Source of the DNA: Halorubrum lipolyticum DSM 21995 | GTDB taxonomy: Archaea > Halobacteriota > Halobacteria > Halobacteriales > Haloferacaceae | Length of the DNA: 60,237 bases | Direction of reading: 5' to 3' | Assembly: GCF_000337375.1 (NCBI RefSeq) | Contig: NZ_AOJG01000009.1 | Coordinates: forward strand, 106,820 to 167,056 | In this document: in pieces, positions 1 through 60,237 of the stretch | Position numbering within the stretch: the first letter of the stretch is position 1 | How the letters are laid out: each line of letters opens with the position of its first letter | Notes under the pieces: model-generated | Seen by the model: the letters and a program-made list of their open reading frames with translations, nothing else | The model's database searches: none | Told to the model about the DNA's origin: nothing | Program-made: the position numbers and the translations under genes

Positions 1-57
1 CGAGCAGAGAGGGACCTCCGGTCCCTCATGCAGCCGGCGCGCAGCGCCGGCGACGAA

Positions 58-176
58 GCGAGCGACGAGGCTGGGGAGGCGTGAGGCTGTGCGGGGCGGG
101 ACTCAAAGGGGCAGCCGCCTCGCCGGCTGGGGCTTTGGACGTGTTCACCGGAGAGCCGTCGATCACGTATAAATAA
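58..176 (+). repeat. Dispersed intergenic element, copy 1 (full core)
   Basis: Full copy of the repeat family seen again at 10903, 25376, 28952, 29230 and 30527. A conserved left block (58-103) shared with the 28952 copy ends in GGGACTCAAAGGGGCAG. A symmetrical hairpin follows: CAAAG 104-108, GGG 109-111, CAGCCG 112-117, six-base loop, CGGCTG 124-129, GGG 130-132, CTTTG 133-137. After it come the GTGTTCACC box (141-149) and a TATAAATAA tail. Another TATAAATAA follows near 202. It lies beyond the 3' end of the response regulator gene, in the opposite orientation to it. Bases 1-57 hold two small GC hairpins; 211-391 shows nothing I can name. Confidence 0.8.
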
Positions 177-391
177 CCGACAGCAACACCCCTCGATCAC
201 TTATAAATAACCACTCAACCAACTCGCTATACTCACTCCCGCTATCGATCGAGAAGCAATTTTCGACGCCCCTCGTTCCGTACCGCTTTGCATCCGAGGA
301 ATCGGCCTTCGAAAGCGTCGAAACACCCGAATTCCGGAGCCCCTACTCAGTCCTCGCGTCGGTTTTCGGGAGGAGGGACGAGCGCCTGTCG

Positions 392-979
392 TCAGCCGAA
401 TACGCCGTCTATCTTTTCGGTGGAAAACTCGGAGTACAGCTCGGTGTCCGAGCCCGGCACGTCGATCTCCGCCCGGAGGTCGGCGAACCGTTCCGTCAGC
501 GCGGTGTATCTCGAACTCGCTTCCATCTCCGAGAGCGTCATCATCGATTCGAGCGTCGCCATTTTCGAGACGATGGCGACGAGCTCTTGGATCGTGTCGT
601 CGTAGGACGCGCGGACGAGCATCCGAGAGACGGCGTCTCGGATGTCGTCACGAGAGACCGGTTTGACCAGGTAGTCGTCGAACGGGAGGTCGAGGATGTC
701 CGTCCCGGGGGAGATCGCGGTGACCATGACGACCCGACAGTCGATCTCGCGCTCCCGGATGGTCTCCAACACGTCGTCGCCGGAGAGCCCCGGCATGCGC
801 CGATCAAGCAGCACGACGTCGACGTCCGGACTCACCTTCTCCAGCGCCTCCGTCCCGGAATGTGCCGTCAAAACGGTGTACTCATCCGCCAAAAATTCCG
901 AATAGAGTTCGACTTCTTCGGGCAGATCGTCGACGATCAGTACAGTCCGGCGTTTGTGAGTATCTCTCGATTCACCCAT
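392..979 (-). CDS. HalX-domain response regulator
   Basis: Cytoplasmic two-component response regulator of 195 aa. The N-terminal receiver domain (about 10-120) has the acidic pair D17-D18, the likely phosphorylated D59 in LLDRRMPG, a conserved T in MVTA near 84 and a K in YLVKPV near 103. The C-terminal part (about 120-185) is a helical HalX domain, typical of haloarchaeal regulators. No DNA-binding HTH is visible, so output is probably through protein contacts. The ATG at 979 is preferred over an upstream in-frame start because MGESRD begins just before the receiver fold and a TATA-like box lies 29 bases upstream. No histidine kinase gene is adjacent. Confidence 0.88.
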   Translation of the reverse strand: MGESRDTHKRRTVLIVDDLPEEVELYSEFLADEYTVLTAHSGTEALEKVSPDVDVVLLDRRMPGLSGDDVLETIREREIDCRVVMVTAISPGTDILDLPFDDYLVKPVSRDDIRDAVSRMLVRASYDDTIQELVAIVSKMATLESMMTLSEMEASSRYTALTERFADLRAEIDVPGSDTELYSEFSTEKIDGVFG

Positions 980-1003
980 ATTGATACACCATCTCCGAGA
1001 GAA

Positions 1004-1013
1004 GATAAGTATT
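1004..1013 (-). promoter_or_regulatory. TATA box of the HalX regulator gene
   Basis: AT-rich AATACTTATC on the minus strand, centred about 29 bases before the ATG at 979. This fits leaderless transcription and supports that start. Confidence 0.5.
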
Positions 1014-1059
1014 ACTAGGATACTCAATTGAATTTAATGTACTCACTACTTTATCTGTT

Positions 1060-1076
1060 CTCGTACGTCGTACGAG
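1060..1076. promoter_or_regulatory. Perfect palindrome upstream of the regulator gene
   Basis: CTCGTACG-T-CGTACGAG has 8-base arms around one base, in the gap between the response regulator gene and the 3' end of psmA. It lies about 50 bases beyond the regulator's TATA box, so it could be an operator or a terminator-like hairpin. It has only one copy in the gap. Confidence 0.35.
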
Positions 1077-1195
1077 TCCCCGATGACTTCGAGGAAACCC
1101 GCTGGACGACCGACCTGTGTGCCGTCTGTGCCGCCCGATTTTAGCGAAAAACGCGAGAAAACGAAGCGCGCGCCCGCGGACCGCCGACCGTCGCG

Positions 1196-1996
1196 TTACT
1201 CCTCGTCGTCGGTCTCGGCGTCTGCGTCCTCCGACTCGTCGGCGGCGTCCGCATCGTCCTCGTCGACTGCGAGGAGGTCTCGCTCTTCGAGGATCGCCTC
1301 GATCTCCTCGGCCGGTCGCTCCTCGTACTCCTCGTCGTCGACCGTGATCGTGGCGACGCCGACGCCGTCGGGCGACAGCTCGCCGTCGTTCGACTGCGCG
1401 AGGGTGTCGAGCGCGAGCCCGACCGCCTCGTCCGTCGAGAGGCCCTCCTCGTACTCCTCCTCGAGGTAGTCCCGGAGGTCGCTCCGGTCGGAGCCGATCG
1501 AGAGCGCCTGCCACTCGTAGGGGGTGCCGGACGGGTCGGTCTCGAACAGGCGCGGCTCGCCGTTCTCGATGCCGCCGACGATCAGCGCGACGCCGAAGGG
1601 GCGCGCGCCGCCGACCTGCGTGTACTGCTGGATGTGGTCGGTGATGTTCTTGGTGAGCGTCTCGATGCCGATCGCCTCGCCGTAGCGCAGGCGGTTCACC
1701 TGCGCCTGCCGGCGCGCGAAGTCGATGAGCTGGCGCGCGTCGGCGACGTGGCCCGCGCTGGCGACGCCGACGTGGTCGTCGGCCTTGTGGAGCTTCTCGA
1801 TGCTCTCCGGCTCCATCAGCGGGGACCGGGCGCGCTTGTCCGCCGCGAGGACGACGCCGTCCTCGGCGCGGACGCCGACGCTCGCGGTCCCGCGTTTCAC
1901 CGCCTCCCGGGCGTACTCGACCTGGTAGAGCCTGCCGTCGGGAGAGAAGATTGTGATTCCTCGGTCGTACGCCTGCTGTTGGGATTGTCCCTGCAT
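1196..1996 (-). CDS. psmA: Proteasome subunit alpha
   Basis: Alpha subunit (266 aa) of the archaeal 20S proteasome; seven copies form the outer ring that gates substrate entry. The family N-terminus is clear: YDRGITIFSPDGRLYQVEYA near residue 9, then VKRGTASVG and the KLHKADDHVGVASAGH stretch. The C-terminus is a long Asp/Glu tail. The start at 1996 gives the normal N-terminus (MQGQSQQQAYDRG). A longer in-frame ORF reaching 2161 would overlap rnp2 and lacks family sequence. Only 4 bases separate it from rnp2 upstream, so it is the last gene of the rnp3-methyltransferase-rnp2-psmA operon. Coupling proteasome and RNase P genes in this way is common in archaea. Confidence 0.97.
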   Translation of the reverse strand: MQGQSQQQAYDRGITIFSPDGRLYQVEYAREAVKRGTASVGVRAEDGVVLAADKRARSPLMEPESIEKLHKADDHVGVASAGHVADARQLIDFARRQAQVNRLRYGEAIGIETLTKNITDHIQQYTQVGGARPFGVALIVGGIENGEPRLFETDPSGTPYEWQALSIGSDRSDLRDYLEEEYEEGLSTDEAVGLALDTLAQSNDGELSPDGVGVATITVDDEEYEERPAEEIEAILEERDLLAVDEDDADAADESEDADAETDDEE

Positions 1997-2000
1997 GATA

Positions 2001-2480
2001 TCACTCGGTGTCGAACGCCGCCGCGCCGACGTACCCCGACTCGGTCCGCACGTCGCGCGCGTCGCCGCGCACGACAGCGGGCCGCTCGGCGTCCTCGAAC
2101 GCGACGTCTCGCTGTGTCGAACTACCGCCCGCGCGACCCATATATCTTTCCTCACAGGCACGTACCGTCCCCGAAATCCCGCGAACGCGGATCCCGACGG
2201 GGGCGTCGGCGACCTCGCTCACGCAGCCGATCACCGCGCGCGCCTCGTCGACGTGTCCGTGTCTGGCCCGGACGATCGCTTCGCCCTCGCCGTCGCCGTG
2301 CGAGAAGGCCAACAGCGTGAGGTCGGCGTCGGCGCTGCCGGCGTCGCCGAGGAGGTTGCCCGCGGCGTACCACAGCGCACGCTGGAAGCCGCGCCGCCGG
2401 ATCTCGGCGTCGGGCCACGTCTCGATCCCGACCGCGAGGTACCGCCAGCGCGGTCGGAGGTGTTTGGGGAGGTGTTTCAC
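2001..2480 (-). CDS. rnp2: RNase P protein component 2 (Pop5)
   Basis: 159-aa Rpp14/Pop5-family protein of archaeal RNase P, the ribonucleoprotein that removes 5' leaders from pre-tRNA. The start MKHLPKHLRPRWRYLAV is the standard family opening. The middle (FQRALWYAAGNLLGDAG) and the RCRH-like strand with GISGTVRACEERY match the Pop5 fold. It pairs functionally with Rpp30, whose gene rnp3 is two genes upstream in the same operon. Seven bases separate it from the methyltransferase stop and 4 from psmA. Confidence 0.95.
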   Translation of the reverse strand: MKHLPKHLRPRWRYLAVGIETWPDAEIRRRGFQRALWYAAGNLLGDAGSADADLTLLAFSHGDGEGEAIVRARHGHVDEARAVIGCVSEVADAPVGIRVRGISGTVRACEERYMGRAGGSSTQRDVAFEDAERPAVVRGDARDVRTESGYVGAAAFDTE

Positions 2481-2487
2481 GATGGGG

Positions 2488-3126
2488 TCACCGAGAGAGC
2501 GCGGTTTCGTCCCCGTCGTCGAGCCGCTCGGCGACGATCACCGCCACCTGGTCGTGGACGCGCTCGACCGCGGTCACCGCGAACCCCTCAGCCGTGAACG
2601 CCTCGACGAGGGTGCCGACGGTTGCCGGGTCGTCGACCTTGGGCCCGTAGAAGGGCGCGTCGGGGTCCGGCGATTCGAAGAAGGCCACGTCGCCGAGGAC
2701 GACCCGGCGGGCGCCGGTGGCGGCCATCTCGCGGATCGCCTCGCGCTTCTCGTCGTCCGCGAGGTGGTGGAGCGCGAAGTTCGACGTGACGACGTCGACC
2801 CGCTGGTCGGGATCGACCTCGGGCTCGCGGAACTCGCCGTACGCGAACTCGACGTTGTCGAGGCCGCGCTCGTCGGCCTTGCGGCGCCCCTCGTCCATCA
2901 TCCCCTCGCTGATGTCGCGGGCGAGCACGCGCTCGGCGTCGTCCGCCAGCGCGAGGGCGATGGCGCCCGTGCCGGCGCCCAGATCGAGGACCACGTCGTC
3001 GGGGTTCGGATCGGCGTAGTCGATCACGAGGCCCGCGCAGGCGTGGTACTCGTCGCTCTTCGAGTCGTCGTACTCGGCGGCCTTCTCGGAGAAGCGCGCG
3101 GCGTGCTCCTCAACCGTCCTCTTCAT
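2488..3126 (-). CDS. Class I SAM-dependent methyltransferase
   Basis: 212-aa Rossmann methyltransferase. Motif I is LDLGAGTGAIALAL (about 47-60), the acidic end of strand 2 is in ARDISEGMM, and the motif IV region is VDVVTSNFALHHL. Homologues recur beside rnp3 in archaeal RNase P operons, so an RNA-linked substrate is possible, but the sequence does not show the substrate. The gene overlaps the 3' end of rnp3 by 17 bases and sits 7 bases before rnp2, so translation is probably coupled. Confidence 0.9.
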   Translation of the reverse strand: MKRTVEEHAARFSEKAAEYDDSKSDEYHACAGLVIDYADPNPDDVVLDLGAGTGAIALALADDAERVLARDISEGMMDEGRRKADERGLDNVEFAYGEFREPEVDPDQRVDVVTSNFALHHLADDEKREAIREMAATGARRVVLGDVAFFESPDPDAPFYGPKVDDPATVGTLVEAFTAEGFAVTAVERVHDQVAVIVAERLDDGDETALSR

Positions 3127-3835
3127 ACCTGCCCAGTCGGACCCCCGGCTCTATGAAGGCCTCGGAGCGGCGCTCCCGGTTGCGGCCCGCGATCTCGCCC
3201 CACGCGCGGAGCCCCTCTTCGACCCACTCGGCGTCGAAGCCGACCGCCTCCGCGGCGGCGACGACCTCGCGCGGCGCCCGGAGTTCGAGGTGGGATCGGG
3301 GGTTCGCACTGACGACGTGAGGCGCGTCGTAGTAGGTCACGATCTCGCGGAGCTTCCGGAGGTCGGCCAGCGCGCGGACCCGCTTCCCGCCGGTCGCGCG
3401 GAACAGCGGACCGAGGTCGAACTCGACGTGGACCCCGTTGTCGCGGGCGGCCTTCGCGAGGACGTGATTGAAGTCGCCCGAGCCGTCCATGGGGCGGACC
3501 AGCACGTCGACGCGGGGCTCCTCGACCGCGAACCGGTTGAGGCCGTCGTCGCCGCCGACGAGACAGACGACCGTGCGGCTCGACCGGTAGTTGCCCACCG
3601 CGCCAGACGCGCTCGTGGCGTCGGCGGCGTCGATCTCGACCGCGTCGACGACGTCGATCCCGTACTCGTCGCGGAGCGCGGCCGCCTCGTCCGACGGCTC
3701 GCCGCTCTCCCCGGCCGGATCGAGTGCGTCCCGCGTCCGGACGACGACTCCGTCGTAGCCGTGCCGCGCCGCGGTGGCGGCGTGGCGGGCGGCGGTCGCG
3801 TCGCCGTCGGGGCGGGCGTGGACGGCCTCGTACAT
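3110..3835 (-). CDS. rnp3: RNase P protein component 3 (Rpp30)
   Basis: 241-aa TIM-barrel-like Rpp30 subunit of RNase P, which forms a complex with Pop5 to assist the catalytic RNA. Diagnostic segments are MYEAVHARPDGD at the start, the DVLVRPMDGSGDFNHVLAK stretch, VHVEFDLGPL and the HVVSANPRSHLELRAPREV region near the C-terminus. Start 3835 gives the family N-terminus; the longer frame to 3916 runs into the divergent DUF357 gene. It is the first gene of the four-gene operon. Confidence 0.94.
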   Translation of the reverse strand: MYEAVHARPDGDATAARHAATAARHGYDGVVVRTRDALDPAGESGEPSDEAAALRDEYGIDVVDAVEIDAADATSASGAVGNYRSSRTVVCLVGGDDGLNRFAVEEPRVDVLVRPMDGSGDFNHVLAKAARDNGVHVEFDLGPLFRATGGKRVRALADLRKLREIVTYYDAPHVVSANPRSHLELRAPREVVAAAEAVGFDAEWVEEGLRAWGEIAGRNRERRSEAFIEPGVRLGRYEEDG

Positions 3836-3883
3836 GCTCGCCCGTTTCGCCCCCGGGGGTATCGAGGTTGCGCTTCGCCGACG

Positions 3884-3895
3884 GGTTTTTGACCC
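3884..3895 (+). promoter_or_regulatory. TATA region between rnp3 and the DUF357 gene
   Basis: GGGTTTTTGACC is centred 26 bases before the ATG at 3915, which fits a leaderless DUF357 transcript. The same gap must also hold the promoter for rnp3 on the minus strand. Confidence 0.5.
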
Positions 3896-3914
3896 GCTCT
3901 CCGGAACGGCTCGC

Positions 3915-4199
3915 ATGGCCGCGGATCTCGAGGAGAAGACGGACCGCTACGAGCGGATGCTCGCCGACGCGCTGGCGGTCGCGGAGCCGCGCCCGCCCGC
4001 CGACACCCCGCTCGGCGAGGCCGCCGCCGACGTGCTGGAGATGGCCGAGTCGTATCTGGAGGACGGGCGACACTTCCGCGACGACGGCGACCCCGTCAAC
4101 GCGCTCGCGTCGTACTCGTACGGCTACGGCTGGCTCGACGCCGGCGTCCGGATGGGGCTGTTCGCCGTCCCCGACGACACCGAGCTGTTCACGACGTGA
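3915..4199 (+). CDS. DUF357 family protein
   Basis: 94-aa all-helical protein. The family pattern shows as a first helix LEEKTDRYERMLADALAVA, a second helix with MAESYLEDGRHFRDDGDPVNALASYSYGYGWLDAG, and a short tail. The second half resembles a single TPR-like hairpin. The molecular role of DUF357 is unknown. It is divergent from the RNase P operon and shares its promoter gap. The ATG at 3915 is chosen over an upstream in-frame ATG that lies inside rnp3. Confidence 0.88.
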   Translation: MAADLEEKTDRYERMLADALAVAEPRPPADTPLGEAAADVLEMAESYLEDGRHFRDDGDPVNALASYSYGYGWLDAGVRMGLFAVPDDTELFTT

Positions 4200-4330
4200 G
4201 CGGGGCGCCGTCGCCGCGGGACGGCGTGCGGCGCGCTGCTTCGGTCGACGACTTATAAATCCCGCGACGCCCCTCGTCGCTTCCGGGCGCGGGCGCCTTT
4301 TACGTCGAGCGCCCCAACGAGGAGACACTC

Positions 4331-5008
4331 ATGACTAGCGCGCTGTTCGTCGTAAGTGAGGAGGGCTACTGGGCCGAGGAGTGCATCGAACCGCTGACGA
4401 CCCTCGAAGCGGAGGGCGTCGACGTGACGGTCGCGACCCCCTCGGGGTCGCCGCCGGTCGTCGACGAGCGGTCGCTCGACCCCGAGGCCGCGGGCGGCGA
4501 GGAGCGGGTCGCGGAGCTCCGCGCGGTCGACGAGGAGCACCCGAAGCTCAACGATCCGGAGCCGATCGCGACCGTCTCGGCCGACGGCTACGACGCGGTC
4601 GTGTTCCCCGGCGGCCACGGCACCGTCTGGGACGTGAATCAGGACCGACACGCCCGCCAGCTCCTGCTCGACGCGGTCGCGGGCGAGGAGAGCGTCGCGC
4701 TCGTCGTCTGCCACGCGGTCGGCATCCTAGCGTTCACCCGCGAGGCCGACGGGACCCCCCTCGTCGAGGGGCGCTCCGTCACCGGCTTCCCGAACGCGTG
4801 GGAGGCGGACATCGTCGACGGCGACGACGTGATGCCGGACGGCCGGAAGCTCCCGTACTGGGTGGAAGACGAGGTCGTCCTCGCCGGCGCCGACTGGGAC
4901 GCCGAGCTCGACGCCGACACGAGCGTCGCGGTCGACGGCGACCTGATCACCGCACGCGGCCCGGGCTCGTCGGCCGACGCGGCGACGACGCTGCTGGACG
5001 AGCTGTAG
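4331..5008 (+). CDS. DJ-1/PfpI family protein (type 1 glutamine amidotransferase-like)
   Basis: 225-aa protein of the Hsp31-like branch of the DJ-1/PfpI superfamily. Visible marks are the N-terminal ALFVVSEEGYWAEE, the FPGGHGTVWD loop, the nucleophile elbow with Cys in VVCHAVGIL near residue 127, and a late FPNAWEADIVD segment. Relatives act as glyoxalase III, deglycase or stress chaperones. A methylglyoxal synthase gene lies elsewhere in the window, but nothing here links the two. TATA-like boxes occur near 4255 and near 4300; the second suits a near-leaderless start. Confidence 0.87.
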   Translation: MTSALFVVSEEGYWAEECIEPLTTLEAEGVDVTVATPSGSPPVVDERSLDPEAAGGEERVAELRAVDEEHPKLNDPEPIATVSADGYDAVVFPGGHGTVWDVNQDRHARQLLLDAVAGEESVALVVCHAVGILAFTREADGTPLVEGRSVTGFPNAWEADIVDGDDVMPDGRKLPYWVEDEVVLAGADWDAELDADTSVAVDGDLITARGPGSSADAATTLLDEL

Positions 5009-5039
5009 GCGGACCCACGAGCGGGTGTATAAAACGAGA

Positions 5040-5232
5040 GATGTCGCTCCGGTTCCGATCGATATCGGGGGCTCACGAATCGCTCGGTACAGTGAACTCA
5101 CGTACCGCTTCGCTGGCCGAACTGCTCAACACCTGTCAAGAGCACCTTGCGAGAGACAGAGGGTGTAGTCAGCAAACGGTTCGTCTTGATTTCATGCTGG
5201 AGCCACACCCAGTTCTGTAGTGAACCAGACTA
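5040..5232. other. Possible decayed coding fragment
   Basis: This stretch is poorer in G+C than its surroundings and has no intact gene. A short plus-strand reading frame ends near 5220, and a TATA-like GTATAAAACG lies at 5027-5036. The composition change and the broken reading frame resemble a degraded insertion, perhaps an IS remnant, but I recognise no transposase motif or terminal repeats. Confidence 0.25.
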
Positions 5233-5826
5233 CTATTCGGGGCTGTAATTCAGTTCATCCGGTGCAGTTAGCTCGACGCGAGTGCCAGTGAGCGAACGTG
5301 CTGACAGTCGCGCTTCGAGTGTTATTAGGGCCCCTTCCGGATCGGAGCCAGGATGAACCGTGAGAGCGGTGTCGGTGCGGCCAGCAGTCGTTCCGCGCGG
5401 GTAACCATACCGTCGCCGTGGGGAAGTTGATCCATCGGCTGGTGACGCCGCTCTCCCCCACGTCGAATTGTACGCGGTTGCACGGCCGGGATTGAGCGTC
5501 GTCCCGAGATCACTCTCTGCTTCGAGTTCGATGGTGACATCCGACCAGAGCCCATCGCGTTGGATCCCCCAGACGACTTCAACAGCAACTCGTTGTACCG
5601 TCGCACGGTCAGGCATCGAGATGCCGACGATCGCGTCATCATTTTCGACTGGAGAAACAGCATTAGCGAGGGAATCGATCCGTTCGCCGTCCTTGCGGAC
5701 TACGGAACCGCCGTTCGCCGGTTCGAGTGCGAGATCAGACGAGCCATACAACGCACTACCAGCAAGCATACCGCCACCGACAGCGCCCCCGCTTCCGATG
5801 GCGAACAGGGCTTCTCTCCGGTTCAT
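5233..5826 (-). CDS. Hypothetical Tat-type exported or membrane-anchored protein
   Basis: 197-aa protein of unknown function. The N-terminus MNRREALFAIG followed by a Gly/Ala-rich hydrophobic run looks like a twin-arginine signal or anchor. The rest appears to be one beta-rich extracellular domain (VQRVAVEVVWGIQRDGLWSDVTIELEAE). A TATA-like box is centred about 27 bases upstream. Codon use is less GC-biased than in neighbours, in line with an accessory patch. No catalytic motif is visible. Confidence 0.65.
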   Translation of the reverse strand: MNRREALFAIGSGGAVGGGMLAGSALYGSSDLALEPANGGSVVRKDGERIDSLANAVSPVENDDAIVGISMPDRATVQRVAVEVVWGIQRDGLWSDVTIELEAESDLGTTLNPGRATAYNSTWGRAASPADGSTSPRRRYGYPRGTTAGRTDTALTVHPGSDPEGALITLEARLSARSLTGTRVELTAPDELNYSPE

Positions 5827-6022
5827 ACGTCCGCATACAAGTCAGAAGGTGCAAATAGCTACTGCTGGCTCAATTTCGCACGGCGATGATAACGCTTCTC
5901 TGAACTGGTAGAACACTTCGTGGTCGATACGCAAGTGCGATCTTGCCGGTGATTCAGCCGCGCATCCCCGGAAGTCTCGACCGCAGGTTGTTCAGTCCAA
6001 AGAGAGCGGGTCCCGCTCACGG

Positions 6023-6208
6023 TCACAGGTGCCGGAAAATCAACTGGAATACGCCTACTACTGCCGCTCCCAAGAAACAGACTGCAGCGACAACTGCCGA
6101 AGTACCACTGTCACCCTGAATGATCATCGCTAGCATTCCTCCCCCGGCGATGACCATCGCTACCGTGGTCAAGATGATTCGCGTATCCGATTCGCCCGAA
6201 CTCCCCAT
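6023..6208 (-). CDS. Small two-helix membrane protein
   Basis: 61 aa with two predicted membrane helices (ILTTVAMVIAGGGMLAMII and AVVAAVCFLGAAVVGVFQLIF) joined by a short polar turn, GDSGTS. A TATA-like GTTTTAACC lies about 25 bases upstream of the ATG, supporting a real leaderless gene. Function unknown. It sits in the lower-GC patch with the exported protein at 5233. Confidence 0.6.
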   Translation of the reverse strand: MGSSGESDTRIILTTVAMVIAGGGMLAMIIQGDSGTSAVVAAVCFLGAAVVGVFQLIFRHL

Positions 6209-6315
6209 ATGTCCGTATCAGATCAACTGGTTAAAACTCTTGTTCAGTGAGCAGTCTGCATCGAGGCTGTTTCGGACGAGACCACGTCTGAAGACGCGGA
6301 GTCCAGCAGCCTCTC

Positions 6316-6513
6316 TCAGTCGTAGACGAGCGACGAGTGGAGAACGAGGCCCGACGTGACGCCGCCGACGGCGGCCGGGATCGCCGACCGGAGGATCCCC
6401 TGATCGAACGAGACGGTGCCGACGATCGCTCCGATCACGATCCAAACGGCGACGTTCAACAGGAGGAACAGCCGCAGGTCGTCGACGAACGGGTCCGGGA
6501 GGGCGGTCGTCAT
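6316..6513 (-). CDS. Small two-helix membrane protein
   Basis: 65-aa protein with two hydrophobic segments (LFLLLNVAVWIVIGAIVGTV and an Ala/Gly-rich second helix). A GTG lies 9 bases further upstream, but the TATA-like box centred at 6540 is 27 bases from the ATG at 6513, so the ATG is preferred. Function unknown; it resembles many small haloarchaeal membrane proteins. Confidence 0.6.
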   Translation of the reverse strand: MTTALPDPFVDDLRLFLLLNVAVWIVIGAIVGTVSFDQGILRSAIPAAVGGVTSGLVLHSSLVYD

Positions 6514-6535
6514 GGATCGCACCTCTCGGCCCGCT

Positions 6536-6545
6536 GTTTAAAAAC
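6536..6545 (-). promoter_or_regulatory. TATA box deciding the start at 6513
   Basis: GTTTTTAAAC on the minus strand is centred 27 bases before the ATG at 6513 and only 18 before the alternative GTG. Confidence 0.5.
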
Positions 6546-6552
6546 AACGGTC

Positions 6553-6828
6553 CTACCGGATCACGAACGCGGGCTCCTCGATCCGCTCGCTCTTGCACTC
6601 CGGGCACCGCGAGGGCTCGTTGATCGGGTCGTCGAAGCCGTCGAAGCCGCAGTCGCGGCACTCGGGCGGCGCGACCAGCAGCTCCGCCTCGCCGTCGACC
6701 GACCGCGAGACGTGCTCCACGTGGTCGTACACGACGGGGGTCGGCAGCGACAGCGCCTCCCCGAGGTCGCTCGCGGTCGCCGGCCCCTCGCGGAGGGTGT
6801 CGGCGATGCGCTGGCGGGTCGTTTCCAT
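6553..6828 (-). CDS. HTH/zinc-ribbon transcriptional regulator
   Basis: 91 aa. The first half is a winged-helix-like HTH (RQRIADTLREGPATASDLGEALSLPTPVVYDHVEHVSR). The second half is a zinc ribbon with two CXXC knuckles, CRDC and CPEC. This arrangement is common in small haloarchaeal regulators. Targets are unknown. A TATA box (TTTTATATA on the minus strand) lies about 25 bases before the ATG, so the transcript is probably leaderless. Confidence 0.85.
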   Translation of the reverse strand: METTRQRIADTLREGPATASDLGEALSLPTPVVYDHVEHVSRSVDGEAELLVAPPECRDCGFDGFDDPINEPSRCPECKSERIEEPAFVIR

Positions 6829-6984
6829 ACGTCGGATTCGACGGCAGTATATAAAACGTCCACGCCGAATCGGCCTCGCTCACCCCTTCCGGCTCACGCG
6901 TCCGGTCTCGGCGTCAGCACTACCAGCGCGGTGGCGCCCTCGGTCGCGGTCGGCTCGACCGCCGCCTCGCCGTCGAATCGTCTC

Positions 6985-7752
6985 TCACTCGCCGCCCGAG
7001 CGTTCGTCGCCTGAGCGTTCGTCGCCCGAGCGTTCGTCGCCCGAGCGTTCGCCCTCCTTGTCGTCGCCGTCGAGCAGCGCCGCGATCCGGTCGCCGATCC
7101 GCGCCATCGTCGCGTCCGAGAGGCCGTGACCGTCGCCCTCGTCGATCCGGAGCTCGACCGCCGCGCCGGCCCGGCGGAACGCCGCCGCCGTCGCGCGCAC
7201 GCGCTCGACCGGGACGTACGGGTCGCCCTCGCTGCTGTCGATCGCGACCGGCGTGCCGGCGAGGTCGCTGCTCCCGGTCTCGCTCGCATCCCCATCGAAC
7301 ACCGATCGCTCGGTCAGGTCCTCGCCCGGAAGCGCCGCGGAGACGACGAACGCGCCGCCGTACCGTCGCGGACGACGGCGGAGGAACTCGCTCACGACGG
7401 CGCCGCCCTGCGAGACGCCGACGAGGACGACGCGCTCGGGTCCGATACCGATCTCGCCGGCGGCGTCGAGGGTCGCCGCGACGCAGTCGACCGCCGATGT
7501 CAACGCCGGCTCGTTGGCGGCGATCGGGGCGTCGTGACCGGCCGGGAACCAGTTCGAGCGGACCGCGTTCGGGGCGAGCAGCGTCGCGCCCGGCCGGGAG
7601 AACTCGTCGGCGAGGCGGAGGAGGCCCTGGGCCGTCCCGCCGCGTCCGTGGACGAGCACGACCGCGACTTCCGCGGCTGCGGCCGGGGCGCCCCCGGTCT
7701 CCAGCGCGGCGGCGGCGTGCGGCCCCTCGACGCCGGACAGCTTCCGGCTCAT
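6985..7752 (-). CDS. Phospholipase/carboxylesterase-type alpha/beta hydrolase (MhqD-like)
   Basis: 255-aa serine hydrolase. The oxyanion loop VVLVHGRGG is near the N-terminus, the nucleophile elbow is GVSQGG, the acid is in SSEGDPYVP and the histidine in DGHGLS. It overlaps the upstream dioxygenase gene by ATGA, so the pair is translationally coupled. In Bacillus, MhqD esterase and MhqO dioxygenase belong to the quinone-response regulon, so a role in quinone or aromatic detoxification is inferred. The C-terminus carries four tandem SGDER-type repeats from a 15-base DNA repeat (about 6990-7050), probably a slippage product. Confidence 0.85.
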   Translation of the reverse strand: MSRKLSGVEGPHAAAALETGGAPAAAAEVAVVLVHGRGGTAQGLLRLADEFSRPGATLLAPNAVRSNWFPAGHDAPIAANEPALTSAVDCVAATLDAAGEIGIGPERVVLVGVSQGGAVVSEFLRRRPRRYGGAFVVSAALPGEDLTERSVFDGDASETGSSDLAGTPVAIDSSEGDPYVPVERVRATAAAFRRAGAAVELRIDEGDGHGLSDATMARIGDRIAALLDGDDKEGERSGDERSGDERSGDERSGGE

Positions 7753-8750
7753 CGAGGTCTCGTTCGACCGTCCCCGATCTCGAAGGCGGGCAGCTGGCTC
7801 TCGATCAGCTCGCGGTCGTCCTCGAACCGCGGCGGGAGGTACAGCTCCGTCGCGTGGCCGGTCGCGTCGGGGTCCGCGAGCCCGGGAGCTCGCGGCCCGT
7901 CGGGGGTCGGCGCCTCGGTCGCGAGTTCGACGAGGAGCCCGCCCGGGCCGCGCACGTACAGCGAGTGGAAGAAGTGGCGGTCCTTCACCCGCGACACGTC
8001 GTAGTCGCGGTCGCGGAACAGGCCGTGCCAGTCGAGCAGCGCCTCGCGGTCGGGGACGCGCACGGCGGCGTGGTGGAGCGCGCCCGGCCCCTCGCGGAGG
8101 TACGGCGCGTCCCGGTCGAGCAGGTCGACGACGGTCGCGCGCTCGCCCGGCGCGCGGTACCGGATCCGGTCGCCGACCTCCGACTCGTACTCGAACCCGA
8201 GCGTTTGGAGGACGCTCGCCGTCCCGTACGGGTCGGCGGGGAGCGCGGTGACGCCGTACAGCCCGCGGATCGCGGCCGACTCGGGGACCGAGTCGGCGTC
8301 GGAAGCGCCGTCGTCGCTCTCGCCGATCCACGGGTCGCCGTCGACGTCGCTCTCGACCAGTTCGACGCGGGTGCCGGAGGGGTCGGAGACGGAGAGCGCG
8401 CGGTCGCCGAACCGGTCGGACGCCGAGACGTCCTCAACCGCGATCCCCCGGTCGGCCAGCCGCTCGCGCCAGTGGCCGAGCGAGCCCGGCGGGACCGCGA
8501 AAGCGACGGCGGCGTACCCGGGTTTCCCGGCGCGACCGGGGTCGCCGTGGGGGTCCGGGAAGACGGTAAACACGGATCCGGGCGAGCCCGTCGCGTCGCC
8601 GAAGTAGAGGTGGTACTGATGAACGTCCTCGTAGTTCACGGTCCGGCGCAGGAGCCGGAGCCCGAGGGCCTCCGCGTAGAACGCGGCGGCGGCCGCCGCG
8701 TCGCCGACGATTCCCGTCACGTGGTGGAGCCCGGACGTGTCAGAGGGCAT
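7749..8750 (-). CDS. Ring-cleaving dioxygenase, two VOC domains (MhqO-like)
   Basis: 333-aa glyoxalase/extradiol dioxygenase fold protein with two VOC modules. The first (about 6-130) starts GLHHVTGIVGDAAAAAAFY; the second (about 155-275) has LYGVTALPADPYGT and GALHHAAVRVPD. Likely metal ligands are H in GLHHVTG, H in LHHAA and the E in GGLLVELATE. The family cleaves hydroquinone-type rings. It is the first gene of a two-gene operon with the esterase. The start at 8750 (MPSDTSGLHHV) is preferred over an in-frame start 27 bases upstream because it places the domain normally. Confidence 0.87.
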   Translation of the reverse strand: MPSDTSGLHHVTGIVGDAAAAAAFYAEALGLRLLRRTVNYEDVHQYHLYFGDATGSPGSVFTVFPDPHGDPGRAGKPGYAAVAFAVPPGSLGHWRERLADRGIAVEDVSASDRFGDRALSVSDPSGTRVELVESDVDGDPWIGESDDGASDADSVPESAAIRGLYGVTALPADPYGTASVLQTLGFEYESEVGDRIRYRAPGERATVVDLLDRDAPYLREGPGALHHAAVRVPDREALLDWHGLFRDRDYDVSRVKDRHFFHSLYVRGPGGLLVELATEAPTPDGPRAPGLADPDATGHATELYLPPRFEDDRELIESQLPAFEIGDGRTRPR

Positions 8751-8829
8751 GCACCCACGGTGGGTCGCGCGCAGCAAACCGGTGTCGGTCGGGGAGGGAG
8801 CGGGCGGAGACCGTCGGCCGGCGATCGCC

Positions 8830-9195
8830 TCAGGCGATCCACAGCAGTCGGACGTTGCTCGCGGTGAGGTAGGTACCGACGAGCGTCAGGAGAACGGGCG
8901 GGAAGTAGTAGAGGAGCGCGTCGCCGTCGCGGGCGCCCGCGACGCTGATCCAGAGCATCACGAGGTAGACGGCGATTTTCAAGAGGACGAGCCCGCCGAG
9001 CCCGAACGAGTCGAGCGCGACGGCGACCACCGGGTTCGCCTCTCGGATCGCCGGCACGTACTCCAAGAAGGCGATCGTCGAGACCACGTCGCCGACGCCG
9101 TACGTCGCCGTCGCGGCGATCCACAGCCAGTAGAACTCCTGTGGCCGACGGCGGTAGGCCGGGCGTCGCCGCCGTCGATCGCGAGACCGGGACAC
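8830..9195 (-). CDS. Four-helix membrane protein
   Basis: About 121 aa. After an Arg-rich start, the protein reads QEFYWLWIAATATYGVGDVVSTI and has three or four hydrophobic helices ending in VGTYLTASNVRLLWIA. GDxxST near the first helix and the overall layout resemble small haloarchaeal DUF5658-type membrane proteins, but I am not certain of the family. The start is uncertain: the GTG at 9195 is the nearest good candidate, and longer in-frame starts run into the nth promoter. It converges on the dioxygenase gene's upstream region. Confidence 0.65.
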   Translation of the reverse strand: MSRSRDRRRRRPAYRRRPQEFYWLWIAATATYGVGDVVSTIAFLEYVPAIREANPVVAVALDSFGLGGLVLLKIAVYLVMLWISVAGARDGDALLYYFPPVLLTLVGTYLTASNVRLLWIA

Positions 9196-9341
9196 GCTTC
9201 GACCTGTCGGGGCGACGGCGTGAATCTGCCGGTTCGGGTCGTTGGGGCGGGGAGGCGAGGGGCGGGGAGACGGAACGGGGAGACGAGACGGGAGCGCTCC
9301 GCTTCCGGATCGTTCAATGGCGCCCGCGCGGAGGGATCGGC

Positions 9342-10025
9342 ATGGGAACGCCACTGGAGCCACGGGAGGAGCAGGTCGCGGAGGTCCTCGACCGGCTCTA
9401 CGAGGAGTATCCGGACTCGACCATCTCGCTGAACTACTCGAACCGGCTGGAGCTGCTCATCGCCGTGATCCTCTCCGCGCAGTGCACGGACGAGCGCGTG
9501 AACAAGGTCTGTGCCGATCTGTTCGAGACGTACGAGACGCCCGAGGAGTACGCGAACGCGCCCCAAGAGGAACTCGCGGAGGCGATCAACTCGATCACCT
9601 ACTACAACAACAAGGCGAAGTACATCCGGTCGGCCTGCGCCGACATCGCCGAGAAACACGACGGCGAGGTCCCCGACACCATGTCGGAGCTGACCGACCT
9701 GGCGGGCGTCGGCCGCAAGACCGCCAACGTCGTGCTCCAGCACGGCCACGACGTCGTCGAGGGGATCGTCGTCGACACCCACGTCCAGCGGCTCACCCGC
9801 CGTCTCGGGATCACGGAGGAGGAGAGCCCGACGGCGATCGAGCAGGACCTCCTCGGCGTGGTCCCCGAAGGCGACTGGCAGCAGTTCACGCACCTCATGA
9901 TCGACCACGGCCGCGCGACGTGTACCGCGATCAACCCGGACTGCGACGACTGCGCGCTCGCGGACGTGTGTCCCTCCGAGAAGGGCGACGGCGACGTGGA
10001 CCTGGCGAGCGGCGAGGCGTGGTAA
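9342..10025 (+). CDS. nth: Endonuclease III, DNA glycosylase/AP lyase
   Basis: 227-aa base-excision repair enzyme that removes oxidised pyrimidines and nicks AP sites. The helix-hairpin-helix LAGVGRKTANVVL (about 118-130) contains the catalytic Lys, and the catalytic Asp is in GIVVDTHVQRL. The C-terminal [4Fe-4S] loop has Cys spaced C-X6-C-X2-C-X5-C (CTAINPDCDDCALADVC). Length matches E. coli Nth plus a short acidic tail. The start at 9342 gives MGTPLEPREEQ; the longer open frame upstream is Arg/Gly-rich and not family-like. Confidence 0.95.
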   Translation: MGTPLEPREEQVAEVLDRLYEEYPDSTISLNYSNRLELLIAVILSAQCTDERVNKVCADLFETYETPEEYANAPQEELAEAINSITYYNNKAKYIRSACADIAEKHDGEVPDTMSELTDLAGVGRKTANVVLQHGHDVVEGIVVDTHVQRLTRRLGITEEESPTAIEQDLLGVVPEGDWQQFTHLMIDHGRATCTAINPDCDDCALADVCPSEKGDGDVDLASGEAW

Positions 10026-10157
10026 GCGGCCGAAACGGGGCTGTATAGGCGCATCCGGCGATCGGATGCGCGGGCGCGTTCGAGACGGGTATTTAAAGAC
10101 CCAAACGACGCGGGGAGATCGCCGATCCGTTCCATCAGAAAGAGAACTCGCTTCCGA

Positions 10158-10194
10158 GTTTATGTGTGTCCCCGGCGTATTCGCAAGTGAGGAG
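10158..10194 (+). promoter_or_regulatory. Promoter and ribosome-binding site of the DoxX gene
   Basis: TATA-like GTTTATGTGT at 10158-10167 and AGGAG at 10190-10194, about 8 bases before the ATG at 10202. This is one of the few genes here with a clear Shine-Dalgarno and a short leader. Confidence 0.55.
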
Positions 10195-10201
10195 AGACAC
10201 A

Positions 10202-10756
10202 ATGTCCACGAAAACCACAAACGAGTTCGGTGGGGAGATCGGCGGCGTCACGCTGTTGGGCAAGGCCCACTCGCTGTCGGCGCTGTTCATCGTCCTGCTT
10301 CGGGCGACCATCGGCGGGATGATCCTGTTCGCCGGCCTCGGGAAGGTTTCGGAGTGGCCGTTCGACGCGGCGGGGTACCTCGCGAACATCGACCCCGCGA
10401 GCCCGGTCAGCGGGCTGTACGCCGCGATGGCGTCGAACGCGGCGCTGATGGAGTTCGTCAACGTCTTCGTCCCGGCCACGCAGCTGCTCATCGGCGCGGC
10501 GCTCATCACGGGGGCGTTCGTCCGGCTGGCCGCCTTCGGCGGCGCGATGCAGATGATGCTGTTCTACCTCGGCGGGTGGAGCGGCGACGTGCTCGCGCTG
10601 TTCGACTCGACGCTGGTGTACGTGATCGTGTTCCTCACGGTCGCCGCGTTCGGCGCGGGCCGCGTCCTCGGACTCGACGCCTACATCGAGCGGTTCGAGG
10701 TCGGCGGGCAGGCGCTCGTCGAGAAGTTCCCGGCGCTCCGGTACGTCCTCGGCTGA
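10202..10756 (+). CDS. DoxX family membrane protein
   Basis: 184-aa protein with four membrane helices. The family pattern shows in the first helix, LSALFIVLLRATIGGMILFAGLGKV, followed by a periplasm-side segment ASPVSGLYAAMASN and a third helix with QLLIGAALITGAFVRLAA. DoxX-type proteins are often linked to thiosulfate:quinone oxidation or redox stress, but the family is broad and no partner gene is adjacent. Start 10202 is chosen because a Shine-Dalgarno lies just upstream; the in-frame ATG at 10166 does not have one. Confidence 0.88.
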   Translation: MSTKTTNEFGGEIGGVTLLGKAHSLSALFIVLLRATIGGMILFAGLGKVSEWPFDAAGYLANIDPASPVSGLYAAMASNAALMEFVNVFVPATQLLIGAALITGAFVRLAAFGGAMQMMLFYLGGWSGDVLALFDSTLVYVIVFLTVAAFGAGRVLGLDAYIERFEVGGQALVEKFPALRYVLG

Positions 10757-10902
10757 AGCGGGGACGAGCGCGGGTGCGGAGAGAGACTGGGCGCGCGAAC
10801 GCGCGCCGCCGACTCGTTTTCAGCAGACTTGGTTTTTAAGCGTCGTTTTGTCACAGAGAAGTGCCGTTGAGGGTATTCGCGTATCCGTTGAGGTCGGAGC
10901 GG

Positions 10903-11037
10903 TGGCTCTGTAGTGACCTGCTTCAAATCGCCGGTTGATCGCTTATAGACGGTTAACAGCGGATCGACGAGAACGACCTCCAAAGCCCCAGCTGCGAGGA
11001 CTCGCGGCAGGGCGAGAGCCTCGCGCCCTGTCGGCAC
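10903..11037 (-). repeat. Dispersed intergenic element, copy 2 (right half)
   Basis: Read on the minus strand it carries CTGGGGCTTTGGAGGTCG, a diverged GTTC box and TATAAGCGATC. The GCGAG-rich hairpin arm before the GGGGCTTTGG box is shared with copy 3. The TATAAG end points toward the doxX stop codon, so it is antisense and downstream of doxX. It also lies just upstream of gshA. It lacks the left block with ACTCAAAGGGG. Confidence 0.75.
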
Positions 11038-11061
11038 CGGCGCTCCGTTTCGGGTTCCACT

Positions 11062-11070
11062 CCTTATAAG
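11062..11070 (+). promoter_or_regulatory. TATA box of gshA
   Basis: CCTTATAAG is centred 30 bases before the ATG at 11096. The leader is therefore absent or a few bases long. Confidence 0.6.
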
Positions 11071-11095
11071 ACCGCGCGGGCGATACGGGGCGGTA

Positions 11096-12175
11096 ATGGA
11101 ACTCGGTTCGCGAGACGCGTTCGCCCGGATGGGGACCCTCGGCATCGAAGAGGAGTTCTACATCGTCGATGCCGACGGCCGCCCGACCTCGGGGACCGAC
11201 GATCTCGTCTACGGCCGGGACCCTCCGGAAGAAGTCCCGGAGGGATTCGACCACGAGCTATTTAAATGCACTATCGAGGCGCAGACGGAGCTGATCGAGG
11301 ACCCGTCGAACGCGGCCGACGCCCTCTCGACGGTGCGGGAGGCGCTCGTCGACCACGCCGCCGCCGACGGCTACCGGATCGCGGCCGCGGGCCTCCACCC
11401 GGCCGCGAAGTGGCGCGAGCTCGACCACGCCGAGAAACCGCGGTATCAGGCGCAACTCGACCGGATCCAGTACCCGCAACACCGCAACACCACGGCGGGG
11501 CTCCACGTCCACGTCGGCGTCGACGACGCGGACAAGGCCGTCTGGATCGCCAACCGACTCCGGTGGCACTGTCCGGTCCTGCTCGCGCTGTCGGCGAACT
11601 CTCCGTTCTGGAACGGCTTCGACACCGGGCTCGCGTCGGCTCGCGCGAAGATATTCGAGAACCTCCCGAACACGGGGATCCCTTCCGCGTTCGACGACTT
11701 CGACGCCTTCCAGCGCTACGAGCGCCGGATGGTCGAACAGGGCTCCATCGACGACCGCGGCGAGCTCTGGTTCGACGTGCGCCCCCACACCGGGCACGGC
11801 ACGGTCGAGGTGCGCGCGCCGGACGCCCAGCGCGACCCGGCGGTCACCCTCGCGATGGTCGAGTACGTCCGCGCCCTCGTCGTCGACTACGCCGAGCGAT
11901 ACGCGGACGGCGAGTCCCCGCCGACCCTGCGCCGGGAACTGTTAGACGAGAACAAGTGGCGCGCGATCCGCCGCGGCCACGACGCCTCCTTCGTGACCCG
12001 CGACGGCGAGGGGACGGTCTCGCTCGGCGAGGTCGTCGACGACGAGTGCGACCGGCTCGGGATCGACGGGATCCGCGCGGTGTACGAGGCGGAGAGCGGA
12101 ACCCGACGTCAGCGCCGGCTTCAGGAGGAAGGGGGCCTCGACGCGCTCTGTGACGACCTCGTGTTGTCACCGTAG
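11096..12175 (+). CDS. gshA: Glutamate-cysteine ligase, GCS2 family
   Basis: 359-aa ATP-dependent ligase joining Glu and Cys to gamma-glutamylcysteine, the main low-molecular-weight thiol reported in haloarchaea. Family marks are [13 protein letters not shown] near the start, the [11 protein letters not shown] segment, the central [25 protein letters not shown], and [21 protein letters not shown] late in the protein. Length fits the haloarchaeal GshA branch. No glutathione synthetase gene is adjacent, as expected where gamma-glutamylcysteine is the end product. Cytoplasmic. Confidence 0.95.
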
Positions 12176-12257
12176 GTCGGAAGAGTCGTCCGCCCCCGTT
12201 CCGTCGGAAGCGAAACGACGAGAAACGCTTTTGGGCGCGCGGACCGCAGTTTCCGGT

Positions 12258-12917
12258 ATGACTACGGACGATTCCGTCGACGACCCCGACGACGATTTCG
12301 ACGACGACCCCGCTTTCGACGACGACGGTCCCGATTCCGCTTCCGACGACGAGTCGCCGACCGAGCGCACCCGCGAGGAGCTCCGGAAGACCAAGGAGCG
12401 GCTCGGCGAGAGCGCGGACAAGGCCGTCAAGGGGTTCGACGACAACGTCGTCGACCTCCTCTCGTGGCTGCTCGACACCGAGACCCGCGCGCGGATCTAC
12501 GTCTTCCTCCGCGACAACCCGAACAGCACCAGCGACGAGGTCGCCGACGGAACGGGACTCTACCCGAGCACGGTCCGCGAGGCGCTCGCGGAGCTCCACG
12601 ACGAGGGGACCGTCGACCGCGACAAGCGGGAGGCGAGCGGCGCCGGCAACAACCCCTACGAGTACGAGGCGATCGCGCCGAGCGAGCTGGTACAGGGCGT
12701 CGTCGGCGACGTCCAGCGGGAGCTCAACGCCGTCTTCAACCTCGACCGCCGGCTGGGGGGAGAATCCCCCGACGGCGACACGGAGCCGGTGCAGATATCG
12801 GTCGGCGACGACGACGAGGACGAAGCCGAGGGCGATGAGAACGGTGACGCCGACGAGGAACCGATCGGCGACGACGAAACCGAGGGCGAAAGCGACGGAG
12901 ACGAGGGCGACCGCTAG
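12258..12917 (+). CDS. Winged-helix transcriptional regulator with acidic termini
   Basis: 219 aa. An Asp-rich N-terminus (1-40) leads to a helix with RTREELRKTKERLGE, then a winged helix-turn-helix (about 70-130: LLDTETRARIYVFLRDNPNSTSDEVADGTGLYPSTVREALAELHDEGTVDR). The C-terminus is another Asp/Glu tail. Similar haloarchaeal proteins are annotated as ArsR-like or HTH regulators; the target is unknown. TATA-like CGCTTTTGGG is centred about 28 bases before the ATG, so the transcript is probably leaderless. Confidence 0.85.
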   Translation: MTTDDSVDDPDDDFDDDPAFDDDGPDSASDDESPTERTREELRKTKERLGESADKAVKGFDDNVVDLLSWLLDTETRARIYVFLRDNPNSTSDEVADGTGLYPSTVREALAELHDEGTVDRDKREASGAGNNPYEYEAIAPSELVQGVVGDVQRELNAVFNLDRRLGGESPDGDTEPVQISVGDDDEDEAEGDENGDADEEPIGDDETEGESDGDEGDR

Positions 12918-12945
12918 GCGAGACCGGCCGCTCTCGGTTCAAGAC

Positions 12946-12955
12946 GTTTTAAGTC
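12946..12955 (+). promoter_or_regulatory. TATA box of coaD
   Basis: GTTTTAAGTC is centred 27 bases before the ATG at 12977, so the ATG is preferred over the in-frame TTG at 12971. Confidence 0.55.
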
Positions 12956-12976
12956 CCGCCCGCGCAACCGTTGTGC

Positions 12977-13471
12977 ATGAACGTCGCGCTGGGTGGTACG
13001 TTCGATCCCGTTCACGACGGCCACCGGAAGCTGTTCGAACGGGCGTTCGAGCTGGGTGACGTGACCGTCGGGCTCACGTCGGACGAGCTCGCGCCGAAGA
13101 CCCGACACGTCGAGCGGTACGTCCGCCCGTACGACCGCCGGAAGCGCGACCTCGAGGCAGAGCTGAGCGACCTCGCAGACGAGCACGGTCACGAGTTCGA
13201 GATCCGCGAGCTGACCGACCCGACCGGCATCGCCGTCGAGCCCGAGTTCGACGCGCTGATCGTCTCCCCGGAGACGAGAGAGGGAGGCGAACAGATCAAC
13301 GATATCCGCCGCGAGCGCGGCCACGACCCCCTCGAACTCGTCGTGGTCGACCACGTGGAGGCCGAGGACGGCGAGCGCATCTCTTCGACCCGGATCGTCG
13401 CCGGCGAGATCGACGAACACGGAAACCTCACCCCCGACCGAGAGGGGCGGGGGGCGACTCGCCCGGAATGA
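12977..13471 (+). CDS. coaD: Phosphopantetheine adenylyltransferase (archaeal type)
   Basis: 164-aa nucleotidyltransferase that adenylates 4'-phosphopantetheine to dephospho-CoA in coenzyme A synthesis. The family signature GGTFDPVHDGHRKLF (HXGH-like dinucleotide-binding motif) is at residues 6-20, and the second nucleotide loop ISSTRI is near 133. The acidic GEIDEHGNLTPD tail is typical of haloarchaeal copies. The start at 12977 fits the TATA box. Its stop overlaps the start of the next membrane protein gene by ATGA, so they are co-transcribed. Confidence 0.94.
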   Translation: MNVALGGTFDPVHDGHRKLFERAFELGDVTVGLTSDELAPKTRHVERYVRPYDRRKRDLEAELSDLADEHGHEFEIRELTDPTGIAVEPEFDALIVSPETREGGEQINDIRRERGHDPLELVVVDHVEAEDGERISSTRIVAGEIDEHGNLTPDREGRGATRPE

Positions 13472-14001
13472 CGGGGGACGAGGACCACGACGGCTCCGGA
13501 CGCTTCGCCGCCCTCGCTCGGGTCGCCCTCGGCGACGCGGGATTCGAGCGCGCCGCCGTCTGGAGCGCGGTCGGCTTCGCGGTCTCGTACGTCGCCTTCG
13601 ACGCGGTCGGAATCGCGGCCGACGCGGCGGCCTCGCTGGGAGCGACGGGAGTTCCACAGGGCCTCGCGGCCCCCGTCGCAGGGGCGCTCGCGGCCCTGAC
13701 CGCGGTCGGCGTCGTCGCCTTCGCCGCTGTCGGCGGTGGCGCGCTCCCCGCGGCCCTCCTCGCGTACGGCCCCTTCGCGGGGATTCTCCTGCGAACCTCG
13801 GGGCCGGAACCGTACGCGATACCGCTTTTCGACCCCATCCCCGTCTTCGTCGCGCTGGTCGAATCGTTGGGCCTGGCCGTCGCGGCCGCGGTCGCGGTCG
13901 GGGTCGCCGGCTACGCGGTCGGGCGCGTCGTCGCCGGAATCGGCGACGGTGCCGGCGAACGCGACGCGGAGGCGACCGAAGAGGCGACCGCAGACGACTG
14001 A
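13468..14001 (+). CDS. Ala/Gly-rich multi-span membrane protein
   Basis: 177 aa with about four hydrophobic helices and an acidic C-terminal tail (GERDAEATEEATADD). The start overlaps the coaD stop (ATGA), so the two are probably translated together. No conserved functional motif is recognised. It could be a small transporter-like or envelope protein, but the sequence does not decide this. Confidence 0.7.
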   Translation: MTGDEDHDGSGRFAALARVALGDAGFERAAVWSAVGFAVSYVAFDAVGIAADAAASLGATGVPQGLAAPVAGALAALTAVGVVAFAAVGGGALPAALLAYGPFAGILLRTSGPEPYAIPLFDPIPVFVALVESLGLAVAAAVAVGVAGYAVGRVVAGIGDGAGERDAEATEEATADD

Positions 14002-14029
14002 CGCGACCGCGAATACCTGACGCGACGAC

Positions 14030-15472
14030 TCAGTCGCCGTCGAGCGTCCCGTTGAGCACCTTCGCCGCGACGAGGATCGGGTCCCACACCGGCGAGAAGG
14101 GCGGCGCGTACGCGAGGTCCAGCCGCTCGACTTCCGGGACGGTCATGTCCGCCTCCAGCGCCGTCGCGAGCGTGTTGATCCGAATGGCCGCGCGGTCGGG
14201 GCCCGCGATGCTCCCGCCGATGAGGCGCCCGGTGTCGCGGTCGGCGACGAGGGTCACGTCGGTCGGGGCCGCCCCGGGGTAGTAGCCCGACCGAGAGCCG
14301 GCGGTCACCGTCTCGCGGACCGGGTCGAAGCCGGCCTCGCGGGCCGCCTCGTCTCCGACGAGTCCGACGCGGCCGGCCTCCATGTCGAACCCCTTCACGA
14401 CCGCGGTGCCCGCGATCTCGCCCACGGGCGACGGGTCGCCGGCGACGGTGGCGCCGATCGCCCGCCCCGCCCGGTTCGCGGTGAGCCCGAGCGGCATCCA
14501 CGCCTCCTCGCCGGTGACGGCGTGAACCGCGGTCGCGCAGTCGCCCGCGGCGTACACGTCGGGGAGGTTCGTCCGCCCGTACTCGTCGGTGCGGACCGCG
14601 CCGCCCGCGCCGAGTTCCACTCCCGTCCCGTCGAGGAGCTCGGTGTTCGGGCGGATCCCGACGCCGACGATCGCCATGTCGACGGGGAGCGTCTCGGCGC
14701 CGTCCGCGCCGCCGAACGCGATCCCCTCGATCCGGCCGTCGCCGACGAGCTCCTCGACCGGGGCGCTCGTGTGGACCGTCACGCCCTTCGCGTCCAGCTC
14801 GGTCTCGACGCGCTCGCCGACGGCCTCGCCGAAGTCCGAGAGGATGTGCCCGGAGCGGTGGAAGAGGTGCACGTCGAGCTCCCGCCCGACGAGCGCCTCG
14901 GCCATCTCGACGCCGACGTAGCCGCCGCCGACGATCGCCGCCGTCTCGGGAGCCTCCATCGCGGCGTTTCGGTCGACGCGCTCGCGGTCGACCGCGCTCA
15001 CGTCGGCGCGGTCGGGGTCGTACGCGTCCGGCTCGGCGACGTACGCGTCGATCGCGGCCGCGGTGTCCATGTTGTGAAGGGTGAAGGCCCCGTCCACCCC
15101 GTGCACGTCGAAGGGACCGGTCGACGCGCGGCCGCCGGTGGCCACGAGGAGGTCGTCGTACGCCTGCTCGAAGGAGTCGCCCTCGGTCGTCTCGACGGCG
15201 ACGGTCTTCGCGTCCGGATCGACGCCGACGACCTTGTGGCCGCGCCGGAGGTCGATCCCGCGGTCGGCGACCTCGCTCGGCGACAGCGAGAGGAGGTTCG
15301 ACATGCGCTCGACGCGCCCCTCGATGAAGTACGGCATCCCGCAGTAGGCGTACGAGATCCACTGGCCCATCTCGAAGACGACGACGTCGCGGTCGGGCGC
15401 CTCGCGGCGGAACTTGCTGGCCGCGCTCAGCCCTGCCGCGTCGGCACCCACGACGACGAACGGATCGCTCAT
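14030..15472 (-). CDS. FAD-dependent NAD(P)H oxidase/CoA-disulfide reductase family protein
   Basis: 480-aa pyridine nucleotide-disulfide oxidoreductase. The N-terminal FAD motif is VVVGADAAGLSAASKFRR, and the single redox Cys lies in ISYAYCGMPYFIEG, as in CoA-disulfide reductases and NADH oxidases. A second Rossmann motif is AAIVGGGYVGVEMAEAL, followed by the FAD loop VYAAGDCA and a dimerisation domain (about 340-460). The reaction is probably NAD(P)H-dependent reduction of a low-molecular disulfide or of oxygen; the substrate is undecided. Start 15472 (MSDPFVVVGAD) has a TATA-like box about 27 bases upstream. Confidence 0.87.
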   Translation of the reverse strand: MSDPFVVVGADAAGLSAASKFRREAPDRDVVVFEMGQWISYAYCGMPYFIEGRVERMSNLLSLSPSEVADRGIDLRRGHKVVGVDPDAKTVAVETTEGDSFEQAYDDLLVATGGRASTGPFDVHGVDGAFTLHNMDTAAAIDAYVAEPDAYDPDRADVSAVDRERVDRNAAMEAPETAAIVGGGYVGVEMAEALVGRELDVHLFHRSGHILSDFGEAVGERVETELDAKGVTVHTSAPVEELVGDGRIEGIAFGGADGAETLPVDMAIVGVGIRPNTELLDGTGVELGAGGAVRTDEYGRTNLPDVYAAGDCATAVHAVTGEEAWMPLGLTANRAGRAIGATVAGDPSPVGEIAGTAVVKGFDMEAGRVGLVGDEAAREAGFDPVRETVTAGSRSGYYPGAAPTDVTLVADRDTGRLIGGSIAGPDRAAIRINTLATALEADMTVPEVERLDLAYAPPFSPVWDPILVAAKVLNGTLDGD

Positions 15473-15550
15473 GGAGCCATCGACGGCGGGCGGTAACAAA
15501 AAGGCACGCCGGGGGTGCGACGCGTGCGCGTCGACGGAACGAGGTGCCGG

Positions 15551-16003
15551 CTACGTATCGCCGTCGTCCCCGTCGTCGGCCAGCCGCCCGAGCGTCTCCC
15601 GGGCGTTCTCGACGGCCGCCTCCTTCTTCGCCGGGTACGCCTCGACCTTCGCGCGGACGGTGATCCCGGGACCGAGGCGGACCTCGCCGCGGAACGCGGC
15701 CTGCTTGTCGACGCGGAGGAACAGCGCGCAGTTGTCGTCGACCCGCTGGTCGAGCTCGTCGATCACGCGGTCGACCTCGTCGAGTCCGGAGAGCCGGTCG
15801 AGGACGTGACGCATCCCGTCGGCGTTCTCGACGCGGGCCGAGAGCACGACGATCCGGTCGCCGTGGTGACCGACGTTCTCGACGCGGTCCAGCTCGACCT
15901 CATCGGGGAGGAACGTCCGGAGGGCGTCCGCGACCCGCTTCTCGTCCTCGGTGGCGTACGCGAACGCCCGGAGGTCGACGTAGTGGAAGGGGACTTTGGG
16001 CAT
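15551..16003 (-). CDS. RNA-binding protein, archaeal COG1325-type
   Basis: 150 aa. The start MPKVPFHYVDLRAFAYATEDEKRV and the segment NCALFLRVDKQAAFRGEVRLG match the archaeal family often annotated as an exosome-associated or predicted RNA-binding protein. A specific RNA target is not known. It lies 21 bases downstream of the small protein at 16025, so they may share a transcript. Cytoplasmic. Confidence 0.85.
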   Translation of the reverse strand: MPKVPFHYVDLRAFAYATEDEKRVADALRTFLPDEVELDRVENVGHHGDRIVVLSARVENADGMRHVLDRLSGLDEVDRVIDELDQRVDDNCALFLRVDKQAAFRGEVRLGPGITVRAKVEAYPAKKEAAVENARETLGRLADDGDDGDT

Positions 16004-16024
16004 GCGGGTCGGAAAAGGGGAGAG

Positions 16025-16213
16025 CTACTCCTCGCTCTCGACGGCGTCGAGAGCGTCCTCGGGGACGCCGGTCTCCTGACCGTCCTCGAAGCTGACCGTG
16101 TAGGTCGCGTCGCCGAACATCGTCTCCATGACCTGCGTGATCGTGCCCGTCTCGCCGTCGTACTCGCTGTGTTTGTCGTGGAGCACGACCTCGTCTTCCT
16201 TCTCGAAGCTCAT
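16025..16213 (-). CDS. Small conserved haloarchaeal protein (SH3/KOW-like)
   Basis: 62-aa acidic protein. The pattern EKEDEVVLHDKHSEYDGETGTITQVMETMFGDATYTVSFEDGQETG suggests a small beta barrel of the KOW/SH3 type. It is strongly haloarchaeal in character and I recognise no specific function. A TATA-like box is about 25 bases before the ATG. It sits directly upstream of the RNA-binding protein gene. Confidence 0.8.
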   Translation of the reverse strand: MSFEKEDEVVLHDKHSEYDGETGTITQVMETMFGDATYTVSFEDGQETGVPEDALDAVESEE

Positions 16214-16291
16214 GCGCTTCCTTCCGCTGGCACGCTTAAAAGCGCCCGGATTCGCGGCGATCGGTTGTCGCCGTCGCGTCGCCCGATCCCC

Positions 16292-16873
16292 TCACCACGC
16301 CGCCAGCAGCGCCGCCCCGAGCGACACGACCAGGACGACGGCGACGACCACCGAGACGACCGCGCTGTCGAGCGCCAGCGCGATGGCGACCCCGGCTGCG
16401 AGCGCGAGGAACGCCGCGATCGCCGCGGGCACCCCGCCCCGCTCGATCAGCCGGTCGACCGCGTTCGCCGCGCGCTGCGAGGGAGAGACCTCCGGCGGGC
16501 GCTCCGGCGGCTTCGTGAACGCCTCGTCGACGGCGACCTCCTCGGGGACGGTCTCCTCGGGCGGGTCGATCCGGACGTTCACGTACCGGGTGTTGGAGCC
16601 GTAGCCGGTGACGATCTTCAGCTTCCCGCGGACCGGCTCCGTCACGTCGTCGACGGCGACGTGGACGTGTCTCGTGGACTCGTCGTCGACGAAGTGGTTC
16701 GTCTCGGCCACCGACGCGACCCGGTCGAGGTCGTCGTCGAAGTGGAGGTGGACGTGCGTGGAACGGCCCTCGTTCTCGAGCGCGACGGCGAACGGGCCGG
16801 TCGCCTCGAACCGGTCGGGCGCCCGGATCGAGTGGACCGCGTCCCCGTTCAGTTCGACGGAGAGTGTCGACAC
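16292..16873 (-). CDS. Haloarchaeal membrane protein, DUF7524-like
   Basis: 193 aa. The first part (about 1-110) is a beta-rich soluble domain with THVHLHFDDDLDRVA and VNVRIDPPEETVPEEV, apparently on the outer side. Two adjacent C-terminal membrane helices (about 148-190) end with AALLAAW. This fits a DUF7524-like haloarchaeal family, but I cannot confirm the number. A T-rich TATA-like element centred near 16900 lies about 27 bases upstream. Confidence 0.75.
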   Translation of the reverse strand: MSTLSVELNGDAVHSIRAPDRFEATGPFAVALENEGRSTHVHLHFDDDLDRVASVAETNHFVDDESTRHVHVAVDDVTEPVRGKLKIVTGYGSNTRYVNVRIDPPEETVPEEVAVDEAFTKPPERPPEVSPSQRAANAVDRLIERGGVPAAIAAFLALAAGVAIALALDSAVVSVVVAVVLVVSLGAALLAAW

Positions 16874-16932
16874 GCTCTGGTCGACGCACTCACACTAAAA
16901 AAAGGTGCAGTACGGAACGGGGCCTCGCTCCC

Positions 16933-17127
16933 TTACGCCGCCGCCTCCTCGCGCATGTCCGGCGGGAGGAGGTTCGGAATGCCGTCTTCGATCGGGTACG
17001 TCTCGCCGCACTCCGTGCACGTGAGCGTCCCCGCGAGGATCTCCTCGTCGTCGCGCTCGTCGACGTCGAGCTCCAGGTCGGCCTTGTCGAGCGGGCAGCA
17101 GACGACGTCCATCAGGGATTCCTTCAT
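16933..17127 (-). CDS. Trm112 family methyltransferase-activating protein
   Basis: 64-aa zinc protein MKESLMDVVCCPLDKADLEL...TCTECGETYPIEDGIPNLLPPDM. Cys 10 and 11 and the CTEC pair at 37-40 are probable zinc ligands. The YPIEDGIPNLLP segment is typical of Trm112, which stabilises and activates several tRNA, rRNA and protein methyltransferases in archaea. A TATA-like element lies about 26 bases upstream, so the transcript is probably leaderless. The neighbouring trm5 and rnp4 also act in tRNA maturation. Confidence 0.92.
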   Translation of the reverse strand: MKESLMDVVCCPLDKADLELDVDERDDEEILAGTLTCTECGETYPIEDGIPNLLPPDMREEAAA

Positions 17128-17261
17128 ACCGCGTCGTTCGCGCGGGCCGTTAAAAAAGCGTGCGGGTTGGCGAGTGCGCGGCTCCGAGGGGGTTCGGGGG
17201 GCATCCGGAGGGCCGCTCCTCGATGGCAACGACTTTGCCGGTCCGTCACCCCCGGCGAGGT

Positions 17262-17540
17262 ATGGGGATCCCGTCGGAACGGATCGACCGGCTGTTCTCG
17301 CTCGCCCGCGAGGCCGTCGTCGACGACGAGTACGACCGCGCGCGGGAGTACGTCGCGCTCGCGCGCCGGGTCGCGGAGCGGAACCGCTGCGGCGTCCCCG
17401 CCGAGTTCTCCCGGAAGACCTGCGACGACTGCGGCGTCTACCTCCGCCCGGGGAAGACGAGCCGCGTCCGGCTCCGCCCCGGACGAGTGGTCGTCCGCTG
17501 TCGCGAGTGCGGATCGACCGCGCGGTACCCGTTCGACTGA
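17262..17540 (+). CDS. rnp4: RNase P protein component 4 (Rpp21/Rpr2)
   Basis: 92-aa zinc-ribbon subunit of RNase P. Probable zinc ligands are C54/C57 (TCDDC) and C80/C83 (RCREC), preceded by the helical SERIDRLFSLAREAVVDDEYDRAREYVALARRVAERNR. The family pairs with Rpp29. The start at 17262 gives a normal N-terminus; an upstream in-frame ATG would add 34 unrelated residues. Three RNase P subunit genes (rnp2, rnp3, rnp4) are therefore in this window, but rnp4 is not in their operon. Confidence 0.93.
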   Translation: MGIPSERIDRLFSLAREAVVDDEYDRAREYVALARRVAERNRCGVPAEFSRKTCDDCGVYLRPGKTSRVRLRPGRVVVRCRECGSTARYPFD

Positions 17541-17547
17541 TCGCGCC

Positions 17548-17655
17548 CGCCAAAGCGCTCGCGGACCGCCGAAGCGCCCGCGGACCGCCAAAGCGCCCGC
17601 GGACCGCCAAAGCGCCCGCGGACCGCCAAAGCGCCCGCGGACCGCCAAAGCGTCA
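17548..17655 (+). repeat. 19-base tandem repeat between rnp4 and trm5
   Basis: Five full units of CGCCAAAGCGCCCGCGGAC (17548-17642) with few changes, followed by a partial sixth. The unit length is not a multiple of three and it starts directly after the rnp4 stop. It runs up to the trm5 promoter. There are no spacers, so it is not CRISPR. Confidence 0.95.
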
Positions 17656-17657
17656 GC

Positions 17658-17665
17658 GTTTATGG
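17658..17665 (+). promoter_or_regulatory. TATA box of trm5
   Basis: GTTTATGG is centred 27 bases before the ATG at 17688, right after the tandem repeat. The gene is probably leaderless. Confidence 0.5.
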
Positions 17666-17687
17666 CTCGCCCCGCCTCATCGCGACA

Positions 17688-18677
17688 ATGAGCGTCCCCT
17701 GCGTCGCGGTCGAGCGCGAACGCGGCGAAACCGTGCGCGAGCGGCTCGCCGACGCCGACGCCCTCGACGGCGACCACGAGATCGCGGTCGACGGCGACAC
17801 GATCTACATCCCGGTCACTGACTCCGAGGCGGTCCCCGCCGACCTGGCCGCGACGGTCGTCGAGCGCGACGCCGCCGAGCGCTACCGCCCGCGGACCCCC
17901 GCCGCGATCCTCGGCTACGAGCCCTCGCTGGAGCGGCTCGGCGACATCGTCATCGTCGACGAGGACGACGAGGAGCGCGCCCGCGAGATCGCCGACGCGG
18001 TGATGGCCTCCGACGTGCCCTGCGAGACGGTGCTCAACCGGGCCTCCCCGATCGAGGGCGAGCTGCGCGTCCGCCAGTGGGACGTGCTGGCGGGAAACGG
18101 CACCGAGACCGTCCACCGCGAGTACGGACACGAGTTCCTGCTCGACGTGGCCGAGGTGTACTTCTCGCCGCGGCTCGCCACCGAGCGCCACCGCGTTATC
18201 GAGCAGGTCGCTCCCGAGGAGACGGTCGTCGACATGTTCGCCGGCGTCGGCCCCTACGCTGTCCCGATGGCCGCTCGCGGCGCCGACGCGGTCGCCTGCG
18301 ATCTCAACGAGCGCGCGGTCGAGTACCTCCGGAGAAACGCGGAGCGCAACGGCGTCGCCGACCGCGTGACCGCGATCGCCGACGACGTGCGGGATATCGC
18401 CGACGAGTACGCCGACACGGCCGACCGGCTCGTGATGAATCTCCCCCACTCCGCCGACGAGTTCCTCGACGCGGCCGTTCGGCTGGCGGGCGACGACTGC
18501 GTCGTCCACTACTACGACATCCAACACGAGGACGACCCGTTCGGTCCCGGGACGCGGGCGATCCGCGCGGCCGCCGGCGACGCGTACGACGCGAGCGTCG
18601 AGACCGAGCGCGTCGTCCGGTCGTACGCGCCCCACGAGTACAACGTCTGTCTGGACGTCAGGCTGACGCGGGCGTGA
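17688..18677 (+). CDS. trm5: tRNA (guanine-N1)-methyltransferase, Trm5 family
   Basis: 329-aa class I SAM methyltransferase that makes m1G37 on tRNA; a Taw2-type (wyosine) role is the main alternative. The N-terminal domain includes RPRTPAAILGYEPSLERLGDIVIV. The linker has EFLLDVAEVYFSPRLATERHRV. The SAM domain has DMFAGVGPYAVPMAARGADAVACDLN (motif I) and the Trm5-type MNLPHSADEFLDAA (motif IV). CLDVRL at the C-terminus is normal. Start is at the ATG beside the TATA box. Confidence 0.9.
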   Translation: MSVPCVAVERERGETVRERLADADALDGDHEIAVDGDTIYIPVTDSEAVPADLAATVVERDAAERYRPRTPAAILGYEPSLERLGDIVIVDEDDEERAREIADAVMASDVPCETVLNRASPIEGELRVRQWDVLAGNGTETVHREYGHEFLLDVAEVYFSPRLATERHRVIEQVAPEETVVDMFAGVGPYAVPMAARGADAVACDLNERAVEYLRRNAERNGVADRVTAIADDVRDIADEYADTADRLVMNLPHSADEFLDAAVRLAGDDCVVHYYDIQHEDDPFGPGTRAIRAAAGDAYDASVETERVVRSYAPHEYNVCLDVRLTRA

Positions 18678-18791
18678 GCCGGGTTCGGTCCGCTCCGCGC
18701 CGTGCTCCTCGCGGCCCGGCGTCCGCGGTCCGCTCGCCAATCGTTTCAGTTAGGTAACGGGTTTATCCCGCTGCAGCGCGTTTCAGTTCGT

Positions 18792-19013
18792 ATGAGCGAC
18801 ACCACTGATCCGGAAGAGCGCATCGACGAGACGACGACGTGGCCCGACCTCGCCATCGGACTCTACGACAGGCTGACGGGCCGCAACGCAGAGATCGTCT
18901 ACGAGTTCGAGGACATGAGCGTCGACGTCCCGAGCGGCACGGGAGACGACGTCGAACACGCCAGTTGGCGACTCGACGGCACCGTTCGGGTCACGACCCG
19001 TGAACAGGACTGA
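18792..19013 (+). CDS. Conserved haloarchaeal small protein
   Basis: 73-aa acidic protein of unknown function with the pattern PDLAIGLYDRLTGRNAEIVYEFEDMSVDVPSG and a C-terminal strand LDGTVRVTTREQD. A TATA-like GGTTTATCCC is centred about 28 bases before the ATG. It overlaps the next gene by 14 bases, so the two form one operon. Confidence 0.72.
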   Translation: MSDTTDPEERIDETTTWPDLAIGLYDRLTGRNAEIVYEFEDMSVDVPSGTGDDVEHASWRLDGTVRVTTREQD

Positions 19014-19389
19014 CGCGAGGGCACCGCTCTCGGTCACCACGGAGGACCTGACGCTCACCGTCGCGGGCGTCGAGCTCGAGCTCCGCTCGACGGGCGACCG
19101 CCTGTTCGTCGAGGTGGCGACGGTCCGCGACGCGATCCGAGTCGCTCGGAGCCTGCCGGGCGACGCCGACGCCCGCGGTCCGGCCGCGCTGTTGACCGCG
19201 ACGGACCTCACCACCGAGATACGGGTCCGAGGGCGAACGGTCGCCGTCCTCGGCGCCGACGCCCGCCCGGGGCTGCTCTCCCGCGAGCTCGGCGTCGCGC
19301 CGGCGGAGGCGCGGCTCGCGGGGGCCGTCGGAGCCGCGGTGAGCGGACTTTCCGCGGCCGCGAGCGCGCCGCGGCGGCTCTTCGAGTAA
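19000..19389 (+). CDS. Hypothetical haloarchaeal protein
   Basis: 129 aa, GTG start inside the end of the previous gene. The middle is beta-rich (LTLTVAGVELELRSTGDRLFVEVATV, then AALLTATDLTTEIRVRGRTVAVLGAD). The overlap and matched strand support an operon with the 73-aa gene. Both appear to carry related strand-rich segments, so a joint function is plausible, but no known motif is present. Confidence 0.68.
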   Translation: MNRTDARAPLSVTTEDLTLTVAGVELELRSTGDRLFVEVATVRDAIRVARSLPGDADARGPAALLTATDLTTEIRVRGRTVAVLGADARPGLLSRELGVAPAEARLAGAVGAAVSGLSAAASAPRRLFE

Positions 19390-20005
19390 GGGGAGTCGTC
19401 GAGGCGGCCCGACGGTACCGCCGGGTTTCGAACGCGACGCCCGCCAGCAACCGCTGGCGAGATTGAGGGTACGTGTCGACAGCGTGACCGCCGCCCCACC
19501 CGGGAACGCCACGGGTCGGACGGCTGCGGGCCCGTCACATGACAAGAGTCCACGGCCGCGAGACGGTCGGGGCCAGAGGCGATTTCGCGCTTGGCACGTC
19601 GGAGACGTGGATCACACGCCAGCCGTGTCTGATCGCTGATAGGGGTGACTGCCGCGCCGAGTCGCGGTGGGGGTCGCGACCGACGGGACGAGCGACGCCC
19701 GGTACGGGCTCCGACCGGGCAGACACCGTCGGGGGAGTCGATCCCCGCCATCGCGGCGCACGATCGGTGTTGTCACACTTCGATCGAAGACCAATCAGGT
19801 ATATATGCTTTTTCCTTATATTCCTGTGACGATCGCTCACTCTACACGGTGATCCGGACAATACCGAAGGAATTTCGGAACGAACGCAGATGACCGATCG
19901 AGCGCGATCGACGACCCCGACCCGGTCGGTGTCCCGTGATCTGCCCGTCCGTGGCGCCGCGGTTTCGGAACCCTTATTTTTCCGTTCGGGAATGGTAAGA
20001 CGCGC
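19390..20005. other. Long gap with no convincing gene
   Basis: Several short open frames cross this 616-base stretch, but none has consistent codon bias or a known motif. A clearly AT-rich patch at about 19795-19860 (GGTATATATGCTTTTTCC) could be a promoter for an unknown small RNA or leader. The last 40 bases hold the tRNA-Thr promoter. Confidence 0.4.
19973..19982 (+). promoter_or_regulatory. TATA box of tRNA-Thr
   Basis: CTTATTTTTC is centred about 29 bases before the mature 5' end at 20006. Confidence 0.6.
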
Positions 20006-20078
20006 GCCGGAGTAGCTCAGCTGGCAGAGCGATTCCTTCGTAAGGAATAGGTCGAGGGTTCAAATCCCTCCTCCGGCT
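20006..20078 (+). tRNA. tRNA-Thr(CGT)
   Basis: Acceptor GCCGGAG pairs with CTCCGGC. The D arm is GCTC/GAGC. The anticodon stem ATTCC/GGAAT closes loop TTCGTAA, so the anticodon is CGT and reads ACG codons. The T arm is GAGGG TTCAAAT CCCTC. The discriminator is U73, typical of archaeal threonine tRNA. No intron and no encoded CCA are present. Confidence 0.97.
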
Positions 20079-20290
20079 CTTCTGACGGAACGAAGTGGAG
20101 TCGAAGAGCTGCGGGAGAGTTCGTCCGAGAGAGTTCGAATCGGGGAGGGAGAAAGCGAAGCAGAGTAGTCGTAATCTCCGTTTTCGCCGCTGAAATCGCT
20201 CGGCGGCCCGCGTTTTCCCCATCGAATCGATCATTCAGTCACGGAGGGACGGGAGACTGATTATAGTCTGTAAATAATATTAGGGCCGAA

Positions 20291-20300
20291 TCTATACCCC
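20291..20300 (+). promoter_or_regulatory. TATA box of the mini zinc protein gene
   Basis: TCTATACCCC is centred 26 bases before the ATG at 20321, which fits a leaderless transcript and helps show this short gene is real. Confidence 0.5.
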
Positions 20301-20320
20301 TCGGTAACAATACTCACGAT

Positions 20321-20452
20321 ATGCGACCAGAATCAGAGACTCACGGTCGAGAAGTGTACGAGTGTTTCAAATGCGGCGCGCGCTCCGAGTCGGACGGTAC
20401 CTGCGAGTGCGGCGGCGAGCTCCAACACCTCGGTCGGTCGCGAGACCTGTGA
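20321..20452 (+). CDS. Rubrerythrin-like mini zinc protein (43 aa)
   Basis: Encodes 43 residues beginning MRPESETHGREVYECFKCGA. C15, C18, C28 and C30 form two zinc knuckles (CFKC and CEC), like the rubredoxin/rubrerythrin-like mini domains of haloarchaea. A TATA box sits at the leaderless distance. A related 47-aa gene precedes gdh at 59818. The function is unknown; metal binding or protein contact is inferred. Confidence 0.82.
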   Translation: MRPESETHGREVYECFKCGARSESDGTCECGGELQHLGRSRDL

Positions 20453-20467
20453 CGGAGGACGGCGAAC

Positions 20468-21613
20468 TCACTCCTCGTCGGCGTCGCGCTCGGCTCCGTC
20501 CCCACCGCCGTTGTCCTGCGCCGCGTCGTAGTCGGGCAGCGAGAGAACGTTCTCGCGCCCGAGTCGGAACCCGTCGAGGTCGCCCTCGTCGCGGAGCCCC
20601 GTCACGACCTGACTCGTCTTGGCGGCGGTCCAGTCGAGCTCCTCGGCGACCCGCTTCTGTTTCATTCGGCCGCCGTTGGCCTCGATGAGCCGGAGCACCT
20701 GCTCCTCGTTGCTCAACAGGTCGCCGTCGACCGGCGCCGCCGCGTCGGGCTCCCCGTCCGCGTCGCCGTCGTTTTCGGGCTCGGTCGTGTCGCCCTCGGG
20801 CTCCGAACCCGTCCCGTCGTCCGTCGGCCCGTTGACGGTCGCGCCCGGCGCGTCCGGCGGCGAGCTCGAAGCCGGGCTCTCCCACGGACGGCGTCGGTAG
20901 CCGATCACGGCGACGACCGCCGCGAGCAGCCCGAGCGCGATGAAGAGGAGCGGCCCGGTGGAGCGGCCTTCCGGCTCGATCGCCACGCGCGGCTGCCCCT
21001 CCGTGAAGTCGACCGGACCCTGCCAGACGACCGCGCCGTCGCGGGTTTCGGCCGGCGACGGCGACGCGTCGCCGAGCCGGTAGCCGTCGCCCCACGAGAC
21101 GATGAGCGAGGTGGTCTCGTCGAGGAACAGCCCGTCGATCGCGTCGCCAACGACGAGTCGGTCGCCGTCGACGGCCGCGAAGTTGCGCCACTCGAACCGG
21201 TACGTGAGGACGCCGTACGACTGCGGGAGCTCGCGCCGCTCGGCGGTGACGGTCGTGTTCGTGACGGCCATCTCGCGCCCCGTCGCGTTCTCGGCGACGG
21301 CCGCGGTCGACGACATCCGGTCGCCGAACCGTCCCGTGTAGGCCGCCGGGTCCGACTCGACGTCCGCCCGGAGGTCCTCGAACGCCTGCTCCTCGTCGTC
21401 GCTCGCGAGGCGGATCCGGTACTGGGTCTCCCAGACCGCGTCGCCGTCGGGTTCGACCGCGACTTCGATCAGGATGTCGTCCGGGTCGACGTCCATCTGC
21501 TCGAAGCCGCCGGCGGGGACGCCGGCACCGCTCTGCGCGGCTCCGGTCGACGCGAGGCCGACGCCGGCGACGAGCACGGCGACGACGGCCAACAGGAGCA
21601 CCGTTCGCTGCAC
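20468..21613 (-). CDS. Membrane-anchored HTH protein with exported sensor-like domain
   Basis: 381 aa. A signal-like helix (VLLLAVVAVLVAGVGLASTGAAQ) leads to an extracellular beta-rich domain (about 40-225) with many polar turns. One membrane helix (PLLFIALGLLAAVVAVIGY) follows, then an acidic linker and a cytoplasmic winged HTH (NEEQVLRLIEANGGRMKQKRVAEELDWTAAKTSQVVTGL). This one-component sensor-regulator layout is widespread in haloarchaea (DUF7345/DUF7343-like). The GTG at 21613 is preferred because a TATA box lies 26 bases upstream; a longer ORF starts at 21655. Confidence 0.85.
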   Translation of the reverse strand: MQRTVLLLAVVAVLVAGVGLASTGAAQSGAGVPAGGFEQMDVDPDDILIEVAVEPDGDAVWETQYRIRLASDDEEQAFEDLRADVESDPAAYTGRFGDRMSSTAAVAENATGREMAVTNTTVTAERRELPQSYGVLTYRFEWRNFAAVDGDRLVVGDAIDGLFLDETTSLIVSWGDGYRLGDASPSPAETRDGAVVWQGPVDFTEGQPRVAIEPEGRSTGPLLFIALGLLAAVVAVIGYRRRPWESPASSSPPDAPGATVNGPTDDGTGSEPEGDTTEPENDGDADGEPDAAAPVDGDLLSNEEQVLRLIEANGGRMKQKRVAEELDWTAAKTSQVVTGLRDEGDLDGFRLGRENVLSLPDYDAAQDNGGGDGAERDADEE

Positions 21614-21634
21614 GGACGGGCAGTTACGAGGCTC

Positions 21635-21644
21635 GGATAAATCG
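21635..21644 (-). promoter_or_regulatory. TATA box deciding the GTG start at 21613
   Basis: CGATTTATCC on the minus strand is centred 26 bases before the GTG. It falls inside the longer ORF, so it argues against that start. Confidence 0.55.
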
Positions 21645-21748
21645 CTTCCTATCACGGCCGACGCCCGGACGCGGCTCGGCGGCTCGTCGCCGTCTTACGC
21701 ATTCGGGAGCCGGCGATCGACTCCGGACGCGCCCCCCCGCCGTCCGGC

Positions 21749-22990
21749 CTATCCATCGACCCCGAGGGCGATCCGCCGGAGGGTATCGGTTCCGTGCGCC
21801 CACGACCCCGTCAGGCGACCGGCGAGGGTCTCGACCTCCGCCACGGCGGTGGCGGCGGCGGACCCGATCCCGGCCCGTCGGTCGCCGGCAGCGGAACGCG
21901 CTCCGGCTTCGGAATCGGCGGGAGCACCGTCCGATCCGTCCCCGCCGGACCCGGCGTTCGTGCCATTGTCACCGGGGGCAGCATTCGTCCCGTTGTCACC
22001 GGGGGCGGCATTCGTCCCGTTGTCGCCGGAGCCGGCGTTCGTCTCGTTGTCGTCAGTCATCCCGTCGTTCGGACCCGTCTCGTTTCCGGAGGTCGATCCC
22101 TCGACCGCTGCGCTCCGCGGAGTCGCGTTCCCGCCCGCGTCCGAACCGTTCCCCGCTCCGGCAGGACCGGTCGCGTTCCCCGACGGTCCGCCGCCGTTCC
22201 TCGGAGCGCGGTCACCGGCCGACGGGCCGCCGTTTCCCGGTCGTCCGTCGCCGCCGGGCGGGCCGCCGGCTCCCGGTCCGGTCCCGTTCCCGGTTTCCGG
22301 TCCACTCGCGTTCCCGGTTCCGGACCGGGCTCCGGGGGCGTCCGCGGGCGGCCCGCGGCGCTCCGACGCCAGCGGCCGGCCGACGCCCTCCCCGGCGACG
22401 CCGCGAGCGATCGCCGCGACCTCGGGACCGCCCACCCCGTTCGCCCGCTCGCGGACCGCGTCGAGCCGATCGGCGTCGAGGCCCTGTGCCCGCCGGACCG
22501 GCTCGGGGAGGTCGCGGGCGACGGCGGCGCTCCGGTTCGCCTCGCGCTTGACGGTCTCGGCTCGGGCGCCCGTCTCCGCCATGCGGGCGGCGAACTCGCC
22601 GCGGGTGAGCTCTCCGGCGTCGCGGAGCTCGCGGAGCTCGCGCTGTCGGCGTTCGATCGCGGTGAGCCGCTGCTCGGTCCGGTTGAGCCGCTCTGCGACG
22701 AGGGTCGCCCGCTCCTCGTCGGACTCGGTCCGGTTGAGCCCGACCTCGAAGGCCCGCGACTCGACCTCGCCGGCGATCTCGGCGCGTTGGACGCCCATCA
22801 CGCCGGAGAGACGCTCTCCGGGGCTGATGTCGGTCTCGTTCGCCGTCCCCGTCTCGCCGCCTCCGTCCGTCTCGTTCGTCGCCGCCGGATCGTCCTGCGC
22901 GACGGCCGTCCCGACGGGGCCGGCCGCGGCGATCCCGGCGACGGCGACCAACACGACCGCGACGGCGACGAGCGCGATCCCTCGGTTCAT
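21749..22990 (-). CDS. Exported Gly/Asn-rich surface protein
   Basis: 413-aa protein with a signal peptide (IALVAVAVVLVAVAGIAAA), then a helical region rich in Arg/Glu (ERLNRTEQRLTAIERRQRELRELRDAGELTRGEFAARM), and a long low-complexity region (about 205-370) of Gly, Asn, Pro and Asp. Near its end are repeats of DNGTNA(A/G)xG type, many with NxT sequons for N-glycosylation. A C-terminal helix is amphipathic. It is likely a cell-surface or secreted protein. The TATA box GTATATAAAC is 29 bases upstream of the ATG. Confidence 0.75.
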   Translation of the reverse strand: MNRGIALVAVAVVLVAVAGIAAAGPVGTAVAQDDPAATNETDGGGETGTANETDISPGERLSGVMGVQRAEIAGEVESRAFEVGLNRTESDEERATLVAERLNRTEQRLTAIERRQRELRELRDAGELTRGEFAARMAETGARAETVKREANRSAAVARDLPEPVRRAQGLDADRLDAVRERANGVGGPEVAAIARGVAGEGVGRPLASERRGPPADAPGARSGTGNASGPETGNGTGPGAGGPPGGDGRPGNGGPSAGDRAPRNGGGPSGNATGPAGAGNGSDAGGNATPRSAAVEGSTSGNETGPNDGMTDDNETNAGSGDNGTNAAPGDNGTNAAPGDNGTNAGSGGDGSDGAPADSEAGARSAAGDRRAGIGSAAATAVAEVETLAGRLTGSWAHGTDTLRRIALGVDG

Positions 22991-23014
22991 TACCAGACGG
23001 TACGCGACGTATCC

Positions 23015-23024
23015 GTATATAAAC
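23015..23024 (-). promoter_or_regulatory. TATA box of the surface protein gene
   Basis: GTATATAAAC (read on the plus strand) is centred about 29 bases before the ATG at 22990, which is chosen over an upstream in-frame start at 23047. Confidence 0.6.
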
Positions 23025-23113
23025 CGATCTCCGTTAAGCCGGATCAACGCGGATTAAACGGGGGACTGCGGCGGGGTGAACGAGAGCGGGAGTCGAGCGG
23101 GGCGAGCTCCGGT

Positions 23114-24589
23114 TCAGTACGACTTCGCGAAGTACGCCGTCCGCTCGGCGTCGTCGTCGCAGATCGCGCAGGTCTCGTCGTGGTCCGCCTCGGCGAGGGG
23201 GTCGTCGTCCTCGAACGGGACCATCACGATCTCGGCGGCCATCGGCTCCTTGATCGGCTCCTCGCACGCCTCGTCGCCGCACCACGGGGCCTTCACGTAG
23301 CCGCCGTGCTGGCCGAGCGTCCCGAGGATGTCGGCGCGGTCGTCGGCTTCGCGCACCTCGCCGTCGAGGGTCTCCTCGGCGGCGGCGTACAGCTTCGCGT
23401 AGATCTCGTCGAAGTGGTCGCGGACCGTCTCGACGACCCCGTCACGGTCCTCGACGACGCTCTCGCCGTCGGGCCGGTGGACGAGGGTGAGCTCGCCGTC
23501 CTCGACCTCGTGGGGACCGATCTCGATCCGGAGCGGGACGCCGTTGAGCTCGTGTTCGTTGAATTTGAAGCCGGGGTTGCGCTCGTCGCGGTCGTCGAGG
23601 TCGACGCGGACCCCCGCCTCGTCGAGGTCGTCGACGACGCCCTCGGCGTACTCCAGCACGTCGTCTTTCGTGTCCTCCTGCCAGATCGGGACCACGACGA
23701 CCTGTTCGGGGGCGACGCCGGGCGGGAGCACGAGCCCCTGCTCGTCGGAGTGGGTCATGATCAGCGCGCCGAGCGCGCGCCACGAGAGCCCCCACGAGGT
23801 GGTGTGGGCGAGCCGCTCCGCCTCGTCCTCGTCGGAGAAGGTGATGTCGAACGCCTCCGCGAACGACTGCCCGAGGTGGTGAGAGGTGCCCGCCTGCACC
23901 GACTTGCCGTCCGGCATCAGCGCCTCGACGGTCGTGGTCGTCTCCGCGCCCGGGAATTTGTCGTGATCGGGCTTCTGACCCTTTAAAACGGGCATCGCCA
24001 GCAGGTCCTCGTAGACCGATGCGTACTGGTCGAGCCGCGTCATCGTCTCGTCCCACGCGCCCTCCGCGGTCGCGTGCGCGGTGTGGCCCTCCTGCCAGAG
24101 GAACTCCTTCGTGCGGAAGAACGGCTTCGTCTCCGTCGCTTCCCACCGCACGACCGAGCACCACTGGTTCACGCGCAGCGGGAGGTCGCGGTGGCTCCGC
24201 ACCCACTGGCTGATGTACGGCGTGATGATCGACTCGGAGGTGGGCCGGACCGCGAGCCGCTCTTCGAGCTCCTTGTTGCCGGCCTCGGTCACCCACGCGA
24301 CCTCGGGGTCGAACCCTTCCACGATGTCCTTCTCGCGTTCGAGGTACGACTCGGGGATGAAGAGGGGGAAGTAGGCGTTCTGGACCCCGGTGTCTTTGAA
24401 CTTCGCGTCGAGGAACCCCTGGAGGCGCTCCCAGACCGCGTACGCGCGCGGCCGGGTGACGATGAAGCCGCTCATTCCCTCCGGGCCGTAATCCGCCAGC
24501 CCCGCCTTCTGTACGACCTCGGCGTACCACTCGCCGGTGTTGTGTGACTTGGACTCGGTGATGCCGAGCTCCTGGTCGTCGTCGCTCAT
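23114..24589 (-). CDS. proS: Prolyl-tRNA synthetase, archaeal/eukaryotic type
   Basis: 491-aa class II aminoacyl-tRNA synthetase. Motif 1 lies around GFIVTRPRAYAVWERLQ, motif 2 is VRWEATETKPFFRTKEFLWQEGHTAH, and motif 3 is near TTSWGLSWRALGALIMTHSD. The anticodon-binding domain follows VVVPIWQ, and the C-terminal zinc-binding domain ends with Cys-rich WCGDEACEE and CAICDDD. The last residues are AKSY, the usual Tyr-terminated end. The start at 24589 (MSDDDQELGIT) has a TATA-like CGTTTTAAGC about 28 bases upstream. Confidence 0.96.
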   Translation of the reverse strand: MSDDDQELGITESKSHNTGEWYAEVVQKAGLADYGPEGMSGFIVTRPRAYAVWERLQGFLDAKFKDTGVQNAYFPLFIPESYLEREKDIVEGFDPEVAWVTEAGNKELEERLAVRPTSESIITPYISQWVRSHRDLPLRVNQWCSVVRWEATETKPFFRTKEFLWQEGHTAHATAEGAWDETMTRLDQYASVYEDLLAMPVLKGQKPDHDKFPGAETTTTVEALMPDGKSVQAGTSHHLGQSFAEAFDITFSDEDEAERLAHTTSWGLSWRALGALIMTHSDEQGLVLPPGVAPEQVVVVPIWQEDTKDDVLEYAEGVVDDLDEAGVRVDLDDRDERNPGFKFNEHELNGVPLRIEIGPHEVEDGELTLVHRPDGESVVEDRDGVVETVRDHFDEIYAKLYAAAEETLDGEVREADDRADILGTLGQHGGYVKAPWCGDEACEEPIKEPMAAEIVMVPFEDDDPLAEADHDETCAICDDDAERTAYFAKSY

Positions 24590-24759
24590 TGTCGTGTGAA
24601 GGGTCGGTCGCGTGCTTAAAACGTCCGAACCCGTGCGGACGCGTCCCGAACCGCCGCCCCCCTCCGACGGCCGCCCTTCCTCGTCGACCGCGCTCGCGAT
24701 CGTTTCAGATCGCCGGAACACGGAGAAACGTTAACCCCGTCCGGGGACCTACCGCCGGT

Positions 24760-25362
24760 ATGGACCTGACGGGGCTGCGTCGGTACACGCCCGAGGCGGT
24801 GACCCGGGCGCGCCGCGAGGCGGCCGTGCTGGCGCCCGTCATCGAGCGGGGCGGCGAGGCCCACCTGCTGTTCACCAAGCGCGCGGCCCACCTCGGCGAA
24901 CACCCCGGACAGATGAGCTTCCCCGGCGGCGGCCGCGAGCCGATCGACCGGACCCTGACCGACACCGCGCTCCGCGAGGCCGACGAGGAGGTCGGGATGC
25001 GGCCCGACGAGGTCGACGTCGTCGGCCGGCTCGACGACACGCGGACCTCCTCCGCGTACCGGATCCGGCCGTTCGTCGGCGTCGCGCCCGACCGGGAGTA
25101 CGTCCCCGACGAGTCGGAGGTCGCGGAGATCGCGGTCCTCCCCGTCAGCGGGCTGACCGACCCCGCGAACTACGAGACCGAGCGTCGCGTCGGCCATCCC
25201 GAGTACGGCGACCACCGCGTCCACTTCTTCCACGTCGACGGCTACACCGTCTGGGGCGTGACGGGCCGGATGGTCGTACAGCTCTTAGAACGGACGACCG
25301 ACTGGCGCGCGCCCGAGGAGGTCGACCGAGTCGTCGGGGCCGACGCGGAGCTGCCCATTTAA
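24760..25362 (+). CDS. NUDIX hydrolase, CoA pyrophosphatase-like
   Basis: 200-aa pyrophosphatase. The CoA-type signature LLFTKRAAHLGEHPGQMSF and FPGGG precede a Nudix box whose READEEVGM half is intact; its usual first Glu is replaced by Arg, with an Asp beside it. The enzyme probably hydrolyses CoA or related nucleotides to 4'-phosphopantetheine-type products. A TATA-like element is 27 bases upstream. It is divergent from proS and ends beside repeat copy 3. Confidence 0.87.
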   Translation: MDLTGLRRYTPEAVTRARREAAVLAPVIERGGEAHLLFTKRAAHLGEHPGQMSFPGGGREPIDRTLTDTALREADEEVGMRPDEVDVVGRLDDTRTSSAYRIRPFVGVAPDREYVPDESEVAEIAVLPVSGLTDPANYETERRVGHPEYGDHRVHFFHVDGYTVWGVTGRMVVQLLERTTDWRAPEEVDRVVGADAELPI

Positions 25363-25375
25363 ACGGTTGGCGGCG

Positions 25376-25500
25376 TGGTGACCACTTTTGAGGATCGAGG
25401 CGATCGCTTATAGATAGCCGGCCGGAAATTCTCGACGAACGTCCCCAAAGCCCCAGCCGCGAAGGCTCGCGGCAGGGCGAGAGCGAAGCTCTCGCTTGCA
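25376..25500 (-). repeat. Dispersed intergenic element, copy 3 (right half)
   Basis: On the minus strand it reads GCTGGGGCTTTGGGGACG, a diverged TTCG box, then ATCTATAAGCGATCG. Before the GGGGCTTTGG box is a GCGAG hairpin, CCGCGA-gcct-TCGCGG, shared with copy 2. The TATAAG end faces the stop of the Nudix gene, 48 bases away. Homology with copy 2 continues beyond the TATAAG (AAGCGATC... GGTCAC). Confidence 0.75.
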
Positions 25501-25602
25501 ACCGGCGACCTCGCGGGCACGAGCCGATCGCGGGCGTGGTCGTGTTGGGTCGCCGCCGGCCCCGCCGTTCCCGTTCGTTTATAACTGGCCGAAGCGCTCA
25601 CC

Positions 25603-26133
25603 TCACTCCGCGGGCTCGACTTCCAGCCGCAGCGCCATCGGCGCGCCCGCGGCGAGCGCGTCGACGAGGTCGCGGTCGAGGTCGGCGGCGGCGCCGTCGC
25701 CGTCGACGAAGATCGTCCGCTCGTCGTCGGTGTAGCCGCTGGTCCGCCCGACCATCGACCGGTCGTCGAGGAGAGTGAGGTCGGGGTCGCCCCGGCCGAC
25801 GATCTCGTCGACGTGGGCGGGATCCGCGAGGTCGACCGTGTCGGCGTCCGGCTCGCCGACCGCGAACGTCGCCGTGATCGCCGCGGCCGCGCCTTGGCAC
25901 GCCTCGCGGAATTCGGCCGAGAAGTCGCGCGGCGCGCGGTCGGCCTCGACGCCGACGATGCAGTCGCCGGCGGGGGTGAGCCAGTCGTCGGTCGTGAGTT
26001 CGACGGTGCTCGCGTGCTCGGCGGTGACGTGCTCGTGGCCGACGGCGCGGACGACCTCGACGAGGGCGTCGTCGGTGTCGGTGTCGTCTTCGGACTCGGC
26101 GTCGTTCGAATCGGCGCTCTCGGCGTCGCTCAT
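25603..26133 (-). CDS. DUF371 family protein
   Basis: 176 aa. An acidic linker (1-22) precedes a compact domain with VRAVGHEHVTAEHASTVELTTDDWLTPAGDCIVGVEADRA, matching the archaeal DUF371 family; its function is unknown. The GHEHV segment near the start of the domain is the best family mark. A copy of the intergenic repeat lies beyond its stop codon. No promoter is obvious. Confidence 0.85.
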   Translation of the reverse strand: MSDAESADSNDAESEDDTDTDDALVEVVRAVGHEHVTAEHASTVELTTDDWLTPAGDCIVGVEADRAPRDFSAEFREACQGAAAAITATFAVGEPDADTVDLADPAHVDEIVGRGDPDLTLLDDRSMVGRTSGYTDDERTIFVDGDGAAADLDRDLVDALAAGAPMALRLEVEPAE

Positions 26134-26173
26134 GCCAGCCCGCTCCGAGGCGGCGCGACAAATCGCCGTCGGT

Positions 26174-27004
26174 TCACACGTCGGCGCCCTCGGCGAGCGC
26201 GGGGATCAGCCGGGCGGGGTTCTTCGCGAGCACGCGCCGCATCAGGTCCTCGGAGACGTCGAGGGTGAGGACCTCCATCACGCCGACGTTCGGGTGCACG
26301 TCGGGCGCGCCGGAGCCGAAGAGGACGCGGTCCGGGTGTTCGAGGACGCCGCGTTCGAGCACCTCGCGGTACCGCACGGCGCTCGTCTCGACGTACAGGC
26401 GGTCGTACTCGTCCAGCAGGTCGAGCGTCTCGTTCATCAGGTCGGCGTCGAGGGGGTAACCGCCGAAGCTGGCGAGCACGATCGGCATGTCGTAGTCGAG
26501 CAGTTCGCGCTCGACCGCCTTGGGCGGGAACTCCCTGCCGGCGTGGACGATCACGGGGAGGTCGGCCGACTCCAGCCGGGTGAGCACGTCCTCGTTCGGG
26601 AGCCCGTCGGCGTGCGGGACGAGGGTGAACCCGTGGAACCGATCGTCGTAGGAGTACTGCTCGACGTCGTCGGGGCGGGCGTGGTGGTCGTCGCGCTCGG
26701 CGCGGAGGTTCCGCACCGCGGAGAGGGGGCCGCGGCCCGGGTCTCGGGGGCCGTTGATCCGGGCGAACGCGACGAACGGGCGGTCGATGGAGAGGCGCGC
26801 GACCGCGTTGTTCGCGCGGAGGTAGCTCCGTCCGGCGGCGCGCCGCCCCGGGCTCGCGACCGCGCGGACGACGCCGGCCTGCAGCATCTCGCGCTCCAGC
26901 CGCTCGGGGGAGATGTCCCGCCCGTGAGTCGCGACCGACGACTCGTCGGGGTCGAGCGTCGCGCGGGTGTCGACGATCCGGAAGTCGTGTTCGAGCCCGA
27001 GCAT
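26174..27004 (-). CDS. Amidohydrolase-related TIM-barrel protein
   Basis: 276-aa protein. It starts with DTRATLDPDESSVATHGRDISPE; family features are PFVAFARINGPRDP, the strand LPVIVHAGREFPP with the metal-ligand-like His, VLASFGGYPLD, and YVETSAVRYREVLERGV and VLFGSGAPDVHPNVGVME with a late acid. This places it with metal-dependent hydrolases of the aminocarboxymuconate-like group. The substrate cannot be told. It runs divergently from the GNAT gene. Confidence 0.8.
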   Translation of the reverse strand: MLGLEHDFRIVDTRATLDPDESSVATHGRDISPERLEREMLQAGVVRAVASPGRRAAGRSYLRANNAVARLSIDRPFVAFARINGPRDPGRGPLSAVRNLRAERDDHHARPDDVEQYSYDDRFHGFTLVPHADGLPNEDVLTRLESADLPVIVHAGREFPPKAVERELLDYDMPIVLASFGGYPLDADLMNETLDLLDEYDRLYVETSAVRYREVLERGVLEHPDRVLFGSGAPDVHPNVGVMEVLTLDVSEDLMRRVLAKNPARLIPALAEGADV

Positions 27005-27090
27005 CTACCGGCCCGTCACGGGGGATCCGCATGTGCCTGTCGGTCTCACACCGGACGAATGTTGAAGGACGGGCGCCGCGGTTGGCCGAC

Positions 27091-27558
27091 ATGGAACTCG
27101 TCGAAGCGATCGAAGCCGACCTGGACGCCCTCGTCGAGCGGTGGTACGACCTCGCGACGTCGATGGAATCGTACTCGGAACTGAACAAGATTGTCTACGC
27201 GGACGCGGCGACGGTCCCGAACGACGGCTTCCGCGCGCACCTGGACGATCCGTCGGTGACCGACTACCTCATAGTCGACGGCGGCGAGACCGTCGGGTTC
27301 GTCACCCTCGAAACGGGCGACCGACCCTCCCGACAGCGGGGTCGGTACCTCAAGATCGTGAACCTCGAAATCGACAGGGAGCGCCGGAATCGAGGGTACG
27401 GCACGGCGGTCATAGAACGGGTGGTGGAGCTGGCTCGCGACGAGGGCCGCGACTACCTCACCGTCTCGTGCGAGTGGGGCAACGACGGCGCGCGCCGGTT
27501 CTACCGGGACGCGGGGTTTGAACCCAAGCAGGTGACGTACGCGCGGCCGCTGGAGTGA
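27091..27558 (+). CDS. GNAT family N-acetyltransferase
   Basis: 155 aa. The acetyl-CoA binding motif is LEIDRERRNRGYGTAVIERVVELA (R/Q-X-X-G-X-G/A type: RRNRGYGTA), followed by the strand YLTVSCEWGNDGARRFYRDAGF typical of motif B. Target unknown; small molecules or protein N-termini are both possible. Start 27091 is preferred over an in-frame start 60 bases upstream, which would add only non-family residues. Confidence 0.9.
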   Translation: MELVEAIEADLDALVERWYDLATSMESYSELNKIVYADAATVPNDGFRAHLDDPSVTDYLIVDGGETVGFVTLETGDRPSRQRGRYLKIVNLEIDRERRNRGYGTAVIERVVELARDEGRDYLTVSCEWGNDGARRFYRDAGFEPKQVTYARPLE

Positions 27559-27607
27559 GTCGGGGGTCAGGAACGCCATCGGCGACGGCCTCCCCGCCCC
27601 GCGCCGC

Positions 27608-28795
27608 TCACGGCCCCGCGGTGGAGACGATCTTCACCACGTCGCCCTCGCTCAGCTCGTGGGCCTCGCCGATCCGGCGCGAGGAGCGCGCGTCGACGGC
27701 GTGGAGGTACCCCTCCCCGATGTCCGTGTGGACCGCGTACGCCAGGTCCGGCGGGGTCGCCCCCGACGGGAGGAGGAACGCGTCCGGGAGGACGTTCCCG
27801 GTCCCGTCCGTCCACTTCGAGGCGTCCTGTACCGGGTAGACGGTGATCCGGTCGAGGAGGTCGTACACCGCCGCGTTCAGCGCGGTCTGGACCCCGGTTC
27901 CGCCGTGCTCGTCCATCGCGCCGCGGATCGCCTCCAACCCCTCCCGCTGGCCCTCCGAGACGTCGCCGACCACGTCGAATCCCTCGTCGCCCGGATCGTA
28001 GCCGACGACGCCGGCCTCCGCCGCGCGGCGCAGGGCGAGCTCCCCGTCAGCGGTGGCCGGAATCACCGGCTTGTCGGTCCCCTCACGGAGCCGGTCGACC
28101 GCCCCCTCGGGCGCGGCGTCGACCTTGTTGGCGACGACGACGATGGGCTTGGTCCGGCGCCGGACCGCCCGCGCGAGCGCCTCGCGGTCCGCGTCGGTCC
28201 ACACTTTCGGATCGTCGGGGTACTCCAGCTCGCGGAGGACCGCCGTCACGTCGTGTTCGGTCGCGCCGAACCCGGTCAACAGGTCGGTGACCGCCGCCTC
28301 CAGGTCGAAGTCGGGCGAGCGGGACTGCCGCTCGACGCCCTCCCAGTTGCGGTCGACGATCCCCGCGAGCCACAGGTCCATCTCCTCCTCGACGAAGTCC
28401 ACGTCGTCGAGGGGGTCGTGCGCGCCCACCTCGACCGGCTCGCCCTCCGCGTTCGTCGCGCCCGAGGCGTCGACGACGTTCAACACCACGTCCGCGTTCG
28501 TCAGCTCGTCGAGGAACTGGTTGCCGAGCCCCTTTCCCTCGTGCGCACCCGGTACCAGCCCGGCCACGTCGAGGAGCTCGACGGGGACGTACCGCTTCCC
28601 GTCGCGGCAGTTCTCGTTGCCGCAGCGCTCGTCGCGAGCCAGACAGGGGCACTCGGTGCGGACGTGTGTCACGCCGCGGTTGGCGTCGATCGTCGTGAAC
28701 GGGTAGTTCGCCACGTCGACGTCGGCCATCGTGGCGGCGGTGTAGAAGGTGGACTTGCCGGCGTTCGGCTTGCCCGCCAGCGCGACCGTGATCAT
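27608..28795 (-). CDS. Obg-family GTPase with TGS domain (YchF-type archaeal)
   Basis: 395-aa GTPase. Walker A is GKPNAGKSTFY near 9-16, then FTTIDANRG, DVAGLVPGAHEGKGLGN (G3) and VVVANKVDAAP (NKxD, G4). A Cys-rich insert, CPCLARDERCGNENC, after the switch I region marks the archaeal redox-sensitive branch. The C-terminal TGS domain (about 320-395) has ASKWTDGTGNVLPDAFLLPSGATPPDLAYAVH. The likely role is in ribosome function or translation stress. A TATA-like element lies about 27 bases upstream. Confidence 0.92.
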   Translation of the reverse strand: MITVALAGKPNAGKSTFYTAATMADVDVANYPFTTIDANRGVTHVRTECPCLARDERCGNENCRDGKRYVPVELLDVAGLVPGAHEGKGLGNQFLDELTNADVVLNVVDASGATNAEGEPVEVGAHDPLDDVDFVEEEMDLWLAGIVDRNWEGVERQSRSPDFDLEAAVTDLLTGFGATEHDVTAVLRELEYPDDPKVWTDADREALARAVRRRTKPIVVVANKVDAAPEGAVDRLREGTDKPVIPATADGELALRRAAEAGVVGYDPGDEGFDVVGDVSEGQREGLEAIRGAMDEHGGTGVQTALNAAVYDLLDRITVYPVQDASKWTDGTGNVLPDAFLLPSGATPPDLAYAVHTDIGEGYLHAVDARSSRRIGEAHELSEGDVVKIVSTAGP

Positions 28796-28951
28796 GGTGG
28801 TGCGTCGCGGCCCCGCGAAAAGCGCCTTTCGGTCGGACGCGGTGACGCGTGCGCGAGCCAAATGGAGAGAGCGGAAGAGCAACCGAGACTGTCGCAGTGG
28901 CGCGTGCCTGCGAGCGCCCGCAGGGCGCGAGTCAGCACGCGCGAGGGAGTC

Positions 28952-29225
28952 GCTCGCCGGAGGCGAGCGACGAGGCTGGGGAGGTATGAGGTGCTGTGCG
29001 GAGCGGTGCGGGGTGGGACTCAAAGGGGCAGTCGCGATTCCCGCGAGCAACGCGAGCGGGAAGACGGGAGACGAAGTCTCCCGGAAGGACGAAGACGGGC
29101 GACGCTAGGACCGCAGGGAGGGAGCGCTAGCGACCGACTGAGGACCGCAGCGAGCCCATCGAGTCCTCGCGACTGGGGCTTTGGCGGTGTTCACAGCCGG
29201 TCTACTGGTCGCCATTTATAAGTGA
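28952..29225 (+). repeat. Dispersed intergenic element, copy 4 (long form)
   Basis: Shares with copy 1 the block GAGCGACGAGGCTGGGGAGG, then GGGACTCAAAGGGGCAG. The hairpin is CAAAG 29021-29025, GGG, CAGTCGCGA 29029-29037 and TCGCGACTG 29167-29175, GGG, CTTTG 29179-29183. Compared with copy 1 the stem carries T-A for C-G, a covarying change. Between the arms is a 129-base insert with further hairpins, including CGGGAGAC-gaa-GTCTCCCG. A right-end box and TTTATAAG end near 29222. Confidence 0.85.
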
Positions 29226-29229
29226 ACGT

Positions 29230-29299
29230 CTGGGGCCTCGGAGGCGTTCACCGCCGATTTGCTGTCAGCTATTCGGCTTTGCTGAATGCCTTTATAAGT
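29230..29299 (+). repeat. Dispersed intergenic element, copy 4b (right half, variant)
   Basis: Reads CTGGGGCCTCGGAGG, GCGTTCACCGCCGATTTGC, a short insert GGCTTTGCTGAATGC and TTTATAAGTG. It directly follows copy 4 in the same direction. It is the nearest element to the M48 peptidase stop codon, 70 bases away, and antisense to that gene. Confidence 0.65.
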
Positions 29300-29368
29300 G
29301 GGATATTTCGACGTACCGCGGTTAATTCAACCAGTATTCGGCACACCGCTTTTCGAGAATGTGCGAAC

Positions 29369-30364
29369 TCAGTGGAAGCGATTCTCGGAATCCGCTTCGA
29401 GCCGTTCTATTCGTGCCCTCGTGGGTGGATGTGTCGAAAACAGTCGACGTTTGAATCTCGTAACCGGTCCGGGATTCCCTGCCGGATCACCCGCATCCGG
29501 CTCAACTATTGCGAAGGCCGCTATCGATGTTCGTCGGAAATCGGTGGTCGCGCGCTCGTTGAGCGAGCTGTCGATCGTCTTGAGCGCCGACGCGAGGGGC
29601 GCTGGCTCACCGGTGATCGCAACCGCCCCGCGGTCGGCGGCGAACTCACGGGTACGGGCGAAAGAGGACGACAGTAACCGAGAGAGTATCCAGAGCGGAA
29701 AGACGAGCGTGAGACCGACGGAGAGGACGGCGTCGGTATAATCCGCACGGCTGACGACGCCGTGTTCGATTCCGGACGTCGGACCGCTAAGTAGCTCTGT
29801 GACGCGTTCGGCGGCGGCTACCGGCTGGGTTGCGGAAGTCATGACCGCCGCGTCGTGATTCTTGACGTGAGCAACTTCATGCGCGACGACCGCGCGTAGC
29901 TCCGATACCTCAAGCGCGTCCAGCAGCCCCTCGCTGACGACTAACCGAGACGTACGGGCGGTGAAACCCGTGGTCAGCGAGATCGGCGTCTCGGTCGGTG
30001 CCACGTAGACCGCGGGGACCGGGACGGCCACCTGGTGTGCGATGTTGCGAACCGTCGAAAGCAGCTCTGGATACTCCCCCTCCGACACTCGCTGAGCACC
30101 GGTGATCGCGATCGCGTGGTCGGGTGCGTTACGCTCACCCCACAACAGGACGCTCAGAATAATGCCTGATGCGGAGACGACCAATACAGTACGTATGCCC
30201 TCGGTGAAGAGGTCGGCTCCGCTGCCGGCGAAGGTCCACAGAGTGAGCGCGACGAAGAACACGACGATTCCGCCGGCAAGCGCAGCCGCGAGCGTCGTCA
30301 GGACTAACACCGACAGCGAAAGCACGATCCACAACTGCAACCACCTGTTCGGGGACCATTCCAT
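29369..30364 (-). CDS. M48 family metallopeptidase (HtpX-like)
   Basis: 331-aa membrane zinc protease. Membrane helices are near 9-40 and 60-76; the catalytic motif HEVAH (within AVVAHEVAHVKNHD) is near residue 160, two hydrophobic helices follow, and the third ligand is probably the Glu in FARTREFAADRGA. HtpX-type proteases degrade damaged membrane proteins. Base composition is lower in G+C than neighbours and the gene is flanked by repeat copies on both sides, which suggests acquisition. A TATA box (GTTTATTAAA on the plus strand) is 24-27 bases before the ATG. Confidence 0.88.
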   Translation of the reverse strand: MEWSPNRWLQLWIVLSLSVLVLTTLAAALAGGIVVFFVALTLWTFAGSGADLFTEGIRTVLVVSASGIILSVLLWGERNAPDHAIAITGAQRVSEGEYPELLSTVRNIAHQVAVPVPAVYVAPTETPISLTTGFTARTSRLVVSEGLLDALEVSELRAVVAHEVAHVKNHDAAVMTSATQPVAAAERVTELLSGPTSGIEHGVVSRADYTDAVLSVGLTLVFPLWILSRLLSSSFARTREFAADRGAVAITGEPAPLASALKTIDSSLNERATTDFRRTSIAAFAIVEPDAGDPAGNPGPVTRFKRRLFSTHPPTRARIERLEADSENRFH

Positions 30365-30382
30365 GGAAATACGTACGGATGA

Positions 30383-30392
30383 GTTTATTAAA
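30383..30392 (-). promoter_or_regulatory. TATA box of the M48 peptidase gene
   Basis: TTTAATAAAC on the minus strand lies about 24 bases before the ATG at 30364. Confidence 0.55.
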
Positions 30393-30526
30393 GAGTTTAG
30401 TCGACCCCGCCGAACTCGGATCGAGTATATCTTCTATTGCGTCACTTCGTCCGGGACCGACACGGCCGCTACGTAGGCGTCCGAATTCCCCGGTTCCCGA
30501 GTCGCTTCCCACCCGTTGTATCGACC

Positions 30527-30582
30527 GGCCGGGGCTTTGCGGTGTTCCTCGCCGATTTCCCATCAGCTATTTATAAACAAGC
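30527..30582 (+). repeat. Dispersed intergenic element, copy 5 (right half)
   Basis: GGCCGGGGCTTTGCGG, GTGTTCCTCGCCGATTT, CAGCTATTTATAAACAAG. It lacks the left block. The TATAAA end faces the stop of the DRG GTPase gene 47 bases away. Confidence 0.7.
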
Positions 30583-30628
30583 GGCGAGAGCGTCGCAAGC
30601 GATCGCTCGCCCACACGGGTCCAAGCGC

Positions 30629-31738
30629 CTACTTCCGAGCGACGATCCGGAGCACGTCCTCGTCGGCCAGCTCGTGGCCCTTGCCGACCTGCTGGTCGTC
30701 GTGTTTCGCGCTCTGGCCCGACACCCGCGCGAACTTGAACCGCTCGTCGAACTCGCCGCCGATCTTCGCGCAGGCGTCGCCGACGGTGTCGCCCTCGAAC
30801 AAGATCAGCGGCTCCTCGTAGTCGACGCCGCGCCCCGGCTTGTCCATGTAGATCCGGATGAGCCCGAGTTCCTTCCAGAGCCGGTCTTTCAGCCCGTCGA
30901 GTCCGAGCTCCTTCTCGGCAGAGATGAAGAGCACGTCGTCCGGGTCAAGGTCGCGCTCGCGGAGCTCCTCTTTCACCGTCGGGAGGTAGCTCTTGTCGAT
31001 GAGGTCCGCCTTGTTGACGGAGACCATCGAGGGGAGGTACTCCCGGTTGTCCATCACGGCGTCGACCAGCTCGTCGATCGTGAGGTCGTGGGGGATCGTC
31101 ACCTTCGCGTTGACGTAGCCGTACTCGCGGAGCACCTGCTTGACGGTGTCCTCGGCGAGGCTCACGTCGTCGCTCATCGTCACCCCGATCCCGTCTTTGT
31201 GGGTCTTCCGGATGTTGATGTTCGGCGGCTCCGTGTCGAGCCGGATGTTGGTGTTGTACAGCTCCTCGCGGAGCCGGTCGTACTGCTCGATCTCGAACAC
31301 TGAGAGCATGAACACGACCAGGTCCGCGGTCCGGACGACGGAGAGTACCTCCTTCCCGCCGCCGCGGCCGCCCGCGGCGCCCTCGATCAGCCCCGGCACG
31401 TCGAGGATCTGGATGTTCGCGCCACGGTACTGCAGCATGCCGGGGTTGACGTCGAGCGTGGTGAACTCGTAGGAGCCGACCTCGCTGTCGGCGTTGGTGA
31501 GTGCGTTGATGAGGGTGGACTTGCCGACGCTCGGGAACCCGACCAAGGCGACCGTGGCGTCTCCGTGTTTCTCGACGGCGTACCCGTGGCCGCCGCCGGC
31601 CGAGGACTGGTTCTCCAGTTTCTCCTTCTTCTCCGCGAGCTTCGCCTTCAACCGCCCGATGTGGGCCTCGGTGGCCTTGTTGTAGGGCGTGTTGGCGATC
31701 TCCTCGCGGAGGTCCGCTATCTCGTCCTCCAGTCCCAT
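30629..31738 (-). CDS. DRG-type developmentally regulated GTP-binding protein
   Basis: 369-aa OBG/DRG GTPase. N-terminal coiled region MGLEDEIADLREEIANTPYNKATEAHIGRLKAKLAEKKEKLE; P loop GFPSVGKSTL near 67; G2 FTTLDVNPG; G3 DVPGLIEGAAGGRGGGKEVL; G4 VNKAD near 242; C-terminal TGS domain (about 290-369) with DKPGRGVDYEEPLILFEGDTVGD. Archaeal DRG proteins bind ribosomes and regulate translation. Start 31738 gives the standard MGLEDEI opening; a TATA-like element lies about 27 bases upstream. Confidence 0.94.
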   Translation of the reverse strand: MGLEDEIADLREEIANTPYNKATEAHIGRLKAKLAEKKEKLENQSSAGGGHGYAVEKHGDATVALVGFPSVGKSTLINALTNADSEVGSYEFTTLDVNPGMLQYRGANIQILDVPGLIEGAAGGRGGGKEVLSVVRTADLVVFMLSVFEIEQYDRLREELYNTNIRLDTEPPNINIRKTHKDGIGVTMSDDVSLAEDTVKQVLREYGYVNAKVTIPHDLTIDELVDAVMDNREYLPSMVSVNKADLIDKSYLPTVKEELRERDLDPDDVLFISAEKELGLDGLKDRLWKELGLIRIYMDKPGRGVDYEEPLILFEGDTVGDACAKIGGEFDERFKFARVSGQSAKHDDQQVGKGHELADEDVLRIVARK

Positions 31739-31940
31739 TAGCGTACAGTCGGCCGCTCGGCTCGTTAAAGGTGTTCCTTCCACCTCGCGGCCGAGTCGTC
31801 CGTCTCGGAGCCGGTCGCCGGCGGCCGCTCCGACGCTCGAAGCGCGGTGTCACGTCGCCGACGCGGACGGCGGCGCCGGCCCCGATCCGGCAATCTTTCG
31901 ACACGATTATACCGGCTTGCCGCGACGGACGACACGTCGA

Positions 31941-32141
31941 ATGCCCGATCCGTCGAGCCTCCGTGACAGCACGCAGATCGTCCTCCCCCGCCGTGCGCTC
32001 GACGGGCTGCGAGACGGCGTCTGCGAGCGGTTCACCGTGACGGTGGTTGAGGACGACGACCACTACCGCATCATCGGGAGCCCCGTCGAGATCAAGGCCG
32101 CGAGCAACTTCCTCGCCCGGAACGGCGTCGCGGTCGCCTGA
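31941..32141 (+). CDS. VNG_1110C-type small haloarchaeal protein
   Basis: 66 aa, MPDPSSLRDSTQIVLPRRALDGLRDG...ITSPVEIKAASNFLARNGVAVA-like. This is a small, highly conserved haloarchaeal protein with no known function; the name is from recollection of the Halobacterium homologue. The repeated hydrophobic-charge pattern suggests a compact alpha/beta fold. It is divergent from DRG, with a possible TATA near 31908. Confidence 0.75.
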   Translation: MPDPSSLRDSTQIVLPRRALDGLRDGVCERFTVTVVEDDDHYRIIGSPVEIKAASNFLARNGVAVA

Positions 32142-32278
32142 TCGGGACGAAACGAGGCGAAAGGGAGAGGGCGGAGCCGTCTCAGAAACCGTCGTGAGGG
32201 GTCGGAACCGGCGATTGATGTCGAATTCGGTGAGCAGAGAGCGGAGCGGAACGCCGTTCGGCCGCCCCTTCGGTCGAG

Positions 32279-32731
32279 CTACCCGATGACGCCGACGAGC
32301 AGCTCGGTCACGATGAGCACGAGGAACACGAGTCCCGACGCGAACGACCCGGCCGCGACGCCGTGGGCGTTACCGAGGCCGCGGCCGCGGACGGCGAAGT
32401 AGGCGCCGAGGAAGACGAAGCCGGTCAACAGGAGTCCGACAGCGGCGTACGCGACGGTGAGGAGGCTCCCGGAGAGCCCCTCAGACACCCCGAAGTCGCC
32501 GACCGCGAGGAGTGCGACCGCGCCGATGCCGACCGCGATGGCGACGAAGGCGACGGCCCAGACCACCGGCGTCCGAGCGACGTCGCCGAGCGTGCCGGTT
32601 ATCGCGTCGTACCTGCTGACCGATCCGGCACCGGGAGCCGTGCGTTTCGCGCCGATCTGCGCGACGGCGACGAAGGTGGCCACGACGAGCAGCCCCATCA
32701 GTGCCGTACTCAAGAGCGTGAGTGAGACCAT
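32279..32731 (-). CDS. Four-helix membrane protein beside the oxidase genes
   Basis: 150 aa with four predicted membrane helices (7-27, 56-80, 90-112, 126-148) and short loops. The stop is TAG. The ATG at 32731 is chosen over an in-frame start 153 bases upstream, which would add an Arg-rich unrelated stretch. It is divergent from coxB. It may be a small oxidase-associated subunit, but no motif proves this. Confidence 0.65.
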   Translation of the reverse strand: MVSLTLLSTALMGLLVVATFVAVAQIGAKRTAPGAGSVSRYDAITGTLGDVARTPVVWAVAFVAIAVGIGAVALLAVGDFGVSEGLSGSLLTVAYAAVGLLLTGFVFLGAYFAVRGRGLGNAHGVAAGSFASGLVFLVLIVTELLVGVIG

Positions 32732-32962
32732 GGTGAGTTCGTTGTTAGCTGGTCCGTTCCCGCGTACAAATAGCCTTCGTATGTTCCGGCGAGCGACGCC
32801 GCGTCGCTCCGCTACGTCACCCCGCCGTGAGCCACCGCGTCCGCGGATCCGGCCTCGGAGATACGCCGCTATTCGGGCCGCCACCGGGGGACGCGTCTCG
32901 CTCGGCTACACAAGAGATAAGTGCGCCTTCGCTAAGGAAGGTACAAGAGCAAAGAGACGAAC

Positions 32963-33730
32963 ATGATAGACTCACTTATCCTGCAACAGGGGAGCGACTG
33001 GCGCGCGCAGGCGGAGGTCTTTGACGAGATCTTCTTCGTCTTCCTCGCGTTAGGCACCCTCGTCGGCACGATCGTTGTCGCGTACACGCTGTGGAACGTG
33101 TACAAGTACCGCGACGACGGCAGCGAGCCGAAGGAGGACTTCGACGCGCCGGAGGTCGGCGAGCTCCCGACGGGACAGGGCGGTCCGAAAGCAAAGAAGC
33201 TCTTCCTGTCGTTCGGGTTGAGCGCGATCGTCGTCATCAGTCTCGTCGTGTACGCGTACGGGATCCTCCTCTACGTTGAGGAGGGACCGGACTCCGACGA
33301 GGACAACATCGAGATACTGGTCGAGGGGTACCAGTACGGCTGGGACTACGAGTACCCGAACGGCCACTCCGAGACCGGTGAGCTGATCGTTCCCGCCGAC
33401 ACGCGGATCGACATCTCGGTGACTTCACGGGACGTGTGGCACAACTTCGGCTCGTCGGAGTTGCGGATAAAATCCGACGCCATCCCCGGAGACAACAACA
33501 CCAACTGGTTCTCCGTGAGTTCCGAAGAGGTCCAAGCGCAGGGCGGCGAGGCGACGTACACGGTCGAGTGCTTCGAGCTCTGCGGCCCCGGCCACTCCGC
33601 GATGGAGGGGCAGATCACCGTCATCCCCGAGGACGAGTGGGAGTCGTGGTACGAAGGAACCGGTAACGAGTCGAACGTCGAGGGCGCCGCAAGCGTTAAC
33701 GGCGCTGCGTACGGGGGTGTGAGCGCATGA
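32963..33730 (+). CDS. coxB: Cytochrome c oxidase subunit II
   Basis: 255-aa electron-entry subunit. Two membrane helices (about 22-48 and 78-101) precede the cupredoxin domain. The CuA site is visible as [10 protein letters not shown] (His) and [12 protein letters not shown] (two Cys, Glu, His, Met). [11 protein letters not shown] is the conserved aromatic strand for electron transfer. The stop overlaps the start of the fused subunit I/III gene by ATGA, so the two are cotranslated. In haloarchaea the donor is probably halocyanin rather than cytochrome c. Confidence 0.96.
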
Positions 33731-36225
33731 GCGAACTTCCGCCGACGACCTCCGTCAAGCGCTGGTTCGTCACCACGAACCACAAGGACATCGGAATCTT
33801 ATACACGATCACCGCGCTGTTCTTCCTGCTGTTCGGCGGGGTGCTCGCCCTGCTGATCCGCATGCAGCTGTGGGACCCGACGAGTCAGATCCTCTCCGGA
33901 CTGGCGTACAACGAGGCCGTCACCGCGCACGGGCTCATCATGGTGTTCTGGTTCCTCTCGCCGTTCGGATTCGGCTTCGCGAACTACTTCGTGCCGCTGC
34001 AGATCGGCGCCGACGACCTCGCGTTCCCCCGCCTGAACGCGCTGTCCTACTGGATGTACCTCTTCTCGGGGATCCTGCTCGGAATCAGCTTCTTCCAGGG
34101 CGGGACCCTCGACGCCGGGTGGACGATGTACGCCCCGCTCAACATCCCGATGTACACGCCGAGCATCGGGTCGACCGGGGCGGTGCTCGCGCTGTTCATG
34201 TTCGTCGTCGGCATCACGGCGTCGACGGTGAACTTCCTCACGTCCATCCACCACTCACGGGCAGAAGGGATGGGTATCATGGACATGCCGATGTTCACCT
34301 GGTCCATCCTCGCGACGGTGTGGATGATGCTGTTCGCGTTCGCGGCGCTGCTCGCCGTGGGACTGATCCTCGCGTCCGACCGCGTGCTCGGGAGCGTCTA
34401 CTTCTCGGCCACTGAGGGCGGCTCCCTGCTGTGGGGCCACCTCTTCTGGTTCTTCGGCCATCCGGAGGTGTACATCGTCTTCTTCCCGGCGCTCGGCGTG
34501 ATGTTGGAGCTGTTCCAGACGTTCTCCGGGCGGCGCCTCGTCGGTCGGAAGTGGGTGATCATCTCCATCTGCCTGATCTCCGTGCAGTCGTTCCTCGTGT
34601 GGATGCACCACATGTTCCTGACGACGATCAACCTGGAGATCAAGACGCTGATGATGGCGACCACCATCGGCATCTCGCTGCCCTTCGACCTACTGGTGTT
34701 CTCGCTGATCTACACGCTGATGAAGGGTCGCATCCAGTTCACGACCCCGTTCCTCTTCGCGTTCGGGGCGCTGCTGCTGTTCATCCTCGGCGGCATCACC
34801 GGGGTGTTCCTCGGCGCGATCGTACTCGACTACGAGTTCCGCGGCACCTACTGGGTGGTCGCGCACTTCCACTACGTGATGTTCGGCGGCGCGACCGCGC
34901 TGTTCGGCGGGGCCTACTACTGGTTCCCGAAGGTGACCGGGAAGATGTACGACGAGCTGCTCGGGAAGATCCACTTCGTCATCTTCTTCATCAGCTTCAA
35001 CATGGTGTACTTCTCGATGTTCCTCGGCTGGGAGACCCCCCGCCGGGTGTTCGAGTACAACCCCGAGTTCCAGATCTTCCACCAGTTCGGGACGATCGGC
35101 GCGTTTATCCTCGGATTCTCATTCTTCATCATGTTCTACAACTTCGCGAAGTCCTACGTCTCCGGCGAACCCGCCGGGGACAACCCGTGGGACTACTCGC
35201 GGACCGCGGAGTGGGCGGTGTCGTCGCCTCCGCCGCTCGAGAACTGGCCGAACCGTCCCTCGTACGCGTCCGGCAAGCTCGAGTTCGTGAAAGACTACGT
35301 GCCGGACGGCGGCCCGGCGGTCAAGGCCGACGGCGACGGCAACGCCGCGACCGACGGCGGTGACACGCACGAGGAGCACATCTCGAAGTACCCGTACTGG
35401 GACAAACACCCGAGCCACGCGAGCATCTGGCCGTTCGCGCTCTCGCTAGCGCTCGGCGTCATGCTGCTCGGTCTCTCCGGGTTCAGCGAGTCGCTGTCGT
35501 TCGCTGTCGGCGAGTCGCTCGCGGCGACCACGCTCACGGTCTCGAACCCCGTCTACCCGATCCTCGTCGTCGTCGGCCTGGTCGGGCTGGTCTGGACCGG
35601 CGTCAAGTGGGGGTTACAGGACTTCTACGCCCCGCCCAGCGAGTTCGCCGAGCGGTGGCCCTTCGAGGGCGTCGAGAAGGTGAAGCTGGGGATGTGGTTC
35701 TTCCTCGCGTCGGACGTGATCGTCTTCGGCGCGTTCCTCTCCGCGGCCATCTTCGTCCGGTACAACGCCGGCTGGATGACGTGGGAGCCGCTGACGGAGT
35801 CGCTACCGGGACTCATCAACACGTTCGTGCTGATCACCTCGTCGTTCACGGTGATCCTCGCGCTGGTGTATTCCCACCGGAAGAGCCGGCAGGGAGTGCT
35901 CGCCTCGCTCGGCGCGACCATCGCGCTCGGCTTCACGTTCCTCGCGATCAAGATGTGGGAGTGGCACCACGAGATCTTCGAGGTCGGGGTCCGTCTCGCG
36001 CAGAACCCGTACGGCGACCCCGTTCAGGCGTCGATCTACTACGTGACGACCGGACTCCACGGGATCCACGTGGTCATCGGCCTCCTGATCGCCATCTTCC
36101 TGTTCGTCCGGACGTACCAGGGCCACTACCTGGACGACGAGCGGCCGATCGAGTACTTCGGCCTCTACTGGCACTTCGTCGACATCGTCTGGGTGTTCAT
36201 CTTCCCGCTGTTCTACCTCTTCTGA
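33727..36225 (+). CDS. coxAC: Cytochrome c oxidase subunit I-III fusion
   Basis: 832-aa fusion of subunits I (about 1-520) and III (about 560-832). Subunit I has heme a ligand H in TAHGL, the D-channel Asp in [21 protein letters not shown] (CuB His, proton-channel Glu, crosslinked Tyr), the HHMF pair and the HFHYV heme pair. This is an A1-type enzyme that reduces O2 to water and pumps protons. Subunit III has [21 protein letters not shown] and ends at [19 protein letters not shown]. The linker (about 535-560) is polar. The start overlaps coxB. Confidence 0.97.
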
Positions 36226-36262
36226 GGGAACGGCGGACGGGGCGGCTCTTTTCGCGACGCAC

Positions 36263-36778
36263 TCACTCGTCGAGCGGCTCGGCGCACCACTGACAGAACG
36301 CCAGCTCCGTGTCGGTCTCACGGCCGCAGTGGGGACACGAACTAGGGTCGACGCCCGAGTCCGCACCCGGTTCGGCCGACCCGAGATCGGCGTCGCTCGC
36401 GGCGGTCTCTGACGCGCTCCCTACGCCCCGCGACCTCTCGCGGTCAGGGAGACGCGATGCCGCTTTCGTGGAGTTCGCGGCCGCCGAGCGTCGCTCGTGC
36501 TTCCGGTTGTTCCGGACGGCGAGGACGTATGCGTCGACGACGCTGGCGGCGACGGCGACGAGCGCCGGGGCGATCTCGGCGATCGGTGGGCGGTCCCCGG
36601 CGACGACCTGATCGACCGCCGCGTCGGGGACGACGAACACGAGCGTCGCGGTGATCGCGACGTACCACCCGAAGGCCCGCGCCCACCGACGGAGGTAGGC
36701 GTGACCGAGTCCGGACACCACGAGCGCCAACACGGCCGCGAGCCACGGTCGTCGTCGACTGGTCTCGGGATCGCTCAT
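36263..36778 (-). CDS. Membrane protein with C-terminal zinc ribbon
   Basis: 171 aa. Three hydrophobic helices (about 12-33, 36-56, 67-88) are followed by a charged linker and a zinc ribbon CPHCGRETDTELAFCQWC. The first helix pair with GHAYLRRWARAFGWY resembles the small DUF7575-type haloarchaeal family, which I cannot confirm. Function unknown. Confidence 0.72.
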   Translation of the reverse strand: MSDPETSRRRPWLAAVLALVVSGLGHAYLRRWARAFGWYVAITATLVFVVPDAAVDQVVAGDRPPIAEIAPALVAVAASVVDAYVLAVRNNRKHERRSAAANSTKAASRLPDRERSRGVGSASETAASDADLGSAEPGADSGVDPSSCPHCGRETDTELAFCQWCAEPLDE

Positions 36779-36857
36779 GGCGTGCGCAACGGGCGCGACC
36801 GCCGAGAAGCTACCCCTCGCTCGGAGCGTTTATGTGGCCGAGACGCCGAGCGGGAGT

Positions 36858-37037
36858 ATGTTCGGCGTGCCGACCGGAGAGTTCCTGATCGGAGTCGGGT
36901 TCGCGATCGCCGGAGTCGGGAGCTGGTTCGTCGGGCTCGGCGTCGCGTACCTCCTGTACCGGCGGTGGCGCGGGGACGGGCCGCGCGCCGACGGGGCGGA
37001 CGGAACGGGAAACGACGAGCCGCGGACGGAGAACTGA
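36858..37037 (+). CDS. Single-helix small membrane protein
   Basis: 59 aa. One long hydrophobic helix, LIGVGFAIAGVGSWFVGLGVAYLLY, then RRWRGD and an acidic tail. The TATA-like GCGTTTATGTGG is centred about 27 bases before the ATG, so it is a leaderless small gene; the in-frame ATG 81 bases upstream is not family-like. Function unknown. Confidence 0.65.
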   Translation: MFGVPTGEFLIGVGFAIAGVGSWFVGLGVAYLLYRRWRGDGPRADGADGTGNDEPRTEN

Positions 37038-37089
37038 CCGTTCGTTCCGGTTCGGCCACGCTTTTGAGTCCGGTCCCCGGATGACCGGT

Positions 37090-38082
37090 ATGACTGACAC
37101 GGCGCTCGTCATCGGCGGCACCCGGTTCATCGGCCGGCATACGGTCTCCGACCTGCTCGCGAACGGCTACGAAGTCGGCATGTTGAACCGCGGCACCCAC
37201 GAGAATCCCTTTTCCGACGACGAGCGGGTGACGCACGTCGAGGGCGACCGGAAGAGCGAGCGGGACCTCCGTACCGCGAAGCTCTCGATCGAGCCCGACG
37301 TCGTGATCGACTGCGTCGCGTATCAGCCGGCCGACGTAGAGACGGCGACGGAGGTGTTCGCCGACGCGGACGGGTACGTGTACGTCTCTTCGGGAGACAG
37401 CTACGCCGCCGAAGAGATCCCCAAACGAGAGGGAGAGACTCCGCTTCGACCGTGCACGCCCGAACAGGCGACCGACGACGAGTCGGAGACCTACGGGAAC
37501 CGCAAGGCCGAGGGCGACCGCGCCGTCTTCGCGGCCGCCGAGGAGGGCGTCGACGCGACGGCGGTGCGCCCCTGTATCGTCTACGGCCCGTACGACTACA
37601 CCGAGCGGCTCGACTACTGGATCGACCGAGTGCTCTCTCGCGACCGCGTCGTCGTGCCCGGCGACGGACAGAACCTCTGGCACCGCGCGTACGTCGAGGA
37701 CGTGGCCAGCGCGCTTCGGATCGTCGCCGAGCGCGGCGAGGCGGGACGGGCGTACAACGTGGGCGACCGCCGGGCGCTCACGCTCGAAGAGACGCTGGAA
37801 ACGATCGCCGACGCGGCCGGCGTCGACTGCGAGATCGTCACGGCGAGCGCCGACGCGCTGGCGGCCGGCGGCCTCGAACCGGACGACTTCGTGTTGTATC
37901 GGGAGTACCCGCACCTGCTCGACACGTGCGCGCTCGCCGATCTCGGGTGGGAGTCGACGCCCGTCGACGAGGCGGTGGCGCGGACCGTCGCCGAGCACCG
38001 GGACGCCGACCGCGACGGGAGCGAGTGGGACCCGGGTCGAGAGGCGGAGGAACGCGTGCTCGGCGTCAAAGAGACGCTGTAG
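37090..38082 (+). CDS. NAD-dependent epimerase/dehydratase family protein
   Basis: 330-aa short-chain-type protein of the extended SDR class. The NAD loop is VIGGTRFIGRHTVSDLL, SSG in VYVSSGDSY is the catalytic Ser region, and the YXXXK pair is in TYGNRKAEGD. The segment RPCIVYGPYDYTERLDYWIDRVL and the HRAYVEDVASAL stretch are typical of sugar-nucleotide or isoprenoid-linked epimerases. A second ATG lies at 37081; the TATA-like element centred near 37061 favours 37090. Confidence 0.85.
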   Translation: MTDTALVIGGTRFIGRHTVSDLLANGYEVGMLNRGTHENPFSDDERVTHVEGDRKSERDLRTAKLSIEPDVVIDCVAYQPADVETATEVFADADGYVYVSSGDSYAAEEIPKREGETPLRPCTPEQATDDESETYGNRKAEGDRAVFAAAEEGVDATAVRPCIVYGPYDYTERLDYWIDRVLSRDRVVVPGDGQNLWHRAYVEDVASALRIVAERGEAGRAYNVGDRRALTLEETLETIADAAGVDCEIVTASADALAAGGLEPDDFVLYREYPHLLDTCALADLGWESTPVDEAVARTVAEHRDADRDGSEWDPGREAEERVLGVKETL

Positions 38083-38111
38083 GCCGGTAGCCGGGAAACA
38101 CGGGAGCCCGT

Positions 38112-38861
38112 TCAGTACGCCGCGTCCCACCGAGCCGGCTTGCGCCGATTCCCGCAGTCGCGACACTCCATCCGGTCCATCGTGTCGATGGCGACGTTCG
38201 TCCCCTCGCAGTTCCCGCAGAGGAAGCCGTAGCGCCGCGTCAGATCGGCGTCAGCGTACGCGATGTAAAACGGGGCGTGAGAGCCTCGATCGCTCTCGTC
38301 GAAGGCGACGTGGACGGTCTCGCCGTCCTCCGTCTCGTAGGTGCCCTCCGAGATGCCGGTCAGCCGACCGACCTGCTTCCGGTACTCGCGCTCGGCGAAC
38401 GTCTCGTCGCCGATCTCGACCGAGCGCTCGCCGTCGAGGTCGTACCCCTCGCGCTCGTAGAACGCCGTCCCCGCCTCGTTGTCGACGAGGACGCGCGCCT
38501 CGATGCGGTCGGCGTCGGCCGCGCGGAGCTCCGACTCCACCCGTTCCAAGAGTGCGGAGCCGATCCCCGACTCGCGGTGGTCCGGGTGGACGTGGAGCCA
38601 GTCGATCTCCCCGACGCGCTCGCGGCGACCGACGACGTAGCTCTCGGCGAAGCCGACGACCGTCCCGTCGACGACGGCCACCGGGAACACCGTGTCGTCG
38701 TCGCCGATGTCCGCGCTGAGCTCCTCCGGGTCGTACCACTCGTCGACCGCCTCGGCCAACAGCGGCTCGTCGACGGCGTGACCGTAGGAAGCGATCAGCG
38801 ATTCGCGCGCGATCGTCCGGATCGCGTCGATGTCGTCGAGAGTCGCGGGTCGGAGATCCAT
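38112..38861 (-). CDS. GNAT acetyltransferase with zinc-ribbon C-terminus
   Basis: 249 aa. The GNAT domain (about 1-165) has IDWLHVHPDHRESGIGSALLERVESEL and the motif B segment ARVLVDNEAGTAFYEREGY. A C-terminal extension (about 175-249) carries a zinc ribbon, CGNCEGTNVAIDTMDRMECRDC, plus an RKPARWDAAY end. The fusion suggests protein or nucleic-acid recognition rather than small-molecule acetylation, though the target is unknown. A TATA-like element is about 28 bases upstream. Confidence 0.82.
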   Translation of the reverse strand: MDLRPATLDDIDAIRTIARESLIASYGHAVDEPLLAEAVDEWYDPEELSADIGDDDTVFPVAVVDGTVVGFAESYVVGRRERVGEIDWLHVHPDHRESGIGSALLERVESELRAADADRIEARVLVDNEAGTAFYEREGYDLDGERSVEIGDETFAEREYRKQVGRLTGISEGTYETEDGETVHVAFDESDRGSHAPFYIAYADADLTRRYGFLCGNCEGTNVAIDTMDRMECRDCGNRRKPARWDAAY

Positions 38862-39008
38862 ACCGGCTCATTCACACGCGGCTACAAAAAACACACAGGC
38901 GGAACGCGTCGGCGACTGAGACGGAAACGAGACGGGAACGGGACCGAGGGAGGAAACGAGGCGTGCACGGAAACGCGCGCGAGAAGCCGCGAGCGGTCGT
39001 CGAGCGGT

Positions 39009-39284
39009 CTACGAGATGGAGTACGTCGCGGCGGCCATCAGTAGCATGGTGAGCGCGAGCGCGAGCCCCATCACGTAGGTGAGCGACCGGTTTTCCCACC
39101 GGAGGTGCTGGAAGTAGGCGACGATGAGCAGCGTCTTCACCGTCGCGATCACCAGCGTCCCGCCGAGCGCCTGGGCGTACGTGAAGTTGAGGAAGTCGGC
39201 CTCGAAGAGGACGAAGTTCAGGGCGGCCGCGACCAGGAGCGCGACGTAGATCGCCGTGTACAGTTTGAGCGAGTCGTCCGACAT
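39009..39284 (-). CDS. Cytochrome c oxidase subunit IV family protein
   Basis: 91-aa membrane protein with three helices (LYTAIYVALLVAAALNFVLF, then GTLVIATVKTLLIVAYFQHLRWE, then LTYVMGLALALTMLLMAAATY). The K in VIATVKTLLIVAYFQHLRWE and the HLR are family marks of prokaryotic oxidase subunit IV. It lies 2.8 kb from coxAC and on the opposite strand, so it has its own transcript. The TATA-like element about 30 bases upstream supports the ATG. Confidence 0.88.
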   Translation of the reverse strand: MSDDSLKLYTAIYVALLVAAALNFVLFEADFLNFTYAQALGGTLVIATVKTLLIVAYFQHLRWENRSLTYVMGLALALTMLLMAAATYSIS

Positions 39285-39483
39285 TGCTTGCCTTCGAGTT
39301 CGTCCGTACGCTTAAAGAATTAACCATCCGGGAGACGCGCTCGCCCCGAGCGACGGACCGGCTCACCGACGCTTCGCTCCGACCGATACCGGCGGTACCG
39401 AGCGCGCCGAGCGCGGATCCCGAAACGCATATCCGCGCGACGCGCCCACGTCGGGTCGGTCGCAGCAGCCGGCCGATATCATC

Positions 39484-40002
39484 GTGGACCCGCTCGAACC
39501 GACGGACGATCTGCTCGAATCGCTGTACGTCGTCAACAAGGTCGCGAAGCAGTTCGCCGACGAGGCGACCGCCGCCTACGAGCGCGGCGACCTCACCGAG
39601 AGCAACGTCCGTTCGGCCCGCAAGGACGCGCTGTACCGGACCAAGACGGCCGTCCTCTCCCGCGTCGTCGCCCACGACCCGTCCCGCGTCTCCGGGGAGT
39701 ACCACGCGATCAACGGCGACGTCTGGCTCTTTCTGTCCGTCGACGGGTGGAAGTTCCATCAGCCGGCGTACGCGATCGGCAGCGAACTCACGGACGCGAT
39801 CGAGATCTCGAACTCCCGATCCGACCCCCTCGACGCGCCGTACGAACGCGACTCGACGGTCGAGCGGTCCGATCGCACGCTAGCGGAGTCGCTCTCGGGA
39901 CTGGCCGACGCCGGCGTCAACGCGAACGACCACCTCGCGCGCCCGACCGTCACGAGCGAACACGACCGGATCGTCGACGTGCGGTGGTCGTTCCTCCCGT
40001 AG
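39484..40002 (+). CDS. Conserved haloarchaeal protein of unknown function
   Basis: 172 aa, GTG start. It begins DPLEPTDDLLESLYVVNKVAKQFADEATAAYERGDLTESNVRSARKDALYRTK; the helical N-terminus is followed by a domain with VWLFLSVDGWKFHQPAYAIG. No known motif. It lies between the oxidase subunit IV gene and an SDR. The start is uncertain by a few codons because no strong TATA is visible. Confidence 0.7.
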   Translation: MDPLEPTDDLLESLYVVNKVAKQFADEATAAYERGDLTESNVRSARKDALYRTKTAVLSRVVAHDPSRVSGEYHAINGDVWLFLSVDGWKFHQPAYAIGSELTDAIEISNSRSDPLDAPYERDSTVERSDRTLAESLSGLADAGVNANDHLARPTVTSEHDRIVDVRWSFLP

Positions 40003-40181
40003 GCGTCGAGCTCTCGCGTGGAGATCGCCACCGACACGACTAGCCGCGGCGCCGGCGGCTCTGTCACCGAATTGCACGAGGCGCGTCGCGCCGAGCGAGG
40101 CGAGCACGCGCTCTCGACTGCGGGTTTCGACGGACCTCGTTCTGTTTCGTTCCGTTCCGCTGTTCCGCCGCCGGTCGGGAG

Positions 40182-40189
40182 AGTTATGC
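40182..40189 (+). promoter_or_regulatory. TATA-like box deciding the SDR start
   Basis: AGTTATGC is centred about 27 bases before the GTG at 40213. An ATG at 40186 lies inside it, so that ATG would be poorly placed. Confidence 0.45.
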
Positions 40190-40212
40190 CGCCGGGGGCC
40201 GACCGACGACGC

Positions 40213-41091
40213 GTGCAGAAGACGGTACTCATCACCGGCTGTTCCTCCGGCATCGGACGCGCCGCCGCGCGCGCGTTCCTCGACGAGGGGTGGACCGTGT
40301 ACGCGACCGCGCGGAACCCCGCGGACATCGAGACGCTCGGCGAGGCGGGCTGCGAGCTGGCGACGCTCGACGTCACGGACCAGAGCGACGTGGACCGCGT
40401 CGTCGACCGCATCTTGGACGAGGAGGGCGCGATCGACGCGCTGATCAACAACGCCGGCTACGGCCAGTTCGGCCCGGTCGAGGACGTGCCGACCGCGAAG
40501 GTCCACGAGCAGTTCGACGTGAACGTGTACGGCCCGCATCGGCTCGTCAAGGCCGTCCTCCCCGGGATGCGCCGCGAGCGCGACGGGACGATCGTCAACG
40601 TCTCGTCGGTCGCCGGGCGGGTGTCGTTCCCGGGCGGCGGCGTGTACAGCGGCTCGAAGTTCGCGATCGAGGCGCTGTCGGACGCGCTCCGCAACGAGGT
40701 CGCCGAGTTCGGGATCGACGTGGTCGTCGTCGAACCCGGCCCCGTGTGGACCAACTTCTCGAAGCGCGCGGAGCGGGAGGCGGGACGCGGCGACGGCGAG
40801 GCGGCGGACGGGGCGACCGACGGCGGCGAGAGCGACGACGGACTCGACCGATCCGGCGCCTACGAGGAGTTCTACGCGATCTTCGAGGACACGCAGCTGA
40901 TCGGCGGCGACGGCCCGGGCGCGATCGAGCCCGAGGTCGTCGCCGACGCGATCGTCAACGCGGCGAGCGCGACGCAGCCGCCCGCCCGCGTCCAGCCCGG
41001 TACGGTCGCCCGGATCGGCGTCCTCGCGCGGTACCTCCCCGACGCGATCCTCGACGCGGGGTACGACCTCGTCCGGAAGTTCACGTCGTAG
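40213..41091 (+). CDS. Short-chain dehydrogenase/reductase
   Basis: 292-aa classical SDR. The cofactor loop is TGCSSGIGRAAARAFL, the NAG motif is LINNAGYGQFGPVED, the catalytic Ser is in VNVSSVAGRVSFPGGG and YxxxK is in YSGSKFAIEALS. A long acidic insert (about 195-215) follows the PGPVWTNF loop. The oxidised substrate cannot be told. The GTG at 40213 puts the cofactor loop right at the N-terminus, as expected, and is 27 bases from the TATA-like box. Confidence 0.88.
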   Translation: MQKTVLITGCSSGIGRAAARAFLDEGWTVYATARNPADIETLGEAGCELATLDVTDQSDVDRVVDRILDEEGAIDALINNAGYGQFGPVEDVPTAKVHEQFDVNVYGPHRLVKAVLPGMRRERDGTIVNVSSVAGRVSFPGGGVYSGSKFAIEALSDALRNEVAEFGIDVVVVEPGPVWTNFSKRAEREAGRGDGEAADGATDGGESDDGLDRSGAYEEFYAIFEDTQLIGGDGPGAIEPEVVADAIVNAASATQPPARVQPGTVARIGVLARYLPDAILDAGYDLVRKFTS

Positions 41092-41195
41092 GCGCGTCCG
41101 CGATCGCGTTCCCTGCGTTCGCTTACACGCCCGGCAGCCGACGGAACGCGGCTTTTTTCGATCGAAACAGGGTATTCGTTACCGGATTTACCAAA

Positions 41196-41205
41196 GAATT
41201 AAGTC
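41196..41205 (+). promoter_or_regulatory. TATA box of the subtilase gene
   Basis: GAATTAAGTC is centred about 28 bases before the ATG at 41228, so the in-frame GTG at 41216 is less likely. Confidence 0.5.
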
Positions 41206-41227
41206 ACCGGATACGGTGGAGAATTCC

Positions 41228-43054
41228 ATGTCATACGATGACATTCCACTCGATAGGCGCGAGCTGATGGCGACGACCGTCGGCCTGTTCGGCACGCTGG
41301 GGGCCGTCGGCGGCGCGTCCGCGGCGGATCTCGTCGAAGTGAACGTCGGCGTTCGGAACGACGCCGGTCGGTCGGCCGCGAAGCGTGCGGCGGCCGAGGT
41401 GAAACGCGAGTTCGCCTTCGACGCGCTGACGATCCGGGTCGCGCCGGCGGCGGCCGCGAACCTCGAGAACAACCCCAACGTCCGGTACGTCGAGGAGAAC
41501 GGGACGATGGAGGCGTTCGAGCAGACGACGCCCTACGGAGTCGACATCACCGAGGCCGACCTGGCCATCGACGACGGCGACACGGGCGCGGGGGTCGACG
41601 TCGCGGTGATCGACACGGGGATCGACGCGCAACACGAGACCCTCCAGGCGAACCTCGGGGAGGGCTGGGCCGCCGTCGACGCCGCCTGCACGACGAACTG
41701 CGGCGGGGGCGGCCCCGGCGGCGGAGGGGGTAACGACATCGACGAGTGCCTCGCCGACTGGGACGACGACAACGACCACGGCACCCACTGCGCGGGCACG
41801 GCGGCGGCCGCGGACGACGGGACGGGCGTGCTCGGGGTCGCGCCGGAGGCGACCCTCCACGCCGTGAAGGTGCTCGCCTGTGACGGGTCGGGGTCGTTCG
41901 ACGACATCGCGGCCGGGATCGAGTGGTCCGCGGACCAGGGCCACGACGTCCAGAGCATGAGCCTCGGCGCCGACACCGAGTCCTCGGTGGTCGCGGACGC
42001 GCTCGGGTACGCCGCCGACCGGGGCGTCGTGATGGTCGCCGCCGCGGGCAACAGCGGTCCCTGTACGGACTGCGTCGGCTTCCCGGCTCGGGACGACCGG
42101 GTCATCGCGGTGTCCGCGACGGACGAGAGCGACGCACTCGCCGACTTCTCCTCGACCGGGCCGGAGGTCGACATCGCCGCCCCCGGCGTGGACACGCTCT
42201 CGACCGTCCCCCGGGACGAGTACGCCGAGTTCTCCGGCACGTCGATGGCGTGTCCGCACGTCTCCGGAGCGGCCGCGCAGGTGATCGCCGACGGGACGAC
42301 GGAACGCGACGCCGTCCGGACGGCTCTCCTCGACGCCGCCGAGGACGTCGGGCTCGACGAGAGCGAACAGGGGTCCGGGCGGCTCAACGTGGCGGACGCG
42401 CTCGGCGGTGACGACGGCGGGAACGCGGCCCCGGAGATCGACGACCTCGCGGTCTCCGAGGTCGAGACAGACGACGGCGACGCCGAGTTCGACGCGTCGT
42501 GGGCGGTCTCCGACGCGGACGCGGACCTCGACGCCGTCGAGCTCACGCTGGTCGACGACACGGCCGGCGCGACCGAGGACACGGCTTCCGAGAGCGTGAG
42601 CGGCGACGCCGCCAGCGGCACCACGCGGCTGGTCGCCGCCGGTGACGACGGCAGCGGGAACGGCTACACCGTCGAACTCGTCGCGACCGACACCGAAGGC
42701 GCGTCGGCGACGGACACCGCGACCGTCACGGAGACGGAGGACGGCGGTGACGGCGGAGACGGTGAGACCCCGCCCGCCGTCGACGAGTTCGTCGTCACCG
42801 ACGACAGCAACCCGAACTGGTCGCGACACGCGGTCGAGTGGGCGGTCTCGGACGCTGACGGCGACCTCGCGACGGTCACGAGCGAGCAGCTCACCGACGG
42901 CGGGAGCGTCGCCGACGCGGTCTCGTCCGGCGCGAGCGGCGGCAGCGCGTCGGGCGTCGACGACCTCGAAAGCCGACGGACCTCCGTCACCGAGATCCGA
43001 CTCACCGTCGTCGACGACGCCGGGAACGAGACGGTCGAGACTCGGAGCGTCTAG
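41228..43054 (+). CDS. Secreted subtilisin-like serine protease (halolysin-type) with two C-terminal repeats
   Basis: 608 aa. The N-terminus LDRRELMATTVGLFG looks like a Tat signal. A propeptide (about 40-100) precedes the S8 domain, with Asp in VIDTG (near 129), His in DHGTHCAG (near 184) and Ser in GTSMACPHVSG (about 340). Eight Cys in the catalytic domain, including a Gly-rich insert CTTNCGGGG and a PCTDC pair, are unusual for an extreme halophile. After the catalytic domain, two related acidic repeats of about 90 residues follow (EIDDLAVSEVE and VDEFVVTDDSN starts), beta-sandwich-like. Extracellular role is inferred. Confidence 0.92.
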   Translation: MSYDDIPLDRRELMATTVGLFGTLGAVGGASAADLVEVNVGVRNDAGRSAAKRAAAEVKREFAFDALTIRVAPAAAANLENNPNVRYVEENGTMEAFEQTTPYGVDITEADLAIDDGDTGAGVDVAVIDTGIDAQHETLQANLGEGWAAVDAACTTNCGGGGPGGGGGNDIDECLADWDDDNDHGTHCAGTAAAADDGTGVLGVAPEATLHAVKVLACDGSGSFDDIAAGIEWSADQGHDVQSMSLGADTESSVVADALGYAADRGVVMVAAAGNSGPCTDCVGFPARDDRVIAVSATDESDALADFSSTGPEVDIAAPGVDTLSTVPRDEYAEFSGTSMACPHVSGAAAQVIADGTTERDAVRTALLDAAEDVGLDESEQGSGRLNVADALGGDDGGNAAPEIDDLAVSEVETDDGDAEFDASWAVSDADADLDAVELTLVDDTAGATEDTASESVSGDAASGTTRLVAAGDDGSGNGYTVELVATDTEGASATDTATVTETEDGGDGGDGETPPAVDEFVVTDDSNPNWSRHAVEWAVSDADGDLATVTSEQLTDGGSVADAVSSGASGGSASGVDDLESRRTSVTEIRLTVVDDAGNETVETRSV

Positions 43055-43103
43055 CGCTCGGAGGAGGCCGCCTCCGGGTCACCCGTCGCCGGAATCGTCG
43101 GAT

Positions 43104-43607
43104 TCACCCGCCCGAACCCACTGCAAACGGGCTCTCTCCCTCCCGCCACTCCCACCCGGGGAGCCGCGTCTGGAACCCCGCCGCGAGCGCGGCGTCGAGG
43201 TCGTCGGCGCCGGCCGCGCCCGCGCCGTCCGCCGTCGCGTCCACGCGCACGTGCACGTCGACGAAGTGGAACGTCGCCTGCGCGAGCAGCGAGAGGGGCC
43301 GCCCCCCGGCGATAGTCGCCGCCAGCTCGCGGCCGAGGACCTCGTCGACGACGAACCCCGGGTAGTCGCCAGCCACGTCGAGGTCGCGGAGCAGGGCGAC
43401 GCAGCCGGCGACGTTGACCGCGACGTCGCCGTCGGCGAACACCGCGTCGACCTCGCGCCGGTACGCCTCGGGGGTGACGGAGTCCACGTCGGTCTCGAAG
43501 AGCCGGCCCAACCGCTCGCGCGTCTCGTTGACGATCGGGACGACGACCGGTGCACGGTCGCGGATCCACGCGTGCTCGTCGCGGACCGTCTCGGGCGTGA
43601 TACGCAT
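43104..43607 (-). CDS. Conserved haloarchaeal protein of unknown function
   Basis: 167 aa. Helical pattern with ITPETVRDEHAWIRDRAPVVVPIVNETRERLGRLFE and AVNVAGCVALLRDLDVAGDYPGFVVDEVLGRELAATIAGG. No known motif is recognised. It is divergent from the aCPSF1/FttA gene, in a gap with a TATA-like TTATAAAACC near 43645. The longer frame to 43673 would overlap that promoter, so 43607 is preferred. Confidence 0.7.
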   Translation of the reverse strand: MRITPETVRDEHAWIRDRAPVVVPIVNETRERLGRLFETDVDSVTPEAYRREVDAVFADGDVAVNVAGCVALLRDLDVAGDYPGFVVDEVLGRELAATIAGGRPLSLLAQATFHFVDVHVRVDATADGAGAAGADDLDAALAAGFQTRLPGWEWREGESPFAVGSGG

Positions 43608-43833
43608 GCGGTCGTCTTCGGAGGCAGGGGGTTTGCCATTTGCGAAGGGTTTTATAACGACCGGGCTAATCATCAGCTAAGCGGGTTTTCGCTGGCTGTT
43701 CCCGCACGGTACCACCTACGGACAGTACTATCACTATGCCTACTCCGTCACGGTCGACCGTTCGGCGCCGAGTCGCGCCCGGCACGCGACGCGGCTCGAC
43801 GACGACGGCGGTCCCGACGACCCGCAGTGAGAT

Positions 43834-45759
43834 ATGAGTCAAGTCGATAAGCAACTCGATACCCTGAAATCAGAGATCGAACAGGAGATTCCGAACGACA
43901 TCACGGTCACCGATGTGAAATACGAGGGACCGGAGCTGGTCGTGTACACCCGCGACCCCAAGGAGTTCGCCGGCGACGGCGACCTCATCCGACGGCTCGC
44001 CTCCAAGCTCCGGAAGCGGATCACCGTCCGCCCGGACCCGAGCGCCCTCGCCCCGCCGGCTCGCGCCGAGGAGGCGGTCCAGTCGGTTATCCCGGAGGAG
44101 GCCGGCGTGACCGACCTCGACTTCCACGAGGACACCGGCGAGGTCGTCATCGAGGCCGAAAAGCCCGGAATGGTGATCGGCCGCCGCGGCTCGACGCTCC
44201 GGGAGATCACCCAGGAGGTCGGCTGGACCCCCGAGGTCGTTCGAACGCCCCCGATCGAGTCCTCCACCGTCTCGAACGTGCGCGGCTTCCTGAAGAACGA
44301 ACGCGAGGAGCGACGCGACATCCTCGAGCGCGTCGGCCGGCAGATCCACCGCGAGGAGATGTCCGACGACGAGTGGGTCCGGATCACGACGCTCGGCTGC
44401 TGTCGCGAGGTCGGTCGGGCCTCCTTCATCCTCTCGACGCCCGAGACGCGCGTCCTGATCGACTGCGGCGACAAGCCCGGCGCGGAGGGCGAGGTGCCGT
44501 ACCTCCAGGTTCCCGAGGCGCTCGGCGCCGGCGCCGCGACCCTCGACGCGGTCGTGCTCACGCACGCCCACCTCGACCACTCGGCGCTCATCCCGCTCCT
44601 CTTTAAATACGGCTACGACGGCCCGATCTACACGACGGAGCCGACCCGCGACCTGATGGGCCTGCTCACCCTCGACTACCTCGACGTCGCCGCCAAGGAG
44701 GGGCGCACGCCCCCCTACGAGTCGTCGCAGGTCCGCGACGCGATCAAACACACCATCCCGCTGGAGTACGGCGACGTGACGGACATCGCGCCGGACGTGA
44801 AGCTCACCTTCCACAACGCGGGCCACATCCTCGGCAGCGCCGTCACCCACTTCCACATCGGCGACGGCCTCTACAACGTCGCCTTCTCCGGGGACATCCA
44901 CTACGAGGACACCCGCCTGTTCAACGGCGCGGTCAACGACTTCCCGCGGGTCGAAACGCTCGTCCTGGAGTCCACCTACGGCGGTCGCGACGACTACCAG
45001 ACCGATCAGGCCGACTCCGAGGAGGCGCTCAAGCGAGTCATCAACGAGACGTACGAGGAGGGCGGGAAGGTGGTCATTCCCGCGTTCGCCGTGGGGCGGT
45101 CTCAGGAGATCATGCTCGTCTTAGAGGAGGCGATGCGCAACGGGGACATCCCGGAGATGCCCGTCCACCTCGACGGGATGATCTGGGAGGCGACCGCGAT
45201 CCACACCACGTACCCCGAGTACCTCCGGGACGACCTCCGCGACCGGATCTTCCACGACGACGAGAACCCGTTCCTCGCCGAGCAGTTCAACCACATCGAC
45301 GCCGGCGAGGACGAGCGGCAGGAGGTCGCCGACGGCGACCAGTGCATCATCATCTCCACCTCCGGGATGATCGAGGGCGGCCCGATCATGTCGTGGCTCC
45401 GCCACATCGGTCCCGACCCGGACTCGAACCTCGTCTTCGTCGGGTATCAGGCGCAGGGGACGCTCGGCCGCCGGATCCAGAACGGCTGGGACGAGATCCC
45501 GGTCGACGGCTGGGGCGGCGGCAGCCGCGGCGACACGCTCACGCTGGAGATGGGCACCGAGGTCGTCGACGGCTTCTCCGGCCACGCCGACCGACAGGGG
45601 TTGGAGAACTTCGTGAAGACGATGAACCCCCGCCCCGAGAAGGTGCTGTGCGTCCACGGCGACGAGCGCTCCGTGCAGGACCTCTCGTCGGCGCTGTACC
45701 ACGACTACAACATGCGGACGTTCGCGCCGAAGAACCTGGAGACGTTCCGGTTCAAGTAG
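43834..45759 (+). CDS. fttA: aCPSF1/FttA, KH-domain beta-CASP ribonuclease and transcription terminator
   Basis: 641-aa archaeal homologue of CPSF73. KH regions (1-145) include EKPGMVIGRRGSTLREITQEVG. The metallo-beta-lactamase domain has HxHxDH in LTHAHLDHSA (H244, H246, D248, H249), a beta-CASP insert, then ISTSGMIEGGPI and FSGHADRQGL for the further metal ligands. Such proteins cleave nascent RNA and terminate transcription genome-wide. Length and the ending KNLETFRFK match the archaeal family. A strong TATA is not evident, but the upstream gap is divergent. Confidence 0.95.
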   Translation: MSQVDKQLDTLKSEIEQEIPNDITVTDVKYEGPELVVYTRDPKEFAGDGDLIRRLASKLRKRITVRPDPSALAPPARAEEAVQSVIPEEAGVTDLDFHEDTGEVVIEAEKPGMVIGRRGSTLREITQEVGWTPEVVRTPPIESSTVSNVRGFLKNEREERRDILERVGRQIHREEMSDDEWVRITTLGCCREVGRASFILSTPETRVLIDCGDKPGAEGEVPYLQVPEALGAGAATLDAVVLTHAHLDHSALIPLLFKYGYDGPIYTTEPTRDLMGLLTLDYLDVAAKEGRTPPYESSQVRDAIKHTIPLEYGDVTDIAPDVKLTFHNAGHILGSAVTHFHIGDGLYNVAFSGDIHYEDTRLFNGAVNDFPRVETLVLESTYGGRDDYQTDQADSEEALKRVINETYEEGGKVVIPAFAVGRSQEIMLVLEEAMRNGDIPEMPVHLDGMIWEATAIHTTYPEYLRDDLRDRIFHDDENPFLAEQFNHIDAGEDERQEVADGDQCIIISTSGMIEGGPIMSWLRHIGPDPDSNLVFVGYQAQGTLGRRIQNGWDEIPVDGWGGGSRGDTLTLEMGTEVVDGFSGHADRQGLENFVKTMNPRPEKVLCVHGDERSVQDLSSALYHDYNMRTFAPKNLETFRFK

Positions 45760-45818
45760 GGCCTCGACGGTGAGGCCGCCGGGGGGACCGCACCCGCTCG
45801 TCCGTTGCGGCGACGCGA

Positions 45819-45828
45819 GTTTTTAAGC
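45819..45828 (+). promoter_or_regulatory. TATA box of mgsA
   Basis: GTTTTTAAGC is centred about 29 bases before the ATG at 45852, so mgsA is probably leaderless and independent of fttA. Confidence 0.55.
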
Positions 45829-45851
45829 GCCGGCGCGGCGACCCTTCGCCC

Positions 45852-46223
45852 ATGCGCATCGCGCTCATCGCTCACGACGAGTTGAAAGACGAGATGGTGG
45901 AGTTCGTCACCGCCCACGCCGACGCCCTCGGCGAGTGCGAACTCGTCACCACCGGGACGACGGGCAAACGCATCGCCGACGAGACGGGGCTGGCGGTGAA
46001 CCGGCAGGCCTCCGGACCGTACGGCGGCGACCTCCAGATCGGGGGGATGATCGCCGACGACGCGATCGGGGGCGTCGTCTTCCTCCGCGACCCGCTCACC
46101 GCACAGGCCCACGAGCCCGACATCTCCGCGCTCCTCCGCGTCTGCGACGTGAAGGACATCCCGCTCGCGACGAACGTCGCCTCCGCGGAGCTGCTCGTCG
46201 ACGGGCTCCTCGACGAGCGATAA
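45852..46223 (+). CDS. mgsA: Methylglyoxal synthase
   Basis: 123-aa enzyme converting dihydroxyacetone phosphate to methylglyoxal. The match to E. coli MgsA is strong: [52 protein letters not shown] with the catalytic Asp in [20 protein letters not shown], and [14 protein letters not shown]. In haloarchaea this route is known as a bypass linked to triose overflow. It is a single leaderless gene. Confidence 0.95.
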
Positions 46224-46340
46224 CGACGGGGGCGGCGTTCGCCGTCGCTTCCAGACGCGCTCCGACTTCCGTCGCTCCGAGTATCAGTCCGAATAACCGG
46301 CTCCGCGCCGTTTTTACCCGTCGGGTCGTACCCCTCGTCT

Positions 46341-46871
46341 ATGACCAGTCGCTCTCGGGCCGGGCCCGCCGCCCTCGCGACGCTCTTCGTCGCGCTGCTG
46401 CTCGTCTCGGCGCCCGTCGCGAGCGGGGGCTTCGTCGGGGGCGCGGCGGCAGCGCCGGGCGGCGGCGCCACGGACGGCTCGAACGAGGGTGGCACCGATG
46501 CCGCGGCGGACCGGTTGGACCCCCCGACGCGGTGTTTCGCGGGCGAGGGGTACCCGATCTCGATCGGCGACGAGGGGCCGGCGATCGAGGCGCTCGTTCA
46601 CCTCTCCGTGCTGACCGACCCCGCCGCCGGTAACGAGTTCGGACTGGAGGCGGCGGGGACGCTCGACGGCGAGCCGATCGTGACGCTCGGCGCCGGCGTC
46701 AGGCTGACCGCGCGGGAGGCCGTCGCGGACGGCGTCGACCCGTTCGCGGCGTTCGACGTGTTGTACGCCTACGAGCTCCGGCTCCCGATGTTCGACGGCT
46801 CGATCGGCGACTCGGAGTACCGCGACGAGGGGTCGCCGATCGAGTCGGGCGCGGGCGCGGTGCCCTGTTAG
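46341..46871 (+). CDS. Secreted hypothetical protein
   Basis: 176 aa. A signal-like helix (ALATLFVALLLVSAPVASGGF) and an Ala/Gly linker precede an exported domain with CFAGEGYPISIGDEGPAIEALVHLSVLTDPAAGNEFGLEAAG. One Cys near 60 and one at the end (VPC) may form a disulfide. A DUF7332-like haloarchaeal family is possible. TATA-like CGTTTTTACC about 30 bases upstream supports the start. Confidence 0.75.
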   Translation: MTSRSRAGPAALATLFVALLLVSAPVASGGFVGGAAAAPGGGATDGSNEGGTDAAADRLDPPTRCFAGEGYPISIGDEGPAIEALVHLSVLTDPAAGNEFGLEAAGTLDGEPIVTLGAGVRLTAREAVADGVDPFAAFDVLYAYELRLPMFDGSIGDSEYRDEGSPIESGAGAVPC

Positions 46872-46887
46872 GCGTCGAAGGCGCTTC

Positions 46888-47445
46888 TCAGTCCGCCCCG
46901 GCCGGATCGCCGGGCGACGCGATCCCCCGCACGATCCCCAGCAGCTCTCGACGCGCGTCCCCCGGGGTCCCTCCGGACGGGTACGACGCCTCCTCGAGCG
47001 GGTACGCCCCGCCGCCGAGCAGGTACTCGTCGGTCGCCCAGACCGCGAGCAGCGCCTCGAGCGGGACGCCGCGGCGGTCGCCGACGCGCGCGACGCCGCG
47101 GAACGTCGAGAGCGTCGCGCGCGACGCGCTCGGGTCGTCGACCGAGATCCCCCGGTCACCGCGGTGTTCCACGCCCTCGATGTCGCGCTCGGCGAGGCGG
47201 TCGCGGAACCCCGACTGCGCCTGCCGCTCGACGAGCGCAGTGAGCGCGGGGTTCGGCGCGCTCGGCGGTCGAATCTCCAGCCGACTCGCGAAGCAGAAGG
47301 GGCGTGGCGGCTCGCTCGCGTCGCGCTCGTACCGCACCGTACACGCGTCGACGGAGACGGGACCGGCGGCGAACGCCCGCTCCGTGACCTCGTCGACGCG
47401 CCGCCAGCCGTCGAGGCGCTCACGGGGAACGACGGGCGGGTCCAT
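46888..47445 (-). CDS. Conserved haloarchaeal protein of unknown function
   Basis: 185 aa. The pattern RRVDEVTERAFAAGPVSVDACTVRYERD and EIRPPSAPNPALTALVERQAQSGFRDRLAERDIEGVEH suggests an alpha/beta fold. The C-terminal part (ALLAVWATDEYLLGGGAYPLEEASYPS) is aromatic-rich. No known motif. It has its own TATA-like element (CCTTTTAATTACC) about 25 bases before the ATG. Confidence 0.7.
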   Translation of the reverse strand: MDPPVVPRERLDGWRRVDEVTERAFAAGPVSVDACTVRYERDASEPPRPFCFASRLEIRPPSAPNPALTALVERQAQSGFRDRLAERDIEGVEHRGDRGISVDDPSASRATLSTFRGVARVGDRRGVPLEALLAVWATDEYLLGGGAYPLEEASYPSGGTPGDARRELLGIVRGIASPGDPAGAD

Positions 47446-47516
47446 GGGCGGCGTTCTCCGCCGAGGTAATTAAAAGGGACGCGGAGCGCGGTGGGGGTCG
47501 GCGGCCGCGGGCCGCC

Positions 47517-47843
47517 TCAGTGGTCGTCTTCGCGCCACTTGTGCTCGCACTCGGTACAGACGAAGAATCGGGTCTCGGACTCGTCGGCCGACCGGATCTG
47601 CTGCATGTACCAGTACGCGCGGTCGTTCCCGCACTCCGGGCAGTGGGCGGTCGTCTTCGGGAGCCCCTTGTCCTCCGCGTCGCTCACGTCGATGACCTCG
47701 GACTCGACCTGCGATTCGGTCGTCCACTCGTCGTCGTCGTCCTCGCGGCCGAGCTCGTTGTCGCAGTCCTCGGAGCTACACACCCAGTGGTCCTCGCCCT
47801 CGCCGGACATCATCATGGATCCGCACTCGTCGCAGAACTTCAT
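47517..47843 (-). CDS. tfs: Transcription factor S (TFS)
   Basis: 108-aa transcript cleavage factor for RNA polymerase. The N-terminal ribbon has CDECGSMMM and CSSEDC; the C-terminal TFIIS-type ribbon has CPECGNDRAYWYMQQIRSADESETRFFVCTECEHKWRED with the DE catalytic pair in RSADE. It helps backtracked polymerase by stimulating RNA cleavage. A TATA box GTATATAAAC on the plus strand is about 25 bases before the ATG, so it is leaderless. Confidence 0.95.
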   Translation of the reverse strand: MKFCDECGSMMMSGEGEDHWVCSSEDCDNELGREDDDDEWTTESQVESEVIDVSDAEDKGLPKTTAHCPECGNDRAYWYMQQIRSADESETRFFVCTECEHKWREDDH

Positions 47844-47863
47844 GGCGGAACCAACCGCGGATC

Positions 47864-47873
47864 GTATATAAAC
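47864..47873 (-). promoter_or_regulatory. TATA box of tfs
   Basis: GTATATAAAC (read on the plus strand) is centred about 25 bases before the ATG at 47843. Confidence 0.6.
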
Positions 47874-47919
47874 GGCGGGATCGCTGGCGGAGAGTGTCGT
47901 CTCCGCGCGGCGCCGCCCC

Positions 47920-48771
47920 TCACCCGTCGTCGGCGACGTGGTCCGCGAGCGCGAACCGGACGCGCTCCTCGTCGCTCCCCTTCGTCTCCCGGCCGGTGAC
48001 GACGATCTCGCCGATCTCGGCGGTGTCGCCGACGTGCGTCCCCGCGCAGGCGGTGCGGTCGTAGGGCTCCTCGTCGCCGTCGTCGACGTCCGCCCCCTCG
48101 GCCGCGCCGATCTCGACGATCCGGAGCTCCGCGATCGAGTCGGGCAGCAGGTCGATCCGGGTGCGGTCGGTGTCGAGCGTCGCCTCCGCCTCCTCGCGGT
48201 CCATCACGTAGCTCCGCACGGGGCGCTCGTCGGCCACGAGCTCGTTGAGCCGGGCTTCGATCCGCGCGAGGTCACCGTCGTCGAATCGGTCGTAGGCCGC
48301 GTCGAGGTGCGCGTGGTCGTCGTGGAGCTGGTTCCCCGTCGTCCGCGCGTCGAACTCGGCCAAGAGCAGCGCCGAGAGGAGGTGCTGTGCGGTGTGGTAC
48401 CGAGAGTGCGCGCGGCGCCGCGCCGCGTCGATCTCGCCGACGACCCGCGTCCCGGGTTCGGGCGGTGAGACGGTGTCGGCACCCGAGGCTATCGGTTCCA
48501 GGGTGTGATACACGGTGTCCTTCTTCTGTACGTCGACGACGCGCCAGCCACGAGGAGCGGCGCTGTCGTCCTCTCCGGCGTCTTCGTCCCCGTCGTCGTC
48601 GACCCCGGCGCGGTCGTCCGCGACCCGGAGCGTCCCCGTGTCGTGCGGCTGGCCGCCGCCGGTCGGGTAAAAGTGCGTCCGGTCGAGGACGACCCGGTCG
48701 TCGAGCGCGCGCTCGACGGTCGCCTCGAACGTCGTCACCGTGTCGTCGGCGAGGTACAGCGCTTCGGTCAT
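47920..48771 (-). CDS. alaX: Alanyl-tRNA editing protein AlaX-type
   Basis: 283-aa trans-editing enzyme that hydrolyses mischarged Ser-tRNA(Ala). Zinc ligands are in HTAQHLLSAL (HxxxH) and CAGTHV (C, H). The N-terminal beta domain has VVLDRTHFYPTGGGQPHDTGTL, and an acidic insert (about 60-70) follows. The length fits the AlaX-M class with a beta-barrel N-terminal domain and an editing core but no synthetase. Start 48771 (MTEALYLADD) is normal for the family. Confidence 0.9.
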   Translation of the reverse strand: MTEALYLADDTVTTFEATVERALDDRVVLDRTHFYPTGGGQPHDTGTLRVADDRAGVDDDGDEDAGEDDSAAPRGWRVVDVQKKDTVYHTLEPIASGADTVSPPEPGTRVVGEIDAARRRAHSRYHTAQHLLSALLLAEFDARTTGNQLHDDHAHLDAAYDRFDDGDLARIEARLNELVADERPVRSYVMDREEAEATLDTDRTRIDLLPDSIAELRIVEIGAAEGADVDDGDEEPYDRTACAGTHVGDTAEIGEIVVTGRETKGSDEERVRFALADHVADDG

Positions 48772-48833
48772 ACCCGGACGGTGCGCCGCCGCGGGCTTCA
48801 GTCGTGCGTTCGGAGACGACGACGGACCGACGG

Positions 48834-49640
48834 TCAGCGCTGAAGACGGACGTTGACGGCGGTGTCGGGGACGAACACCTCGTCGCTGTGATCGAGGTCG
48901 GCGACGACGGTGCCATTGGCGGTGTCGGTCGCGGACTCGTTCACAGTGAACCCGTCCGTGCGCTCGAAGTACCGGCGCCACGCGTCGGCGTACGCCGACT
49001 CGATTCGGAGGTCGAAGGGGCCGTCGTCGGCGGCGTCGGCGACCTGAACGAGCCTCGGTCGGGAGGTCCGCTCCACCGCGACCTGCACGGTCCCGTCCCG
49101 CTCGGCGGTCTCCGGCCCGAGCGGGTACAGCCGGACGATCGGGAGCGTCGTCCGCCCGTCGGCCGCGACGAACCGCGGCTCCGAGCGCATCACCGCCGCG
49201 CCGCCGTCGCTCCGGAACCACGCCCCGCCCTCGTACGCGATCGTCGTGTCGCCGTTCGCGTAGGTCAGCGAGCGGAACGCGAACCCCCTGACCACCCCGT
49301 CGGAGGCGTTTCGCAGCTCCACGGTCGTCGTCTCCGCAACCGACAGCGTCCCGCCGCTGAGCCGGATCTCCGTCGACCGGCTCGGGTCGCCGTACCGCTG
49401 GACGTCTCGGAGGTTGTCGTCGAACACGTCGAAGGCGCGCTCGACGTTCGCGACGCGCTCGGCCTCCTGTCGCTCCTCGATGCCGGTGATGCCGACCGCG
49501 AACACCGTTCCGATCGTCACCGTGACGAGCGAGAACACCAACACGTAGCCGACGACGTTGCTCACGCCGCGCTCGTCCCCCGCGAACGCGGCGAGTCCGC
49601 CGTCGCCGACCGAGACGGTCGGCCGCCGGCGGTCGGTCAT
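48834..49640 (-). CDS. Pilin-like membrane protein, last gene of the pilus operon
   Basis: 268 aa. GVSNVVGYVLVFSLVTVTIGTVFAVG near residue 25 is the archaeal type IV pilin-type (or DUF7289-like) hydrophobic helix. A beta-rich outer domain follows. It starts inside the stop of the preceding gene by ATGA, so the two are coupled. It may be a minor pilin or a pilus-assembly subunit; prepilin peptidase cleavage is not clearly marked. Confidence 0.75.
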   Translation of the reverse strand: MTDRRRPTVSVGDGGLAAFAGDERGVSNVVGYVLVFSLVTVTIGTVFAVGITGIEERQEAERVANVERAFDVFDDNLRDVQRYGDPSRSTEIRLSGGTLSVAETTTVELRNASDGVVRGFAFRSLTYANGDTTIAYEGGAWFRSDGGAAVMRSEPRFVAADGRTTLPIVRLYPLGPETAERDGTVQVAVERTSRPRLVQVADAADDGPFDLRIESAYADAWRRYFERTDGFTVNESATDTANGTVVADLDHSDEVFVPDTAVNVRLQR

Positions 49641-50155
49641 CGGCCGACCACCGTCAGGTTGCCGGCGCCAGCCCCGCCGTGGTCGTACTCGATCCGGATC
49701 GGCCCGCCCCGGACGCTCGTCGGCGTGACGTTCAGCCGCGCCGCGTGAGGGATCTCCAGGCTCGCTTCCGGGCTGTCCGTCCGCAGCGTCACGGCGTCGT
49801 CGTCGACCGCGATCCGGTAGGGGACGCCCGCCACCCGCGTCGGGAGGTCGACAGCGACCGAGACGGTGGCGTTCGCCGCGCCGGGCGCGGTCGACCGGTC
49901 GGCCTCCGCCGCGCGGGCGAGCCGGTCGGCGCTCTCGACGTTCGCGGCCGCGGTCTGTCCGAGGACGGCGAGGTCGCTCTGTACGGTCCGGTCGGTCTGC
50001 GAGTCGACGACGCCGCCGACGCCGATGACGACCCCCGAGAGCAGTATCGCCCCGATCGCGAGCGTCAACACGTACCCGACGGTGACGCTCACGCCGCGCT
50101 CGTCGCGGCGGAGGCGCGTCGACCCCGACCCGAGGCGGTCACGCATCGGGCTCAC
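49637..50155 (-). CDS. Pilus operon protein with pilin-like helix
   Basis: 172 aa. GVSVTVGYVLTLAIGAILLSGVVIGVGGVV near residue 20 is a pilin-type hydrophobic helix, followed by a beta-rich domain ending with GGAGAGNLTVVGR. An alternative ATG lies nine bases inside. It overlaps both neighbours by a few bases, which indicates translation coupling. DUF7266-like is the likely family. Confidence 0.72.
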   Translation of the reverse strand: MSPMRDRLGSGSTRLRRDERGVSVTVGYVLTLAIGAILLSGVVIGVGGVVDSQTDRTVQSDLAVLGQTAAANVESADRLARAAEADRSTAPGAANATVSVAVDLPTRVAGVPYRIAVDDDAVTLRTDSPEASLEIPHAARLNVTPTSVRGGPIRIEYDHGGAGAGNLTVVGR

Positions 50156-51098
50156 CCGGGGCGACCCGGACGGCGGTCTCGAACCGGAGCTCCGCGGTCC
50201 GGTAGCGGAGGTTGACCGTGGCCTCGTACACCGCCGGCGCCGCCGCGAGGTCGGTGCTGACCTCGTCTCCCGAGACGGGCCGCGCGGTCGCGGTCACCTC
50301 GCCGCCGACACCGCTCGCGTTCACGAGGGCGACGTCGTAGGGGTCGTCGGGCGCGACGAGGGACGACGGCCAGATACCCGGACAGGGCCGGTCGCCGAGT
50401 CGCTCGCCGGTCAGGTCGACGGTGACGCGGTCGCGTCCGCCCGGCGGCGTCTCGCACCGGACCGTCGGACCGGCGCCGTCGTCGCCGACCGCGACGGTGA
50501 CGTTGCCGTCGGTCCCGTTGTACACGTACACCTGCCGGCTCCCGCCGGTCGAGTTGTCCAGGTCGACGTGGAACGCGTTCGTCTCGTTGTTGAGCGAGCC
50601 GGGGTTGACCTCGAGCACGAAGCCGCGCGTCCGGTCGACATCGCGGGCGAGGGTCGACGCGTTCGGGTCGACAGCGGCCATCTCGGCGGTGAGACGGCTC
50701 CCGTTCCGGACCGACACCAGCTCGACGTGCGCGACCCCGCCGCGCTCCGCGTACGACCGGGATATCTCCCCGTCGAGGTCCGCGACCCCGTCCCGAACCG
50801 TCTGAGCGGCGTCGGCGTGGCCGGCCGGCCCCGCGCGGTTGGTCGCGTCGATCAGCTCGCCGGTCCCGCCGACCGCGGTCGCTCGGACCTCCAGCGCCTC
50901 GCCGTCGGCCGACTCGATCCCGCGGGTCGCAACGTTCTCGCTGTAGATGGTCGCGTTTAACAGCACCACCAGCGTCACCAGCGAGACGGCCATCACTAGC
51001 CCCGCGACGAGCAGGAGCTGGGCGCGGTCGGCGTCGCCGTCGCCGTCGGTCCCGAAGAGGCGGTCCCGGTCCGGCGGGCCGACGCTCACATCCGCCAT
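50139..51098 (-). CDS. Pilus operon membrane-anchored protein
   Basis: 319 aa. An N-terminal helix (AQLLLVAGLVMAVSLVTLVVLLNATIYSENVATRG) and a long outer domain with many NxS/T sequons (FHVDLDNSTGG, VYVYNGTDGN) and two Cys in RCETPP and CPGIW. It is DUF7261-like. It overlaps the next gene (50155) and the preceding gene (51086) by 13-17 bases. It probably is a surface-exposed pilus or assembly component. Confidence 0.75.
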   Translation of the reverse strand: MADVSVGPPDRDRLFGTDGDGDADRAQLLLVAGLVMAVSLVTLVVLLNATIYSENVATRGIESADGEALEVRATAVGGTGELIDATNRAGPAGHADAAQTVRDGVADLDGEISRSYAERGGVAHVELVSVRNGSRLTAEMAAVDPNASTLARDVDRTRGFVLEVNPGSLNNETNAFHVDLDNSTGGSRQVYVYNGTDGNVTVAVGDDGAGPTVRCETPPGGRDRVTVDLTGERLGDRPCPGIWPSSLVAPDDPYDVALVNASGVGGEVTATARPVSGDEVSTDLAAAPAVYEATVNLRYRTAELRFETAVRVAPGEPDA

Positions 51099-51763
51099 AC
51101 GACGATGCGCACCTCCACGTGAGCGAACAGCGGATCGGACGCGGTCTCTGCCGCGTAGAACGCCCCCGAGTCCGTCCCGTCGGCCAACCCTCCGAGAGTC
51201 GAGTTCTCGTACCCCGGCGCGGTCAGGTTCGCGTCGGCGGCGAGCGCGACCGTCCGCGTCGCGGTCACGGCGTTGTCGCTCGGCGTCCCCATGTCGATCA
51301 GCGACGTCGTTCGCCGTTCCGTTCGGGCCGTCGTGTTGTAGTGGCGGAGCTCCACGTTGACGGCGATCCGCCTGTCGACGAACGTCCGATTCAGCGACTC
51401 TCCGAACCCGCCGAGCGCGGCGTCGAACCCGTTCGGCCCCGCGGCCCGCGTGTAGGCCTCGCCGTCCACCTCCGGCGGGCTCGACGCGAACGTCTCGTTC
51501 TCCGGGTTCCACCGCAGGATCGCGGCCTGCAGGTCGCCGTTCTCGGCGCTCGCCGCCAGCAGGTCGCCCGCGACCGCCCGCTGTTGGTTCTCGATGTGCT
51601 GGTTCGACGTGCTGGCCGACAGGGGCGTCACCGCGGTCGCCTGGAGGGCGAACGTGAGCCCCGCGACGAGCAGGATCGCCGCCGCGAACGCCTCGAGCGT
51701 GTGCGCCTGCGCGCGGTCGTCCGTCGCGCCGGCGCCTGCACGCCGCTCGTCTCTCGAACGCAT
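51086..51763 (-). CDS. Pilus operon membrane-anchored protein
   Basis: 225 aa. After an Arg-rich start, AQAHTLEAFAAAILLVAGLTFALQATA is an N-terminal membrane helix; the outer domain has ILRWNPENETF and VNVELRHYNTTARTERRTTSLIDMG. DUF7288-like. ATG 51763 is two bases after the stop of the gene before (51766); GTGs at 51769/51772 overlap that stop, so the ATG is preferred. Confidence 0.72.
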   Translation of the reverse strand: MRSRDERRAGAGATDDRAQAHTLEAFAAAILLVAGLTFALQATAVTPLSASTSNQHIENQQRAVAGDLLAASAENGDLQAAILRWNPENETFASSPPEVDGEAYTRAAGPNGFDAALGGFGESLNRTFVDRRIAVNVELRHYNTTARTERRTTSLIDMGTPSDNAVTATRTVALAADANLTAPGYENSTLGGLADGTDSGAFYAAETASDPLFAHVEVRIVVWRM

Positions 51764-51765
51764 GA

Positions 51766-52305
51766 TCACCACACCCGCACCGTGAGCCGGTACTGCGCCC
51801 CGCCGATCGAGACGAGCCGCTGCGAGACGGTGACGTCCTCGCCGACCGCGTCGCTCGGGTCGGCGGTGGTCCGATCGGGCTCGACCGCGAACCGCCCGTG
51901 ACGCGTCGCGATCGAGAGGGTCGACGCGTTCGTGCTCGGATCCCGCCGGTCGAGAGCGTGGATCACCACTTGCACGTCGCCGTCGACTCCGAAGGTGGCC
52001 GCCGGATTCGCGGCGACCTCCGGGTGACAGTCGGCCTCGGTCCCGAGCGTCGCGTTCGCGTCGAGGAACGCGACGGTACAGGCCGGCGACAGCACGCCCG
52101 GCTCCGCCGGCGACGCCGCGAGCAGATCGCCGGCGACGCCGGCCGCGACCCGGTCGCTCACGACCGGCGAGGCGGTCGCCGCCGCCGAGAAGGGGTCGAA
52201 CAGCGTCGGGACGAAGGCGATCACGAACGCGAGCGTCAGCAGGAACACGCCGGCGCCGACCGCGAAGTCGATCGGGGTCTGCGCGCGGGACTCCTCATCC
52301 CACAT
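51766..52305 (-). CDS. Pilus operon membrane-anchored protein
   Basis: 179 aa. MWDEESRAQTPIDFAVGAGVFLLTLAFVIAFVPTLFDPF gives an N-terminal helix; two Cys (SPACTV, ADCHPE) may form a disulfide. DUF7287-like. It overlaps the end of the membrane platform gene by 11 bases. The succession of five short single-helix proteins is consistent with minor pilins and accessory subunits. Confidence 0.72.
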   Translation of the reverse strand: MWDEESRAQTPIDFAVGAGVFLLTLAFVIAFVPTLFDPFSAAATASPVVSDRVAAGVAGDLLAASPAEPGVLSPACTVAFLDANATLGTEADCHPEVAANPAATFGVDGDVQVVIHALDRRDPSTNASTLSIATRHGRFAVEPDRTTADPSDAVGEDVTVSQRLVSIGGAQYRLTVRVW

Positions 52306-54337
52306 AGATCCACACCCCCAGCGCGAGCGTCATCAGGACCACGGCGAACTTGACGCCGGAGACGATGTCGGCGTTCCGGATGTAGCCGCTGATGAACCCG
52401 GAGAGGATCGCCTGCAGCGTCACGGCGTGGAAGAACAACAGGGAGAGCACCTCCGGGTCGACGCCGCCGCCGCCCCCGAAGCCGGCGCCGCCCGCGCCCC
52501 CGGCCGACCCGCCGTCCGCCTGCGAGGAGAGCCCGCCCATCACGTCGATGAACTGGGTCTGGAGGATCGCCATCACGCCGAGCAGCGTGACGTACGTCAT
52601 CACGATGATCGCCACCTGCATCCGGGTCTGTGAGATCCGATTGCGCTCGATGTCGTCCTGGTTCTCCGAGGCCTGCGCCGCCGTGGTCAACACGTCCGTG
52701 ATCTGCGACGAGGCCTCCTGCGCCTCCGAGATGAGCTTCACCGTCCGGGCGAGCCGCGGGACCGCGTACTTGTTGTTGAACTCCACCAGGGCGTCCCGCA
52801 GGCTCATCCCGTAGTTCACCTTCGCGTGGACCACCTCGAACTCCTCGGCGAGCTTCCCGGTCGACGTCTCCGAGACCGTCTCCACCGATTCGAGCAGCGT
52901 CTGTCCGGTGTCGTTCGCGGAGGAGAGCTTCCGGAGGCTCTCGGAGAGCTTGCCCGTGATCGCTCGCTTTGACCGCTGGCTCCACTCGTGGAACACCGCG
53001 AGCGGCGTCAGCACGAGGTACGCCGGCACGTACACCCAGATGAACGTCGACCACACCGGGCGGTCCACCCAGCCGTCGAAGGTCGTCGGCGCGTTGCCCG
53101 AGGCGACCGCGACGCCGACGATGACCAGCGCGGCCGGCACTGTCAACGCGAGCGTGTACAGCGGGTTATCGCGCAGGAACAGGTGCGGCGCGGAGACGAT
53201 CTGTTTGGTCTTGTAGGTCCCCTCGCGGTCCCGGATCCGGTCGAAGACGCCGAACCGACCGACGAACCCCTCGATCAGCCCGAAGTGAAGCAGTCCCTCT
53301 TTGCTCGTCTGCCGGAGCCGGTCGCTGCCGCCGTCGGGGCGGAGGTAGCCGTCGCCGGGCTCGTCCTGCTTGACCGTGGAGACGAGCACGAGGAAGCCGA
53401 CCCCGGTCAGCGGGATGAGGGCGTAGACGGTCGCGTACAGCAGGCGCTCGTCGGACTCGCCCATCATGCCCATGATGACGAGGATGATGATGAGGAGCAG
53501 TGGGAACAGCGACAGCGTCATGTACATCTCGCCGAACAGCTCCAGCGTCTCCAAGGTCATCTCGCGCTCCTGTTTCGACGTGCGGAGGTGTTTCTCCTTT
53601 TTGTCCTTCAGGAAGCCCTCCATGTCGCCGCCGGAGTTGACGATCGAGAGCATGTCCGCGAGGAACTGCGAGAGCTCGTCCGAGGGGGTCTCGAGCGACT
53701 GCTGGCGGATCGCGTTCCGGTAGTCGGTGCCGAAGTACTCCGTCTCGTTGACGATGCTCTGGAACTCCTGAGACACCTCGCCGTAGGTGTCCTCCGCCGT
53801 CGCCATCGCGCGCAGGATCTCGAGCTGGTTGAGCCCCCCGACCGACAGCGCGTACATGAACGACACGGAGTCCGCGAGCAGGAGGTTGATCTCGCGTTCC
53901 CGCGCCGACGCCCGCGAGTACGGGATCGCGACCACGCCCCCGAAGCCGATCGCGAACCCGATCGATCCGAACACGAGCCCGCTGATGAGAACTGCGGTGG
54001 GCACGACGAGGGAGCGCAGGAACTCCTTGATCGCCGGCGTCGGTGCGGGCATCCCGAGCGAGAGCGTTTCGGGGTTGACCAGTCCGAGCGAGAACGCGCC
54101 GTACCCCGTCAGGGTTCCGAGCGCCCAGAGGGCCCCGCCGACGAGCAGGCCGACGCCGAGCGCCTTGGAGACGTACATCTCCACCTGGTCCGGCATGCGG
54201 GCCTCGGCGAGCTTGCGCTCGATATCGCCGACGAAGTCGCCGTCAGCATCGAAGAGGAACTCGAAGACCGGGTAGAACAGCTCCGCGAGGAGGTTCCCGC
54301 CGACGGAGCCGTCGCCGACGCCCGTGTCGAGGCTCAT
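52295..54337 (-). CDS. Type IV pilus platform protein (PilC/TadC type), duplicated GspF
   Basis: 680 aa. Two GspF (T2SSF) modules (about 130-310 and 440-620), each with a helical cytoplasmic part and membrane helices. First module: SVSFMYALSVGGLNQLEILRAMATAE; second: GKLSESLRKLSSANDTGQTLLESVETVSE. Up to ten membrane helices overall. It anchors the ATPase at the inner face during pilus assembly. The ATG at 54337 is preferred over a start nine bases upstream. It directly follows the ATPase gene. Confidence 0.9.
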   Translation of the reverse strand: MSLDTGVGDGSVGGNLLAELFYPVFEFLFDADGDFVGDIERKLAEARMPDQVEMYVSKALGVGLLVGGALWALGTLTGYGAFSLGLVNPETLSLGMPAPTPAIKEFLRSLVVPTAVLISGLVFGSIGFAIGFGGVVAIPYSRASAREREINLLLADSVSFMYALSVGGLNQLEILRAMATAEDTYGEVSQEFQSIVNETEYFGTDYRNAIRQQSLETPSDELSQFLADMLSIVNSGGDMEGFLKDKKEKHLRTSKQEREMTLETLELFGEMYMTLSLFPLLLIIILVIMGMMGESDERLLYATVYALIPLTGVGFLVLVSTVKQDEPGDGYLRPDGGSDRLRQTSKEGLLHFGLIEGFVGRFGVFDRIRDREGTYKTKQIVSAPHLFLRDNPLYTLALTVPAALVIVGVAVASGNAPTTFDGWVDRPVWSTFIWVYVPAYLVLTPLAVFHEWSQRSKRAITGKLSESLRKLSSANDTGQTLLESVETVSETSTGKLAEEFEVVHAKVNYGMSLRDALVEFNNKYAVPRLARTVKLISEAQEASSQITDVLTTAAQASENQDDIERNRISQTRMQVAIIVMTYVTLLGVMAILQTQFIDVMGGLSSQADGGSAGGAGGAGFGGGGGVDPEVLSLLFFHAVTLQAILSGFISGYIRNADIVSGVKFAVVLMTLALGVWIYVG

Positions 54338-54364
54338 CCGACCCACCCCGATCGGACCACGGGA

Positions 54365-57300
54365 CTACCGCTCCTCCGGGGATTCGACGGTTCCGAACCC
54401 CCAGTCACCGATGTCGTCGTCGCTTTCGGTGTCGTCGTCGCTTTCGGTGTCGTCGTCGCTTTCGGTGTCGTCGTCGCTTTCGGTGTCGTCGTCGCTTTCG
54501 GTGTCGTCGTCACCCTCGTTGTCCCCATCCTCGTCGGCGTCACGCTCATCGTCATCACCCTCGTCGTCGGTGGCGGCGTCACGCTCCCCGTCGTCGCTTT
54601 CGATGTCATCGCCGTCTCCGGTCTCGGGTTCGATCTCCCCGCCGTCGGCGTCCGCTTTGACGCCCGAATCGGCCCTTTCGGGCGTCGACTCCGGGGTAGG
54701 GTCAGGCGTCGGCTCTGGGTTAGGGTCGAGCACGTCGATCCCCTCGTCGAACGGCTCGTCGAAGTCGATCCCGCCCGCGGGGTCCGTGTCGTCCGTGTCG
54801 TCCGTGTCGTCCGCATCACCCGCGCTCGCCGCGTCGCTCGCGCGCTCCCCGTCCCCGATATTCTCGGCGTTCCCGGCGTTCCCGACATCACCGGCGTTCT
54901 CGGGACCCTCGTCGTCCGGACCGTCTGCGGTCGTCGAGGGGAGTTCCGCGAGCGCGACCGCCGCGTCGAGCGCCGCGGCCTCGTCTGCCGCCTCCGCGAG
55001 CGCCTCGCGGTCGACGCCGGGCTCCGCTTCCACGTCGCGAGCCGGCGCGACGTCGAGGAGAGCGTCGGCGACGGAGTCGGGCATCCGACCGCGGTACTCC
55101 GCGAACAGGTCCTCCGCCTCCGCCAGAATCCGTTCGACCTCCTCGCGGCCCGCCTCGTCGGGATCGGGACGCGGGACCATCTCCTCCTTGTCGCGGTCGA
55201 CGTTGATGAGGACCGACTCCATCTCGCGGAGGTCCTCTAACGACCGCTCTAACTCCTCGTTCGCCATCAGCGCGAGGACGGTCTCCGGGTCGTTGATGAA
55301 CGCCTGGAACGTCGCCGCCACCTGCGCGTAGCTGTTGAGCCCGCGGTCGATGAGGTACGCTAACACGACGCGTCGCTTCCGGAGCTCCTCGTCGAGCGTC
55401 TCGCGGCCCCACCCGCGGTCGAACATGATGTCCTCGAGGGTGTTCGAGTCGCCCATCTGGAGGAACTCGTCCGTCTCCGCCTGCCACTGGAACACGTCCT
55501 GAACGTTGATCTCGTCGTTCTCGGCGTCGTAGTGGTTGATCTCGGTCAGCGACTTGTTCCGGCGCACCTTCCTCCCCTGCACGCGGGTCGACGTCTGGAC
55601 GGAGACCAGATCGAGCGCGGTGAACATCGTCTTCGAGACGTTGATCGGCTCCGTGGTGAACCGCTTGAGCACCTCGCCGACCGTGTCGGCGTGGAACGTC
55701 GTGTACGTGGTGTGGCCGGTCGACATCACCTGGAAGGCCGTGCGGCCCTCCTCACCCCGGATCTCGCCCATCACGATGTAGTCGGGACGCTGGCGGAGCG
55801 CGGCCTCCAGCAGGTCGAATTCGTCGATGTCGCCCTTGTCGTCGTCGGAGAAGGAGGGGCGGGTGACGGAGGCGATCCAGTTGCGCTGGGGGAGCTCGAC
55901 CTCGCGGGTGTCCTCGATGGAGACGATCTTCGCGTTCGAGGGGATGAAGAGGGAGACCGCGTTCAGGCTCGTCGTCTTCCCGGAGGCGGTGCCGCCCGCG
56001 AAGATCAGGCTCTTGTGGTTCTCGATCGAGAGCCAGAGGAAGGCCATCTCGTCGAGCGAGAACGTCTTCCAGTTGATCAGGTCGATCGGGGTGAAGGGCA
56101 CGTCGTTGAACTGCCGGATCGTGTAGTTGGTCCCGTGGTCCGACACCTCGCGACCGAGCGTGAGCTGGGCGCGGGAGCCGTCGGGGAGGGTGGCGTCCAC
56201 CTGCGGACGCCGCTTCGAGATCCCCTTACCGGAGCGCTGGGCGAGCTTCACGACGAAGTCGTCGAGCTCGTCGGTCCCGTGGTAGACGTTGGTGATGATC
56301 TGCTCGTAGTCGGAGTGGTAGACGAAGACGGGTGAGTTGTACCCGTCACAGGAGATGTCCTCGACGTTGATGTCGTACTTGATCGGGTCGATGCGCTCGT
56401 ACCCGATGAAGTCACGCTTGAGGTAGTACAGCAGCTTCTCGACCTGGTGCTCGGAGAGCGTCTCCGAGTCCTCCGCGAGCACCGCGGGCTCGGGCCGGGC
56501 GAGGACCTTCGTCGGCGTCGGCTCCGACTCCGCGGGCGGCTCGTACCCGAGCGATTCCGTGATCCGGTGAGCGATCCCCTCTGTGAGGTCGAAGCCGAAC
56601 CGGTCGACGAGGTCGTCGACGAGGTCGTCCACGACCCCCCGGTCGTCGTCGTCGCGCTCGTAGAGGTCGTACCGGTCGAGCAGCGTCAGCGTCTCGTCGA
56701 CGATCACGCCCTCGCGGAACGCCTCGTCGCCGCCCGCGATCGACTCGTCGGCGTACTTGATCGAGGTCCGGAGCTTCCCGGTGAGGAACTCGACGAGGTC
56801 CGTCTCGATCTCCGTCCGGTGCGGCTGGACCGCGTAGTACTTCACCTCGTTCTCCTTCGTCGACCGGAACACGATCACGAACGCGTACGGCTTGTTCACC
56901 CAGTACCGCTCGATCTCGCGGAAGTGACGCTTCTTCGGCATCGGCACCGCCTTCTCCAGGTCGTACCGGTTCGCGAGGGTGGTGTGACCCTCGTCGCTCG
57001 AGAAGAACGCGTCCTCGTCGACCTCCGGGTTCACGTCGACCGTGCGCTCGTCGACCAGCGCCGCGAGGTCGGCCGCCGCGCTCCCGCCGGCCCCCAACAG
57101 CTCCTCGGTCCGATCGGGGTCGAACCCCAGCGCGTCGACCTTGTCGTCGTGCGTGAACTCCAGCGGCTCCTCTTCGCCCTCCTCGTTCACCTCGGTCGGC
57201 GGGTTCCCGTCCTCGTCGAGGAAGTACTCGTCGCGGTAGTCGTCCCACGTGTAGTACCCCTTGAGGACCGGTACCTCGTAGAGGTTGTACCGGGCCGAAC

Positions 57301-58144
57301 ACAGGTCCCAGAGGACGTCTCCGACCGCCGCGGCCGCTCCGACGCGGTAGCCCGTCTCCGACGGGTCGAACCCGAGGAACTCGCTCGGGTCGACGCCGCT
57401 CCGGTCCCACTCCTCGTCGGTCGGGGCGCGGCGCGGCACCGCCTCGACGTCGGCGCCCGCGGCGACCACGACACCGGGAACGCCCGCGCCGTCGACCGCG
57501 ATGCCGGGGCGATCCGCGGGTTCGTTCGGCTCCGCACGGTCGCTTTCGGCCGGCTGGTCGGCCGGTTCCGCCGGTTCGTCGACCTCGGCCGCCGCTTGAT
57601 CGTCGTCCTCGTCGCCCTTATTGTCGCTATCGTCCCCGGCGCCGTCGTCGTCGCCATCATCGTCGCCGTCTTCTTCGTCACCCTCCTCGTCGCCGTCTTC
57701 TTCGTCACCCGCCTCGTCGCTATCGTCCTCGTCGACCGCCGCGACCCCGGGATCGGGGGCCACCGCCGCGGTCGAGGTCCCGGCGGGGACGACGGCCGCC
57801 CCGCTGAGGACGACGTGGTCCGGACCGATCACGAGGGTGCCCGCCTCGGGCGTCCCGTGTCCCGAAACCGCGGTGTCGCCGTCGGCCTCGTACGGCTCGT
57901 CGACGCCGGCTGCGCGGACGGCCCGATCGACGCCGTCCTCGAAGTGGGCGTCGACGGCGGTCGCGGGGACGACCGGCTCCTCGCCGATGTCGGCGTACAG
58001 CTCGGCCGCGGCGTCGTCGCGGCCGCGGTCGCGGAGGAACGAGCGCCACGAGTACCGCCCCACTGCGACCGGGGGATCGGACGCCGAAGATTCCGCCGTC
58101 TCGTCGGGCGAGAGGGACGAACGCTCGGCGTCCTCGGTTGCCAT
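54365..58144 (-). CDS. Type IV pilus assembly ATPase (PilB/TadA type) with long acidic extensions
   Basis: 1259-aa secretion ATPase. An acidic N-terminal half (about 1-270) is far longer than in most PilB proteins. The conserved core (about 600-950) has Walker A FAGGTASGKTTSLNAVS, the acidic EDTREVELPQRNW, Walker B YIVMGEIRGEEGRTAFQVMSTGHTTYTTFHAD and the Arg-rich RNKSL end. A highly acidic C-terminal tail (about 1090-1259) contains five perfect SDDDTE repeats. It drives pilus assembly with the platform protein. A start at 58144 has a TATA-like element upstream; an in-frame ORF to 58450 does not fit. Confidence 0.92.
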   Translation of the reverse strand: MATEDAERSSLSPDETAESSASDPPVAVGRYSWRSFLRDRGRDDAAAELYADIGEEPVVPATAVDAHFEDGVDRAVRAAGVDEPYEADGDTAVSGHGTPEAGTLVIGPDHVVLSGAAVVPAGTSTAAVAPDPGVAAVDEDDSDEAGDEEDGDEEGDEEDGDDDGDDDGAGDDSDNKGDEDDDQAAAEVDEPAEPADQPAESDRAEPNEPADRPGIAVDGAGVPGVVVAAGADVEAVPRRAPTDEEWDRSGVDPSEFLGFDPSETGYRVGAAAAVGDVLWDLCSARYNLYEVPVLKGYYTWDDYRDEYFLDEDGNPPTEVNEEGEEEPLEFTHDDKVDALGFDPDRTEELLGAGGSAAADLAALVDERTVDVNPEVDEDAFFSSDEGHTTLANRYDLEKAVPMPKKRHFREIERYWVNKPYAFVIVFRSTKENEVKYYAVQPHRTEIETDLVEFLTGKLRTSIKYADESIAGGDEAFREGVIVDETLTLLDRYDLYERDDDDRGVVDDLVDDLVDRFGFDLTEGIAHRITESLGYEPPAESEPTPTKVLARPEPAVLAEDSETLSEHQVEKLLYYLKRDFIGYERIDPIKYDINVEDISCDGYNSPVFVYHSDYEQIITNVYHGTDELDDFVVKLAQRSGKGISKRRPQVDATLPDGSRAQLTLGREVSDHGTNYTIRQFNDVPFTPIDLINWKTFSLDEMAFLWLSIENHKSLIFAGGTASGKTTSLNAVSLFIPSNAKIVSIEDTREVELPQRNWIASVTRPSFSDDDKGDIDEFDLLEAALRQRPDYIVMGEIRGEEGRTAFQVMSTGHTTYTTFHADTVGEVLKRFTTEPINVSKTMFTALDLVSVQTSTRVQGRKVRRNKSLTEINHYDAENDEINVQDVFQWQAETDEFLQMGDSNTLEDIMFDRGWGRETLDEELRKRRVVLAYLIDRGLNSYAQVAATFQAFINDPETVLALMANEELERSLEDLREMESVLINVDRDKEEMVPRPDPDEAGREEVERILAEAEDLFAEYRGRMPDSVADALLDVAPARDVEAEPGVDREALAEAADEAAALDAAVALAELPSTTADGPDDEGPENAGDVGNAGNAENIGDGERASDAASAGDADDTDDTDDTDPAGGIDFDEPFDEGIDVLDPNPEPTPDPTPESTPERADSGVKADADGGEIEPETGDGDDIESDDGERDAATDDEGDDDERDADEDGDNEGDDDTESDDDTESDDDTESDDDTESDDDTESDDDIGDWGFGTVESPEER
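54413..54507 (+). repeat. 18-base tandem repeat coding SDDDTE repeats
   Basis: Five near-perfect units of GTCGTCGTCGCTTTCGGT (six codons, in frame) inside the 3' end of the pilus ATPase gene. Being a multiple of three, it changes tail length without a frameshift. No spacers. Confidence 0.93.
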
Positions 58145-58235
58145 AGCTACGGGAACACTTCGACCGGTCAAAAAGGTGTCTCGCAAAAACCCGCGACTGA
58201 TAATTCCCGGACGGAAGCTCGTGACACCCGTTTGA

Positions 58236-58502
58236 AAGGCATCTGGTGGTTCGTCAGTCGTCGACAGCCGACCCGCTGATCGAGAGCCGGCTTCGTGGCC
58301 GCCGGAGACGGCGTGGGGTCCGACGATTCCGAGCGACGCGGTCCTCGGCGGGAGCGCGTACTGGACGACGGGGGCGATGGGCGCGACCGGGGGAACCGCC
58401 GCCGTCGCGTGCGCGGCCGTGACAGTCGGAACCCGGCTGGCCGCGGTCACGTACGGCTTGAACCTCCCGACGGCACGGAACTCGGAACTGCAGCGGGAGT
58501 GA
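58236..58502 (+). pseudogene. Degraded membrane protein fragment, TRIC/UPF0126-like
   Basis: A plus-strand frame ending TGA at 58502 reads TIPSDAVLGGSAYWTTGAMGATGG and then RLAAVTYGLNLPTARNSEL. The Gly-rich turn and RLAAVxYGLNLP ending resemble the C-terminus of TRIC-family (UPF0126) channels. No start codon exists for an intact protein and the frame is open for only about 88 codons. It is the main content of the 363-base gap between the ATPase gene and gdh. Confidence 0.4.
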
Positions 58503-58507
58503 CCCGG

Positions 58508-59815
58508 TTAGGGCCACAGCCCGCGGGTCTCGTGAGCTTCGGCGACCCGCGACAGCGCGACGATGTACGCCGCGTCGCGCCACGTCACGTCTCGCGCTTC
58601 GAACTCCTCGCGCACGTCTCCCCAGGCGTCGAGCATCTCCGTCTCGAGCTCCTCGTTGACGCGGTCGAGCGACCATGCCCGGCGATTGATGTCCTGCAGC
58701 CACTCGAAGTAGCTCACCGTCACTCCGCCGGCGTTGGCCAGGATGTCCGGGATCACCGGCACGTCCCGCTCGGCGAAGATCGCGCTCGCCGCGGTCGTCG
58801 TCGGACCGTTGGCGCCCTCGACGACGATATCGGCGGCGACGTCGCGGGCGTTGTCCGCCGTCAGGACGTTCCCGATCGCCGCCGGGATCACCACGTCCAC
58901 GTCGAGTTCCAGCAGCTCGTCGTTCGTCACCGTCTCCGGCGCCTCGTGGGTCATCACCGCCTCCGCTTCCTCGTGGTGAGAGGGAATCGCGTGCGTGTCC
59001 AGCCCGTCCGGGTCGTACACTCCCCCGTTGACGTCGCTCACGGCCACGACGTTCGCTCCCCACTCGTCGAGTAGCATCGCGGCGTTCGCCCCGACGCTCC
59101 CGAACCCCTGCACCGCGACCGACGTCTCCTCGATCTCCTTCCCGTAGTAGTCGATCGCCTCGCGGGCGACGATCGCGACGCTCCGACCCGGCGCCTCGTC
59201 CCGGCCCTCGCTCCCGCCGACGACGGGCGGCTTCCCCGTCACCACTCCCGGGATCGTTTCGCCCTCCTGCATGGAGTACGCGTCCATCAGCCACGCCATC
59301 GTCTGCGGGTCCGTCCCCATGTCCGGCGCGGGGATGTCCTTCGTCGGGCCGATAACGGTCCGGATCTCGTCGGTGAATCGGCGCGTCAGCTGTTCCTTCT
59401 CGTCGACGCTCAGGTCCTTGGGGTTCACCGCGATGCCGCCCTTCGCGCCGCCGAACGGGATGTCCATCACGGCGCACTTCCAGGTCATCCACATGCCGAG
59501 GCCGACGCACTCCTCGCGCGTCACGTCGGGGTGATACCGGAGCCCCCCTTTATACGGCCCGCGGACGCTGTCGTGTTGCGCGCGGTACCCGGTGTACACC
59601 TCTACCTCACCGGTCTCCCGTTCGATCGGAACGGTGACCTCGTGGACTTTCTTCGGGTGTTTGAGCCGCTCGACGACGTTCCGGTCGATGTCGAGGTGGT
59701 CGGCGGCGTGCTGGAGCTGTCGACGCGCCGTCTCCAGCGCCGATTCCGACTCGCTCGGTTCTTCTCGGGTCGCTGCTCGCGTCTCGTCGTCGCGGGTCGT
59801 CGATGTGGAGGACAT
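58508..59815 (-). CDS. gdh: Glutamate dehydrogenase
   Basis: 435-aa Glu/Leu/Phe/Val dehydrogenase (hexameric class). The substrate segment [22 protein letters not shown] and the Lys in [13 protein letters not shown] are present, followed by [26 protein letters not shown]. The NAD(P) loop is [22 protein letters not shown]. The C-terminal dimer and trimer contacts end [12 protein letters not shown]. It interconverts glutamate and 2-oxoglutarate plus ammonium. It lies two bases downstream of the mini zinc protein gene and is probably cotranscribed. Confidence 0.95.
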
Positions 59816-59817
59816 CG

Positions 59818-59961
59818 TCACTCGATGGGTGTGTGTCGGTTCCGCATCTCGCCGGCGCAGTCGGGACACTGGCCCGGGTTGTTCTCGACGAGCACGACGC
59901 TTCCGCACTCGAAGCACTCGTAGGGCGATTCTTCGGCCGGGGTCTGGTCGACGTCTCTCAT
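59818..59961 (-). CDS. Rubrerythrin-like mini zinc protein (47 aa), operon with gdh
   Basis: Encodes 47 residues starting [21 protein letters not shown]16/C19 and C32/C35 form two CXXC knuckles, the typical haloarchaeal rubrerythrin-like fold. The TGA is separated by two bases from the gdh ATG, so the two are almost certainly one transcript. A related gene lies alone at 20321. Function unknown; a redox or metal-linked role beside glutamate dehydrogenase is only a suggestion. Confidence 0.85.
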
Positions 59962-60007
59962 TGGTGATCGAGAGTCCCAGCGGTCCGGTGCGGGGTACTC
60001 TACAAGG

Positions 60008-60017
60008 ACATATAGGA
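60008..60017 (-). promoter_or_regulatory. TATA-like element upstream of the mini zinc-gdh operon
   Basis: AT-rich ACATATAGG (plus strand) lies about 50 bases before the ATG at 59961, followed by further ATATAAGG. A short leader is likely. The whole 60000-60060 stretch is AT-rich. Confidence 0.4.
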
Positions 60018-60221
60018 GATATAAGGATATGATCGGTAGTTGACTATCAAACCGTATCTTAGTAGTAGTGGTTTACAATTAAATGGCTCCGTTGGAATCC
60101 CCGACCGGTGAGAAACCCGCTCCCGTACATGCAGCGCGGACACAACGACGTGAGAGAGTACGGGAGTGAGTATTGCAGATCGGTGACGGCGATAGGGTAT
60201 TTAAGCAACTGTGAGCGACGG

Positions 60222-60237
60222 CGACGATCGTTTATAA
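60222..60237 (-). repeat. Possible partial copy of the dispersed element, cut by the window end
   Basis: The last bases, GACGATCGTTTATAA, match the CGATCG-TTATA edge at the right end of copies 2 and 3 when read on the minus strand. Only the edge is visible. The flanking gene arrangement cannot be judged. Confidence 0.3.

Follow-up and report, generated by a model that had tools for sequence, protein, structure and literature searches.

Background

The nearest described haloarchaeal repeats of the kind considered here are the PATE, SMR and MITE repeats of Haloquadratum walsbyi, which have been described as IS605- or ITR-related, the PATEs being tied to IS605-type transposons (PMC3119063). Here we describe a family of elements found by following up a 60,237-nucleotide stretch of the 3.4 Mb Halorubrum lipolyticum DSM 21995 genome (the window, C9:106820-167056). 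A sequence-only reading of the window had reported a hairpin in two copies of a dispersed repeat, copies 1 and 4, and had taken it for a selected fold, either an RNA or a DNA hairpin recognized by a protein. The reported hairpin is genuine, and is the third helix, P3, of a larger element that has three in all. The variable, compensated arms of this element, together with its nearly unchanging unpaired core, probably point to a structured RNA, or an element acting as a single strand, that has not been described before.

Results and discussion

Two copies of the element in the window

In copy 1, the plus strand carries CAAAG (104-108), GGG (109-111) and CAGCCG (112-117), a loop CCTCGC (118-123), and then CGGCTG (124-129), GGG (130-132) and CTTTG (133-137). 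In copy 4, also on the plus strand, CAAAG (29021-29025) is followed by GGG and CAGTCGCGA (29029-29037), and the 3' half consists of TCGCGACTG (29167-29175), GGG and CTTTG (29179-29183). The shared outer arms CAAAG/CTTTG with GGG/GGG and the C-G to T-A exchange between the two copies, both claimed by the sequence-only reading, are present; the claimed length of the copy 4 inner stem held only in part, as the stem extends to 9 bp. Two occurrences of ACTCAAAGGGGCAG (at most two mismatches) were found against 0.13 expected by chance, and four of CTGGGGCTTTGG (at most one mismatch) against 0.04. Taken on its own, the short hairpin of copy 1 has a folding energy close to that of shuffled sequences (z -0.32), so the evidence for it is comparative; the 291-nucleotide element of copy 4 folds at z -5.4.

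Copy 1 (locus L032) is truncated, as the window begins right after a one-N assembly gap within the element (at C9:106819, immediately left of base 1), and its P1 part lies beyond the window, at C9:106688. What remains on the plus strand is the P2 helix in a branched form with the start of the core block (1..70), the core block GAGGCTGGGGAGGCGTGAGG and spacer (69..100), nearly invariant in our alignment A1, the reported P3 hairpin with its six-base loop (101..137), a shortened form also seen at loci L022 and L023, and a 3' tail (138..240), in which TATAAATA boxes occur along with the outer inverted repeat TATACTCACTCCCGCTATCG. Copy 4 has all three helices on the plus strand: P1 with a tandem G.A loop, followed by GCGAGGGA (28899..28945; covariance model R1 match at C9:135718-135850), P2 formed by GTCGCTCGCC and GGCGAGCGAC (28949..28971), the unpaired core GAGGCTGGGGAGGTATGAGG, a spacer and GGGTGGGACT (28972..29020), P3 with two hairpin modules inserted in its loop (29021..29183), and a 3' tail (29184..29270), in which TTTATAAG is accompanied by the degraded remains of a second 57-bp unit, CTGGGGCCTCGG.

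Elsewhere in the window, two minus-strand remnants retain the right arm without a left arm, one adjoining the DUF371 and NUDIX genes (25445..25456) and the other a GCS2 gene (10980..10991), and a further plus-strand copy, of which the TATA-like box and the outer inverted repeat on the 5' side are present (60158..60237), is cut by the contig end. The neighboring genes are ordinary, encoding a response regulator with HalX, an Obg-like GTPase, an M48 peptidase, and the NUDIX, GCS2 and DUF371 proteins.

Single-N gaps with an identical stretch on either side also occur within elements at L020, L021, L026, L031, L067, L082, L111 and other loci, and many contig ends lie in, or adjoin, elements. Since the elements are repetitive, the assembly breaks there and false doubled arms appear; accordingly, pairs of left arms spaced by about 89 bp were rejected as biology and are assembly overlaps around a single N.

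Anatomy of the element

The anatomy was derived from 104 loci of the H. lipolyticum genome; the copies were collected around arm-pattern matches, so those without good arms are under-sampled. The element is a dispersed, intergenic sequence of about 300 bases with three helices, P1, P2 and P3. On the plus strand, P1 reads GGCGCGYGC-C-NNN-GA, hairpin, GA-NNN-G-CRC-GCGC, with a tandem G.A internal loop. It is followed by GAGGGA and P2, which is hypervariable and in some copies branched, then by GAGGCTGGGGAGGYGTGAGG, a GC-rich spacer, GGGTGGGACT and P3. The last has the form CAAAG-GGG-CAG...CTG-GGG-CTTTG; its inner stem varies in sequence, and its loop often holds an inserted hairpin module. The joining sequences GCGAGGGA, GGCTGGGGAGG..GTGAGG, GGGTGGGACT and (C/G)AAAGGGGC / GGGGCTTT(G/C) are nearly invariant.

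Recurring, ready-made hairpin modules are inserted in the P3 loops of L055, L077, L117, L091, L093 and L342, one example being TTCACGAGAGC..GCTCTCGTGAG beside AATCAGAACGC..GCGTTCTGATG; similar modules are found in another genus. At L057, L061, L067, L074 and L112, the P1 or P2 loops hold perfect palindromes centered on TTATAA or TTTATAAA instead of ordinary hairpins.

Several features are characteristic of Halorubrum copies. A 57-bp unit, consisting of the right arm and TTTATAAG, follows P3 and is often in tandem. A longer outer inverted repeat, GCGGGAGTGGGTATTGCAGA, flanks approximately 30 of 117 Halorubrum arm clusters, mostly between convergent genes (examples are L021, L116, L109 and the window copy at 60158-60237); this repeat could conceivably be a second, younger mobile unit. 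A TATA-like TTATAA lies at a fixed spacing, 19 to 22 nucleotides before P1, in most Halorubrum copies, and haloarchaeal promoter spacing would place the start of a transcript from it inside P1. As the box is present in just one of 85 copies from other genera, we rejected it as the family-wide promoter of the element.

Copy number and phylogenetic distribution

The H. lipolyticum genome contains 85 exact occurrences of the left arm (CAAAGGGGCAGNNG) and 92 of the right arm (CNGCTGGGGCTTTG), versus one and zero for the respective reversed controls. Among 170 genomes of the family scanned, the exact left arm was found in 47 of 52 from Halorubrum and in none of 118 from other genera. When named genomes were scanned with the pattern, the matches came from Halorubrum, from the uncultured archaeon A07HR67 and, by chance, from a Prevotellaceae MAG (L198), which was the sole clearly unrelated organism and was rejected as lacking the element.

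Model R1 was built from alignment A1, whose 42 copies represent many species of Halorubrum. It gave 132 matches in H. lipolyticum (E <= 1e-3), with a single element accounting for more than one match in some cases, and we put the number of elements in this genome at about a hundred. The sequence-only reading had proposed a covariance search of haloarchaea; done with this model, it found diverged relatives in 183 of the 391 Halobacteria genomes searched, belonging to 50 of 86 genera (E <= 0.01); the weakest of these matches may be due to chance. Genomes of other genera have up to 95 matches each, and the distant copies, when read, show core blocks and helices in identical order. The outer closing pair is C-G in Halorubrum and G-C in all 62 distant copies having both arms. 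Outside the order, no genome in a control draw from the phylum (247 genomes) matched.

Plasmid matches are few (Halorubrum, Halobaculum, Halorussus and Haloarcula), and the viruses and phages searched gave none. With Rfam 15, the window at gathering score yielded only a tRNA, a search with copy 4 yielded nothing even with E values of up to 5, and at eight loci no match over an element attained the gathering score of its family. No description was found in the open-access literature, which was searched both for the subject and for the arm sequences themselves; subscription literature was outside this search, and an earlier account is not excluded.

Evidence for a selected fold

The copies in alignment A1 were chosen by their conserved blocks, and the invariance of those blocks in it is therefore partly by construction; the conserved core blocks recur in other genera. 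In A1 the unpaired core is almost invariant and the helices are hypervariable. Under the P1/P2 structure, paired cells make up 97.3% of the total, versus 83.6% after shuffling, and covariation is 0.358 versus 0.127, with slid partners giving 0.056 at most. Covariation of P3 across 65 copies is 0.120 versus 0.046 shuffled, in a test where the outer arms are uninformative, being fixed by the selection pattern. Compensatory pairs are extensive, occurring in 82 copies of the H. lipolyticum genome, in copies of many Halorubrum species and in 57 copies of other genera. An absence of such pairs in other copies, or arms identical by descent and lacking further covariation, would have refuted the sequence-only reading, and neither outcome occurred. 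Its own argument from a single C-G/T-A exchange is insufficient alone, because a hairpin here can also be substituted as a unit or, at times, made perfect by DNA-level events, so that paired changes can arise without selection on the fold.

The imperfect pairs bear on this point. Among distinct P3 stem contexts read on the plus strand, there are 55 G.T and 12 A.C pairs (p 1e-7), or 24 versus 9 when the first position is left out (p 0.014), and the bias persists for either orientation of the neighboring genes. The 57 inner stems from other genera, which have 44 different left arms, contain 657 Watson-Crick, 27 G.T and 9 A.C pairs. No wobble bias is seen at the P1 pair in columns 7/45 (3 UG, 4 CA), and the copies are not independent, so the p values are indicative only. 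A strand-symmetric process would give as many G.T as A.C pairs, and the excess of G.T thus makes one strand appear selected; we consider it likely that the plus strand has been selected to fold as a single strand. The claim of a selected fold is supported in this respect, with RNA and single-stranded DNA still undecided.

Turnover at orthologous sites

At the site upstream of the Obg-like GTPase gene (ychF), an element or remnant is present in about 20 of 30 Halorubrum species and absent from about 10, so a given copy is evidently dispensable. The full copies at this site are all in one orientation and their hairpins differ widely among species; as site and orientation are kept, we conclude that copies are inherited in place while their hairpins get replaced. 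Other orthologous sites show comparable turnover.

Some of these changes are DNA-level events. The P1 internal loops comprise 158 of the GA/GA form versus 17 GA/TC and 8 TC/GA, the latter two being perfected palindromes, and at L018, and at L268 relative to L076, the sequence enclosed by the P3 arms runs in the opposite orientation, possibly as a result of recombination between the arms. Some of the covariation therefore traces to such events and not to compensation one step at a time; the wobble bias, together with the unchanging core, speaks for selection acting as well.

Gene context

Our gene calls rest on a codon-score heuristic and the context counts are approximate. With this caveat, the Halorubrum context avoids promoters: of 104 scored copies in H. 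lipolyticum, 54 lie between convergent genes and 9 between divergent genes, and those between same-strand neighbors show no preference (18 ++ versus 23 --). In other genera same-strand neighbors are favored (31 ++ versus 13 --), there is no enrichment between convergent genes (20 of 85), and copies often begin 8 to 100 nucleotides past the stop of a same-strand gene.

Alternative explanations

One possible alternative is a non-autonomous mobile element, in which one strand, folded as single-stranded DNA, serves a trans-acting transposase as substrate, as for PATE or REP sequences with IS200/IS605 (Y1) enzymes. The high copy number, palindromes, strand-specific folding, intergenic location and sites empty in some species all suit this reading, PATEs are known from a related haloarchaeon (PMC3119063), and the G.T bias fits a single-stranded DNA hairpin as well. 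However, H. lipolyticum, with 132 model matches, has no match to the Y1 transposase family PF01797 (other transposase types were outside the search), and across 51 genomes the Y1 count is uncorrelated with arm copy number (rho 0.12, p 0.42). A Y1 transposase as the present-day driver in this genome was rejected on these grounds. Neither the criterion for REP sequences with RAYTs, a Y1-type RAYT gene in the genome, nor that for PATE or other IS200/IS605-derived elements, a Y1 transposase in the genome, is met, nor is the terminal inverted repeat required of a MITE, the outer repeat being restricted to the minority of arm clusters noted above. No fixed ends or target duplication are visible at filled and empty sites, which are too divergent to show them, and the long conserved core is atypical of such substrates.

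A family of palindromes maintained at the DNA level, with arms kept complementary by unit copying and templated correction and no selection on an RNA or single-stranded DNA fold, would account for the exchange of whole hairpins between copies, the perfecting of GA/GA loops in both directions and the inverted P3 interiors. We regard it as unlikely, as strand-symmetric processes do not predict 55 G.T versus 12 A.C pairs, the invariant unpaired core across species is left unexplained, and the G.A mismatches are retained in most copies. Less plausible still is a gene-end device, that is, a bidirectional transcription terminator or an insulator between genes. It would be supported by the excess of H. 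lipolyticum copies between convergent over divergent genes and by the distant copies shortly past the stop of a same-strand gene, but there is no same-strand preference in Halorubrum, though other genera show some, and no convergent enrichment in distant copies, and avoidance of promoters is expected of any tolerated insertion. Moreover, the arm ends in only three T, unlike the haloarchaeal terminator, which is of the T-stretch type (PMC7237163).

A structured RNA as the best reading

We favor, by a modest margin, an unrecognized, high-copy structured noncoding RNA of Halobacteria as the best reading of these observations; transcription has not been shown. The criterion for such an RNA, conserved secondary structure with compensatory change, is met. 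That the folded molecule is RNA is inferred without transcript data, and we lean only slightly toward it. Weighing against it are the placement of the TATA-like box and its near absence from other genera, the dispensability of single copies, the share of covariation that DNA-level events explain, and the P1 pair that shows no wobble bias. The family consists of dispersed, intergenic three-helix elements across Halobacteria, with a plus strand that is probably selected to fold. Under the RNA reading, the folded strand would be RNA, transcribed as an extension of neighboring genes or, in Halorubrum only, possibly started from the upstream TATA-like box. The unpaired, purine-rich core may be read by a protein or a tertiary contact. 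Copies would spread by an unidentified route and later swap whole hairpins by recombination, and this exchange may diversify the helices while the core is retained. Both the core-binding protein and the exchange of hairpin cassettes are inferences that we put forward only as possibilities. A bolder form of the RNA reading, a class-wide family of large structured RNAs with tens to more than 100 copies per genome, interchangeable helix cassettes and a protein-binding core, falls a little short of even odds in our judgment.

With about 100 intergenic sites in this one genome and a class-wide span, the element would rank among the commonest structured elements of Halobacteria. Its thousands of paired arms form a natural data set on how structure is kept while sequence turns over, and in haloarchaea amenable to genetics it gives a concrete RNA or single-stranded DNA molecule to probe, pull down and delete.

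Comparison with known systems

By description, without sequence comparison, the family is similar to the PATE, SMR and MITE repeats (PMC3119063) in being short, non-coding, high-copy and palindromic, and some of those repeats are likewise heterogeneous. Unlike them, it has a long invariant unpaired core, several covarying helices and a class-wide span, and, unlike the case of PATEs, the H. lipolyticum genome lacks a Y1 enzyme. ROOL, GOLLD and OLE, examples of large structured RNAs (PMC12286853 for this class of RNA), share with it a long fold, strong covariation, a conserved core and no known protein product. These RNAs are present in few copies per genome, whereas the present element has roughly a hundred or more. 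The bacterial repeats REP/BIME with RAYTs (PMC12306157), ERIC and BOX are, by description, similarly intergenic, dispersed and hairpin-forming, and the modular build and tandem units of the present family recall BOX. The bacterial repeats are shorter and more uniform in sequence, in contrast to the present family, whose helices are hypervariable yet strongly compensated and which is recognizable across an entire class.

Follow-up and report, generated by a model that had tools for sequence, protein, structure and literature searches.

Palindrome-associated transposable elements (PATEs) of Haloquadratum walsbyi are presented, in the sections of the source that deal with them, as haloarchaeal, high-copy, non-coding and palindromic elements that are heterogeneous between copies, have no inverted termini and are linked to ends of the IS605 type (PMC3119063). 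MITEs and small mobile repeats of haloarchaea are short, without a transposase and bounded by inverted termini; for the small mobile repeats, the same sections give copies that are commonly >95% identical (PMC3119063). Class I intergenic repeats of the halovirus HF2, which has a Halorubrum host, are given as 56-58 bp long with an AT-rich promoter motif in the portion of the HF2 account that covers them (PMC8707807). The element analysed here shares all the listed PATE properties up to the termini, and differs from PATEs in two ways: covarying hairpins and conserved boxes are strung together in its core, and part of its G000 copies (those in the window's own genome) carry inverted termini of ~40 bp. 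Like the small mobile repeats, it is short, lacks a transposase and has inverted termini in part of its copies; in contrast to them, its copies within one genome differ greatly in their hairpins while boxes and pairing are kept. Its 57-bp tandem unit is close to the HF2 repeat in length, and an AT-rich promoter motif and a Halorubrum host are further common points, a likeness by description to which no matching phage record corresponds.

REP/BIME and ERIC repeats of enterobacteria are dispersed, palindromic and located between genes, often at 3' ends, and REPs measure tens of bp. The present element is likewise dispersed, palindromic and intergenic, but it is distinguished by its size of ~265 nt and by a fold of several hairpins, one of which has an internal loop of RNA type. 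OLE, GOLLD and HEARO are large ornate structured RNAs of several hundred nt with covarying stems and conserved boxes, and to our knowledge none of them occurs at >100 copies per genome. The element shares their size class, covarying stems and conserved boxes, and has an Rfam match to none of them.

The window, meaning the whole 60,237-nt stretch of DNA that was analysed, corresponds to contig 9:106820-167056 of a 3.43-Mb genome in 41 contigs (G000). Scanning it located CCAAAGCCCC exactly at 10980(+), 25445(+), 29184(-) and 138(-) and in degenerate form at 30540(-) and 29241(-), so the motif copies of the original prediction are real. With one mismatch allowed, GGGGCTTTGG has 9 window matches against 1.6 expected, a number that 0/100 shuffles reached; three of the nine belong to an unrelated 19-bp tandem repeat at 17588-17635 and one (15990) sits at a gene start. 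The ~19-bp short tandem repeat itself (CCGCCAAAGCGCCCGCGGA) spans 17588-17656 directly upstream of a gene start; it is unrelated to the motif and mimics it with one mismatch. The copies and their parts are as follows.

10940..11009, + strand: solo end at the site of the original prediction; TATA-like box at 10940-10949, box CCAAAGCCCCAG at 10980-10991 and a short hairpin, the remainder of the element being absent.
25445..25490, + strand: solo end with box CCAAAGCCCCAG and short hairpins, in the convergent gap between NUDIX(+) and DUF371(-).
28894..29184, + strand: complete element, folded (G) strand; covariance model match at 28894-29029 (97.9 bits, E 8.5e-15); parts in the order start box GCAGTGGCGCG, SL3, GCGAGGGA, SL2, GAGGCTGGGGAGG, linker, GGGTGGGACTCAAAGGGGC (ends at 29029), SL1, CTGGGGCTTTGG (29173-29184).
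29185..29290, + strand: degenerate second end unit, placed in tandem with the first at a spacing of 57 bp; box at 29230-29241 and TTTATAA boxes.
30529..30590, - strand: degenerate solo end with box GCAAAGCCCCGG, 3' of the GTPase gene 30629-31738(-).
1..254, - strand: copy cut by the window edge and situated 3' of HalX; boxes at 66-81, 98-112 and 127-138; at 229-247 the inverted terminus CGATAGCGGGAGTGAGTAT; covariance model match of 47.1 bits on the opposite strand.

The only complete copy within the window is thus that at 28894-29184, and at 10980, 25445 and 30540 there is just a solo end; the covariance model gives no match at the solo ends 10940..11009 and 25445..25490. The motif first noticed, CCAAAGCCCC/GGGGCTTTGG, is one end only of a much larger folded element, a multi-hairpin array of ~265 nt. 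Pfam identifies the neighbouring genes as they had been named: HalX, DoxX, NUDIX and M48, plus a GTPase whose MMR_HSR1/TGS domains fit DRG. The M48 peptidase gene, 29369-30364(-), stands apart from the remainder of the window in codon usage (log-odds -31, trained caller) and was possibly acquired.

Genome-wide counts provide the copy number. G000 contains 136 exact CCAAAGCCCC (64+/72-) against 10 for a reversed-pattern control, 130 against 3 when AG is added, and 120 against 15 for the second box CCTCCCCAGCCTCG with one mismatch allowed. The G000 sample comprises 99 stretches around 130 of the 136 boxes (six were unplaced); from a second genome, G057 (main contig 3.05 Mb), 60 of 70 stretches were sampled and 10 left out. 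Complete copies share one order of parts which, read from the box, is CCAAAGCCCCAG, the long hairpin SL1, CTGCCCCTTTGAGTCCCACCC, a linker, CACCTCACRCCTCCCCAGCCTCG, SL2, TCCCTCGCG, SL3 and GCGCGCCACCGC. Strictly complete arrays make up 88 of the 179 in the two genomes, with a median length of 265. The boxes are 93-96% identical and the neighbouring left arms average 55%, a contrast that is biased upwards by the finding of boxes through search: box1 conservation is biased because copies were gathered by exact box1, and P2 and P3 also picked the rows of alignment A1.

The two ends of the element vary between copies and genomes. The box end is at times tandem with a typical spacing of 57 bp, and arrays with 2-3 exact units number 22/108 in G000 and 4/71 in G057. 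In G000, TTTATAA boxes lie directly outside both element ends. The TATAA end described in the original prediction is present at the five window copies, but it is not general: most G057 copies are without it, which also argues against a general promoter function of the TATA box. Another rejected candidate is a small leaderless protein with its start at GTGAACACC, whose frame is not kept between copies (by eye). Inverted termini flank the core on one or both sides, at a constant distance, in about 28 of the 108 G000 arrays (by-eye count, without chance matches), and terminus matches in G000 total 53 against 3 in the reversed control.

The fold of the element is retained as its hairpin sequences diverge. 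For SL1 (78 unique arm pairs), the stem formed by a copy's own arms is 12.97, and exchanging arms among copies lowers it to 6.78 (highest value in 300 shuffles, 7.67); for SL2 (59 unique arm pairs) it is 7.73 against 5.26 (maximum 5.85). The contiguous-stem version of this arm-swap test, which ignores the internal loop, gave no signal on SL3. Tested on either side of that loop, SL3 pairs 3.70/4 outer positions against 2.53 swapped and 4.74/5 inner positions against 3.65 (73 of 83 copies, 10 left out), and RNAalifold on 59 non-redundant copies assigns SL3 pairs up to 27 two-sided changes. The same is seen at a single site: in the gap beyond ffh, the copies of 14 species pair 12.86 of 14 positions with their own partner against 10.20 swapped (2000 shuffles, maximum 11.93), and ten of their 5'-arm positions differ by 46% on average. 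Compensatory changes in stems, a mark of structured non-coding RNA, are therefore present. Exchange of whole hairpins between copies could yield part of the pairing signal; the strand evidence is independent of it. An outer extension of the SL1 helix was discarded for want of covariation. A G-quadruplex is predicted in the minimum-energy fold of only 21 of the 88 complete copies and is retained here as an idea. If both fold and strand are borne out, the family would constitute a natural experiment in which one fold has been rewritten many times within a genome.

Wobble pairs suggest which strand folds. Across 14 SL3 pairs in 59 copies, the GGGGCTTTGG strand shows G.U/U.G in 25 cells and A.C/C.A in 2, cells that count copies and not independent changes; A.C/C.A cells would be wobbles of the opposite strand. 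The internal loop of SL3 is GA opposite GA in 52/59 copies, where the other strand would read TC opposite TC, and a tandem GA mismatch is stable in both RNA and single-stranded DNA. In SL1, wobbles of the G strand outnumber the other kind 30 to 1 at pair 3 and 17 to 1 at another position; counted as distinct events they number 28 against 16 (P = 0.096), which is weak and in the same direction. Strand-specific wobble pairs and non-canonical motifs, a second mark of structured non-coding RNA, are thus found in SL3, with SL1 weakly agreeing. The one-sided wobble and the kept GA/GA loop indicate that it is probably the GGGGCTTTGG (G) strand that folds, in the form of either RNA or single-stranded DNA.

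Two observations concern the internal make-up of the hairpins. The inner part of SL1 (GACGYAAGCACCGCAG ... GAGGAGCGCAGCGAG, folded strand) looks conserved across genera and its outer stem does not (L165-L323, L426-L450). The same extra hairpin modules occur at several positions in different copies (SL1, SL2 and linker; L165-L323; by eye), as if small palindromes were inserting into, or being exchanged between, elements.

The original prediction took a shared orientation towards gene ends as a hint of a role in 3'-end formation or mRNA stability, or of a mobile element, and allowed for chance with so few copies. In the window, the box/TATAA side does point to the 3' end of the named gene in 5/5 cases. 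Across G000, the box side faces a gene 3' end in 79/107 arrays and the other side in 66/96 (11 more lie at contig ends), without a difference between left and right (P = 0.44), and at a rate of 74% five out of five is expected about one time in five. The corresponding figures for G057 are 47/70 (P = 0.006) and 41/70 (P = 0.19). Tandem gaps are the sole class informative on orientation, and the genome-wide scan that had been proposed as a check shows no significant bias there: 20 against 14 in G000 (P = 0.39), 17 against 11 in G057 (P = 0.34) and 37 against 25 pooled (P = 0.16). These counts lend no support to an orientation-tied role in 3'-end formation or mRNA stability, and an orientation-specific 3'-end signal was rejected on their basis. 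They were made with a custom codon-based gene caller that missed the M48 gene, and a second pass adds long ORFs.

Instead, the data reveal a preference for a class of gap. Intergenic positions account for 107 of the 108 G000 arrays, and the only overlap of the remaining one is with a second-pass ORF. Elements occupy 52/96 convergent, 35/220 tandem and 10/85 divergent gaps in G000 (convergent against the others, 45/305, P = 1e-13) and 30/71, 29/168 and 12/65 in G057 (convergent against the rest, P = 5e-5); the gaps come from element-holding stretches, which inflates absolute rates, and it is the class contrast that counts. Both element ends face gene 3' ends because the element favours convergent gaps. 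Among annotated plasmid records with a match, 3/6 lie in convergent gaps, and the preference was not seen in 24 loci of five other genera (5/22 classifiable).

In Haloferax volcanii a T-tract is the intergenic termination motif and hairpins can terminate there too, according to the relevant part of the published account (PMC7237163). T-tracts accompany 40/135 genes beside the element against 31/177 comparison genes in G000, and 13/87 against 18/130 in G057. Since genes beside the element are not short of T-tracts, there is no sign of the element replacing a terminator, and this candidate was rejected. Archaeal gene-end repeats should not be called terminators from position alone.

All 30 Halorubrum genomes sampled carry CCAAAGCCCC with AG, at 3-244 copies, and the exact box occurs in 9/118 genomes of other genera with 1-2 matches each. 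The long form of the motif, searched in genome contigs, gave 14 loci, all Halorubrum. Covariance model R1, which represents the half of the element without SL1 and was run on at most 21 candidates per genome with rough E-values, detects 30/30 Halorubrum genomes, with best per-genome E-values from 2e-12 to 3e-19, and gives weak matches in 17/118 others (best E 6e-6 to 8e-4). Seven of these 17 genomes, from five genera, hold 64 R1 matches at E up to 0.01, and 24 inspected loci show the same boxes and hairpins in the same order, most with a following SL1 (by eye). Confinement to Halorubrum is therefore rejected: it nearly describes the exact box, but the model finds weak full-length matches in 17/118 genomes. 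One element sequence from another genus matches 16 plasmid records, including Halobaculum, Haloarcula, Natrinema and Halobacterium. A halovirus origin was discarded, no phage record matching the element; the 15-base pattern in viral contigs returned at least 120 stretches, taken for chance matches.

Searches of Rfam 15 at the gathering cut-off returned only a tRNA from the window and nothing from eight element-carrying loci, and L225 at a permissive E-value gave two weak matches far below the cut-off. No description of the repeat was found in open-licence PMC literature. Should fold and strand prove correct, a large folded element that is in no RNA library or paper searched is present in haloarchaeal genomes at up to >100 copies each.

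Comparison of homologous gaps between species shows that the element varies in presence and orientation. In the gap beyond hemL, 30 loci comprise 1 forward copy, 1 forward box only, 9 reversed copies, 2 reversed boxes only and 17 without any; in the gap beyond ffh, 16 of 30 loci have a forward copy and 14 have none. Gaps with and without the element were seen across these 60 loci, in species too diverged to fix the boundaries, and no clean empty/filled pair with a target duplication appeared among them. Only 3 of the 108 G000 sites match a G057 element site on both flanks (among the G057 stretches sampled), with one-sided matches for several more. A 2.2-kb gene block between two element sequences is inverted between L169 (2510-4917) and L319 (2496-5100), from two Halorubrum genomes, which is what recombination between inverted copies would give. 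At L389:1480-1800 lies a deletion derivative in which the TGGGG of two boxes is fused between two inverted termini. In a by-eye look for a parent transposase, no opposed terminus pair more than ~650 bp apart stood out in the G000 terminus list.

The explanation that we favour, at somewhat better than even chances, is a non-autonomous, dispersed and recombining mobile structured repeat that is tolerated between converging genes and moved by a putative mobiliser. The suggestion in the original prediction of a mobile element that prefers gene ends fits such a dispersed element, which favours convergent gaps and varies in presence and orientation among species at one gap. Behind the observed copy number, fold, distribution, gap preference and variation between species, we infer mobility as the cause, together with the existence of a mobiliser and recombination as the cause of hairpin turnover. 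The GGGGCTTTGG strand would fold into about three hairpins set apart by conserved boxes, and copies would spread by insertion through a putative mobilising protein supplied in trans. They may then swap parts by recombination at the shared boxes, which would produce the inverted gene block, the solo ends, the end units in tandem at 57 bp and the exchange of hairpins. Folding of a single strand would be maintained because mobilisation recognises the folded RNA or single-stranded DNA, or because the folded molecule is itself the product. Most of the insertions that survive would lie between converging genes, since they interrupt no promoter in such gaps. If fold and strand hold, it becomes testable whether single-stranded nucleic acid drives the element's spread. 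Several findings stand against it: neither a clean empty/filled pair with a target duplication nor an autonomous relative or transposase came to light; no more than a minority of G000 copies have inverted termini; common descent accounts for many copies, which retain their pairing, as in the 14 ffh-gap copies, and this fits a host function too; and the convergent-gap preference does not extend to the 24 loci of five other genera.

The main rival to a mobile repeat is a host-maintained structured non-coding RNA family, whose G strand would be transcribed from many loci and act in trans or within mRNA 3' regions, in stability, processing or as a boundary of converging transcripts. The putative ~265-nt G-strand RNA would start near GCGGTGGCGCG and end near GGTGTTCACC in the RNA reading. 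Covariation and RNA-type motifs on one strand speak for it, as do the ffh-gap copies that keep pairing despite differing arms, the relatives in several genera with the same part order, and the TTTATAA boxes directly outside both ends in G000. It is harder to reconcile with a copy number that ranges from 3 to 244 among species of one genus, with presence and orientation that vary at the same gap, with the lack of orientation bias towards neighbouring genes, with the absence of TATA boxes from most G057 copies and with G000 copies that have inverted termini. We regard a host RNA as unlikely, at roughly one chance in five.

A PATE-like derivative of an IS200/605 (Y1 transposase) element, in which near-end hairpins would be recognised as single-stranded DNA and the core would be a remnant after tnpA/tnpB loss, is distinctly improbable. 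Strand-specific folding fits single-stranded DNA, and Haloquadratum PATEs are themselves high-copy, palindromic and heterogeneous in the sections that describe them (PMC3119063). TnpB-like IS605-type insertions in L332 and L369 occupy the hemL and ffh gaps, where other species have the folded element; both gaps are thus possible hot spots for insertion, but the ends of those insertions look different. In addition, some copies have the inverted termini that PATEs lack, no copy with tnpA or tnpB inside was noticed, and three hairpins with long conserved boxes exceed near-terminal palindromes.

An ordinary dead MITE or palindrome family, its pairing kept only by whole-hairpin copying between elements and without strand-specific function, deserves about one chance in ten. 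Hairpin modules that recur at several places (by eye) and signs of recombination between copies (the inverted block L169/L319, the fused boxes of L389) agree with it, but it leaves unexplained the one-sided wobble (25 vs 2), the GA/GA loop (52/59) and boxes 93-96% identical beside left arms at 55%, a figure biased upwards. Equally speculative is the notion that what moves is a large structured haloarchaeal RNA, comparable to the SINEs but archaeal. A G-strand RNA with three covarying hairpins, the GA/GA loop and conserved G-tracts, which molar potassium might allow to form a quadruplex, would be returned to DNA at sites between genes, and the tandem 3'-end units would be by-products of this process.

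Contigs 4, 8, 10, 11, 12, 14, 16 and 18 of G000 start inside copies, and runs of N lie inside copies (e.g. L170, L176 and L181), so copy counts from short-read assemblies are probably too low. Contig breaks inside copies are as expected of repeats that disrupt assemblies, and the folded element, if fold and strand hold, would account both for such breaks and for a type of G+C-rich intergenic sequence that recurs in these genomes.
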